NCBI GenBank assembly: GCA_902802265.1
Contig: CADCLN010000024.1
Location: 1-41,764 of the forward strand
DNA from: an uncultured Bacteroidales bacterium
GTDB taxonomy: Bacteria > Bacteroidota > Bacteroidia > Bacteroidales > Bacteroidaceae
Length of the DNA stretch: 41,764 bases
Reading direction: 5' to 3'
Shown: positions 1 to 41,764 of the stretch, piece by piece
Numbering within the stretch: position 1 is the stretch's first letter
How the letters are laid out: each line of letters begins with the position of its first letter
The notes under the pieces: generated by a model
What the model was told of the DNA's origin: nothing
Databases searched by the model: none
The model's input: the letters and a program-made list of their open reading frames with translations, nothing else
Translations under genes and position numbers: made by a program

Positions 1-99
1 TGCGATTGAAAAAAGATGAAGAAAAACGATGACGGACATGAAGATTTTTGCTAATTTTGCAGCGAATTTATAATTTGCTCAACTTTCGGAAGTAATAAA

Positions 100-355
100 A
101 ACCACAGATTACACCACAGATTTGGCTACGCCGAGCTAAAGGTTCACAGATGACACAGATTAAATCCTTTTGATTTTGCATCACAGAAACCATAAATTAC
201 ACAGATTTTCCCAAAAGCCCTGCGGGGCTTTCTAATCTGTGAAATAAAAGAAAAAGCCCCCCTCTAACTCCCCCTCTATGGGGAGGATGAAGAATCTGTG
301 TAATCTGTGGTACATAAGCAAAATCTGTGTAATTTGTGTAATCTGTGGTGATAAA
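100..355. repeat. Degenerate 'AATCTGTG' repeat tract
   Basis: This stretch has no gene. It consists largely of variants of ACAGATTACAC / AATCTGTGTAATCTGTGGT in both orientations, mixed with GAGCTAAAGGTTC and a short stem AAAGCCC..GGGCTTT (213-231). The block at 211-250 reappears inverted at about 37109-37148, and GAGCTAAAGGTT reappears near 37230. It looks like a dispersed intergenic repeat family and not a gene. Function is unknown; it may be a remnant of non-autonomous elements. Confidence 0.7.
254..290. repeat. C/G-rich palindromic element, copy 1
   Basis: A C-run arm (cccccctctaactcccc) is followed by a G-run arm (ggggagga), forming a hairpin with CCCCTCTATGGGG at its core. Related copies lie at 1368-1402, 2076-2128 and 3056-3112. 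All sit next to or inside gene ends, as REP-like elements often do. This copy is embedded in the degenerate repeat tract upstream of the M48 protease gene. Confidence 0.7.
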
Positions 356-484
356 AAAAGAACAAACGAAACTTTAATTATATTAAAAATTTATACTTAG
401 TCACCAGAGTACCTAAGTAGTATTTTAATCTATATATACAGATGGGGGTAAAATAAAAACGCCTTGCATTTTTCTTGTTTTTCC

Positions 485-516
485 TTTGGTCATAATGAGA
501 TTTTGGTGTAACTTTG
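485..516 (+). promoter_or_regulatory. Bacteroidetes-type promoter of the M48 protease gene
   Basis: TTTG (485-488) is separated by 20 nt from TAACTTTG (509-516), matching the Bacteroidetes vegetative consensus TTTG / TAnnTTTG. Predicted transcription start is near 523, giving a leader of about 30 nt before the ATG at 556. Confidence 0.7.
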
Positions 517-555
517 CATGATGAAAAGTGTTTAACGAAAAAATAGAACAGAAAG

Positions 556-1365
556 ATGAAAAAGTTTAGAATTGTTTTATTGGCGGTTGTGGCTGTGCTG
601 GCGGCTGGTTGCGGCACAACGTCGAAAGTGCCCATCACGGGACGTAAGCAGCATTTGCTGGTAAGTGACGAGCAGGTGCTGGGACTGAGCAATCAGCAGT
701 ATCAGGAGTATATGGCGACGGCCAAGGTGTCATCGAATGCTCAGAACACGGCAATGGTGAAACGAGTAGGTCAACGGTTGGCTACTGCCGTGGTGAACTA
801 TCTGAACCAGAATGGTATGGGTGCAGATGTGTCGCAGTATAAGTGGGAGTTTAACCTGGTGCAGGACAGGCAGGTGAATGCTTTCTGTATGCCTGGTGGA
901 AAGATTGTGGTGTATGAGGGTTTGCTGCCTGTGACGCAGGACGAGGCTTCGCTGGCTGTAGTGCTGGGGCACGAAATTGCTCACGCTGTGGCTAAACATT
1001 CTGCAGAGCGTATCAGCAATGCTTACCGGCAGGAATATGGTATGCAGATTCTGTCGGGTGTGGCGCAGGCTGCAGGTGTCAGCCCTGAGTTGCAGCAGTT
1101 GGGCACGAGTGTCATCGGCATCGGTGCGCAGGCTTGGTCGTCGGGATTCTCGCGCAGTCAAGAGAGTGAGGCAGACCACATCGGACTGATTTTTGCTGCG
1201 ATGGCTGGGTATGATCCGCAGGTGGCTGTGAGTTTCTGGCAGCGTATGGCGAGTGCTTCGGGCGGCGGTTCTACCTCTATCTTCAGCGATCACCCTTCGG
1301 ACGCAAAGCGCATTCAGCAGATTCAGGGGTGGATGCCTGAGGTGATGAAGTATTATAAGAAATAA
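556..1365 (+). CDS. M48 family metalloprotease, lipoprotein
   Basis: A predicted 269-residue zinc metallopeptidase of the M48 (Ste24/HtpX/BepA-like) family, probably a quality-control protease facing the periplasm. The N-terminus is a lipoprotein signal with a lipobox (LAAGC, Cys19). The zinc motif HEIAH is at residues 139-143, and the downstream ESEAD (203-207) supplies the third ligand Glu203 and Asp207. No multi-pass membrane region and no TPR repeats are visible, so it is the small soluble form (LoiP-like) and not HtpX or full BepA. The ATG at 556 is chosen because an AGAAAG sequence precedes it and the signal peptide starts there. It has its own promoter and is followed by a palindromic repeat, so it is probably monocistronic and not part of the dcw operon. 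Substrate is unknown. Confidence 0.9.
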   Translation: MKKFRIVLLAVVAVLAAGCGTTSKVPITGRKQHLLVSDEQVLGLSNQQYQEYMATAKVSSNAQNTAMVKRVGQRLATAVVNYLNQNGMGADVSQYKWEFNLVQDRQVNAFCMPGGKIVVYEGLLPVTQDEASLAVVLGHEIAHAVAKHSAERISNAYRQEYGMQILSGVAQAAGVSPELQQLGTSVIGIGAQAWSSGFSRSQESEADHIGLIFAAMAGYDPQVAVSFWQRMASASGGGSTSIFSDHPSDAKRIQQIQGWMPEVMKYYKK

Positions 1366-1367
1366 AG

Positions 1368-1402
1368 AAGCCCCCTTGGCTTCCCCTTCTATGGGGAGGA
1401 TA
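1368..1402. repeat. C/G-rich palindromic element, copy 2
   Basis: Begins right after the stop codon of the M48 gene: agcccccttggcttcccc followed by ttctatggggaggat. It resembles copy 1 in the GCCCCC arm and the TATGGGGAGGAT arm. It may also act as a transcription-end hairpin, but no T-run follows. Confidence 0.65.
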
Positions 1403-1520
1403 AGAAATGCGGAAGAATGTAATGTGGACATTGCAAAATGCGGTTTGGGCATTTTTGTGGCATGTTTTTGCCCCACTTTAATAAGTCCCTAAAATAGGGG
1501 TGTAAATCAAATGAATATGA

Positions 1521-1550
1521 GTTATCAACATCGTGTTGATAACTTTTTTT
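1521..1550 (+). terminator. Perfect 10-bp inverted repeat plus T-run upstream of mraZ
   Basis: GTTATCAACA (1521-1530) and TGTTGATAAC (1534-1543) form a perfect stem with a 3-nt loop, followed by seven T residues. The geometry is that of an intrinsic terminator, which would insulate mraZ from upstream transcription. The stem is AT-rich (3 G/C pairs of 10), so it would be weak. Each arm contains TTATCAACA, one mismatch from the classical DnaA box TTATCCACA, so a protein-binding role is an alternative. Confidence 0.5.
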
Positions 1551-1565
1551 GCGGAAAATTGAAAA

Positions 1566-1611
1566 AAAGTGGGAAAAAGTGGAGGAAAGTGGGGAATAAT
1601 TCCTATTTTTG
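1566..1611 (+). promoter_or_regulatory. Putative MraZ operator (3 repeats) and dcw promoter
   Basis: Three direct repeats AAAGTGG start at 1566, 1576 and 1586, exactly 10 bp apart, so they lie on one face of the helix. MraZ is known to autoregulate the dcw operon by binding TGGG-type repeats with 10-bp spacing (AAAGTG repeats in mycoplasmas). The -7 element TATTTTTG (1604-1611) fits TAnnTTTG, and the repeats cover the region where RNA polymerase would contact -33. A start site near 1618 would leave only about 12 nt before the mraZ ATG at 1630. No good TTTG -33 box is seen. Confidence 0.7.
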
Positions 1612-1629
1612 CAAAAATTTTTCAGAAGT

Positions 1630-2070
1630 ATGCGTTTCATAGGTGATTTTACAGCAAAAACAGATGTCAAGGGCAGGGTGTTCTTGCCAGCGGCATTCAG
1701 AAAGGTCTTGGAGGCAGCGGGTGAGTCGCACCTGGTGTTGCGCCGAGATTTGTTCCAGCCTTGTTTGGTGCTGTATCCTGAGTCGGTGTGGAATGCGACG
1801 CTCGACGACTTAAAGCAGCGGCTGACGACCTACAGACGGGAGCATCAGAATGTGTTGCGCCAGTTTGTGGCGGATGCTGAACCTGTGGAGCTTGATAGCA
1901 ATGGGCGTTTCTTGATAGGGAAGCAGAAGCTGGAGTTTGCAGGTATCACTTCGGATGTGCGTTTCCTTGCGGTGGATGAACGGATTGAGGTGTGGAACAA
2001 GGAGGCTTTGGATCGGTTGATTGAAGAGAGTGACAGTTTGGGTGACACGTTGGAGAGTTTATTAGGATAG
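1630..2070 (+). CDS. mraZ: Transcriptional regulator MraZ
   Basis: First gene of the dcw cluster, 146 residues, normal for the family. MraZ is a DNA-binding ring of AbrB-like folds that represses or tunes its own operon. Both halves carry the expected D-x-x-G-R motif: DVKGR near residue 13 and DSNGR near residue 92. A TTG at 1609 in the same frame would overlap the -7 promoter element, so the ATG at 1630 is taken as start (MRFIGDF). The gene is followed by a C/G-rich palindromic element (2076-2128) and then rsmH. The three AAAGTGG repeats just upstream are its likely own operator. Confidence 0.96.
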   Translation: MRFIGDFTAKTDVKGRVFLPAAFRKVLEAAGESHLVLRRDLFQPCLVLYPESVWNATLDDLKQRLTTYRREHQNVLRQFVADAEPVELDSNGRFLIGKQKLEFAGITSDVRFLAVDERIEVWNKEALDRLIEESDSLGDTLESLLG

Positions 2071-2075
2071 ATTTA

Positions 2076-2128
2076 GACCCCAGACCCCCTCTACCCCCTC
2101 AGGGGGAGGATTTTATGGGGGAGGATAT
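2076..2128. repeat. C/G-rich palindromic element, copy 3
   Basis: Lies between the mraZ stop and the rsmH start. It has a C-run arm (accccctctaccccct), a G-run arm (cagggggagga) and a second partial G arm (gggggaggatat). It is closely similar to copy 4 (3056-3112), including the second G arm. It is probably transcribed in the operon mRNA and could fold there. Confidence 0.75.
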
Positions 2129-2143
2129 AATGGTAAATAAAGT

Positions 2144-3127
2144 ATGATGCAGGCAGAGGCGTTGACATATCACACTCCGGTGTTGCTTGGGGAGAGCATT
2201 GACGGATTGAACATCATCAAGGGTGGTGTTTATGTTGATGTGACGTTTGGTGGCGGTGGACATAGCCGTGAGATATTGAATCGCCTGCAGGGAACGGGAC
2301 ATCTGTATTCGTTTGACCAGGACAAGGATGCGGAGGGAAATGTGGTGGCACAGGATCATTTTACGTTTGTGCGTTCCAATTTTCGTTTCTTGAGGAATTT
2401 CATGCGCTATTATGGTGTGGACGGTGTTGACGGATTGTTGGCTGACTTGGGCGTGAGTTCGCACCATTTCGATGATGCCAGCCGTGGTTTTTCGTTCCGT
2501 TTTGAGGGCGATTTGGATATGCGCATGAATCAGCGTGCGGGCAAAACGGCGGCTGATGTGCTGAATACTTATAGTGAGAAGCAGCTGGCTGATGTGTTTT
2601 ATCTGTATGGCGAGTTGAAGTCGAGCCGCAAAATTGCAGCCGCCATTGTGGCTGCGAGGAAGGTGAGGGCGATTCGTACCGTCGGGGATTTCATGGAAAT
2701 CATGAAGCCGTTTGAAGGGAAAGACCGCGAGAAGAAGGATTTGGCAAAGATGTTTCAGGCTCTGCGCATCGAGGTGAACCAGGAACTGGTGGCCTTGCAG
2801 GAGATGTTGACGGCGGCGGTGGATTTGCTGAAGCCTGGTGGCAGGCTGGTGGTCATCACTTATCATTCGCTGGAGGATCGGATTGTGAAGAATGTGATGA
2901 AGACGGGCAATGTGGAGGGGCATGAGGTGAAGGATTTCTTTGGCATGGTGAGTGCTCCGCTACACATTATTAATAATAAGGTGATTGTGCCGAGTATGGA
3001 GGAGCAGGAGAGGAACCCGCGCAGCAGAAGTGCAAAATTGAGAATTGCGGAGAAAGACCCCCAGACCCCCTCTAACTCCCCCTCTAGGGGGAGGACTCTA
3101 GGGGGAGGATATGATAGTGAAAAATAA
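2144..3127 (+). CDS. rsmH: 16S rRNA (cytosine1402-N4)-methyltransferase RsmH
   Basis: RsmH (MraW) methylates N4 of C1402 in the decoding centre of 16S rRNA using SAM. The 327-residue product begins with the family hallmark YHTPVLLGE, then the SAM-binding FGGGGHS near residue 36-42, LADLGVSS near residue 100 and the C-terminal VVITYHSLEDRIVK. Two ATGs lie in tandem at 2144 and 2147. The usual family ending (RSRSAKLRIAE) is reached at about residue 303. The remaining 23 residues (305-327, rich in Pro, Ser and Gly) are encoded by the C/G-rich palindromic element at 3056-3112, so the C-terminus appears extended by a repeat insertion. The catalytic core is intact. Confidence 0.95.
   Translation: MMQAEALTYHTPVLLGESIDGLNIIKGGVYVDVTFGGGGHSREILNRLQGTGHLYSFDQDKDAEGNVVAQDHFTFVRSNFRFLRNFMRYYGVDGVDGLLADLGVSSHHFDDASRGFSFRFEGDLDMRMNQRAGKTAADVLNTYSEKQLADVFYLYGELKSSRKIAAAIVAARKVRAIRTVGDFMEIMKPFEGKDREKKDLAKMFQALRIEVNQELVALQEMLTAAVDLLKPGGRLVVITYHSLEDRIVKNVMKTGNVEGHEVKDFFGMVSAPLHIINNKVIVPSMEEQERNPRSRSAKLRIAEKDPQTPSNSPSRGRTLGGGYDSEK
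3056..3112. repeat. C/G-rich palindromic element, copy 4, inside the rsmH 3' end
   Basis: The element is nearly the same as copy 3 (agaccccctcta, tccccctctaggggga, then a second agggggaggatat). It lies in frame within rsmH and supplies its last 23 codons together with a few flanking bases. Stem CCCCCTCTAGGGGG makes a strong hairpin. Its position exactly at a gene end suggests insertion near the original stop codon. Confidence 0.8.
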
Positions 3128-3139
3128 AAAATGTAAAAA

Positions 3140-3652
3140 ATGATGAAGGAAGAAGATTTGAAACAGGAAGAATGGGATGATGTGAATGAACTGCGTCAGG
3201 ATGAGACGGAGGCGGAGGAGGCTGTGGAGGCCATCAAGAAGTTCACGAATGAGGAGGATGATAATGATATGGGCGAACTGTCGCTCAGATCGGTTTTGGG
3301 CGGTGATGTGCTGGGCAGCAAGTTCTTTCTGAAGCAGGTGGTTTTTGTGATGTTTTGCGTCGTCTTGATGTTGCTCTATACGGGCAATCGGTATGCCAGT
3401 CAGCAGGATGCTATCTTGATTGACAGTTTGCGTCAGGATTTGCAGAATGTGAAGTATAATGTGATGACGCAGTCGAGTGAGTTGATGAATTTGACTCGGC
3501 AGTCGAATGTGGAGAAGATGTTGCGGACGACGAAGGACAGTGTGTTGCAAAATCCTGTTACCCCCCCCTTCCTGATTCGGAGGGACGGCGAGGTGGAGCC
3601 TATCATAAAAGAAGAAAACGACCCTAATTTACCTACAGGCGATGAAGTTTGA
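3140..3652 (+). CDS. FtsL-like division protein
   Basis: A 170-residue bitopic membrane protein at the ftsL position between rsmH and ftsI. The first ~65 residues are strongly acidic (many Glu/Asp) and would be cytoplasmic. One membrane segment follows (VVFVMFCVVLMLLY, about residues 68-83), then a periplasmic coiled-coil-like region (about 90-135) and a polar tail. FtsL normally acts with FtsB/FtsQ to activate FtsWI. Sequence similarity to classical FtsL is not visible to me; the call rests on size, topology and position, typical for Bacteroidetes. A second ATG lies directly after the first (3143). The end overlaps the ftsI start by 11 nt. Confidence 0.8.
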   Translation: MMKEEDLKQEEWDDVNELRQDETEAEEAVEAIKKFTNEEDDNDMGELSLRSVLGGDVLGSKFFLKQVVFVMFCVVLMLLYTGNRYASQQDAILIDSLRQDLQNVKYNVMTQSSELMNLTRQSNVEKMLRTTKDSVLQNPVTPPFLIRRDGEVEPIIKEENDPNLPTGDEV

Positions 3653-5819
3653 CAAGAAATACATAGCGGGACGATTCGCAGGAATTGTCATTGGTGCACT
3701 GATTATCTGTGTGCTGATTGTGTGGCGTGCGATGTACACAGCCACGGTGGAGCGTGAATATTGGCAGAAGGTTGGTCAGCAGACGGTGTCGGACACCATC
3801 GTGGTGAAGCCTGCCCGTGGCAATATTTTGTCGGCTGACGGTCAGCTGATGGCCAGCAGTCTGCCTGACTATAAGGTGTATGTTGATTTTATGTCGGGCA
3901 TCACCCAGGTTGACACGGTGAACAGCAAGGGCAAGCGGGTAAGGATGTTTGACTATGAGTCGGACCATGTGAAAGAGGAATTGGCCAAGAAGGATAGTTT
4001 GTGGAACAAGGATATGGATGTCATCTGTGCTGGTCTGGCGGAGATTTGTCCCCGTTATACGGCTGAGCAGTACAGGGATCATCTGTTGGAGGGTTTGCAT
4101 AAGCATAAGCGTTACTGGGAGGTTTGCCCCCATGTGGTGCTGAATTATATACAGTATCATGAATTGATTAAGTTGCCTGTATTCAATCTGAAGAATCGAT
4201 ACAAGAGCGGTTTGTGCACCGAAGAACGTAATAATCGCAACAAGCCCTTTGGTTCGTTGGCAAAGCGTACCCTGGGTGAGATGTATGGTGCGAAAGATTC
4301 TGCCCGATCAGGTTTGGAGTTGGCTTACGATTCGCTGCTGAGGGGTGTGCCAGGGAAGGAGCATCACAAGAAGGTGCTGTCGAAATATCTGAGCATCATA
4401 GACCAGGAGCCTGTAGATGGTTATGACCTTGTGAGTACGCTGGATGTGGGTATGCAGGATATTTGCGAGAGTGCTTTGCGGGAGAAGCTGATAGAACTGG
4501 AGGCTTCGATGGGTGTCGTGATTCTGATGGAGGTGAAAACGGGCGACGTGAAGGCCATTGTGAATTTGATGCGATATGATGACGGTAATTATTATGAGGC
4601 TCGGAATTATGCATTGGCTTCGTTGATGGAGCCAGGCTCTACGTTCAAGACGGCAAGCATCATGGTGGGCATTGATGATGGCTACATCAAGGTGAGCGAC
4701 TGGGTTGACACGGGAAGTGGTGTATGCCCCATGTATGGTGCCATGATGAAGGATCACAACTGGCATCGTGGGGGTTATGGTACGATTGATGTGCCCCATG
4801 TGTTGATGTATTCTTCCAACGTAGGTGTCAGCAAGCTGATTGACAAGTATTATCATAATCAGCCGGAAAAGTTTGTGGAGGGTTTGCGCAGAATTGGCAT
4901 CGGTGCTCCACTGGGTTTGCCTTTCAACGGTGCTGCCGATCCTCGTATCCGTACACCGCATAAGGATATCAAGGGTGGTTACCGCATGTCGGACAACTGG
5001 TCGGCTACGGCCTTGCCGTGGATGTCCATTGGTTATGAAACGCAGATTCCGCCTATCTCTACGGTGTCCTTCTACAATGCCATTGCCAATGGTGGGAAGA
5101 TGGTGCGTCCGCGTTTTGTGAAGGGGATTGAAAAGAATGGCGAACTGGTGGAGGCATTTCCTGTCGAGGTCATCAAGAAGCAGATATGCAAACCTTCGAC
5201 GTTGAAGGATATGCAGACTATTTTGCAGCGTGTGGTGTGTGACAAGGAGGGACTTGGAAAGAAGGCTGGCAATCCTTATTTCCATGTTTCGGGCAAGACG
5301 GGTACGGCTCAGGTGTCGAATGGCAATGGTTATAAGGGTGGAAAGAATGAGCACCTGGTCAGTTTCTGTGGTTACTATCCTTCGGAAGACCCGAAATACA
5401 CTTGCATTGTTGCCATCCGCCACTCCTATTATGTGGCCAGTGGTGGCGGACAGGCTGGTGTGGTGTTCTCGAAAATTGCTCAGCGTGTATATAGCAAGAA
5501 TGTGACAACGAATCTGAAACTGGCACAGGACTCTACGGCCATGTTTGTGCCGGACGTGAAGTTGAGTTATAACCAAACGGCTGAATCTGTGTTGAAAGCT
5601 CTGGGTATTCAAGGGCAAGATCGTGCAGAGACGCCTGTGATTTACAACGAAACGGCAGTGCCCGATGTGACTGGGTTGGGTGCCCGCGATGCGGTGTACG
5701 AACTGGCCAGTCGCGGACTGAAAGTGAAGACAAGGGGGCGCGGTGTTGTGAAGCGACAGAGTTTGGCTGCTGGCAGTCAGCTGGTGAAGGGTCAGACCGT
5801 GATGATAGAACTTAATTAA
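3642..5819 (+). CDS. ftsI: Class B penicillin-binding protein (FtsI/PBP3-type transpeptidase)
   Basis: A 725-residue septal peptidoglycan transpeptidase that cross-links stem peptides with the glycosyltransferase FtsW. One N-terminal membrane anchor (about residues 10-30) is followed by the PBP dimerisation domain (about 55-240) and the transpeptidase domain. The active-site triads are all visible: STFK with nucleophile Ser333, SSN at 391-393 and KTG at 552-554. A C-terminal PASTA-like domain (about 665-725) begins AVPDVTGL. PASTA tails are usual in Bacteroidetes FtsI. It overlaps the FtsL-like gene by 11 nt, indicating translational coupling, and is followed 12 nt later by murE. It is the expected beta-lactam target. 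Confidence 0.95.
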   Translation: MKFDKKYIAGRFAGIVIGALIICVLIVWRAMYTATVEREYWQKVGQQTVSDTIVVKPARGNILSADGQLMASSLPDYKVYVDFMSGITQVDTVNSKGKRVRMFDYESDHVKEELAKKDSLWNKDMDVICAGLAEICPRYTAEQYRDHLLEGLHKHKRYWEVCPHVVLNYIQYHELIKLPVFNLKNRYKSGLCTEERNNRNKPFGSLAKRTLGEMYGAKDSARSGLELAYDSLLRGVPGKEHHKKVLSKYLSIIDQEPVDGYDLVSTLDVGMQDICESALREKLIELEASMGVVILMEVKTGDVKAIVNLMRYDDGNYYEARNYALASLMEPGSTFKTASIMVGIDDGYIKVSDWVDTGSGVCPMYGAMMKDHNWHRGGYGTIDVPHVLMYSSNVGVSKLIDKYYHNQPEKFVEGLRRIGIGAPLGLPFNGAADPRIRTPHKDIKGGYRMSDNWSATALPWMSIGYETQIPPISTVSFYNAIANGGKMVRPRFVKGIEKNGELVEAFPVEVIKKQICKPSTLKDMQTILQRVVCDKEGLGKKAGNPYFHVSGKTGTAQVSNGNGYKGGKNEHLVSFCGYYPSEDPKYTCIVAIRHSYYVASGGGQAGVVFSKIAQRVYSKNVTTNLKLAQDSTAMFVPDVKLSYNQTAESVLKALGIQGQDRAETPVIYNETAVPDVTGLGARDAVYELASRGLKVKTRGRGVVKRQSLAAGSQLVKGQTVMIELN

Positions 5820-5831
5820 CAGATAGTGAAT

Positions 5832-7280
5832 ATGAATCTGCGTGATTTACTTAAAGGTCTGGTTGTTCTTGACGTGAAGGGCAATGCGGATGTGGACGTG
5901 ACAGGTGTGAATATTGATTCACGCAAGGTGACGGCTGGTAATGTGTTCGTTGCCGTGAAGGGTACGGCTACAGATGGGCATCAGTATATCGGTAAGGCTA
6001 TCGCTCTGGGTGCGCGTGCGATTGTTTGTGAGGATATGCCTGAATGTGTGGAGGGTATCACTTACGTCAGGGTGGAAAACTCTGAGCAGATAGTGGGTCA
6101 GCTTTCCACCAACTTCTATGGTGACCCCACCCGTAAGCTCAAGTTGGTTGGGGTGACTGGCACGAATGGCAAGACGACGATTGCCACGGTGCTTTACAAC
6201 CTTTTTCGTGCCATGGGACATAAGGCTGGACTGCTGTCAACGGTGGTCAATTATGTGGATGGTGAAGCTGTGCCAACGGAGCATACAACTCCCGACCCTG
6301 TGACATTGAATGCGTTGCTGGACAGGATGGTGGCGGCTGGCTGTGAATATGTCTTCATGGAAGTAAGCAGCCACTCCATTGTGCAGAATCGCATTGGTGG
6401 ACTGAGGTTTGTGGGTGGTCTGTTTACCAACATCACGCGCGATCATTTGGATTACCACAAGACATTTGAAAACTATATCAAGGCTAAAAAGCAGTTTTTC
6501 GACTTGCTGCCCTCCACTGCATTTGCCATTACCAATATTGACGACAAGAATGGGTTGGTAATGGTGCAGAACACAAAGGCAACGGTGAAGACTTACAGTG
6601 TGCAAAGTCCTGCGGATTTCAAGGCAAAGATTATCGAGTGTCATTTTGAGGGAATGTATTTGGAAATCAATGGCAGGGAAGTCGGTGTGCAGTTTATTGG
6701 CAAATTCAATGTGAGCAACTTGCTGGCTGTGTATGGTGCAGCTGTCATGCTGGGAAAAGACCCGCAGCAGGTGTTGGTGGCTTTGAGTACGATGAAGCCT
6801 GTGAATGGGCGTTTCGAGGCCTTGCGTTCTCCGAAGGGTTTTACGGCCATTGTGGATTATGCTCATACGCCCGATGCGCTTGAAAACGTGCTTGGTGCCA
6901 TTCATGGTGTGTTGCAGGGACGGGGCCAGGTCATTACGGTGTGTGGTGCTGGTGGAAATCGTGACAAGGGAAAACGCCCCCTGATGGCACGTGAAGCGGT
7001 GAAGCAGAGCGACAAGGTGATTCTGACTAGCGACAATCCGCGTTTTGAAGAGCCGGAAGACATACTCAACGATATGTTGGCAGGACTGGACGAGGTGCAG
7101 CTGCAGAAAGTCATCACCATTGTCGATCGTCGGCAGGCCATCAAGACAGCCTGTATGATGGCCCAGAAAGGTGACGTCATTCTGATTGCAGGCAAGGGAC
7201 ATGAAGACTATCAGATAATCAAAGGCGTTAAACATCATTTTGACGATAAAGAGGAGGTTCGCGCATGTTTTACTATTTAA
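5832..7280 (+). CDS. murE: UDP-MurNAc-L-Ala-D-Glu:meso-diaminopimelate ligase
   Basis: A 482-residue Mur ligase adding the third residue of the peptidoglycan stem in the cytoplasm. The ATP P-loop GTNGKTT is at 110-116. DNPR at 401-404 is the motif that binds meso-diaminopimelate, so the predicted substrate is meso-DAP and not lysine. A GTG six bases upstream (5826) is a possible start, but the ATG at 5832 (MNLRDLLKG) fits better with the family N-terminus. The 3' end overlaps mraY by 16 nt. Confidence 0.95.
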
Positions 7281-8524
7281 CACAACTGCTCGATGAGTTC
7301 GACATCCCTGGTATGGGCATGTTGACGTATGTGTCATTCCGTTCATTGATGGCACTGATATTGTCGTTGATTGTTTCCATGTGGGCTGGTGAGTATTTCA
7401 TCAAGTATATGCGTCGAAAGCACTATATAGAGGATGCACGCGATCCGAGCATTGACCCCTACGGCGTGCAGAAGAAAGGTGTGCCGAGCATGGGTGGTGT
7501 GGTGATTGTGATTGCTGTCATCATACCAGCCCTGCTGTTTGGTAAACTGAGCAACGTGTATATGTTGTTGCTGCTGGCTACCATACTGTTTTTTTCATTC
7601 TTGGGATTCCTGGACGACAAGATTAAGCTGGGTGGAAACAAGGATGGATTGAAACCCCGATATAAGATGTTGGGACAGTTAGCTTTTGGCACGATTGTGG
7701 GCGTGACCCTTTGGCTAAGTCCGCAGGCTGTGGTGCGTGAAAACGTGGTACAGGAGATTGGTGACAAAGAAGTGGTTTTTCACAAGAGTAAGGCCCGAAA
7801 AAGTACTGTGACGACGGTGCCTTTCCTGAAGAACAACAACATAGACTATTATGAGCTGTTTGACTTTATTGAAAATGGTAAGGTGAAACGTGCTTGTGGC
7901 TGGATTTTCTTTATCTTGGTAACCACGTTTGTCATCACGGCCGTTTCGAATGGTGCCAATCTGAACGATGGCATGGATGGTATGTGTGCGGGAAACGCTG
8001 CGATTATTGGCACTGCGTTGGGAATATTGGCGTACGTGTCAGGACATATTCAGTTTGCCAGTTACCTGAATGTGATGTATATCCCTGGCAGCGAAGAGAT
8101 AGTGGTGTTCCTTTGTGCCTTTGTCGGTGCATTGGTGGGTTTCCTCTGGTACAATGCTTATCCTGCAAAGGTTTTTATGGGAGATACTGGTAGCCTCTCC
8201 ATTGGCGGTGTCATTGCTGTGACGGCTGTCATTATTCATAAGGAATTGTTGATGCCTGTGCTCTGTGGCATTTTCCTGATGGAGAGCGTTTCGGTCATTC
8301 TTCAGGTGGCATACGCCAAGAAGGGCAATGCTCGTGGAGAGAAGTGGCGTGTGTTCAAACGTGCTCCCTTCCATGACCATTATCGACACAGGATGGAACC
8401 AGGTGTGAAGTATTTGCTGAAGAAGCCCGATGGGCTTCTACTTGAATCAATGATTACGACTCGCTTCTGGATTGTTACCGTCCTGTTGGCAGCCATTACG
8501 ATTATAACACTGAAAATAAGATAG
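7265..8524 (+). CDS. mraY: Phospho-N-acetylmuramoyl-pentapeptide-transferase
   Basis: Integral membrane enzyme that makes lipid I by transferring phospho-MurNAc-pentapeptide to undecaprenyl phosphate. The product has 419 residues, longer than the ~360 of E. coli, because of an extra hydrophilic stretch around residues 160-210 between membrane segments, a feature I associate with Bacteroidetes MraY. Family motifs are present: FLDDK near residue 118 (catalytic Asp pair), NLNDGMDG near 237 and the C-terminal FHDHYRHR near 370. Around ten membrane segments are apparent. It starts inside murE. Confidence 0.95.
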
Positions 8525-8534
8525 GAGGATGTGT

Positions 8535-9866
8535 ATGAAAAGAATTGTTGTACTTGGAGCAGCAGAGAGTGGAGCTGGAGCCGCTGTGCTTGCTAAGAAG
8601 AAAGGTTTTGATGTGTTTGTCAGTGATATGTCGAATATCAAGGACAAATACAAGAGGCTGCTGGATAGCCATGGCATCCAGTGGGAAGAGGGCAGACATA
8701 CCGAGGCGTTGATTCTCAATGCAGACGAAATCATCAAGAGCCCTGGTATTCCTGAGAATGCACCGATGGTGATGAAGTTGAAGGCGCAAGGTACCCCTAT
8801 CATCTCTGAGATTGAGTTTGCAGGTCGATATACCCATGCTAAGATGATTTGCATTACTGGTTCGAATGGTAAGACAACCACGACTTCGCTAATTTACCAC
8901 ATTCTGAAGCAGGCTGGTTACAACGTGGGGTTGGCAGGCAACATCGGCAGCAGTTTGGCTTTGCAGGTGGCAGAAGAGAATTATGATTACTATGTCATTG
9001 AATTGAGCAGTTTCCAGCTGGACAACATGTATGATTTCAAAGCCGACATTGCTATCCTGATGAATATTACTCCTGACCATCTTGACCGTTACGACTATAA
9101 AATGCAAAATTATGTGGACAGCAAGATGCGTATTACTCGGAATCAAACGGAGAATGATGCTTTCGTGTTCTGGAATGACGACCCCATCGTGAAGAAGGAG
9201 TTGAAGAAATATAACATCAGGGCACGTCTTTTTCCGTTCAGTGAGTTTAAGGAATTGGGTGCCATTGCTTACGTGGAAGACCGCGAATTTGTAGTGGAAA
9301 GTCCCGAACCCTTCAACATGGAACAGGAAGAATTGGCTTTGCGTGGTAAACACAACCTCTACAACAGTTTGGCGGCAGCTATTACTGCCGACATTGCAGG
9401 GGTGTCGAAAGAGGAAATTCGTAAGGGACTTAGCGACTTTGCCGGTGTGGAGCATCGTTTGGAAAAGGCTGGACGTGTACGGGGCATCGACTTTGTGAAC
9501 GATTCGAAAGCTACCAATGTGAATGCTTGCTGGTATGCACTTGAAAGCATGACTCAGCCTACGGTTCTGATTCTCGGTGGAAAAGACAAGGGAAATGATT
9601 ATTCGGAAATCTTTGACCTGGTTCGTGAAAAGTGTATAGGTCTTGTGTTCCTTGGCGTTGACAACAGTAAACTTCATGCTGCATTTGATGGCTTTGGCAT
9701 TCCTATTGCAGACGTAAAGTCCATGAAAGACTGTGTGGATGAATGTTATAAGATGGCTAAGCCAGGTAGTTGTGTGCTGCTAAGTCCGTGTTGTGCCAGT
9801 TTTGACTTGTTCAAAAATATGGAAGACCGTGGTGAACAATTTAAGGAATGTGTAAGAAATTTGTAA
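8535..9866 (+). CDS. murD: UDP-N-acetylmuramoylalanine--D-glutamate ligase
   Basis: Adds D-glutamate to UDP-MurNAc-L-Ala in the cytoplasm. From the ATG at 8535 the product has 443 residues, with a Rossmann-like start (IVVLGAAESG), the P-loop GSNGKTT at 109-115 and the NDSKATN motif near residue 322. The start is decided by the Shine-Dalgarno AGGAGG at 8523-8528: it touches the first in-frame ATG (8529) but is 6 nt from the ATG at 8535, so the second is preferred. The strong SD lies on the mraY stop region and suggests coupled translation. Confidence 0.95.
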   Translation: MKRIVVLGAAESGAGAAVLAKKKGFDVFVSDMSNIKDKYKRLLDSHGIQWEEGRHTEALILNADEIIKSPGIPENAPMVMKLKAQGTPIISEIEFAGRYTHAKMICITGSNGKTTTTSLIYHILKQAGYNVGLAGNIGSSLALQVAEENYDYYVIELSSFQLDNMYDFKADIAILMNITPDHLDRYDYKMQNYVDSKMRITRNQTENDAFVFWNDDPIVKKELKKYNIRARLFPFSEFKELGAIAYVEDREFVVESPEPFNMEQEELALRGKHNLYNSLAAAITADIAGVSKEEIRKGLSDFAGVEHRLEKAGRVRGIDFVNDSKATNVNACWYALESMTQPTVLILGGKDKGNDYSEIFDLVREKCIGLVFLGVDNSKLHAAFDGFGIPIADVKSMKDCVDECYKMAKPGSCVLLSPCCASFDLFKNMEDRGEQFKECVRNL

Positions 9867-9888
9867 AATAAAAAAGGAGTGTGTAAAT

Positions 9889-11199
9889 ATGGGAAAGTTT
9901 GTTTCTGACTTTTTTCATGGCAATTTGTTTAAGGGTGACAAGTGTGTATGGATGATTTACTTCTTCCTCTGCATGATTTCACTGGTAGAAGTCTATAGTG
10001 CATCCAGCCGTATGACGTTTGATAGCGAAAGCCACTGGGGACCACTGATTAGTCAGGCAGGTTTTCTGTTGTTGGGATTGGTGCTTATTCTGTTTATCCA
10101 CCGTATTCCGTGCAAATGGTTTATGTTGGTGCCCTTCATCCTTTTTCCTGTAGCCGTGCTGCTTTTGTTGATTGCTATCATGGGGCTGGGTGGTGGTTCG
10201 CTTAATGACACAAACCGGTGGATACATATTTATGGCATTAGCTTTCAGCCGTCCGAAGTGGCGAAGGCTGCACTTATCATGTCGGCAGCTGTGGTCTTGG
10301 CTAAGACTCAAGCAGAAAAAGTGGTGAAGCGAGGTGGAAAAGAACGCATCTTTGTGGGTGCCATGAAAGGAAAACGCTACATGGCTTTCGCTGTGGTGGG
10401 CACTATGGCTTGCATTGTCTGCGGGCTGATTTTCGTTGATAATGTCTCTACGGCTGCTATGCTGTTCTTTGTCATCGTCCTGATGATGTTTATTGCGCAT
10501 GTTCCAATGGATTTGATGCTAAAAGGCGCATTGGGCTTTGCCCTTGTTGGCGCCATGGCTTTCGTGCTTCTTTTGGCTTTTCCGTCGTTGCCATTTGGCA
10601 AGCGTGTGGAAACCGTGAAAGCTCGTTTGGAACGTAGAATTCATAAAAGTGACACAGACGATAAAAAAGACTCCTTCAAGCATCTGTTTGAGGACAAAAA
10701 TTCGCAGACGACCTATGCCTCCATCGCTGTGGCAAATTCCAACATTGTGGGCATGGGACCAGGTAACTCCATTCAGCGCGACTTCCTGCAACATGCGGAG
10801 TCGGACTTCATCTTTGCCATTATCATTGAAGAGTTGGGTATTGGCGGAGCAATCTTTGTGCTGTTTCTTTATTTGAGTCTGTTGATACGCTGTGGACGCA
10901 TTGCACAGAAATGCCGACGGTTCTTCCCTGCTTATTTGGTTTTAGGCTTTGGCATCATGATGGTGCTGCAGGCTTTGACCAATATGGGTGTGGCTGTAGG
11001 ACTGTTGCCTGTGACGGGACAGACATTGCCGCTCATTTCGAAAGGTGGTACTTCTATTTTGATTACAAGCTGTTATATTGGAGTCATCCTAAGTGTGAGC
11101 CGTTATGCTGAAGAGTCGCAGTATTATAACTCGGAGGTACAGCCTTCAACGGTTCAAGGTGAGACAAAAGAGTATCTGACGGATGGCACAATGGCGTAA
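9889..11199 (+). CDS. ftsW: Septal peptidoglycan glycosyltransferase FtsW (SEDS family)
   Basis: A 436-residue polytopic membrane protein that polymerises lipid II at the septum with FtsI. About ten membrane segments are apparent. SEDS signatures include NRWIHIYGISFQPSEVAK near residue 105-122 and the C-terminal LPLISKGGTS near residue 380. Compared with E. coli there is an extended basic loop around residues 240-280 (KRVETVKARLERR...). The SD AGGAG at 9875-9879 is 9 nt before the ATG. Downstream is the largest gap of the cluster (121 nt), which holds a probable internal promoter. Confidence 0.95.
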   Translation: MGKFVSDFFHGNLFKGDKCVWMIYFFLCMISLVEVYSASSRMTFDSESHWGPLISQAGFLLLGLVLILFIHRIPCKWFMLVPFILFPVAVLLLLIAIMGLGGGSLNDTNRWIHIYGISFQPSEVAKAALIMSAAVVLAKTQAEKVVKRGGKERIFVGAMKGKRYMAFAVVGTMACIVCGLIFVDNVSTAAMLFFVIVLMMFIAHVPMDLMLKGALGFALVGAMAFVLLLAFPSLPFGKRVETVKARLERRIHKSDTDDKKDSFKHLFEDKNSQTTYASIAVANSNIVGMGPGNSIQRDFLQHAESDFIFAIIIEELGIGGAIFVLFLYLSLLIRCGRIAQKCRRFFPAYLVLGFGIMMVLQALTNMGVAVGLLPVTGQTLPLISKGGTSILITSCYIGVILSVSRYAEESQYYNSEVQPSTVQGETKEYLTDGTMA

Positions 11200-11254
11200 A
11201 AAATGCCATTGGATGATAAAAAGTGGCCTTTGAAAGCATTTTTGTAAAGAATGA

Positions 11255-11286
11255 TTTTAATAGTCAAATAATTATTCGTACTTTTG
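11255..11286 (+). promoter_or_regulatory. Probable internal dcw promoter before murG
   Basis: TACTTTTG (11279-11286) matches TAnnTTTG exactly; TTTT at 11255-11258, 20 nt upstream, is a 3-of-4 match to the -33 TTTG. The start would be near 11293, about 28 nt before the murG ATG at 11321. This would allow murG-murC-ftsQAZ to be expressed apart from the mraZ promoter. Confidence 0.55.
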
Positions 11287-11320
11287 CTTTTTCATTAGTC
11301 GGGTTGATATAAAACCTAAA

Positions 11321-12454
11321 ATGCTCAGAAATATGGAAACAGAGAAACCGTTGAGAGTGATTGTCAGTGGAGGTGGTACCGGAGGACACATCTTTCCAGC
11401 TGTGTCTATTGCCAATGCCATTATGGATCAGCATCCTGATGCAAAGATTTTGTTTGTGGGTGCGTTGGGTAAAATGGAGATGCAGCGTGTGCCTGCAGCA
11501 GGATACGAGATTGTGGGTCTGCCTGTGAGAGGATTGGCGCGTCCGTTGTGGAGCCCGAAGAATGTGGGTGTGATGATTGATTTCATGAAAAGCCGATCAC
11601 AGGTGAAGCAGATTATTCGTGACTTCAAGCCCGATGTGGTAGTGGGTGTGGGTGGTTATGCTTCTGCGCCTACGCTAAATGCCGCTTACGGAATGGGAAT
11701 CCCGTGCTTGATTCAGGAACAGAATAGTTATGCAGGTGTGACCAACAAGTCGCTTGCCAAGAAAGCCCAGAAGATTTGTGTGGCATATAGTGGCATGGAG
11801 CGTTTTTTCCCTGCTGAAAAGATTGTCATGACGGGGAATCCTGTTCGTCAGAATCTTTTGGATAATAAAATTTCAAAAGAAGATGCGAGAAAGAGCTTCC
11901 ATTTAGACTCTATGAAGAAAACGGTGTTGATTGTCGGTGGAAGTCTGGGCGCACGAACTGTGAACGAAAGTGTTTTGCAGCATTTGGAAGAAATCCGCAA
12001 GAGCGAGGTGCAGTTTATCTGGCAGACAGGTAAGATTTACCGTGAGGAGATAAAAGCTGCGCTGGCAAAGGTGGAAAGGATAGACAACCTCTATGTTACT
12101 GACTTTATTTCGGATATGGATGCCGCCTACGCAGCTGCAGATTTGGTCGTTTCTCGTGCGGGAGCAAGTAGCATTTCGGAACTTTGTCTGCTTGGAAAAC
12201 CCTGTATTCTAGTTCCGTCGCCCAATGTAGCAGAAGACCATCAGACGAAGAACGCCTTAGCTCTATCCACAAAGGATGCAGCTATCTTTGTCGCAGACAG
12301 GGATGCAAGAAGTACGCTGGTGGGCATTGTGCTTGATACGGTGAATGATGATGTGAAGTTGAAATCGCTGTCGGAAAATGTGCTGAAATTAGCATTTCAT
12401 CATTCTGCTGACATTATTGCACAGGAAGTTTACAAGTTGGCGAAAAAACAATAA
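11321..12454 (+). CDS. murG: Lipid II synthase MurG (UDP-GlcNAc:lipid I GlcNAc-transferase)
   Basis: A 377-residue GT28 glycosyltransferase acting at the inner face of the cytoplasmic membrane to convert lipid I to lipid II. The glycine-rich lipid-binding motif GGGTGGH is at 17-23. GVGGYAS near residue 111 and MTGNPVR near residue 170 are further family blocks, and the UDP-GlcNAc site region ISRAGASSISE appears near residue 280. Start could also be the ATG at 11333 (METEKPLR), 12 nt downstream; the sequence does not decide. It follows a 121-nt gap with its own candidate promoter and is 52 nt before murC. Confidence 0.95.
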   Translation: MLRNMETEKPLRVIVSGGGTGGHIFPAVSIANAIMDQHPDAKILFVGALGKMEMQRVPAAGYEIVGLPVRGLARPLWSPKNVGVMIDFMKSRSQVKQIIRDFKPDVVVGVGGYASAPTLNAAYGMGIPCLIQEQNSYAGVTNKSLAKKAQKICVAYSGMERFFPAEKIVMTGNPVRQNLLDNKISKEDARKSFHLDSMKKTVLIVGGSLGARTVNESVLQHLEEIRKSEVQFIWQTGKIYREEIKAALAKVERIDNLYVTDFISDMDAAYAAADLVVSRAGASSISELCLLGKPCILVPSPNVAEDHQTKNALALSTKDAAIFVADRDARSTLVGIVLDTVNDDVKLKSLSENVLKLAFHHSADIIAQEVYKLAKKQ

Positions 12455-12506
12455 CGAGTGTTTTAGAAACATGAAAAGTTGTACATTGTAAAAGGTACAT
12501 GGAAAG

Positions 12507-13877
12507 ATGATAAAATCTGTTTATTTCATAGGAGCTGGTGGCATTGGTATGAGTGCCTTGGTGAGATATTTCTTGACGAAGGGCTACGCTGTGGGTGGCT
12601 ATGACAAGACGCCCAGTGAGTTGACGGAGCAGTTGAGGGATGAGGGTGCCCTGATTCATTATGAAGACAAGGTGGAAGCCATACCTTCTTGCTTTAAGGA
12701 CAAAGATACTACGTTGGTGGTATATACACCTGCGATTCCCGCAGACCACACGGAGTTTGTATATTTTCGTGAGCATGGTTTTGACTTGCAAAAGCGTGCG
12801 CAGGTTTTAGGATTCCTTACCCAGTCGTTGAAGGGACTTTGTGTAGCAGGTACGCATGGCAAGACTACGACATCAACCATGACCGCTCATTTGCTGCATC
12901 AGAGTCATGTGGATTGTAATGCTTTCCTGGGTGGCATTTCAAAGAATTATGGCACAAACTATATTCTCTCGGAAGGCAGTGACTACGTCGTCATTGAGGC
13001 AGATGAGTTTGACCGCTCTTTCCATTGGCTTCGTCCGTATATGACGGTGATTACTGCTACAGACCCTGACCATCTTGACATTTATGGAACGAAGGAGGCT
13101 TATCTGGAGTCTTTCAGACATTATACTACGTTGATTCAACCAGGTGGCGCACTCGTTATCCACAAAGGCTTAGAGATGAAACCCGATGTGGCTCCCGATG
13201 TGAAGGTGTATGAGTATGATCGAGAAGACGGCGATTTTCATGCAGAGAACATTCGCATAGGGAATGGTGAAATCGTGTTTGATTTTGTTTCTCCCCTGGG
13301 TAATATTTCAGACGTGAAGTTGGGTGTTCCGGTCAGTATCAATATAGAAAATGGCATTGCAGCCATGGCTTTGGCTCAATTGAATGGTGTGACTGCTGAT
13401 GAAATACGTCAAGGTATGGAAAGCTTTAAGGGGGTGGATCGCCGTTTCGACTTCAAAATTAAGACGGACAAGATGGTGTTTCTCAGCGATTATGCTCATC
13501 ACCCTAATGAAATAGCCCAGTGTGTTAAATCTATTCGGGAATTGTACCAGGACAAGCGGATTGCAGCCATCTTCCAACCCCATCTCTATACACGTACTCG
13601 TGATTTCTATCAGGATTTTGCCGCCGCACTTTCGTTGCTTGATGTGGTATATCTCTGCGACATTTATCCTGCACGCGAACAGCCTATACCTGGTGTTACG
13701 TCGAAAATCATATACGACGAACTTCGTCCTGGCATAGAAAAACATCTCATTCATAAGGAAGATATTCCCGACATGGTGAAAAAAGGGGGCTTCGATGTGC
13801 TGATATCTTTAGGTGCTGGCGATGTCGAAAACTATGTACCACAGATTACTGAAATATTGAAGAAGATAGATAATTAA
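12507..13877 (+). CDS. murC: UDP-N-acetylmuramate--L-alanine ligase
   Basis: First amino-acid-adding enzyme of the stem peptide pathway, cytoplasmic, 456 residues. It opens with the Rossmann motif GAGGIGMSA, has the P-loop GTHGKTT at 115-121, VIEADEFDRSF near residue 162, and FLSDYAHHPNEI near residue 328. Length and motifs are normal for the family. It is followed by a 23-nt gap containing a short tandem duplication (AATTGTGCATG twice, 14-bp period) that runs into the ftsQ start. Confidence 0.95.
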   Translation: MIKSVYFIGAGGIGMSALVRYFLTKGYAVGGYDKTPSELTEQLRDEGALIHYEDKVEAIPSCFKDKDTTLVVYTPAIPADHTEFVYFREHGFDLQKRAQVLGFLTQSLKGLCVAGTHGKTTTSTMTAHLLHQSHVDCNAFLGGISKNYGTNYILSEGSDYVVIEADEFDRSFHWLRPYMTVITATDPDHLDIYGTKEAYLESFRHYTTLIQPGGALVIHKGLEMKPDVAPDVKVYEYDREDGDFHAENIRIGNGEIVFDFVSPLGNISDVKLGVPVSINIENGIAAMALAQLNGVTADEIRQGMESFKGVDRRFDFKIKTDKMVFLSDYAHHPNEIAQCVKSIRELYQDKRIAAIFQPHLYTRTRDFYQDFAAALSLLDVVYLCDIYPAREQPIPGVTSKIIYDELRPGIEKHLIHKEDIPDMVKKGGFDVLISLGAGDVENYVPQITEILKKIDN

Positions 13878-13900
13878 TAATTGTGCATGGCAAATTGTGC

Positions 13901-14674
13901 ATGAATATGGCAAAAGTCGTTAAATATATAAGGTTCTCAGCAATAGTTCTGCTACTCTTGGGACTTATTGCCTATATTGTATATGCTATGTGTACCATGA
14001 CAGAGCCTGACCCAGAGGAGCGATGCAAGGATGTGGAATTGGTGGTTAGCAAAAACTCGAAGGTGGATTTTGTGGATGCCAAGTTGATAGAGGCTTTGTT
14101 GAAGTCGAACCATCTGTATCCTAAAGGTAAGTTGCTGAAGGATGTAGATACGCGCAGTATTGAAAGACTGATTGCAGAGAATGTTTTTGTGGAGAAAGTG
14201 GAATGTTATAAGACTGCTGGTGGAAAGTTGAACATTCAGGTGGAACAGCGCACTCCGGTCATGTATATCATTCCGGAAGGTAAGGACGGTTACTATGTGG
14301 ACAGGAATGGTAAAATCATTCCGAGCGATGTGTTTACGACGAATATGGTGGTTGCAACGGGTGACATTACCAAGAAATATGCATCAGAAGAGTTGGCAGA
14401 ATTCGGTTCTTTTCTTCAGCGTGATGCGTTTTGGAACAACCAGATAGAGCAAGTGTTTATCTCGAAGGGTCCAAAGGGTGAACCTGTTGTCGAAATCATA
14501 CCCCGTGTAGGCGACCATGTGGTCTATTTGGGTAGCCTAAATGATTATGAAAAGAAATTGCGTCGCCTGAAGATTTTTTATGAAAAGGCGATGGGTACAG
14601 TGGGCTGGAATAAATATGGAAGAATAAATCTGGAATATAAGAATCAAATTATTTGCACTCTCAGAAAACGATAA
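13901..14674 (+). CDS. ftsQ: Cell division protein FtsQ
   Basis: A bitopic division protein of about 257 residues: short basic cytoplasmic N-terminus, one membrane segment (about residues 11-33), then a periplasmic POTRA-type domain (about 45-125) and the FtsQ beta domain. It should link FtsA/FtsZ-dependent assembly to the FtsL/FtsWI synthase. Start is uncertain: ATGs at 13901 and 13907 and an upstream in-frame GTG at 13883 are possible. The ATG at 13901 lies in the second copy of an 11-bp tandem duplication (13879-13889 and 13893-13903), so recent slippage may have changed the start context. Position between murC and ftsA supports the call strongly. Confidence 0.88.
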   Translation: MNMAKVVKYIRFSAIVLLLLGLIAYIVYAMCTMTEPDPEERCKDVELVVSKNSKVDFVDAKLIEALLKSNHLYPKGKLLKDVDTRSIERLIAENVFVEKVECYKTAGGKLNIQVEQRTPVMYIIPEGKDGYYVDRNGKIIPSDVFTTNMVVATGDITKKYASEELAEFGSFLQRDAFWNNQIEQVFISKGPKGEPVVEIIPRVGDHVVYLGSLNDYEKKLRRLKIFYEKAMGTVGWNKYGRINLEYKNQIICTLRKR

Positions 14675-14711
14675 AATGAATTAACAATAATCATTCACAA
14701 AACTATATATC

Positions 14712-16334
14712 ATGGATAAGGCGTTTACGGACAAGGACTTTATTGTCGCAATAGAACTCGGATCATCGAAGATTTCGGCTATTGCAGGGAGAAAGAAAGA
14801 AGGTACCATGCAAATTTTGGCTTATGCGGAGGAGAAAGCCAATGGTTGTATTAGGCGTGGTATAGTGTTCAATATAGAGAAAACACATCAGTGTATTAAC
14901 AGTTTGCAGCTGAAGTTGGAGAATGTGCTGAAAACCAAGATTACTCGTATGTATGTAGGTTTGGCGGGTCAGTCAATGCGCTCCTATCGTTGTGTGATTA
15001 AGCGGAATATGCTTACACATAGCTACATTACAACGGAAGTTATTGACAGTATTCGCAATGAAAGCTATGTCATTCCGTTCTCTGACTATGAGGTGCTGGA
15101 GAATTTCCCGCAGGAGTATGTCATTGACCAAAACACCGTGATAGAACCCGTAGGTGTGATGGGCACTAATGTGGAGGGCGAATTTCTGGATGTCATTGCC
15201 AAGCAGAAGATGCGTAGCAATATCCAGACGGTCTTCGCAAATATTGACATCGAGGTGGCTGACACGCTGATTGCTCCATTGGAACTTGCAAACAATATTC
15301 TTTCTGACTCAGAAAAGCGCAGTGGTTGTGTGCTGATTGATTTGGGCGCGGAAACCACGACTGTGCTTGTCTATAAGAACAACATTGTTCGATATCTCGT
15401 GACGATTCCGCTGGGTATGAATAATGTGAATAAGGACCTTGCTTCTATCCAGATTGACGAAGCCGAGGCCGAAGAGGTTAAACTGAAATATGGCGATTTG
15501 GAAACTCCTGCTGGAACAGATGAAGGCGAGGAATCCATGTTCTATACCTCTTCGGATGGCCGTAAGATCGAAGTTTCCCTGATTAAGACGATTATTAATG
15601 CTCGTGTGACGGAGATTATAGCCAATGTACGCAACCAAGTCGTAAAGTCTAACTACAGCGACAAGCTGCTTGCAGGAATTATCCTGACGGGTGGTGGCTC
15701 CAGCATGAAGGGCATTGACAAGGCTTTTAAGGCAAGTATTGAGGTGGATAAATGCCGCATTGCCCGTACCATAAACCAGCCTACTGTCAAGACTTCCAAT
15801 GCGCCAACTTTTGTTCCTGACAACGCGATGACCAACACGATTGTTTCCCTGCTGCTTGCAGGAACAGTGCCTTGTGGCGGAGCTGAATATAAGGGGAATG
15901 ATATGTTTGGCCAAGCAGCAGAAGATGAGGCTCGCAACAAGCGCATGGAGGAGCAGAAGGCTAAGGAAGAAGCCGAAAGGAAGGAAGCTGTGGCATTTGA
16001 TGAAGCAAAGGCTGCCATTCGTGAAGAATTTGAAAAGGTGAAAAAGACGATAGAGGAAGTGGAACGCTATGGCAGCGACAAGAGCGTGCGCCAAAAGGCA
16101 AAGGAACTTACGCTAACAGCCTTGGATGTCTTGGGCGAGAATTATGAAGCTACCTCGAAAGCCCTTCAGGGTAAAGATAAGTTTAAGCAAAGTCTTACTG
16201 AAGGTGAAAATCTGGCAGAGATGCTTCGTGAAGAAGTTGACAAACTTACCGAAGCCGTCAACAAGGCAAATAAGGAGAACAGCCTCTTTGGACGAGCCAA
16301 ACGATGGCTTGATGACGTGGTCAATGAAAGTTAA
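14712..16334 (+). CDS. ftsA: Cell division protein FtsA with a long C-terminal extension
   Basis: Actin-like ATPase that tethers FtsZ to the membrane. The actin fold covers about residues 8-390, with the phosphate-binding ELGSSKI near residue 16, LIDLGAETT near residue 209 and LTGGGSSMKG near residue 318. The product has 540 residues against ~420 in E. coli. The additional ~145 residues (396-540) are highly charged and helical (many Glu, Lys, Ala), resembling a coiled coil. The last ~16 residues (LFGRAKRWLDDVVNES) form a likely amphipathic membrane-targeting helix. So the membrane anchor is kept but is displaced from the ATPase by a long spacer. It is 37 nt downstream of ftsQ and 36 nt before ftsZ. 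Confidence 0.95.
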   Translation: MDKAFTDKDFIVAIELGSSKISAIAGRKKEGTMQILAYAEEKANGCIRRGIVFNIEKTHQCINSLQLKLENVLKTKITRMYVGLAGQSMRSYRCVIKRNMLTHSYITTEVIDSIRNESYVIPFSDYEVLENFPQEYVIDQNTVIEPVGVMGTNVEGEFLDVIAKQKMRSNIQTVFANIDIEVADTLIAPLELANNILSDSEKRSGCVLIDLGAETTTVLVYKNNIVRYLVTIPLGMNNVNKDLASIQIDEAEAEEVKLKYGDLETPAGTDEGEESMFYTSSDGRKIEVSLIKTIINARVTEIIANVRNQVVKSNYSDKLLAGIILTGGGSSMKGIDKAFKASIEVDKCRIARTINQPTVKTSNAPTFVPDNAMTNTIVSLLLAGTVPCGGAEYKGNDMFGQAAEDEARNKRMEEQKAKEEAERKEAVAFDEAKAAIREEFEKVKKTIEEVERYGSDKSVRQKAKELTLTALDVLGENYEATSKALQGKDKFKQSLTEGENLAEMLREEVDKLTEAVNKANKENSLFGRAKRWLDDVVNES

Positions 16335-16370
16335 GGTTAATTAGATTGTTTATAAAGAAAGGAGTAAAAT

Positions 16371-17687
16371 ATGGATTTCAACAATGAAGATATGGGTGTT
16401 TTCAACTTTCAGCAAGGCACCACAAGCATCATAAAAGTAATCGGCGTGGGCGGCGGCGGCAGCAATGCCGTAAACCACATGTACAACGAAGGCATTCACG
16501 ACGTCACTTTTGTGGTTTGCAACACCGATAACAAAGCGTTGCAAGACTCTCCAGTGCCCGACAAGATACAGTTGGGTACAGAAGGACTGGGAGCAGGCAA
16601 CCGTCCAGACAAGGCTCGAAAGGCAACGGAAGAGTCCATTGAGGACGTGAAACGGATGCTCAGTGATGGCACTAAAATGGTCTTTATAACTGCTGGTATG
16701 GGTGGCGGAACAGGTACAGGTGCAGCACCGCTCATTGCCAAGACTGCCAAGGACATGGGCATTCTGACAGTCGGTATTGTCACTATTCCGTTTCGTTGGG
16801 AAGGCAATTCCAAAATTGATCAGGCACTTGACGGCGTGGAAGAAATCAGCAAGAATGTCGATGCACTTCTTGTCATCAACAATGAGCGTTTGCGTGAAAT
16901 CTACCAAGACTATACCGTAGTCAAGGCATTTGCTAAGGCTGATGACACGCTGTGTAATGCAGCTCGTTCCATTGCCGAAATCATCACCATGCATGGTATC
17001 ATCAATCTTGACTTCAACGATGTTAGCACCGTGCTGAAGGATGGTGGCGTAGCCATTATGTCCACAGGCTTTGGCTCGGGAGAAGGCCGTGTGACCAAAG
17101 CCATCAATGACGCACTCCACTCTCCGTTGCTCAACAACAACGATATTTACCGTGCCAAGAAAATCCTGCTTCGCATCTCGTTCCCCGATGAGGGTGAAGA
17201 AGGTGCAACGCTGATGATGGATGAAATGAACGAAGTACACGACTTCATGGCGAAAGTCAAGACTGCAGATGTGGAAACCAAGTGGGGACTTTCTGTTGAC
17301 CCTTCGCTCAAAGACCAGGTGAAGATTACGATTCTTGCCACAGGCTTCGGCGTGGAGAACATCGATTCTGACGAGCTGGGTCAGCGACTTCATAAGCGCG
17401 ACCAAGAACAGCAGCAATTAGAGGTGGAACGTGCTGAAGCGGAAGCAGAGAAGGCGCAGCGTCGTAGCCATTTTTATGGTGCTGACCATACAAACGGTTC
17501 TATACGTCGTCCTGTTTACAGCTATATTTTCCGCGACGAAGAGCTGGACGACGAAGATGTTATCAGCACCGTTGAAACATCTCCCACCTATAAGCGTACC
17601 AAAGAAACTCTCAAACAGCTCAACGAAGTGGCAGGCAAATCTAGTGCATCTCCTGTTGAGGCAGGTGCAGTTATTAGCTTTGCTTGA
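16371..17687 (+). CDS. ftsZ: Cell division GTPase FtsZ
   Basis: Tubulin-like GTPase forming the Z-ring, 438 residues. The N-terminal core has VIGVGGGGSNAVNHM near residue 23, the tubulin signature GGGTGTG at 111-117 and the T7-loop region NLDFNDVSTVL near residue 212-222. A Glu/Gln-rich linker starts near residue 340. The C-terminus ends in SPVEAGAVISFA, without a recognisable DIPxFLR-type peptide that in E. coli binds FtsA and ZipA. A good SD (AAAGGAG) precedes the ATG. It is the last gene of the dcw cluster and faces gyrB. Confidence 0.97.
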   Translation: MDFNNEDMGVFNFQQGTTSIIKVIGVGGGGSNAVNHMYNEGIHDVTFVVCNTDNKALQDSPVPDKIQLGTEGLGAGNRPDKARKATEESIEDVKRMLSDGTKMVFITAGMGGGTGTGAAPLIAKTAKDMGILTVGIVTIPFRWEGNSKIDQALDGVEEISKNVDALLVINNERLREIYQDYTVVKAFAKADDTLCNAARSIAEIITMHGIINLDFNDVSTVLKDGGVAIMSTGFGSGEGRVTKAINDALHSPLLNNNDIYRAKKILLRISFPDEGEEGATLMMDEMNEVHDFMAKVKTADVETKWGLSVDPSLKDQVKITILATGFGVENIDSDELGQRLHKRDQEQQQLEVERAEAEAEKAQRRSHFYGADHTNGSIRRPVYSYIFRDEELDDEDVISTVETSPTYKRTKETLKQLNEVAGKSSASPVEAGAVISFA

Positions 17688-17690
17688 TAT

Positions 17691-17772
17691 AAAGAGAGGG
17701 TGTGTCAAATTAGGCACATCCTCTTTAAAAAATGTGCCGACTCGGTCAGAATCACTTCTTTTTGGTCGGCAC
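17691..17772. terminator. Hairpins between convergent ftsZ and gyrB
   Basis: Two inverted repeats fill the 141-nt gap. The first pairs AAAGAG..GGTGTG (17691-17704) with CACATCCTCTTT (17715-17726). The second is a perfect 8-bp stem GTGCCGAC (17734-17741) / GTCGGCAC (17765-17772) with a 23-nt loop containing CTTCTTTTTG. Neither has a clean T-run immediately after the stem, so they are only probable bidirectional terminators. Confidence 0.45.
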
Positions 17773-17828
17773 GGGGAATATATGTAAGAATTGAATGAAA
17801 ATTCTTATGTTTCCGTCATTTCGAAAAA

Positions 17829-19802
17829 CTACGCGTCAATATTTGCATAAGTAGCATTGCGCTCGATGAATTCGCGGCGTGGACCTACATCTTCACCCAT
17901 CAGCATAGAGAACGTATAGTCAGCCTCGGCAGCGTCTTCAATCGTCACCTGCTTCAACAAGCGTGTTTCTGGGTTCATGGTGGTTTCCCACAACTGTTCA
18001 GGATTCATTTCGCCCAAACCTTTGTATCGCTGCGTCTTGATGCTGCTTTCCGTGCCGTCGCCATACTTGTCAATGAAGCGGAGGCGGGCATTTTCGTCGT
18101 AGCAGTATTCACTCACTTTACCCTTCGTACACTTGTAGAGTGGGGGAGTAGCGATGTAGAGACGACCATCACGAATCAGTTGTGGCATGTAGCGGAAGAA
18201 GAGCGTCATTAGCAGTGTGTCGATGTGTGAACCATCGACATCGGCATCGGTCATGATGATGGTCTTGTAATAGCGCAGCTTGTCGTAGTTAGCTTCTTTC
18301 GAGTCTTCGTCCAAACCGAAGCGCACGCCCAACGCTTGGATGATGTTGTTCACTTCTTCATGCTCGAAAGCTTTGTGCCACATTACGCGTTCAACGTTAA
18401 AAATCTTACCACGGATAGGCAGAATAGCCTGGAAATGGCGGTCACGTCCCTGTTTGGCAGAACCACCGGCTGAATCACCCTCCACAATAAACATTTCGCA
18501 TTTGGCAGCATCCTTGTCCGAGCAGTCTGCCAATTTGCCTGGCAGTCCGCCGCCCGTCATCGGACTCTTCCGTTGTACGCTTTCACGTGCCTTGCGGGCA
18601 GCCACACGCGCTGTTGCAGCCAGCACCACTTTGTCAACAATTAGCTTGGCTTCCTTCGGATGTTCCTCTAAGTAGGCACCTAAGGCTTCACCCACAGCCT
18701 GCTGCACAGCACCAGCCACTTCGCTGTTGCCCAGCTTCGTCTTCGTCTGTCCTTCAAACTGTGGTTCTGCCACCTTCACGCTGATGACGGCGGTCAGGCC
18801 CTCGCGGAAGTCTTCACCCGAAATCTCGATGTGGTTCTTCTCCAGTTTCTCCGTCACCTTGTTGTCATCGGCATACTTCTTCAGTACGCGCGTTAATGCT
18901 GTACGGAAACCCTGCAGGTGAGTACCACCCTCAATAGTGTTGATATTGTTAACGTATGAGTGCAGATTCTCCGAATACGATGTGTTGTACATGATGGCAA
19001 CCTCAATCGGAGTTTCGTTCTTTTCTGTATTGATATAAATGACATCGTCAAACAGATGTGTACGGGTCGAATCGATGTAGCGTACAAAGTCCTTCAGACC
19101 TCCCTCGCTGTAGAACACTTCCTTACGCTCCCCTTCGATGCCGGCAGCTGCATTCACGTCCAGGCGCTTGTCGGTCAGCGTGATGGTGATGCCCGCATTC
19201 AGGTAAGCCAATTCGCGCATACGGTTGGCAAGAATGTCGTACTTGTAAGTTGTTGTGATGAAGATAGTCTTATCAGGCCAGAACTGCTGGCGTGTGCCGC
19301 GAAGTTCCGTTTCGCCTACCACTTTCACGTCGTACAGCGGCTTTCCCTTCTCGTATTCTTGCTGATAGACTTTTCCGTCACGATAAACCTGCGATAGCAT
19401 TCGGGTAGAAAGCGCGTTTACACAGCTTACGCCCACACCATGCAGACCACCGCTGACTTTGTAGGAGCCTTTGTCAAATTTGCCACCTGCGTGCAACACA
19501 GTCATGACCACTTCCAGCGCACTGCGGTGCTCCTTCTCGTGCATATCCACAGGGATGCCGCGTCCGTTATCCTGAACGGTGATGCTGTTGTCTTCGTTGA
19601 TGGTTACTTCAATGTGTGTACAGAACCCAGCCAGTGCTTCGTCAATCGAGTTGTCAACCGTTTCATACACCAAGTGGTGCAAACCTTTCTCGCTGATGTC
19701 GCCGATGTACATCGCCGGACGCTTTCTGACGGCTTCCAGACCTTCAAGCACCGTGATGTTACTGGCTGAATAATTTTCTGTGTTGTTTGTTATTTCATCC
19801 AT
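17829..19802 (-). CDS. gyrB: DNA gyrase subunit B
   Basis: ATPase subunit of type IIA topoisomerase that introduces negative supercoils with GyrA. The 657-residue product has the GHKL ATPase motifs (DNSIDEAL near residue 52, DNGRGIPV near 78, GGLHGVGVS near 118) and TOPRIM motifs EGDSAGG from Glu441 and DADVDGSHI further on. The C-terminus has the conserved QRYKGLGEMN block. A ParE assignment is possible in principle, but the length without large insertions and the sequence blocks are more usual for GyrB. It has its own promoter (19829-19859) and is convergent with ftsZ. Confidence 0.9.
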   Translation of the reverse strand: MDEITNNTENYSASNITVLEGLEAVRKRPAMYIGDISEKGLHHLVYETVDNSIDEALAGFCTHIEVTINEDNSITVQDNGRGIPVDMHEKEHRSALEVVMTVLHAGGKFDKGSYKVSGGLHGVGVSCVNALSTRMLSQVYRDGKVYQQEYEKGKPLYDVKVVGETELRGTRQQFWPDKTIFITTTYKYDILANRMRELAYLNAGITITLTDKRLDVNAAAGIEGERKEVFYSEGGLKDFVRYIDSTRTHLFDDVIYINTEKNETPIEVAIMYNTSYSENLHSYVNNINTIEGGTHLQGFRTALTRVLKKYADDNKVTEKLEKNHIEISGEDFREGLTAVISVKVAEPQFEGQTKTKLGNSEVAGAVQQAVGEALGAYLEEHPKEAKLIVDKVVLAATARVAARKARESVQRKSPMTGGGLPGKLADCSDKDAAKCEMFIVEGDSAGGSAKQGRDRHFQAILPIRGKIFNVERVMWHKAFEHEEVNNIIQALGVRFGLDEDSKEANYDKLRYYKTIIMTDADVDGSHIDTLLMTLFFRYMPQLIRDGRLYIATPPLYKCTKGKVSEYCYDENARLRFIDKYGDGTESSIKTQRYKGLGEMNPEQLWETTMNPETRLLKQVTIEDAAEADYTFSMLMGEDVGPRREFIERNATYANIDA

Positions 19803-19828
19803 TGTTTATCAAAACTCTTAAAACGCTA

Positions 19829-19859
19829 CAAAGGTACGGAAAAAAGCTCGGAATACAAA
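19829..19859 (-). promoter_or_regulatory. gyrB promoter
   Basis: Read on the minus strand: TTTG (19859-19856), 19 nt spacer, TACCTTTG (19836-19829). It fits the Bacteroidetes consensus. Transcription would begin near 19822, giving a leader of about 20 nt. Confidence 0.75.
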
Positions 19860-19970
19860 ATAAAACCCACTTTATTTTACGCTTATTCTATCAAATATTT
19901 TTTCATCGTGCTTCCTGATGCAAAAATGCTTCTTCTGACAAAATCCGCTGACCCAATATCCTTCATTTGT

Positions 19971-20017
19971 ATAGCAATAAAACAAAACAAGCAGGATACC
20001 TCACGGAATCCTGCTTG
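19971..20017 (-). terminator. Intrinsic terminator of rpsT
   Basis: CAAGCAGGAT (19988-19997) pairs with ATCCTGCTTG (20008-20017), 10 bp, with two more C-G pairs possible around a 4-nt loop. On the minus strand the stem is followed by TTTTGTTTTATTG. It lies 52 nt beyond the rpsT stop and is a good intrinsic terminator for that gene. Confidence 0.85.
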
Positions 20018-20068
20018 TCCCCCTTTCGGGAAATCTATAATGAAAATGAAAACAAAACTTTTCCTTTG

Positions 20069-20323
20069 TTAGTCTTTCTTTGCCATCAGCTTTGCTGCAC
20101 CTGACTTCAGGTTTGCGGCCTTCTTCCAGTGGATGATGTTCTGCTTTGCCAGCTTGTCGAGCATCTTCTGGAGCGTTGGGAACATTTCTTCGGCCTCAGC
20201 CTTTGACTTTGTTTCGCGGAACTTCTTCAAGAAGTGACGCATAGTTCTTGCGTAGTAGCGGTTGTGGAGTCTGTGCTTTTCGCTCTGGCGGATGCGCTTC
20301 AGACATGATTTGTGATTTGCCAT
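20069..20323 (-). CDS. rpsT: 30S ribosomal protein S20
   Basis: An 84-residue basic primary-binding protein of the 16S rRNA body. The N-terminus [17 protein letters not shown] and the helical [20 protein letters not shown] ending are typical of S20, and the length is normal. It lies downstream of tRNA-Glu on the same strand with no clear separate promoter. The leader has a short possible stem (TGGAG 20406-20402 with CTCCA 20366-20362), but I cannot tell whether it is regulatory. Confidence 0.95.
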
Positions 20324-20438
20324 TTCTTTTAAATTTTAATTGTTAATGTGATTTTGTTTACTGGAGTTCGATGTGGTATGGCTTCTTGACCTCGCACCCT
20401 TCTCCAAAATTTAAGGGCTTGACTTTCTGTCCTGCCCT

Positions 20439-20513
20439 TGGTAGTCCCTAGGAGAGTCGAACTCCTCTTTAGAGAATGAAAATCTCTCGTCCTAACCGAT
20501 AGACGAAGGGACC
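20439..20513 (-). tRNA. tRNA-Glu (anticodon TTC), CCA encoded
   Basis: On the minus strand the gene begins GGTCCCTTCGTCTATCGG and ends AGGGACTACCA. The acceptor stem GGTCCCT/AGGGACT has one G-U pair at its end. The anticodon stem AGAGA/TCTCT encloses a 7-nt loop TTTTCAT, giving TTC, which reads GAA/GAG. The T arm contains GTTCGAC. The 75 nt include the encoded CCA. A hairpin AAGGGC/GCCCTT (20439-20434 with 20418-20413) followed by AAATTTT lies right at its 3' end and may be a terminator or processing signal. Confidence 0.95.
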
Positions 20514-20565
20514 AGCCTGTGGCTTTTCGCCAAGCAAAACGGGGGTGTTTCCCAGAATTGCGGTG

Positions 20566-20596
20566 CAAAGGTACAAACTTTTTGTTTTCTGCCAAA
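20566..20596 (-). promoter_or_regulatory. tRNA-Glu promoter
   Basis: On the minus strand: TTTG (20596-20593), 19 nt, TACCTTTG (20573-20566), a full match to the Bacteroidetes consensus. The start would be near 20559, about 45 nt before the mature tRNA. It may also serve rpsT. Confidence 0.75.
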
Positions 20597-20635
20597 ATAT
20601 TTCTCTACTTTTTTCGTGAAATCTTACTTTTTTAC

Positions 20636-20643
20636 TAATTTTG
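20636..20643 (+). promoter_or_regulatory. recO promoter -7 element
   Basis: TAATTTTG matches TAnnTTTG, with a T-run instead of a clear -33 TTTG. A start near 20650 leaves only about 6 nt before the recO ATG at 20656, so the mRNA would be nearly leaderless. The element lies back to back with the divergent tRNA-Glu promoter. Confidence 0.6.
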
Positions 20644-20655
20644 CACCCTGAAATC

Positions 20656-21378
20656 ATGGAAACAATACGTGGAATAGTACTTAGAACGGTCAAATATGGT
20701 GACGACAAACTGATTCTCGATCTCTTTACAAAAGGTCGCGGGCGGATGTCGTTTATCACCAAAGTGACCCGTAGCCGTCGCTCCCCTATGACAACTGCAT
20801 TTTGGCAACCGTTATCCATGGTGGAATTTCAGGCAGAGGTACGTCCAACGGTTGCTTTATCTCGTCCTCGGGAGGTCCGCTTTTATTACAATTACACCCA
20901 TTTGCCCTTTTCGCCGGTCAAGTCAGCCATTGCCTTGTTCCTGGCAGAGTTTCTTTCCGCAGCCTTGAAGGAAGAGAAACAGAACGCGCCGCTTTATCAA
21001 TACATAGAGCACTCCATGCAATGGTTCGACGAAGCACGTTTCCCCACAGCCATTGCCAATTTTCATCTGGTATTCCTCATGCATCTCACCCGCTTTTTGG
21101 GCATTTATCCCAACATCGAAGAGCCTGCCCGCATCTTCGACCTGCTCTCTGGCACCTTTCAGCCACTGCTGCCTCACCACTCTTATTATATTAAAGATGT
21201 GGAGGCGCAGTCTCTTCCCATGCTGTTCCGCATGAAGTATGCCACGGCTCATCTTTTTAAGTTTTCTTCCGTTCAGCGGCGCCGCATCATCGAACTGCTG
21301 AATACTTACTACCGCCTGCATCTGCCCGATTTCCCCGAACTCAAGTCTGTCGAAGTGCTGCACGAGTTGTTTTCCTGA
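20656..21378 (+). CDS. recO: DNA repair protein RecO
   Basis: A 240-residue recombination mediator that helps RecR/RecF load RecA on SSB-coated DNA. The N-terminal OB fold is visible from GIVLRTVKYGDDKLILDLFT to about residue 75, followed by a helical C-terminal domain. There is no cysteine at all, so the Cys4 zinc finger of some RecO proteins is missing. A TTG at 20641 would overlap the -7 promoter element, so the ATG at 20656 (METIRG) is chosen. Transcribed alone and divergent from tRNA-Glu. Confidence 0.9.
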   Translation: METIRGIVLRTVKYGDDKLILDLFTKGRGRMSFITKVTRSRRSPMTTAFWQPLSMVEFQAEVRPTVALSRPREVRFYYNYTHLPFSPVKSAIALFLAEFLSAALKEEKQNAPLYQYIEHSMQWFDEARFPTAIANFHLVFLMHLTRFLGIYPNIEEPARIFDLLSGTFQPLLPHHSYYIKDVEAQSLPMLFRMKYATAHLFKFSSVQRRRIIELLNTYYRLHLPDFPELKSVEVLHELFS

Positions 21379-21450
21379 TTCAGCACTTCAGCGTCAGCTT
21401 GGCACCTTGCGTCACTATTTTTGTAGATTGTGAAATGAAAAGTTTGCAAA

Positions 21451-21567
21451 TGTCGGCTCCAAAGTTAAAACAACGCCGATGTTTGTAGAAACGACGCCGT
21501 TGTTTTTGAAAACATCGCCGTTGTTTTCAGAAACGGTGGCGTTGTTTTAACTTTTGAGCTGACAATT
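21451..21567. repeat. 21-bp-period repeats within a long inverted repeat
   Basis: The 387-nt gap between recO and the CotH gene holds this structure. GCCG/GGCG anchors recur at 21475, 21496, 21517 and 21538, exactly 21 bp apart, each followed by a version of TTGTTTT. The block is bounded by a perfect 17-bp inverted repeat, AAAGTTAAAACAACGCC (21461-21477) and its complement at 21538-21554. Pairing continues outward to TGTCGGCTCC / TGAGCTGACA with two G-U-compatible mismatches. Nested pairs (CGATGTTT with AAACATCG) are also possible. No gene is seen here. Confidence 0.8.
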
Positions 21568-21701
21568 TTCAATTTTAGTGTGAAATGTTGCGACTTTTCA
21601 GCTTGTGTGTGGTAAATGTTGTGATGAAGACGTGTGAAAGTGGAAAAAATGTCATGGAGGGGGAGGAATGTGAAAAATGTGGGTATGAAACGCTGTAAAA
21701 T

Positions 21702-21733
21702 TTTGAATAATTCAAAGTAAATCACTACCTTTG
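21702..21733 (+). promoter_or_regulatory. Promoter of the first CotH gene
   Basis: TTTG (21702-21705), 20 nt, TACCTTTG (21726-21733): exact Bacteroidetes consensus. Start near 21740 gives a leader of about 26 nt. Confidence 0.8.
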
Positions 21734-21765
21734 CAGCCAAATTTGTAATAAAACACCAGTGAAAA

Positions 21766-24700
21766 ATGAAAAGTAAAGTACTGACAGCGGGGCTGATGTG
21801 TTTGCTATCTTCAGTTGCGTCGGCTCAAAAGGTTGTTATCAATGAGATTATGGCGAGCAATGTGGACGTGGTGCTTGACCCCTCCATGAATTACGGCTCG
21901 TGGATGGAACTCTACAATCCAGACTCGAAGGCTTTTAGTCTGGAAGGAATATACGTGACGGATGATTCGCTGAACTTGAAGAAGTTCCGTCTGAACGAAA
22001 AGGACTACGACAATGAAGTGCCAGGCAAAGGTTTCAAGGTTATCTATTTTGACCATAACGATTTGTTTGCACCCTGGCAGGTGAATTTCAAACTGGAATA
22101 TGAAGGCGGCGTAATTATGCTGACTGACGGCGAAATGGTGCTGGCAAAGGCAACTTATCCGCAAGCCATCGGACGTACTTCGTATGCACGCAGGGTGGAT
22201 GGCGGCAATATCTGGGCTGTCACTTATACGCCGACTCCCAACGGGACCAATGTGGGTTCAAGGTTTGCCACCAAACAGATGGACGCACCTGTGTTTGATG
22301 TGGAGACTCCTTTCGTGAAGAACGGAAAGACGGTGACGCTCACATGCAGCAATTCTTTAGCCACCATTCGCTACACATTGGACGGGTCTGCACCTACGCC
22401 TGAATATGGCGAAGAATACAAAGCCCCCATTAAGATAAACGGAAACACCGTGATTCGTGCGCGTGCCTTCCGCGCAGGCTATCTGCCCAGCGAAGTGTCA
22501 ACACGAACCTTTATCACAAATGGATGGAACTATCCCTTCCCTATTATTTCTGTAGCGACAGAAGAAGGTAATCTGTACGATTGGGACAAAGGATTATTCT
22601 CGTCTTATGGTGAATACGGACGTCCAGGCAACGGTAAAAGCTATAACTGTAACTGGAACATGGATTGGGATCGCCCTGTCAATTTTGAATTTATCACGGC
22701 TGATGGTGAATACGCCCTCAGTCAGGAAGTAGATATGTCGATGTGTGGTGGATGGAGCCGTGCATGGACACCCCATTCATTCAAGCTGAAGGCTGCGAAA
22801 TACTACATGGGCAAGAACACCTTGGACTATGACTTTTTCCCCAATGCAAAGCCAGGACTGAAACACCGCACACTACAAATTCGTAATGGTGGTAACGACA
22901 CTAAATACCGCATTAAGGATGCCGCTTTGCAGGAGGTGATTCGCCGCTCCGGTCTCTACGTGGACGGTCAGGCATGGCAACCTGTTCATGTCTTCCTGAA
23001 CGGCGAATACTACGCTGTGCTTAATATGCGTGAGCCGAACAACAAGCGTTTTGCCCAGTCGAACTATGGCATGGATCCCGACCTGATAGACTTGTTCGAG
23101 ATGTCACCAGACTCTGGCTATGTGCAGATGGTGGGTACAGCCGACAAGTTTCTGGAGTGGTATGACCTCTCCGCCAATGCCGAAGACTCTGCCGCATACG
23201 CGGAAATCTGCAAAATAGTGGATATCGATGAATATATCAACTATATGGCAGTAGAACTTTACCTTAACAATACTGACTGGCCACAGAACAACGTAAAGGG
23301 TTTCCGTGACCAGAACGATGGAAAGTTCCACTTTGTGCTTTTCGACCTCGACTTTGCTTTCGGCAATGACCAGGAAACCAACACTCCCAATCCGTTTACT
23401 GCCTTTGCAGGCAAAAAGACTTACAATTTCAACTCTCTTTACGGTAAAACCGAATGGTACTACGACGAAGATACGGACAATTGGGAACAAAAATGGGTGA
23501 CTCCCTGGCATACAGGTGACCGTAAGACGGAGGAAATTAAGTTTGTTACCATTTTCACCCGTATGTTGAAGAATGCATCGTTCCGCCGACAGTTTATCGA
23601 CACCTACTGCATCCTGGGCGGATCCGTCTTCGACCCCACTTACGTGAAGAATGTTGTCAATGAAATGCGCGATTACATGAACATGGGCATGAGTCTGACC
23701 AATGAAAGCTGTTCGACATCAGCCTCAAACGTGACGACAAGGCTCAGTTCAACCCGCCAGACAGCCATGTTCAACACGTTGAAAGCCTATACGCCCATGC
23801 AGATGAAGTCTGCCAAGAACACAACCCTCAACCTCTCCAGTTACATTCGCAACGAAGAGGGCAATCAAGTGGCATTCGACGAAGCCCGCATCATTATTAA
23901 TAATATAGAAGTTCCCACCGGTAAAATGAAGGGTAAGATGTTCTATCCGCTGACGGTAAAAGCCGTTGCACCTGCTGGCTACAAGTTTGAAGGCTGGACA
24001 GACATCACCGGCAAAACGATTAAATTTGAAACCCCAGAGCTGGAATTGCCCACAGTTTCCATGCAGACCTACAGGGCTACTTGGGTGAAAATGACCGACG
24101 AAGAACTGGCTGCAGCAGGGATGAAGGCTTCACCCGTTGTGGTTAACGAAGTGTCTGCGGCTAACGATATTTACGTCAGCGACTATTTCAAGAAGGACGA
24201 CTGGGTGGAACTGTACAACACCACCGACGAAGACATTGATTTGGCAGGCTATTACCTCACCGACAATCTGTCAAAGCCACAGAAATATCAGATTCCTACT
24301 GATAACCCTGCCTTGAACACCATTATTCCGGCACATGGCTACAAGCAAATATGGTGTGATAAGCTCGTCAACATCGGTAGTGTTATTCACGCTAATTTCA
24401 AGTTGGCGAAGGAAGGTGGCATTGTGATGCTTTCAAAATACGGTGCTGATGGCGAACTTGTCTATCAGAACGTGTTGGAATACACCGAACATACAGATCG
24501 TCAGTCATACGGGCGTTATCCTAATGGAGCCTTGCGTTGCTGCCTGATGGAACGTCCCACACCACAGTCGCGCAATATCCTTACACCCGCAATGGCTCCG
24601 TCCCTTACAGGTGTGAAGGGCGATGTGGATGGCGACGGTATGTTCACGATTGCCGACGTGACAACACTGATTAATGCATACTTGGATGAGTCTGCCATGC

Positions 24701-24789
24701 TGCCACGCTATGATGTCAATGGCGACGGTCTGTTCAACATCAAAGACATCACCGACTTGATTGACTGGTATTTGTCTATTGGAAATTAA
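21766..24789 (+). CDS. Secreted CotH-kinase protein with lamin-tail domains and dockerin
   Basis: A 1007-residue exported multidomain protein. In order: signal peptide (1-20, ends VASA), lamin-tail domain (about 22-150, [18 protein letters not shown]), chitobiase-like Fn3 domain (about 178-257, [12 protein letters not shown]), CotH kinase-like domain (about 262-620), a repeat-rich linker with GYKFEGWTD (InlB B-repeat-like, about 715-765), a second lamin-tail domain (about 785-925) and a C-terminal dockerin. The CotH block has FDLDFAFG with Asp527 and Asp529. The dockerin has two calcium loops, DVDGDG (953-958) and DVNGDG (983-988), each followed by a helix. CotH proteins are protein kinases in spore formers; in gut bacteria they occur as secreted dockerin proteins of unclear role. 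A paralogue lies at 39965. Its stop codon overlaps that of convergent proA. Confidence 0.88.
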
Positions 24790-26027
24790 CCTCTTACCTG
24801 CCCGTTTCCCTTAATGACCCATTTGTAGGTGGTGATTTCCTCCAGTGCCATGGGACCACGAGCGTGAAGTTTTTGAGTGGAAATGCCAATCTCGGCACCG
24901 AGTCCGAATTGCGCACCGTCCGTAAAACTGGTGGGTGCATTGTGATAGACACAGGCTGCATCTACAGCACGAAGGAAACGGCTGGCAGCATTGGCATCTT
25001 CTGTAATAATACATTCTGAATGCCCTGAACCATACAGACGTATGTGCTTCAGGGCTTCTTCTATGTTGCTTACCGTCTTGATAGCCATAGTGTAAGACTG
25101 AAACTCTGTGCCAAATGTCTCTACGCTGGCAGGCCTCAACAGTTCGGCCGGATAGCGACCTTGCAGGGCTGCCAACGAAGGCTCATCCGCATAAATCAGC
25201 ACGCAGCTCTTTTGCAACGGCTCACAAAGTGCAGACAAATCGCCCAGGCGGTCTTCATGGATGATGGTGCAATCCAGCGCGTTGCAAACACTGACACGGC
25301 GAGTCTTGGCGTTGTTGATGATGCGTGCACCCATCTCCACATCCCCATCCTTGTCGAAATAAGCATGGCAGACACCTGCTCCCGTTTCAATCACAGGCAC
25401 CGTGGCTTCTTGGCGTACAAAATCAATGAGCCGTTTGCTGCCACGGGGAATCACCAAATCCACCTTGCCGTTGGCGTGGAGCAGGGCGGCCGTGGCTTCG
25501 TGCGTGGCTGGCAGCAGTTCGATGACGTGCTCATTGATGCCAAATTGCCGCAACACATCTTTTATAATAGAGACGATGACTTTGTTAGAATCATCCGCAT
25601 CTTTTCCTCCCTTCAGAATGCAGGCATTCCCCGACTTCAGACAAAGCGAGAACACGTCGAAAGTCACGTTGGGACGTGCTTCATAGACAATGCCAATCAC
25701 CCCGAATGGTACAGAGATGCGCGTCAGTTCCAGTCCGTTGGGCAGAACATGATGCTTCAGCGTGCGTCCTAATGGGGATGGCAACGTGCTTACCTTTCGT
25801 GTGTCGTGGGCAATGTCCTCAATACGTTGGGCGGTCAATTTCAGTCTGTCGTACATTGGATTGGCGGCATCCATTCTTGCCAAATCCTTTGCGTTGGCAT
25901 CAAGAATTACTTGTGTTTGCTGGATGGCGGCATCGGCAACGGCATTCAGTACGCGGTCGATGGTTTCGCCCTCAATCTGTGCAAGGTCGAGCGATGCGTC
26001 CTTGACTAAATCAAAAATTCTGTGCAT
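24786..26027 (-). CDS. proA: Glutamate-5-semialdehyde dehydrogenase (gamma-glutamyl phosphate reductase)
   Basis: Second step of proline synthesis: NADPH-dependent reduction of gamma-glutamyl phosphate. The 413-residue product has the family blocks [15 protein letters not shown] near residue 107, [13 protein letters not shown] near 128 and the catalytic-cysteine region [10 protein letters not shown] near residue 245. Length is normal. It starts 22 nt inside proB, so translation is coupled. Its stop codon shares the TTAA at 24786-24789 with the stop codon of the convergent CotH gene. Confidence 0.95.
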
Positions 26028-26770
26028 GGTGTGTTATCTCGGTCGTTCATGAGTTTAACAAGAATGTTCTCGCGTTTTCCGTTGGCAATGATGACGCTGA
26101 TACCCGCTGCGGCCGCTGCAAAAGCTACCGATGACTTCGACTGCATTCCGCCTCTACCTGCCGATGACTTCGATTTTTGGATGTAATCGCTCAGGTCCTT
26201 GCCAGGCTTCACAATGCTGATGAGCTGCGCACCAGGCTCTGTGGGGTTCCCTGTATAGATGCCGTCGATATTGCTCAGGATGATGAGTGCCTGCGAGTGA
26301 GTCATCTGCGCAATCAGCCCCGACAGTTCGTCGTTGTCGGTAAACATCAGTTCGGTAATGCTCACGGTGTCGTTTTCGTTTACGATAGGCAGCACACCAT
26401 TTTCCAGCATGACGCGCATACAGTTTTCCTGGTTCTTGCGGTGCTCATTGTCTTGAAAATTTTCCTTGGTGGTCAGTACCTGTCCTACGGCAATGCCATA
26501 TTCGCGGAACAACTCAAAATAGCGGTTGATGAGTTTTGCCTGTCCCACAGCGGAGAAAAGCTGCCGCTGATCCACCGAGTCCAAGTCGTGCTGAATGTGC
26601 TTCAACTCTCCGCGTCCGCTGGCTACTGCACCCGATGAAACCAGAATGATTTCGTGTCCCTGTCCCCGCAGTTCGGCAATTTGGTCCACCAGTGCCGACA
26701 TACGGGTTACATCCAACGACCCGTCTTGTCTGGTCAGTACATTGCTGCCGATTTTAATGGTTAATCGCAT
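26006..26770 (-). CDS. proB: Glutamate 5-kinase, kinase domain only
   Basis: First step of proline synthesis, ATP-dependent phosphorylation of glutamate. The 254-residue product covers the amino-acid kinase fold: [10 protein letters not shown] at the start, [10 protein letters not shown] near residue 44, [10 protein letters not shown] near 137, and [12 protein letters not shown] near 215. It ends after the kinase domain (CTEFLI) and lacks the C-terminal PUA domain of the E. coli enzyme (367 residues). The SD AGGAGG lies in the last codons of the activase gene and the ATG follows that stop by 1 nt, so the three genes form a tight operon. Confidence 0.93.
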
Positions 26771-26771
26771 T

Positions 26772-27677
26772 TTATCCTCCTATTTTTGCTATTAGATGGT
26801 GTTTGTTGAAAATGTCCAAAGCGTGCCTTTGAAGTTCCTCTGAAGGAGCCTCCATGTGGATGGCTTCGGGATTGTATGTGGTACCCATTCGTGCATGCTT
26901 CCCTTTCCCTACATCGTGGTAAACCAGCAGATTGACCATTTCGGGCTGTGTGGGGAGTCCTGCGATGAACTTTGCACTCTGTTCCAGATTCTGGTCATCT
27001 GCATTCACACCCACAATCAGCGGAATGCGAATCCAGAACGGACATCCCTTGCTGCTGACCAACCGGATGTTCTTCAGGATTTGCTGATTGGGCACACCCG
27101 TGTAACGCTGGTGCAACTCGCTGTCCATCAGCTTCAAATCTATCAAGAACAGTTCGCAGCGTTCTGCTACTCGTATTACGGTTTGCTCCGAGGCAAACAA
27201 CGTCGTATCGACCGTTCTGTGAAAATGCCTTCTGCCCAGTTCGTCCAGCAGTTCGCACAGATAGTCGGGGTGCATCAGTGGTTCACCTCCACAGATGGTG
27301 ACACCACCGCCCGAATCCTCCATTACCTTGCGTTCTTTCTCCACGATGGTCATCAAGTCATCCATTTGCCAAGCCTTCCCCGCCATTTCCAGTGCCAACG
27401 TGGGGCATTCGTCCGTGCAACGTCCACACAAGATGCAGTTGCCTCGTTCCTGGATGCCGTCAGCCGTCAGCACGAGATTGTGCTGTGGGCAAACCTCCAC
27501 ACAACTCTGACAACCAATGCATTTCTTTTTCGTATAGAGTTTGACAGGCTTTTCGCTCAATCCCTCAGGGTTGTGGCACCACACGCAGTGCAGGGGGCAA
27601 CCCTTCATGAAAATGGTTGTTCTGATGCCAGGTCCGTCGTTGATGGCAAAACGCTTGATGTCGAAGATATAAGCCAT
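26772..27677 (-). CDS. Glycyl-radical enzyme activating protein (radical SAM, two extra 4Fe-4S clusters)
   Basis: A 301-residue radical SAM activase of the pyruvate formate-lyase activating enzyme family, which installs a glycyl radical on a partner enzyme. The radical SAM cluster ligands are Cys27, Cys31 and Cys34 (GCPLHCVWCHNPEG). A ferredoxin-like insert follows with Cys53-56-59-63 and Cys81-84-87-91. This insert is absent from PflA itself and occurs in activases of other glycyl-radical enzymes (for example choline, glycerol or aromatic substrates). No glycyl-radical enzyme gene is in the window, so the partner is unknown. Start: a TTG at 27698 overlaps the -7 promoter box; the ATG at 27677 (MAYIFDIKRFA) is chosen. 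First gene of an operon with proB and proA. Confidence 0.9.
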   Translation of the reverse strand: MAYIFDIKRFAINDGPGIRTTIFMKGCPLHCVWCHNPEGLSEKPVKLYTKKKCIGCQSCVEVCPQHNLVLTADGIQERGNCILCGRCTDECPTLALEMAGKAWQMDDLMTIVEKERKVMEDSGGGVTICGGEPLMHPDYLCELLDELGRRHFHRTVDTTLFASEQTVIRVAERCELFLIDLKLMDSELHQRYTGVPNQQILKNIRLVSSKGCPFWIRIPLIVGVNADDQNLEQSAKFIAGLPTQPEMVNLLVYHDVGKGKHARMGTTYNPEAIHMEAPSEELQRHALDIFNKHHLIAKIGG

Positions 27678-27695
27678 GATTCCATAAATTTTCTG

Positions 27696-27743
27696 CAAAG
27701 GTAAGGATTTTAAATGAAGAATGAAGAATGAAAAATGAAGAAT
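27696..27743 (-). promoter_or_regulatory. Promoter of the activase-proBA operon with heptamer repeat
   Basis: On the minus strand: four heptamers of the ATTCTTC type (27743-27716; the second-read unit is ATTTTTC), then ATTTAAAATCCT, then TACCTTTG (27703-27696), a perfect -7 element. The heptamer array takes the place of the -33 box. The same block precedes ino1 at 35571-35617. The start would be near 27689, only about 12 nt before the ATG. Confidence 0.7.
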
Positions 27744-27860
27744 TTTTTAAAAATGAAGAACCCTCGAAACAGACGACATAAAAATCAAGCTGAGACAAAA
27801 CACATGAATATGTTGTTTTGTAAAGCCTGTGAAAGATGTAACAATTTCAGTTCTTCCGCC

Positions 27861-28104
27861 ACCACAGTAGCACTGCATTGCCACCGCGGTGGCAAAGTTC
27901 TCTCGCTGCAGTAGCAATGCAGTGTCACGGCAGTAGCAATGTAGTGTCACCTCAGTGGTAAAGTTCTCCCACGGCGGTAGCACTGCAGTACCACTGCAGT
28001 GGCAAAGTTCTCCCACAGCGGTTAAGTGTTGAAACGCCAAGTGCAGTGTTTTGATTTGTCATGTGCAGTGTTTTGATTTGACAAGTGTAAAGTTTTGTTG
28101 AAAA
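27861..28104. repeat. Tandem array with 22-bp period
   Basis: GTAGCA, GTGGCA or GTGGTA recurs at 27867, 27889, 27911, 27933, 27955, 27977 and 27999, and GTTA at 28021, each 22 bp apart. A second set (GTGCAGTGTTTTGATTTG at 28041 and 28063, GTGTAAAGTTTTG at 28085) keeps the 22-bp step. Two unit types alternate irregularly: GTAGCACTGCAGTACCAC-like and GTGGCAAAGTTCTCCCAC-like. Unit junctions are palindromic, for example GCCACCGCGGTGGC (27880-27893) and CCACTGCAGTGG (27991-28002). There are no spacers and 22 is not a multiple of 3, so it is neither CRISPR nor coding. The flanking 27744-27860 holds nothing I recognise. Confidence 0.9.
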
Positions 28105-28127
28105 AACAGTAAAAAGACAGACAAATG

Positions 28128-28159
28128 TTTGGCGATAAAAGAAAAAGTCCGTACATTTG
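28128..28159 (+). promoter_or_regulatory. Strong promoter in the 28-kb intergenic region
   Basis: TTTG (28128-28131), 20 nt, TACATTTG (28152-28159): exact consensus. The predicted start is near 28166, about 350 nt before the next protein gene, so the transcript begins with a long non-coding part. Confidence 0.7.
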
Positions 28160-28165
28160 CGGCGA

Positions 28166-28408
28166 CTTTCGGTTTTGCCGAAATTGCGGAACGCATGATT
28201 TGCGTTTTTTCGCTGACATAGTTAATTCGAGGAGCGTATGCTCGTCTTGTAACTTGAAACGTGAGAAATTTCAAAAGAACACAAGATGGCATAGTGATTT
28301 CTCCGCGCCTATGGCGTGGGATTGTTGTATCACTATATCTTTGTTCATAGGTAAATTCTCACGACCTCAAGTTAGAGATGTAGGGCACGCCAGTTCTACG
28401 CTCTTTTT
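28166..28408 (+). ncRNA. Candidate structured small RNA or long leader
   Basis: The predicted transcript folds into small hairpins (TTTCGG/CCGAAA at 28167-28183; AACGCA/TGCGTT at 28190-28206 followed by TTTT) and then one long hairpin at 28251-28373. Its helices in order are AACTTG/CAAGTT, CGTGAGAAATTT/AAATTCTCACG (one bulge), GAACA.AAGAT/ATCTT.TGTTC, ATAGTGAT/ATCACTAT and CCGCGCC/GGCGTGG with a 3-nt loop. A terminator-like hairpin follows (AGAG..GTAG / CTAC.CTCT, 28374-28404, then TTTT). Promoter, structure and terminator suggest an independent RNA of about 240 nt, or an attenuator leader for the gene at 28514. The family is not identified. The early AACGCA/TGCGTT-T6 hairpin could itself end transcription. 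Confidence 0.5.
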
Positions 28409-28448
28409 GTCTCACATTATTTATATATAGTAGCCGCAGGGCTGGGCG

Positions 28449-28510
28449 GTTGTTGATAAGGAACTTTTTCTTTTTAACCCTATTATTAACCATTTTAATT
28501 TATCAACAAC
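28449..28510 (+). promoter_or_regulatory. 11-bp inverted repeat in front of the 28514 gene
   Basis: GTTGTTGATAA (28449-28459) is the exact complement of TTATCAACAAC (28500-28510), 3 nt before the start codon at 28514. It could form a leader hairpin occluding the ribosome-binding region or be a protein site. No TAnnTTTG promoter is seen between the upstream terminator-like hairpin and the gene. Confidence 0.5.
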
Positions 28511-28513
28511 AAA

Positions 28514-30592
28514 ATGAGAAAAAAAATTACTTCTTTAAAAACGCTTCTCATTGCAGCTGGACTGTGTATGGGAAGTAGTGCGTGGGCAGGCGATGTCTAC
28601 ACAATTCTTTATGGTACTCCAATTTATGACACAGACGAAACAACCATTATCGGAGTAACACCACAGACAAACTTTACATCTGCTGATGGAACCACGGCAT
28701 CAGACATTACACATACAGATGCCAATGGAGCCAATTGTGATGCGGCCATGCCTATTGGTGGTTCGGTTTTGTATTCTGGTACATCTTTCTCAAAATCATT
28801 TGAAACCGTTGCAACAAAGGGTATAGTACATTTCGAGGCAAACTATACTGCCACAACAAATGGACAAGAAACATGGAAAGTGGTAGATAGCAATGGTGTT
28901 GAGATTTTTGGTACCACAGACTGTGGTAAGAATAATGGTAATGGCACCATGAATTGGGGATTTTGCAATGGAGTTTCATTAGGTACGAACTGGTTCCGTC
29001 AGGCACGTGGTGGTCATAACCGTGTTGTTCTTGATATTAATTTAACCACAAAAAAAGTTGCTTATACTGTTTTAGTTTCAAGTGGCAACAATTCATATTC
29101 AACTCTTACTGGAACTTACGATTTACCTAATGGCGTAGTTGATGTGAAAGGTCTTACAGCCACCCATGGGGGATACGATTCTTATATGGACAACGTGTCT
29201 TTCTACAATGTCTATGATAATGCAGTGACAGAATACGCTTATACTATAAACTATCAGTTAAATAATACTACTATAGCAGAGGTGGCAGGTGCAGGTGAAG
29301 CTGGTAGTAAAGTAAATGCAGAAACATCTATTTGGAATGCTGGTAAAACGAAGAAATACTATGCAACAGGTAATACTGAATTTACGATTGCAGCAGGGAC
29401 TAACACATTCAATGTAGCAGTTCGTGAGGCTGAAACATGGACATATACTGTAAATGCAGTTGATGCCTCTAACAATGTACTGAAAGCACTTAGTACAAAT
29501 TCGGTTGTTGAAGGCGAAACGGCTAATTATGGATATCCACAGTACATTGCAATTGATGGAACACTCTATACATCCGCAAAGCAAAGTGGTAATCCTTGGT
29601 GGGGCAAGAGCTTTACACCCGCTCAAAACAATGAAATCCAAACTGTCAGCTATAATCTGGTAGAAAATGTCGCAAATATTGTTTTCTGCGAAGAAGCAGA
29701 AAACATTACAGGCTTGACTGTCATTAGTGGAGGTAACACAGATATTCGTGCATCTAACAGGCAGGGTGCTTATGCTGAAGCAGACGTTGTTGTTACTACG
29801 CTTCCTGCTGGTAAATATATAGTATCTGGAGCTACTTACGGTAATGCAGGAACTACTTTCACGATTAAAGCAGGTGAAGCTACTGTGTTAACAATTACAA
29901 CTAGCGGCAATCCTGTACATACCGCAGGTGAGGAATTTACGCTAACAAAAGCAACAGATATTGTTATTGCACAAGCTGGTAATGGTGGAAATTCACCAAA
30001 GGTTCTGGATTATCTTTACATCCAAAAGACTGCTGACATCCTTGTTTCTACAACCGAGCTTGAAGGCTACAAGACATTCTACAATGCTACAAAGAGCTTT
30101 GAGGTGGATGAGAACACTACTATCTACAAGGCTGCACATGTTAGTGGTGATGAGGTGGCTATCACGGCTGTTGATGGCAAGATTATTCCTGCTGGTCAGG
30201 CTGTTATCTTGAAGACCGCTGCAACAGACTATGTCATCACACTGACTGAGACAACTGCTGCAAGTGTTGATGACTTCTCTGGCAATGCTTTGCAGGCTGC
30301 TGCAAGTGCAGGTGTTTTGAGTGGTGCTTACATCTTGGCATACACAGATGCCAATGGTCTTGGCTTCTATGAATTTACAGGCTCATTGGATGCTGGCGAC
30401 GTTTACGTTACTGCTGCTGCAGGTGCTGCTAAGCTCCGCATTTCAGTTGAAGACGAAATGGCTACTGCTATCCAGGCTATTGCAACCGAAGACGTGAAGA
30501 GCAACGTAATCTACAATCTGAACGGTCAGCGTGTAGTGAAGCCTCTGAAGGGCATCTACATCCAGAACGGAAAGAAAATTCTTGTGAAATAA
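28514..30592 (+). CDS. Large secreted protein with carbohydrate-binding-like domain and NGQRV-type C-terminal tail
   Basis: A 692-residue exported protein of unknown function. The signal peptide is residues 1-25 (ends SSAWA). Residues ~28-235 look like a beta-rich, lectin-like domain (HFEANYTATTNGQETWKV). Residues ~395-515 resemble a carbohydrate-binding module: an EEAENITG start, AYAEADVVVTTLPAGKYI and a closing LDYLYIQK. The C-terminus (about 664-692) has IYNLNGQRVVKPLKGIYIQN followed by GKKILVK, the ending seen on many Prevotella secreted proteins and similar in plan to type IX secretion sorting domains. Codons are notably A/T-rich. It is followed 54 nt later by a small MKKxY peptide and then a terminator. 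No catalytic motif is visible. Confidence 0.75.
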   Translation: MRKKITSLKTLLIAAGLCMGSSAWAGDVYTILYGTPIYDTDETTIIGVTPQTNFTSADGTTASDITHTDANGANCDAAMPIGGSVLYSGTSFSKSFETVATKGIVHFEANYTATTNGQETWKVVDSNGVEIFGTTDCGKNNGNGTMNWGFCNGVSLGTNWFRQARGGHNRVVLDINLTTKKVAYTVLVSSGNNSYSTLTGTYDLPNGVVDVKGLTATHGGYDSYMDNVSFYNVYDNAVTEYAYTINYQLNNTTIAEVAGAGEAGSKVNAETSIWNAGKTKKYYATGNTEFTIAAGTNTFNVAVREAETWTYTVNAVDASNNVLKALSTNSVVEGETANYGYPQYIAIDGTLYTSAKQSGNPWWGKSFTPAQNNEIQTVSYNLVENVANIVFCEEAENITGLTVISGGNTDIRASNRQGAYAEADVVVTTLPAGKYIVSGATYGNAGTTFTIKAGEATVLTITTSGNPVHTAGEEFTLTKATDIVIAQAGNGGNSPKVLDYLYIQKTADILVSTTELEGYKTFYNATKSFEVDENTTIYKAAHVSGDEVAITAVDGKIIPAGQAVILKTAATDYVITLTETTAASVDDFSGNALQAAASAGVLSGAYILAYTDANGLGFYEFTGSLDAGDVYVTAAAGAAKLRISVEDEMATAIQAIATEDVKSNVIYNLNGQRVVKPLKGIYIQNGKKILVK

Positions 30593-30646
30593 AAATGTGT
30601 ATTCATGGATTATAATGTAAAACATCGAAAAAAAGGAAATATAACA

Positions 30647-30832
30647 ATGAAGAAGACATATATTGCACCCCGCGTTGAGGTGAACGAAATCGGCGCAGTA
30701 CAACTGATTTGCGAATCAAAATTTAACATAAAAGGCTCCATCAATGGTACTGAAGCTGGTTTCCAGAAAGCCGCAAAAGACCGTGGTGACTACGAGCCAG
30801 CAGAAGATGGTAACTTCGGCGACCTCTGGTAA
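30647..30832 (+). CDS. Small MKKxYxxP peptide
   Basis: A 61-residue peptide beginning MKKTYIAPRVEVNEI and ending in an acidic tail with NFGDLW. It matches the pattern MKKxYxxPxxxxxxxxxxxLxxxS that I associate with abundant small uncharacterised Prevotella/Bacteroides peptides. There is no membrane segment; the sequence around residue 20 (AVQLICES) is the most hydrophobic part. The ATG at 30647 is chosen over one at 30605 because AAAAGGAAA precedes it and the MKK motif starts there. It is downstream of the secreted protein gene and before a good terminator, so probably co-transcribed. Function is unknown. Confidence 0.75.
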   Translation: MKKTYIAPRVEVNEIGAVQLICESKFNIKGSINGTEAGFQKAAKDRGDYEPAEDGNFGDLW

Positions 30833-30840
30833 TTAAACAG

Positions 30841-30874
30841 GTTGTAACGCCCATTGGGCGACAACATATTTTTT
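30841..30874 (+). terminator. Intrinsic terminator after the MKKxY peptide
   Basis: GTTG(30841)..CGCCC ATT GGGCG..CAAC(30865): a 5-bp GC-rich inner stem plus a 4-bp outer stem, followed after ATA by six T residues. It ends the 28514-30832 transcription unit. Confidence 0.85.
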
Positions 30875-30983
30875 AAAAAAGAAATTATGCCCATTACCAG
30901 CCAGCCGTGAGGTTCGCGGGGCATTAGGTTGATATTTTGTTGTGTGTTTCCTCTTTCGTGGAGGTAAACACGGACAGAATGAA

Positions 30984-31017
30984 GGCAGCTCCTTCGCAGC
31001 GATGCGCAGGGGCTGCC
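30984..31017. repeat. Strong hairpin with GCGA tetraloop
   Basis: Fourteen of fifteen pairs form between GGCAGCTCCTTCGCA (30984-30998) and TGCGCAGGGGCTGCC (31003-31017), closing a GCGA (GNRA) loop. It lies in the 335-nt gap between the peptide gene and the GH43-like gene, downstream of one terminator and upstream of the next promoter. Possibly a REP-like palindrome or part of a small RNA. Apart from this, the terminator and the promoter, I see nothing in the gap. Confidence 0.65.
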
Positions 31018-31091
31018 CTGCTTTGTTTGAGTGTTTTTGTTGCAGAATGTTGCTTTTTCGTTGCAATTTTGATAAAATATTTCCTTCTGCA

Positions 31092-31122
31092 TTTGCAGTT
31101 TGTCATTTTATGCTTACCTTTG
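31092..31122 (+). promoter_or_regulatory. Promoter of the glycosidase pair
   Basis: TTTG (31092-31095), 19 nt, TACCTTTG (31115-31122). Start near 31129, leader about 40 nt before the ATG at 31168. Confidence 0.75.
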
Positions 31123-31167
31123 TGGCAAAATACTTTAACTGCCGACGGCAATAAAAAACATTTCATC

Positions 31168-32304
31168 ATGAAAAAACCAATTCTTGTATGCGGAATGGCA
31201 CTGACTGCGATGTCGGTCTTTGCTCAACAGAGGGCGGTACCTACTGAGGCTGAGATGGGTGCTTACATCATGGTTTATCACAAAGACTGCGACCACAGTC
31301 TGCACATGGCTCTGAGTTACGACAGCTACAACTGGACGTCGCTGAACGATGATAAGCCCGTCATCAGTGGCGACACGATTGCTGTGCAGAAAGGCATTCG
31401 CGACCCGCACATCTTCCGAGGACCCGATGGGGGATTCTATTTGGCAATGACCGACTTGCACATCTTTGCACAACGTGAAGCAGCCGACCGTGCTGGCTAT
31501 AAGGAGGCTCCTGCTTATCGTACTACGGAGTGGGAGCGTGACGGTAAACTCTATGGATGGGGAAACAATCGTGGGCTGGTGCTCATGAAGTCGTTTGATT
31601 TGATTCACTGGACACGCACCAATCTGGATTTCTCTGCTTTGACGTGTCCCACGGGCATTACCGACATCCACGGAGTACCCGTGCCGTGGAGCGAGGTCGG
31701 TTGTGTGTGGGCACCTGAAACCGTCTATGACTACGAGGCTGGTCACTTGTTGGTGCATTTTACCATCCGCATGAAGACGGGTGCAAACATGATTTACTAT
31801 GTCTATATGAACGACGACTTCACCCAAATGCTGAGCGAACCCAAACTCTTGTTCGAGGCACCTCACGATGCCAACGGCGTTCCCCGTTACACCGTGATTG
31901 ACAGCGACATCATCAAAGTAGGTGACACATATCACCTTTTCTATGTTTCTCACGAACATACGGCTACGGTGAAGCACGCTACCAGTCGCAACGTGACAGG
32001 TCCCTACATTCAGGACGACCTCTACAACGATGGCGAGAAGCAGGGTCACGAAGCACCGAACTGCTGGAAACGTCTGGGGCAGCAGAAGTGGGTGATTATG
32101 TTCGACAACTACAGCCGTCGTCCTCACAACTTTGGCTTTGTGGAAACGACCGACTTCAAGACATTCCAGATGATTGGCTACTTTGACCAAGAGGGTAGCC
32201 CGATGAAGCGTGCCAACTTTGCAGAACAGAAACATGCCGCCGTGGCTCCGCTAACCGTGAAGGAAGCCAAAGCCTTGGAAAAGTATTGGAAGAAAAAGAA
32301 GTAG
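31168..32304 (+). CDS. Secreted glycoside hydrolase, GH43-like
   Basis: A 378-residue exported five-bladed beta-propeller glycosidase candidate. Signal peptide 1-19 (ends VFA). Blades begin with MALSYDSYNWTSL and include GIRDPHIFRGPDGGFYLAMTD near residue 71 (candidate catalytic Asp in RDPH), VGCVWAPETVYD near residue 175 (candidate acid Glu) and YTVIDSDIIKVGDTYHLFY near residue 230. This arrangement fits GH43 arabinosidases/xylosidases. An in-frame upstream ATG far back at 30937 is ignored because it precedes the promoter. It is followed 25 nt later by a GH127-like gene. Both point to L-arabinofuranose-containing plant glycans. Exact subfamily and linkage are not determined. Confidence 0.82.
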   Translation: MKKPILVCGMALTAMSVFAQQRAVPTEAEMGAYIMVYHKDCDHSLHMALSYDSYNWTSLNDDKPVISGDTIAVQKGIRDPHIFRGPDGGFYLAMTDLHIFAQREAADRAGYKEAPAYRTTEWERDGKLYGWGNNRGLVLMKSFDLIHWTRTNLDFSALTCPTGITDIHGVPVPWSEVGCVWAPETVYDYEAGHLLVHFTIRMKTGANMIYYVYMNDDFTQMLSEPKLLFEAPHDANGVPRYTVIDSDIIKVGDTYHLFYVSHEHTATVKHATSRNVTGPYIQDDLYNDGEKQGHEAPNCWKRLGQQKWVIMFDNYSRRPHNFGFVETTDFKTFQMIGYFDQEGSPMKRANFAEQKHAAVAPLTVKEAKALEKYWKKKK

Positions 32305-32329
32305 GAATTATAAAATTGAAAATTGAGAT

Positions 32330-35300
32330 ATGAAATACACATTATTTATTATAGGACTGCTGATGTCCGCCTTGTCGGTCAACGCACAGTCAAAACTTTA
32401 TCCGCAGCACTTCGACCTCAGCGAGGTGACGCTGCTCAATGGGGTCTTTAAAACAGCTCTCGACACCAACAACCAGCTTCTGCTCAAGTACGATGCCGAC
32501 CGCCTGATGGCTCCTTTCATTCGTCAAGCAGGGCTTCACACTAAATCTTCCAGCAAATACTACGGCTGGCTCAATCAGCACCCCTCGTTCCCCAACTGGG
32601 GTCTTGACAGCTGGAGTCTGGAAGGACATGTCGGTGGCCACTACCTCACCGCTCTTGCTCTTGGTTATGCTTCCACCACCGATGCTACCATGAAGGCAAA
32701 GCTGAAAGAACGTCTGGACTACTGCCTTGACATCCTGAAAGATTGCCAAGATGCTTACACCAACGACACCAAAGGCTTAAAAGGTTTCATCGGTGGACAA
32801 CCCATCAATCAGGTGTGGACAGGACTCTATGCCAACGACCTGACAGAATTTCGCAAATACGGCGGTTGGGTGCCTTTCTATTGCCAGCACAAAGTTCTTG
32901 CAGGATTGCGTGATGCCTACATCTATACAGGTAGCACCCTGGCAAGAGACCTTTTCCGTGGACTGTCCGACTGGAGTGTCAACGTCGTGAGCAAACTCTC
33001 CACCTCCGATATGCAGGGGATGCTCGGTTGGGAACATGGTGGCATGAACGAAACCCTGGCCGATGCCTACAAACTCTTTGGCACAACCAAGTATCTGGAC
33101 GCTGCCAAGAAATACAGCCATCAGCAGATGATTGACGGCATGTCAACCCTCAACAAATCTTTCCTCGACGGCAAACATGCCAACACACAAGTGCCCAAGT
33201 ATATCGGCTTCGAGCGAGTTTGGCAAGTGTCAAGAGACAAAAGCCAGTCGCTTGCCAATGCCGTCAGTGCTTACCGTCGGGCAGCCCATAACTTCTGGAC
33301 AGACGTAGCCAACGAGCGTACCGTCTGCATCGGTGGAAATTCCGTCGATGAACACTTCCTTGCGGCCTCCAATGCCAACCGCTACATCTCCAATCTCAAT
33401 GGCCCCGAATCGTGCAACTCTAACAACATGCTGAAACTCTCCGAAGACCTCTTCGACGAAACCCACGACAGCAAATATGCCGACTTCTACGAAGCCACCA
33501 TGTATAACCACATCCTTTCCACCCAAGACCCGCAGACTGGCGGCTACGTCTATTTCACCACGCTGCGTCCGCAGGGCTACAAAATCTACTCACAAGTGAA
33601 TCAGGGCATGTGGTGCTGTGTCGGAACAGGCATGGAAAACCACGGCAAATACGGTCACTTCATCTATACCCACTCCGTAGATAACGACACCCTCTTTGTC
33701 AACCTCTTTACAGCCTCCGAACTCAACAGCAAGAAATTCGGCATCCGTCAGGAAACAGAATTTCCTTACGAACAACGCAGCCGACTCATCATCACCAAGG
33801 CAGGCACTTATACCCTTGCCATCCGTCGCCCCTCCTGGCTGGCTGACGGTGCAACCACATCGCAGCAGGCCGACGGGCAGTCGAAAAGTGGTTTCTACTG
33901 CTTCACCAATTCATGGAAAGTCGGCGACGTGATAGAAGTCGATCTCCCCATGCAACTCCGCATTGAGGAGTGTCCCAACCTGCCCGACTACATCGCCTTC
34001 AAATATGGTCCCATCCTTTTGGCGGCTAAGACCACCGCTTCTACACAGGCAGAAGCTCGGCAGACGGGACTTTCTTACGAGCGGCTTCAAAATGAATATG
34101 CTCGTGAAGGCCGTATGGACCACGCTCCAGGTAGCATGGCAAGCAGCATGGAGCTTACCACATCCCCTCTGCTCATTTGTGAACGGAGCGAAGTCCTGCC
34201 CCTCGTTTCGCCCAAAGACCTCGGCAAACTCCAGTTCACGCTGACAGCGCCTGAACCTGTAGAAAATGCCAGCAAGTCCTTCTTCAACACCCACAAGACA
34301 CTTACCCTCGAACCCTTCTTCAGCCTGCATCATGCTCGCTACGTCATTTACTGGTACCAGCAGAATGAAGAAGGCTACAACCAGAGCGACATGGCAAAAG
34401 AAGAAGCAGCCATTGCTGCACTGGGTGCCCGCACCATTGACTACGTAGGCACTGGCGAACAGCAGAGCGAAGCAGGTCATGATGTTTCCTACTCCAACGG
34501 ATCCACAAAGGGCTCTTACAACGGAGAATTCTACCGTGATGCACAGGCAGGCGGCTACATACAGTATGTGCTTACCATCCCCGACAGCGTGGTTCGCCGG
34601 CTCAATGCCACAGACCCCAACCTCTCCGTCATGTGCCGATTCACCGTGGCAGACAAGGGCCGCCAAGGTACGCTTTATATAGAAGGTGAAACCGTTGCCG
34701 ACATCACCGTCCCCTCATCCATCAAGGGACAAGACAGCAAAGGCTTCTACAACGAAGAATACAAAATTCCCGCCAAAGCCCTGATCGACAAGGACGGCAA
34801 CATCAAGACCCGACTCACCTTCCGGTTGCAGGCATCTTCCAACACCCTCTGCCCAGGACTTTACTACGTCCGTTTGCTGAAAGACTTCCAGGACCACGCC
34901 TACCATTGGCGCTGCACAGACTGGAAGACAGGTGATACGGGGCGCGTATCGCAGGATAAATTCAGTTACGACACAGAACGAAACACCATTACAATCCATT
35001 CGGGGACAGGCGCTAATAACGTCTGTCTCTCTTTGGATTACGAACTGGGCGACTACCTTCTTCAGCAATCCCAGAAGTACCTCGTTGTCATGGGGCAAAA
35101 CCTCAGCCGCACCACTGGCAGCTCATACCTCTGGTGGCTCAACGGCGTCAACCGTGGTTCCAGTGTCGCTCCCACTCAAATCAAATCCTTTGTCAAGACC
35201 GATGCCACAGGCAAACGCTACATCGACCTCGTCTTCATCTGGGACATGACCACCACCGGACTCGACGGCAACAACACCGGCACCCAGTACAGCATCACCC

Positions 35301-35518
35301 AGGGAGCCACCATCCTGGGTCTCACTTCCAACACTGGCACCAGCATCATCAAGCACATCGGCTTTGCCAGCAACCTCGACGAATACCTTGCCAGCCTCTC
35401 CGTCAGCCCCATCTACCTCAGCGACATTGTCGCCCTCATCGACCGCTATCTCGCATCTGTCTCCACGGTCACCATCGCCGACATCACATCCCTCATCGAC
35501 CGCTACCTTGCGCAGTAA
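32330..35518 (+). CDS. Secreted GH127-like beta-L-arabinofuranosidase with degenerate dockerin-like tail
   Basis: A 1062-residue exported enzyme. Signal peptide 1-19 (ends SVNA). The catalytic domain (about 25-610) matches GH127/DUF1680: VPKYIGFERVWQ near residue 285, candidate acid/base Glu341 (DEHF), zinc ligands Glu360 and Cys362 (ESCNSNNM) and the Cys429-Cys430 pair (WCCVGTGMENHGK). In the characterised Bifidobacterium enzyme these residues bind zinc and one of the paired cysteines is the nucleophile. Later beta-domains (about 620-1010) may bind carbohydrate. The last ~40 residues contain two similar helices, LSDIVALIDRYLA and TIADITSLIDRYLA, close to the dockerin helix of the CotH protein ([14 protein letters not shown]) but without calcium loops. 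Coding sequence is C-rich on this strand, unlike the dcw genes. Confidence 0.9.
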   Translation: MKYTLFIIGLLMSALSVNAQSKLYPQHFDLSEVTLLNGVFKTALDTNNQLLLKYDADRLMAPFIRQAGLHTKSSSKYYGWLNQHPSFPNWGLDSWSLEGHVGGHYLTALALGYASTTDATMKAKLKERLDYCLDILKDCQDAYTNDTKGLKGFIGGQPINQVWTGLYANDLTEFRKYGGWVPFYCQHKVLAGLRDAYIYTGSTLARDLFRGLSDWSVNVVSKLSTSDMQGMLGWEHGGMNETLADAYKLFGTTKYLDAAKKYSHQQMIDGMSTLNKSFLDGKHANTQVPKYIGFERVWQVSRDKSQSLANAVSAYRRAAHNFWTDVANERTVCIGGNSVDEHFLAASNANRYISNLNGPESCNSNNMLKLSEDLFDETHDSKYADFYEATMYNHILSTQDPQTGGYVYFTTLRPQGYKIYSQVNQGMWCCVGTGMENHGKYGHFIYTHSVDNDTLFVNLFTASELNSKKFGIRQETEFPYEQRSRLIITKAGTYTLAIRRPSWLADGATTSQQADGQSKSGFYCFTNSWKVGDVIEVDLPMQLRIEECPNLPDYIAFKYGPILLAAKTTASTQAEARQTGLSYERLQNEYAREGRMDHAPGSMASSMELTTSPLLICERSEVLPLVSPKDLGKLQFTLTAPEPVENASKSFFNTHKTLTLEPFFSLHHARYVIYWYQQNEEGYNQSDMAKEEAAIAALGARTIDYVGTGEQQSEAGHDVSYSNGSTKGSYNGEFYRDAQAGGYIQYVLTIPDSVVRRLNATDPNLSVMCRFTVADKGRQGTLYIEGETVADITVPSSIKGQDSKGFYNEEYKIPAKALIDKDGNIKTRLTFRLQASSNTLCPGLYYVRLLKDFQDHAYHWRCTDWKTGDTGRVSQDKFSYDTERNTITIHSGTGANNVCLSLDYELGDYLLQQSQKYLVVMGQNLSRTTGSSYLWWLNGVNRGSSVAPTQIKSFVKTDATGKRYIDLVFIWDMTTTGLDGNNTGTQYSITQGATILGLTSNTGTSIIKHIGFASNLDEYLASLSVSPIYLSDIVALIDRYLASVSTVTIADITSLIDRYLAQ

Positions 35519-35570
35519 CAATCTTTCATTTTCTAACCTTCAACCTTCAATTAGTGTTAAAGTTTGCAAG

Positions 35571-35617
35571 ATTCTTCATTCTTCATTCTTCATTCTTATT
35601 TAAAATCCTTACCTTTG
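35571..35617 (+). promoter_or_regulatory. ino1 promoter with heptamer repeat
   Basis: Four heptamers ATTCTTC, ATTCTTC, ATTCTTC, ATTCTTA (35571-35598) are followed by TTTAAAATCCT and TACCTTTG (35610-35617). The block TTTAAAATCCTTACCTTTG is identical to that in front of the activase operon on the other strand. No TTTG -33 box is present; the repeat occupies that position. The start is near 35624. Confidence 0.75.
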
Positions 35618-35654
35618 CACCCAATTTATTGTCTAAAATCAATTTTCAATAGAA

Positions 35655-36983
35655 ATGAACAATCCAAATGTAAAGCCTGCAGAAGGCAAGCTTGGCATCA
35701 TGGTCGTGGGACTGGGTGCCGTGACTTCTACATTTATGACAGGCGTGCTCATGGCACGCAAAGGACTGGCAAAGCCCGTAGGCTCCATGACCCAGTATGA
35801 CAAAATCCGTGTAGGAAAAGGCGCAGCAAAGAAATACCTTTCATACAGCGACATTGTCCCTATCGCAAAACTTGACGACATCGTGTTCGGAGCCTGGGAC
35901 GTCTATCCTGCCAACGCATTCCAGAGTGCCATGTACGCTCAGGTGCTCAACGAGAAAGACATTCTGCCCGTCAAGGACGAGCTGGAGAAGATTGTCCCCT
36001 TCAAGGCAGCCTTCGACAAAAACTTTGCCAAGCGTCTCGACGGCGACAACGTCAAGCAGTGCGCCACCCGTTGGGACATGGTTGAAGCCCTCCGTGAAGA
36101 CATCCGCCAATTCAAGGCAGAAACTGGCTGCTCACGCATCGTAGTCGCATGGGCCGCATCCACCGAAATCTACGTGGAGCCCAACATGGCAGTACACGAC
36201 ACTCAGGCACACCTCGAAGCAGCCATGAAGGCCAACGACACCGTCAACATCGCCCCCTCCATGTGCTATGCCTACGCTGCATTGGCAGAAGGCGCACCCT
36301 TCATCATGGGCGCACCCAACACCACCGTTGACATCCCCGCCATGTGGGAAATGTCCGAGCGGCTGGGCCTCCCCATCGCCGGCAAAGACTTCAAGACAGG
36401 TCAGACCCTTGTCAAGTCAGGCTTTGCACCCATCATCGGCACACGCTGTCTCGGGCTCAGCGGCTGGTTCTCCACCAACATCCTCGGCAACCGCGACGGA
36501 CTGGTGCTCGACGAACCCGCCAACTTCCGCACCAAGGAAGTCAGCAAACTCTCTACGCTTGAAACCATCCTCAAGCCCGAGGCACAGCCCGACCTCTATG
36601 GTCACGGCAACGACGCCGACGACCAGTACTACCACAAAGTGCGCATCAACTACTACCCGCCGCGCAACGACAACAAGGAAGGCTGGGACAACCTCGACAT
36701 ATTCGGCTGGATGAACTATCCCATGCAGATCAAGATAAACTTCCTCTGCCGCGACTCCATCCTTGCCGCACCCCTCTTGCTCGACCTCTGCCTGCTCAGC
36801 GACCTTGCAGCCCGTGCCGGTCGCAGCGGCACACAGCGCTTCCTCAGCTTCTTCCTCAAAGCCCCCATGCACGACTACACAAAGGGTGAAGAACCCGTCA
36901 ACCACCTCTTCCAGCAATACACCATGCTGAAGAACGCCATTCGCGAAATGGGAGGCTACGAAGCCGACGAAGAAATCGACTAA
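35655..36983 (+). CDS. ino1: Inositol-3-phosphate synthase
   Basis: A 442-residue NAD-dependent enzyme converting glucose-6-phosphate to myo-inositol-3-phosphate, the first step towards inositol lipids in Bacteroidetes. The Rossmann motif is VVGLGAVTST near residue 18. TRWDMVEALREDI near 137, VVAWAASTEIYVEP near 160 and KINFLCRDSILAAPLLLDL near 360 (active-site Lys and Asp region) are family blocks. In Bacteroides the gene clusters with phosphatidylinositol-phosphate synthase genes, but here none is adjacent and the gene has its own promoter. Composition is strongly C-rich on the + strand. Length and motifs are complete. Confidence 0.93.
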   Translation: MNNPNVKPAEGKLGIMVVGLGAVTSTFMTGVLMARKGLAKPVGSMTQYDKIRVGKGAAKKYLSYSDIVPIAKLDDIVFGAWDVYPANAFQSAMYAQVLNEKDILPVKDELEKIVPFKAAFDKNFAKRLDGDNVKQCATRWDMVEALREDIRQFKAETGCSRIVVAWAASTEIYVEPNMAVHDTQAHLEAAMKANDTVNIAPSMCYAYAALAEGAPFIMGAPNTTVDIPAMWEMSERLGLPIAGKDFKTGQTLVKSGFAPIIGTRCLGLSGWFSTNILGNRDGLVLDEPANFRTKEVSKLSTLETILKPEAQPDLYGHGNDADDQYYHKVRINYYPPRNDNKEGWDNLDIFGWMNYPMQIKINFLCRDSILAAPLLLDLCLLSDLAARAGRSGTQRFLSFFLKAPMHDYTKGEEPVNHLFQQYTMLKNAIREMGGYEADEEID

Positions 36984-37290
36984 AAACCCATACACCCCTC
37001 CCCCCTCGGGGACCACAAATTACACAAACTACGCGAAACACAGGTTTGTACCCACTTCGTGCAGTTTGTGTAATTTGTTTTTTACACTACAGATTACACG
37101 GATTCTTTCTTTCATTTCACAGATTAGAAAGCCCTGTGGGGCTTGGGGAAATTCGTTCAATTCGTTCAATCCGTTGTTCAAAAAATTGATTTCGTTGAGC
37201 TAAAAATTCGTCAAATTCGTCAAATTGACTCCGTCGAGCTAAAGGTTCGTAGTTTCAAAAAATCCGAGTAATCTGTGTAATCTGTGGTTC
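36984..37290. repeat. Degenerate repeat tract, partly the inverse of 100-355
   Basis: No gene is seen in the 408 nt between ino1 and the sigma-factor fusion. The tract contains a short C/G palindrome (CCCCTCGGGG near 37005), ATTCGTTCAATTCGTTC and AAATTCGTCAAATTCGTC tandem copies, two GAGCTAAA copies, and AATCTGTGTAATCTGTGG near 37270. Bases 37109-37148 match the reverse complement of 211-250 closely (TTTCACAGATTAGAAAGCCC shared). It is the same dispersed family as at the window start. Confidence 0.75.
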
Positions 37291-37338
37291 AGAAAGTAGA
37301 GTAAAGTGGCGTTTGTTAGAAAAAAGTTGTAATTTCCG

Positions 37339-37370
37339 TGCAGTCTTTTTGGAAAAGTGGTATCTATGTC
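37339..37370 (+). promoter_or_regulatory. Candidate ECF promoter motif A (sigma-barrel gene)
   Basis: TGCAGTCTTTT (37339-37349) and GTGGTATCTAT (37357-37367) match the arrangement TGCAGTCTTTT (39100-39110) and GTGGCATCTAT (39119-39129) before the methyltransferase. The two halves start 18 and 19 nt apart. The motif ends 25 nt before the ATG. It differs from the TAnnTTTG type, so it is a candidate autoregulated ECF promoter. A CTTTTT/AAAAAG inverted repeat (37345-37350, 37380-37385) is also present. Confidence 0.55.
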
Positions 37371-37391
37371 AGTAGAGGCAAAAAGTTTTCG

Positions 37392-39080
37392 ATGGATATA
37401 GAACAACTTATAGAGCAAGGGAGACAAGGCGACGAGACTGCACTTGGAAGCCTGTATAAGGCATATCACCGACAAATGACGGGGATATGCCAACGCATCA
37501 CAGGCAATCGTCAAGTGGCAGAGGAATTAGCACATGATGCATTTCTGCTAGCCTTTGCCAAGATGAATCAATTGCACGACCCTAGGCGCTTTGAGGCATG
37601 GCTGACAAGCATCACAACCCATGTGGCCCGACGCTATGTGCAGCGGCATCACGACCCTGCCATGCTCTCACTCTCCACGTTCTCAGAAGAAGAACTTCCT
37701 GGGGAACCTGTTCCAGCAGACGACAAACCGCTGCCAACGATGGCTGAACTGATGGCAGCTGTAGATGCGCTTCCCAAAGGCTATGGACAAGTGTTCAAGT
37801 TGGCGGTCATACAAGATATGTCGCATAAGGAAATAGCCGAAATTCTTGGAATCGCTGCTCACTCTTCATCATCACAACTGTCAAGGGCAAAGAAGATGTT
37901 GCAGAAGTCACTTGCCCAGTATTGGTTGTTGTGGCTCCTACTGCTTCTGTTGCCTTTGGCCATCTATCTTTACAAAACGAAAAGGACTATTGAAGCACCA
38001 GGGCCAGTAGTAACAAAACAAGAGCATACCACGCCTGACACAAAGCATGATGACGAAGAAACTCCAGTGATAGATCAAGGAACCCCAACCATTCCAATTA
38101 TTACTCCACAGCAGATAGCCATTGTTCCTGTCAAAGTTGTTTTAGCAGACAGTCTTGCTCCTGCAGACACGCTCCATCATACAGGCGAAGATATAGAGTG
38201 CACCGACACGACAAGCATTATACATGACAACAAGCTAGTGCCCGACTTGCGTCCTGACAAAGACACTCATATTGCCGACCTGTTCCCAGAAAAGCCGATA
38301 GATGCAGCGAACAAGGGGCAAAAGTGGTCAGTAGAATTGGCATACACAGGCAGCATGGGTGATCAGAATGCCAACCGCCCGTTTATATTCACCGCGACGG
38401 AGATGACAGATGTAACAAGCGATGTTCCGCCAATCCGCTCTTTCGATAAATGGAGCGACTATGCTGAAGCTTTGCAAAGTGGGACACTTGATGTCGATTA
38501 CAAGACGTATCAAATCTTGTTGAAGATTGCCCAGAACAACGCTGCTCAGCCTGGTACGGACATGATTGAGCGTAATACTCACCATTACATGCCTATCACT
38601 TTCTCCTTGGCATTGAAGTATAAACTGAATAACCGTTTTGGTATAGAGACAGGCTTGAGCTACAGCCGTTTGAAATCAGAGTCCGAAATAGGCACAGGTG
38701 GAAATGCCATCCATGAGCAGCAGATCATTCATTACCTTGGTATTCCGCTGAAGGGCTCCTATAATATATATAATGTTAAGCGATGGAGTCTCTACGGAAG
38801 TCTTGGCGTGAAGTTGGAAGTACCCACCAGTGCATCGTTCAGTACCAGCTATATTGTAAACGGGCGCGTAGAACTCTCCGAACCCTCCAGACTCCAAGTT
38901 CCGCTGCAGTGGTCAGTTGGCACAGGCCTTGGCTTGCAATTCAACATCACGCCTCATGTCGGTTTCTTTGCCGAACCAAGCCTGCAATACTACATCCCGA
39001 CGGGCAGCAGCATAGAAACCTATCGCACGGAGCACCCGTTCACGTTCTCCTTGCCGATAGGAATCCGTATAACATGGTAA
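37392..39080 (+). CDS. ECF sigma factor fused to transmembrane helix and outer-membrane beta-barrel
   Basis: A single 562-residue frame with an unusual architecture. Residues ~8-88 are sigma-70 region 2 (ALGSLYKAYHRQMTGICQRI, then AEELAHDAFLLAFAKM and FEAWLTSITTHVARRY). Residues ~117-172 are region 4 with a helix-turn-helix (MSHKEIAEILGIAAHSSSSQ). One membrane helix follows directly (177-194, WLLWLLLLLLPLAIYLY). Residues 195-310 are a Pro/Thr/Asp-rich, probably disordered periplasmic linker. Residues ~311-562 show alternating beta strands of an outer-membrane barrel (WSVELAYTGSM, FGIETGLSYSRL, WSVGTGLGLQFNI) and end in Trp, as OM proteins do. No anti-sigma domain separates region 4 from the helix, so a read-through of two adjacent genes is unlikely. 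An in-frame GTG at 37338 lies inside the promoter-like motif; the ATG at 37392 (MDIEQLIEQG) is the sigma-like start. Reminiscent of dual-membrane-spanning anti-sigma proteins of Bacteroides, but with the sigma factor itself in the chain. Confidence 0.88.
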   Translation: MDIEQLIEQGRQGDETALGSLYKAYHRQMTGICQRITGNRQVAEELAHDAFLLAFAKMNQLHDPRRFEAWLTSITTHVARRYVQRHHDPAMLSLSTFSEEELPGEPVPADDKPLPTMAELMAAVDALPKGYGQVFKLAVIQDMSHKEIAEILGIAAHSSSSQLSRAKKMLQKSLAQYWLLWLLLLLLPLAIYLYKTKRTIEAPGPVVTKQEHTTPDTKHDDEETPVIDQGTPTIPIITPQQIAIVPVKVVLADSLAPADTLHHTGEDIECTDTTSIIHDNKLVPDLRPDKDTHIADLFPEKPIDAANKGQKWSVELAYTGSMGDQNANRPFIFTATEMTDVTSDVPPIRSFDKWSDYAEALQSGTLDVDYKTYQILLKIAQNNAAQPGTDMIERNTHHYMPITFSLALKYKLNNRFGIETGLSYSRLKSESEIGTGGNAIHEQQIIHYLGIPLKGSYNIYNVKRWSLYGSLGVKLEVPTSASFSTSYIVNGRVELSEPSRLQVPLQWSVGTGLGLQFNITPHVGFFAEPSLQYYIPTGSSIETYRTEHPFTFSLPIGIRITW

Positions 39081-39099
39081 AAATCTAACCCGAACCCCA

Positions 39100-39158
39100 T
39101 GCAGTCTTTTCTTGTCTTGTGGCATCTATCCTCATAGAGAAACAAAACAAGAAAAGAC
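39100..39158 (+). promoter_or_regulatory. Candidate ECF promoter motif B and 17-bp inverted repeat
   Basis: TGCAGTCTTTT (39100-39110) and GTGGCATCTAT (39119-39129) repeat the motif found before the sigma-barrel gene. An inverted repeat with one mismatch, GTCTTTTCTTGTCTTGT (39104-39120) and ACAAAACAAGAAAAGAC (39142-39158), encloses the putative -10 part and ends 1 nt before the methyltransferase ATG. If the start site is downstream of ATCTAT, only the right arm is transcribed, which favours a DNA-level operator over an RNA hairpin. Confidence 0.55.
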
Positions 39159-39159
39159 A

Positions 39160-39957
39160 ATGCAACAACGACATCAGGATCGCAAACAATACTTTTATGA
39201 ATTGGCAAATACAGCCCGCGAGTTCTACTTAAACTATCTGCAGCCACACATTACCTTGTCGCCAAACACCCGTGTTCTGGAAATAGGTTGTGGCGAGGGC
39301 GGCAACTTGCTTCCCTTCGCGGAACAGGGCTGTAAAGTAACGGGGATTGACATCTGTAAGGAACGTATCAATGAAGCACAGACTTTCTTTACGGAATGCC
39401 ATCAGCAGGGCACATTCATCTGTCAGGACTTTCTCCTTTCAGGAAATCCAAAGACGGAGGATGAACGATACGACCTTGTACTTGTTCACGATGTAATAGA
39501 ACACATCGAACCAAATTATAAACGAGGCTTTCTTCTTCATATAAAGTCATTTCTCAAACATAACGGTATTGCTTTCTTTGGTTTTCCTGCCTGGCAGAAC
39601 CCATTTGGTGGTCATCAGCAAATAAGCGCGGGTCTTGCCTCCAAACTTCCATTTATTCATTTGCTGCCAAAGCCGCTCTACAAAGCCCTGTTGAAGACAG
39701 GCGGAGCCACGGCAAGCAGCATGGACGAACTGATGAGCATACGAGCCTCGCGGATGACTGTAGAGGGCTTTGAACGACTGATTTCCGAAGTCGGTTATAC
39801 CATTTGTCAGCGCACCCTTTGGTTCATCAACCCACACTACAAACAGAAGTTCCATATAAATCCTCGCCGCCAGTGGACTTTCTTTGCCAGTATTCCATAT
39901 CTACGTAACTTCTATACTACATCAGCGTGGTATTTACTTCGTCAAACTCAAAAATAA
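39160..39957 (+). CDS. Class I SAM-dependent methyltransferase
   Basis: A 265-residue cytoplasmic methyltransferase with a UbiG-like Rossmann core. Motif I is VLEIGCGEGGNL (about residues 41-52), the acidic loop GIDICKERI follows near 64-72, and DLVLVHDVIEHI near residue 110 is motif IV. The C-terminal ~100 residues (from FGFPAWQNPFGGHQQ) differ from ubiquinone enzymes and may bind the substrate; no substrate can be named. The ATG at 39160 is chosen because upstream in-frame codons lie in the inverted repeat. It is 7 nt upstream of the CotH gene at 39965, so the two are co-transcribed. It shares an upstream motif with the sigma-barrel gene, suggesting control by that protein. Confidence 0.88.
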   Translation: MQQRHQDRKQYFYELANTAREFYLNYLQPHITLSPNTRVLEIGCGEGGNLLPFAEQGCKVTGIDICKERINEAQTFFTECHQQGTFICQDFLLSGNPKTEDERYDLVLVHDVIEHIEPNYKRGFLLHIKSFLKHNGIAFFGFPAWQNPFGGHQQISAGLASKLPFIHLLPKPLYKALLKTGGATASSMDELMSIRASRMTVEGFERLISEVGYTICQRTLWFINPHYKQKFHINPRRQWTFFASIPYLRNFYTTSAWYLLRQTQK

Positions 39958-39964
39958 TCAAAAG

Positions 39965-41764
39965 ATGAAAAGACTATTTTGCGTTACCTCAGTTTTCACA
40001 CTGGTTTTGGGGTTGAATGCACAAAACGCTCTGTTATTCACGGAAGTTTGTGTCGCGAACATCGACCAAACGATTGATTACTCGAACAACTATGGCGGTT
40101 GGGTTGAGTTATACAATCCGACTGCAACAGACGTTTCGTTGGATGGGTGGTATCTAAGTGATGATGTCACGAATCTGGCGAAACATCGTCTGTCAGGCTA
40201 TGGCATGTTGAAGTCCGGATGCTATCAGTGCATTTTCTTCGACCATAACGCAGCCGATGGTGAATATGGATCCGATGCAACAAAGCAAGTGAGATTCAAA
40301 CTAAACAGAAAAGGTGGCACGCTGTATCTGTCAAGAAATGGCAGGGAGGTGGACCTGTCCATATCTTATCCTGTATCTGTTCCACGTTGCAGCTATGCGA
40401 GAGTAAATTTAGAGGCTGACGTATGGCAGTATTGTGGCATCCCTACTCCAGGCAGAGCCAATGCGGGGCACTATGCGCAGGAATGCCTACCGATACCGGA
40501 GGTTGATTGTGAATCCAAACTATTCACTTCTGGTTTCGACGTACATGTACAGATTCCTTCTGGCACGACTCTCCGCTACACGACAGACGGTAGCACTCCG
40601 ACACTCACAAATGGAAGTACAAGCACAGATGGTCTTTTCCCTGTCTCAAAGACCACAGTATTGCGTCTGCGGTTGTTCTCTGAAGACAAACTCCCAAGCG
40701 GCGTGGTCACACGTACATATATATACAAGGACAAGAACTACTATTTGCCTATCGTAGCTGTCACAACAGACCCACGCAATCTCTACGACAACATGATTGG
40801 CTGTTATGTAGACGGCAAGAACGGTGTACTGGGACGTGGCTCAACGGGAAAGTCCAACCTTAACATGGACTGGGTGCGTCCTGTCAACTTTGAATATCTG
40901 ACGGCAGACAGCAAAATGGTCATCAATCAGGAAACGAGTTTTGAAGTGGCTGGCGGTTGGAGCCGCCATTTCAAGCCTGCATCGTTCAAACTTACAGCCA
41001 AGAAACTGTATGACAGCAACGGACATTTCCCCCAATCCCCTTTTGCCGCCAAGCCATACTGCGAGTATCAGCAATTGATGATTCGCAACGGAGGAAACAA
41101 CAATAGAATGGATGGCGGCTCTCGTATCAAGGATGCTATTACCCAGCAGGTGCTGACGACCAGTGGCTTCTATGTGGATGCACAGGAGTATCAGCCTGTC
41201 CATGTTTTCATCAACGGCAAGTATTTGGCCATGATGAATGTACGCGAGCCAAGTAACCGTTTCCACGGTGCGGCCAACTACGGCTACGACGATGACGAGA
41301 TGGACTCATTTGAATATAGTAGTCATCTCTACCATCAAAATAGCGGCACGCGCGAAGCGTTTGACCGCATGATACAACTTTCGTATCATGCTGATACCGA
41401 TGAAGGCTTTGAACGTGTTCGGGATCTTTTAGACACGGATGAATTTGCCCGATATATGGCAACGGTCTGCTATGCAGGCACCAGTGACTGGGTGCTGAAC
41501 GACAACAATGTAAAGGGCTATCGCTCGCAGGATGACGGGAAATTCCACTTCGTGTTCTTCGACATGGACTTGACATGGGAAAATACGAATAACGTGGAAG
41601 ATCTGGATGCCAATGACATCATCTATCTCTACCGCAATCTGAAGCAGAACAAGGCTTTCCGCAAGCAGTTTGTGGCGGCATACTGCATTCTGCATGGCAG
41701 CATATATACACAGGAGAGATGCCAACATATTGCTGACAGTATATGTGCATTAGTGAAGAACGCC
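39965..41764 (+). CDS. CotH-kinase surface protein, second copy (partial, runs off window)
   Basis: An open frame of 600 codons with no stop before the end of the window; the 3' end is missing. Signal peptide 1-19 (ends LGLNA). A lamin-tail domain (about 22-145, LFTEVCVANID..GGWVELYNP) is followed by a chitobiase-like domain (about 180-255, LRYTTDGSTPTLT) and a CotH kinase-like domain (about 258 to the end). CotH blocks include MIRNGGNNN, YQPVHVFINGKYLAMMNVREP and DGKFHFVFFDMD with Asp533 and Asp535. The corresponding residues in the first CotH protein are Asp527 and Asp529; here the following FAFG is replaced by LTWE. The architecture is the same as in the 21766 gene, so they are paralogues. 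Second lamin-tail and dockerin parts would be expected downstream. Confidence 0.88.
   Translation, partial: MKRLFCVTSVFTLVLGLNAQNALLFTEVCVANIDQTIDYSNNYGGWVELYNPTATDVSLDGWYLSDDVTNLAKHRLSGYGMLKSGCYQCIFFDHNAADGEYGSDATKQVRFKLNRKGGTLYLSRNGREVDLSISYPVSVPRCSYARVNLEADVWQYCGIPTPGRANAGHYAQECLPIPEVDCESKLFTSGFDVHVQIPSGTTLRYTTDGSTPTLTNGSTSTDGLFPVSKTTVLRLRLFSEDKLPSGVVTRTYIYKDKNYYLPIVAVTTDPRNLYDNMIGCYVDGKNGVLGRGSTGKSNLNMDWVRPVNFEYLTADSKMVINQETSFEVAGGWSRHFKPASFKLTAKKLYDSNGHFPQSPFAAKPYCEYQQLMIRNGGNNNRMDGGSRIKDAITQQVLTTSGFYVDAQEYQPVHVFINGKYLAMMNVREPSNRFHGAANYGYDDDEMDSFEYSSHLYHQNSGTREAFDRMIQLSYHADTDEGFERVRDLLDTDEFARYMATVCYAGTSDWVLNDNNVKGYRSQDDGKFHFVFFDMDLTWENTNNVEDLDANDIIYLYRNLKQNKAFRKQFVAAYCILHGSIYTQERCQHIADSICALVKNA

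What the first reader, a model, noticed from the sequence alone, without database searches (positions are those of the whole stretch)
37392..39080. A sigma factor built into a protein predicted to span both membranes
One continuous frame encodes sigma regions 2 and 4, then at once a transmembrane helix, a ~115-residue disordered linker and an outer-membrane-type beta-barrel ending in Trp. In Bacteroides, dual-membrane-spanning anti-sigma proteins (Dma type) with a separate ECF sigma partner are known. Here the sigma domain itself replaces the anti-sigma domain, and no separate anti-sigma gene is seen nearby. A barrel defect or ligand could be signalled directly to a tethered sigma factor, perhaps by proteolytic release. 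Sigma, helix and barrel motifs are seen; topology and mechanism are inferred.
Basis: partly seen in the sequence, partly recalled or inferred. Interest (0 to 1): 0.92.

Follow-up and report, generated by a model that had tools for sequence, protein, structure and literature searches.

The report
Sigma factor fused to membrane-spanning barrel
In a Prevotella-like bacterium one protein joins a gene-switching sigma factor to a tether and an outer-membrane barrel, so a change at the cell surface could reach promoters through a single molecule; the layout was already reported for Dma3 of a gut Bacteroides, and here it appears as one of many such genes, flanked by its own pair of promoters and without the usual anti-sigma part.

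Summary
In detail: 37392-39080 encodes ECF sigma regions 2 and 4, a transmembrane helix, a disordered linker of about 115 residues and a barrel ending in Trp. It is real: the genome has a second copy, and 88 fused frames collected here group apart from 30 two-gene relatives. The layout is not new: PMC13088901 says Dma3 of B. thetaiotaomicron carries its sigma domain at the N-terminus.

Added here: (1) no room and no profile match for the ~45-residue anti-sigma segment that opens two-gene Dma proteins (0 of 95 fused frames reach 5 bits; 14 of 19 held-out two-gene proteins do). (2) In the model one helix runs from the sigma-4 recognition helix into the membrane. (3) The gene lies between two copies of an ECF-type promoter, TGCAGTCTTT-N13/14-ATCTAT; the second precedes a methyltransferase/LTD-CotH operon. 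An exact search finds this pattern only at these two places in the genome. Across relatives the -10 part varies but tends to match between the two promoters of one locus.

Best reading: a self-contained surface-to-promoter switch, held off by its tether and probably released by proteolysis when barrel or envelope is disturbed. Topology, release and signal are inferred.

The parts
37339..37367 (+). Promoter-like motif 1, TGCAGTCTTT-N13-ATCTAT, just upstream of the fused gene (autoregulation, inferred)
   Evidence: nine-base motif upstream in 70 of 84 fused loci with enough sequence
37392..39080 (+). Fused gene: sigma - TM - linker - outer-membrane barrel, 562 aa
37452..37649 (+). Sigma region 2 (residues 21-86)
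   Evidence: Pfam PF04542, E 1.4e-10
37746..37901 (+). Sigma region 4 (residues 119-170)
   Evidence: Pfam PF08281, E 8.9e-13
37920..37976 (+). Transmembrane helix (about residues 177-195), in the models continuous with the last sigma-4 helix (160-197 or 156-198)
   Evidence: hydropathy peak 1.95
37980..38312 (+). Disordered linker (residues 197-307), presumed periplasmic
   Evidence: pLDDT under 50; dN/dS 0.30-0.35
38322..39077 (+). C-terminal outer-membrane beta-barrel (residues 311-562), last residue Trp
   Evidence: Pfam PF13568, AlphaFold2, Foldseek, split-Dma profile E 9.4e-58
39100..39129 (+). Promoter-like motif 2, TGCAGTCTTT-N14-ATCTAT, starting 19 bases after the stop codon
   Evidence: nine-base motif downstream in 60 of 83 fused loci with enough sequence
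39160..39957 (+). Class I SAM-dependent methyltransferase, first gene of the presumed target operon
   Evidence: Pfam Methyltransf_23 E 1.8e-15; same family beside 29 of 88 fused loci
39965..41764 (+). LTD-CotH protein with a signal-peptide-like start (by eye), running off the window, 7 bases after the methyltransferase
   Evidence: Pfam CotH 2.1e-18, LTD 1.7e-9; start read; same family beside 5 of 88 fused loci

Best explanation
It is a Dma3-type tethered ECF sigma factor: one chain whose barrel sits in the outer membrane, whose linker crosses the periplasm, whose single helix crosses the inner membrane and whose sigma domain faces the cytoplasm. Shown by sequence: the order of domains, no anti-sigma segment between sigma and membrane, one common clade, and two promoter-like motifs, its own and that of the downstream methyltransferase/LTD-CotH operon. 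Inferred: the tether itself keeps the sigma off, because the sigma-4 DNA-recognition helix runs straight into the membrane; disturbance or failed assembly of the barrel leads to cleavage in the periplasm and then in the membrane, probably by the site-2 protease that the genome has; the freed sigma fires its own promoter and that of the operon, and newly made full-length protein re-tethers fresh sigma and resets the switch.
For: Domains. Anti-sigma profile: 0 of 95 fused frames reach 5 bits, against 14 of 19 held-out two-gene proteins; in the fused form the TM run starts within a few residues of the sigma end. One clade: 88 fused plus 5 broken fused genes against 30 two-gene loci, local support 0.999 (sigma, joint) and 0.81 (barrel). 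One helix 156-198, block pLDDT 51-73. Mean net charge +4.0 before and +0.9 after the TM run. Proline inside the TM run in 25 of 37 fused and 2 of 21 two-gene representatives. PF02163 protease present. Motif in 86 fused loci: 70 forward, 0 reverse in 20.9 kb upstream; 60, 0 in 25.8 kb downstream; 3, 0 in 137 kb of gene; 18, 2 in 473 kb of farther flank. Strict pattern twice in the genome, both here, reversed control 0. -10 match within a locus: 7.24 shared bases against 5.19 +/- 0.34, 0 of 2000 shuffles reaching it. A two-gene relative answers envelope stress, including the BamA inhibitor bacteroidetocin A (PMC9308784 and PMC13114119, passages).
Against: No experiment. The anti-sigma profile misses 5 of 19 held-out two-gene proteins (4 under 2.5 bits, 1 scored only at a wrong place), so absence rests mainly on there being no room before the TM run. 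AlphaFold2 alignments are shallow (21, 20 rows) and sigma-4 confidence is low. Hydropathy reaches the usual 1.6 in 67 of 88 fused proteins only, and the window's linker has a second stretch at 1.59 that could be a membrane segment. Proline and charge compare two clades, not independent events. Both motifs are present in 49 of 81 testable loci, neither in 5. The paralogue of the same genome has two promoters whose -10 parts hardly match (3 bases). The genome scan was exact-match. No conserved cleavage site was seen. In B. thetaiotaomicron dma3 deletion did not reverse the hypervesiculation of dma1 and dma2 mutants (PMC13088901), so the signal is unknown.
Confidence: 0.58

Rival explanations
1. 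The sigma domain works while still tethered, as the membrane-bound activators CadC and ToxR do (recalled), the barrel altering it through the linker.
For: No cleavage site conserved in the linker; strong purifying selection on the sigma domain.
Against: The recognition helix is modelled as continuous with the TM helix, leaving little room for RNA polymerase; a disordered linker of about 115 residues passes on conformational change poorly.
Confidence: 0.2
2. A separate anti-sigma protein, or an unrecognised anti-sigma segment in linker or barrel, holds the sigma domain, and the tether only localises it.
For: The anti-sigma profile is not fully sensitive (14 of 19 held-out proteins at 5 bits or more); the assembly is 85.65% complete; sigma-TM fusions of another kind exist (L130, L132, L137).
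Against: No cytoplasmic segment between sigma and TM; no split Dma protein found in the genome; none of the recurrent neighbour families that were annotated is an anti-sigma.
Confidence: 0.17
3. The fusion is a decayed two-gene operon whose sigma part is permanently locked and without function.
For: Five relatives carry a stop or frame break.
Against: 88 fused frames, dN/dS about 0.1 in the sigma part, and promoters that co-vary within loci.
Confidence: 0.04

Closest known systems
Dma3 of Bacteroides thetaiotaomicron (dma3 locus BT_2778-2779)
   Same: Said to carry its cognate sigma domain at the N-terminus, to lack an adjacent ECF21 gene and to belong to the dual membrane-spanning Dma family (PMC13088901, sections and passages); BT_2778 is listed as a sigma-70 family factor (PMC10434189, passages)
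Two-gene systems Dma1/Das1, Dma2/Das2, EcfO/Reo
   Same: Two-gene loci fetched here have homologous sigma and barrel domains, TM helix and long linker; 11 of 30 have a TGCAGT upstream motif. That these loci are relatives of the named systems is inferred from the described layout
   Different: Two genes, overlapping or close; the second gene opens with an anti-sigma segment; downstream motif in 1 of 30 two-gene loci (29 with enough sequence) against 60 of 83 fused loci
IutY of Pseudomonas putida (ECF243)
   Same: Sigma factor fused to a membrane-bound part and freed by Prc and RseP (PMC8999054, passages)
   Different: IutY contains its anti-sigma factor; here no such segment is found and the barrel is part of the same chain
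ECF48, ECF52, ECF53
   Same: Sigma domain with a C-terminal fusion that includes TM helices, expected to be regulated by proteolysis (PMC8999054, passages)
   Different: They carry a zinc-finger anti-sigma domain; no such Pfam match here, and here a barrel follows

Membership tests
Dma (dual membrane-spanning anti-sigma) family | N-terminal anti-sigma domain | tested here: not met
   0 of 95 fused frames reach 5 bits (14 of 19 held-out two-gene proteins do); no room between sigma and TM
Dma (dual membrane-spanning anti-sigma) family | Transmembrane helix | tested here: met
   Predicted: hydropathy and charge, helix 156-198
Dma (dual membrane-spanning anti-sigma) family | Long disordered tether | tested here: met
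   pLDDT under 50 at 197-307; median 118 residues from TM end to barrel profile start
Dma (dual membrane-spanning anti-sigma) family | C-terminal beta-barrel homologous to that of two-gene Dma-like proteins | tested here: met
   Profile of 15 two-gene proteins, E 9.4e-58
Dma (dual membrane-spanning anti-sigma) family | Cognate ECF21 sigma gene next door | tested here: not met
   The homologous sigma domain is fused; no other sigma match on this contig
Dma (dual membrane-spanning anti-sigma) family | Inhibits a sigma factor | not testable with these tools
   Needs experiment
Dma3 type | Cognate sigma domain at the N-terminus, no adjacent sigma gene | tested here: met
Dma3 type | Orthology to Dma3 itself | not testable with these tools
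ECF21 sigma group | Match to the ECF21 group model | not testable with these tools
   No ECF-group library; indirect support from homology to the sigma genes of two-gene loci
IutY-type sigma/anti-sigma fusion | FecR-like anti-sigma part | tested here: not met
   No such Pfam match at E up to 1

The most novel reading that the evidence does not exclude
A class of outer-membrane-to-promoter signalling carried by a single protein without any anti-sigma domain: tethering by a helix continuous with the DNA-recognition helix is the only brake, release is by intramembrane proteolysis, and each locus is a self-contained cassette whose two promoters have co-evolved with its own sigma, so that paralogues in one cell stay insulated.
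Probability: 0.43. Interest if true: 0.8.

Novelty: new member of a known kind. Interest (0 to 1): 0.6.

Why it matters
Very little is said to be known about Dma3 (PMC13088901). If the reading is right, these loci come with their targets marked: two promoters, a short operon and a one-protein path from the cell surface to transcription. That makes the signal, the release step and promoter choice directly testable, and offers ready-made insulated switches for commensal gut bacteria.

Tried and rejected
Frameshift or assembly artefact: rejected. Chance barrel: rejected. Wider regulon in this genome: of 15 exact TGCAGTCTTT sites (reversed control 4), two flank this gene and one precedes the paralogue; of the other 12, ten lie inside an open frame on the motif's strand and by eye none has the -10 at the expected distance. 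Weaker sites were not sought. Myo-inositol-phosphate synthase upstream (35655-36983) as partner: not among the 25 commonest neighbour families printed. L130, L132 and L137, which by eye looked like sigma-anti-sigma-TM fusions, do not match that profile (0.2 bits at most). In one search, L014 and L030 were mis-picked and four linker values (-40 to 52) are out of line; at least one of 37 segments was mis-picked; none was removed. One search prints only the best rows, so the three families with fused genes are a floor. Papers not held: 10.1073/pnas.2321910121 = PMC10927553, PMC3536166, 10.1093/nar/gkaa1229. Paper searches; none listed a description of the promoter pair or of the missing anti-sigma domain, in a library of open papers only.

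Full report
OBSERVATION. The window is one whole contig of an unnamed 2.88 Mb assembly; the nearest named records are MAGs of Prevotella and relatives, many from ruminant guts. The frame 37392-39080 encodes 562 residues. Pfam places sigma region 2 at 21-86, region 4 at 119-170 and an outer-membrane barrel at 399-534. AlphaFold2 on 21 rows gives a barrel at 312-561 (block pLDDT 67-92), a disordered linker at 197-307 and helices in the N-terminal part; mean pLDDT 63.8, pTM 0.43. Foldseek lists outer-membrane barrels, the best being Legionella porins, OmpT and OmpA, and lower down SigW.

A FAMILY. A second fused gene in the same genome is 49% identical end to end. Of 301 genomes of the same family, 183 have a match at 1e-10, many only to separate sigma or barrel genes. 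Of 295 genomes of the order, 274 have a match at 1e-15, again mostly to separate genes; among the rows printed, near full-length fused matches fall in families f1, f5 and f101. From 148 loci I took 88 fused frames (exact duplicates removed, near duplicates kept) and 35 loci with adjacent sigma and barrel frames. Five of the 35 (L032, L083, L104, L139, L143) fall in the fused clade and lack the anti-sigma segment, so I take them as broken fused genes; L083, with a four-base overlap, could also be a natural re-split. The other 30 are two-gene loci. Fused and broken fused genes together make one side of the tree: local support 0.999 on joint and sigma trees, 0.81 on the barrel tree. The trees are unrooted; that the fused form is derived is inferred from the wider spread of the two-gene form.

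THE MISSING PART. Two-gene proteins open with about 45 residues before their TM helix. A profile of that segment, built from 11 of them, reaches 5 bits at the right place in 14 of 19 held-out two-gene proteins and in 0 of 95 fused frames. The profile is thus not fully sensitive; the stronger argument is that fused proteins have no such stretch: in 87 of 88 the TM run, as picked by the script, starts within seven residues of the sigma profile's end. In the model of residues 1-215 the last sigma-4 helix and the TM helix are one, 156-198, block pLDDT 51-73. Mean net charge is +4.0 in the 12 residues before and +0.9 in the 12 after the TM run; TM end to barrel profile start has a median of 118 residues (5-95%: 99-155) in 88 fused and 174 in 30 two-gene proteins, enough to cross a periplasm. 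Against: the hydropathy peak is at least 1.6 in 67 of 88 (window: 1.95), and the window's linker has a second stretch at 1.59; no linker reaches 1.6. Proline lies inside the TM run in 25 of 37 fused and 2 of 21 two-gene representatives. Helix-breaking residues favour site-2 proteases (recalled); the genome has a PF02163 protease. The contrast is between two clades and only suggestive.

THE PROMOTER PAIR. Upstream regions of fused genes share TGCAGTCTTT, followed by ATCTAT or a variant. In the window the pattern lies at 37339-37367, before the fused gene, and at 39100-39129, 19 bases after its stop and before the methyltransferase at 39160. In 86 fused loci TGCAGT[CA][TCA]TT occurs 70 times forward and 0 reverse in 20.9 kb upstream, 60 and 0 in 25.8 kb downstream (last 60 bases of the gene included), 3 and 0 in 137 kb of gene, 18 and 2 in 473 kb of farther flank. 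By locus: upstream 70 of 84, downstream 60 of 83, both 49 of 81, neither 5 of 81; in 30 two-gene loci upstream 11, downstream 1 (29 with enough sequence), mostly with a CATTTA-like -10. In the window's genome TGCAGTCTTTN{12,15}ATCT occurs twice, both here, reversed control 0. In 30 genomes chosen because they had matches to the fused gene, TGCAGTCTTTN{11,16}ATCTA gives 43 matches in 23 genomes and 0 for the reversed control. By my count against, 37 of the 43 lie close to an end of a fused gene; of the other six, one precedes a sigma gene cut by a stop (G232:C105), one an LTD-CotH gene of the same locus (G060), one another copy of the methyltransferase (G259:C14), one lies about 375 bases before a frame of that methyltransferase family (G071:C219), and two are in coding frames.

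CO-VARIATION. The -35 part is constant, the -10 part differs between loci (TATCTAT, GGACTATA, CTCCTTT, TATCATAT). Of 51 loci with both motifs, 21 with sigma domains under 75% identical were kept; the two promoters of one locus share on average a run of 7.24 bases around the -10, against 5.19 +/- 0.34 when downstream copies are shuffled, 0 of 2000 shuffles reaching it. Relatedness is reduced, not removed, and some loci do not fit: the paralogue L002 shares only 3 bases between its two promoters, L060 only 4. The two fused genes of this genome have different -10 parts. The simplest reading is that each sigma reads its own promoters.

THE OPERON. The next gene is a class I methyltransferase. The same family lies beside 29 of 88 fused loci, a radical SAM/SPASM gene beside 29, a Gfo/Idh/MocA gene beside 19, a small predicted lipoprotein beside 17, an LTD-CotH gene beside 5; flanks differ in length, so these are floors, and only one member of each was annotated. 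In the window the LTD-CotH gene starts 7 bases after the methyltransferase. What these enzymes act on is unknown; surface modification is a guess.

MECHANISM. A two-gene relative answers envelope stress: in Phocaeicola vulgatus its sigma gene rises 33-fold under the toxin BcpT (PMC9308784, passages), and ecfO-reo were the most induced genes under BcpT or Bd-A, with Reo described as spanning all compartments (PMC13114119, passages). Without an anti-sigma domain the simplest brake is the tether itself; the precedent for release is IutY, cut by Prc and RseP (PMC8999054, passages). Shown: anatomy, clade, motifs. Inferred: topology, signal, cleavage, reset.

PRIOR WORK. PMC13088901 (abstract, introduction, one results section, discussion, passages; [quoted passage not shown] PMC10434189 lists BT2778 as a sigma-70 factor with a value of 2.3 in its iron tables (passages). 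The layout is thus known; none of the nine paper searches (named under Tried and rejected) listed the promoter pair or the missing anti-sigma segment.

VERDICT. A well supported new member of a known, hardly studied kind, with a strong and testable regulatory cassette. Interest 0.6.

Noticed in passing
L130, L132, L137 (genomes G429, G492, G327): Sigma factors with a C-terminal extension that holds a hydrophobic stretch but no barrel. By eye an anti-sigma-like segment precedes it; the profile does not support that (0.2 bits at most).
   Followed up: partly
L002 (G000:C5:66821-68485): Second fused gene of the same genome, followed by radical SAM/SPASM and Gfo/Idh/MocA genes, with another -10 type.
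   Followed up: partly
L032, L083, L104, L139, L143: Fused-clade loci broken by a stop or frame change at different places, in L143 between the sigma part and the TM helix; error, decay or natural re-split not resolved.
   Followed up: no
window 37338-37391: A gene caller may start this gene at GTG 37338 in the promoter motif; many relatives give a false N-terminus reading MQSF for the same reason.
   Followed up: yes
window 39965-41764: LTD-CotH protein behind the methyltransferase, running off the contig; in G060 such a gene has its own copy of the motif.
   Followed up: partly
window 35655-36983: Myo-inositol-1-phosphate synthase upstream of the cassette; not among the 25 commonest neighbour families.
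   Followed up: partly
L025:838-1482 (-) and L073:1641-2282 (-): Small lipoprotein-like proteins (by eye) without a Pfam match over cut-off; the L025 type is beside 17 fused loci, the L073 type beside 7.
   Followed up: no
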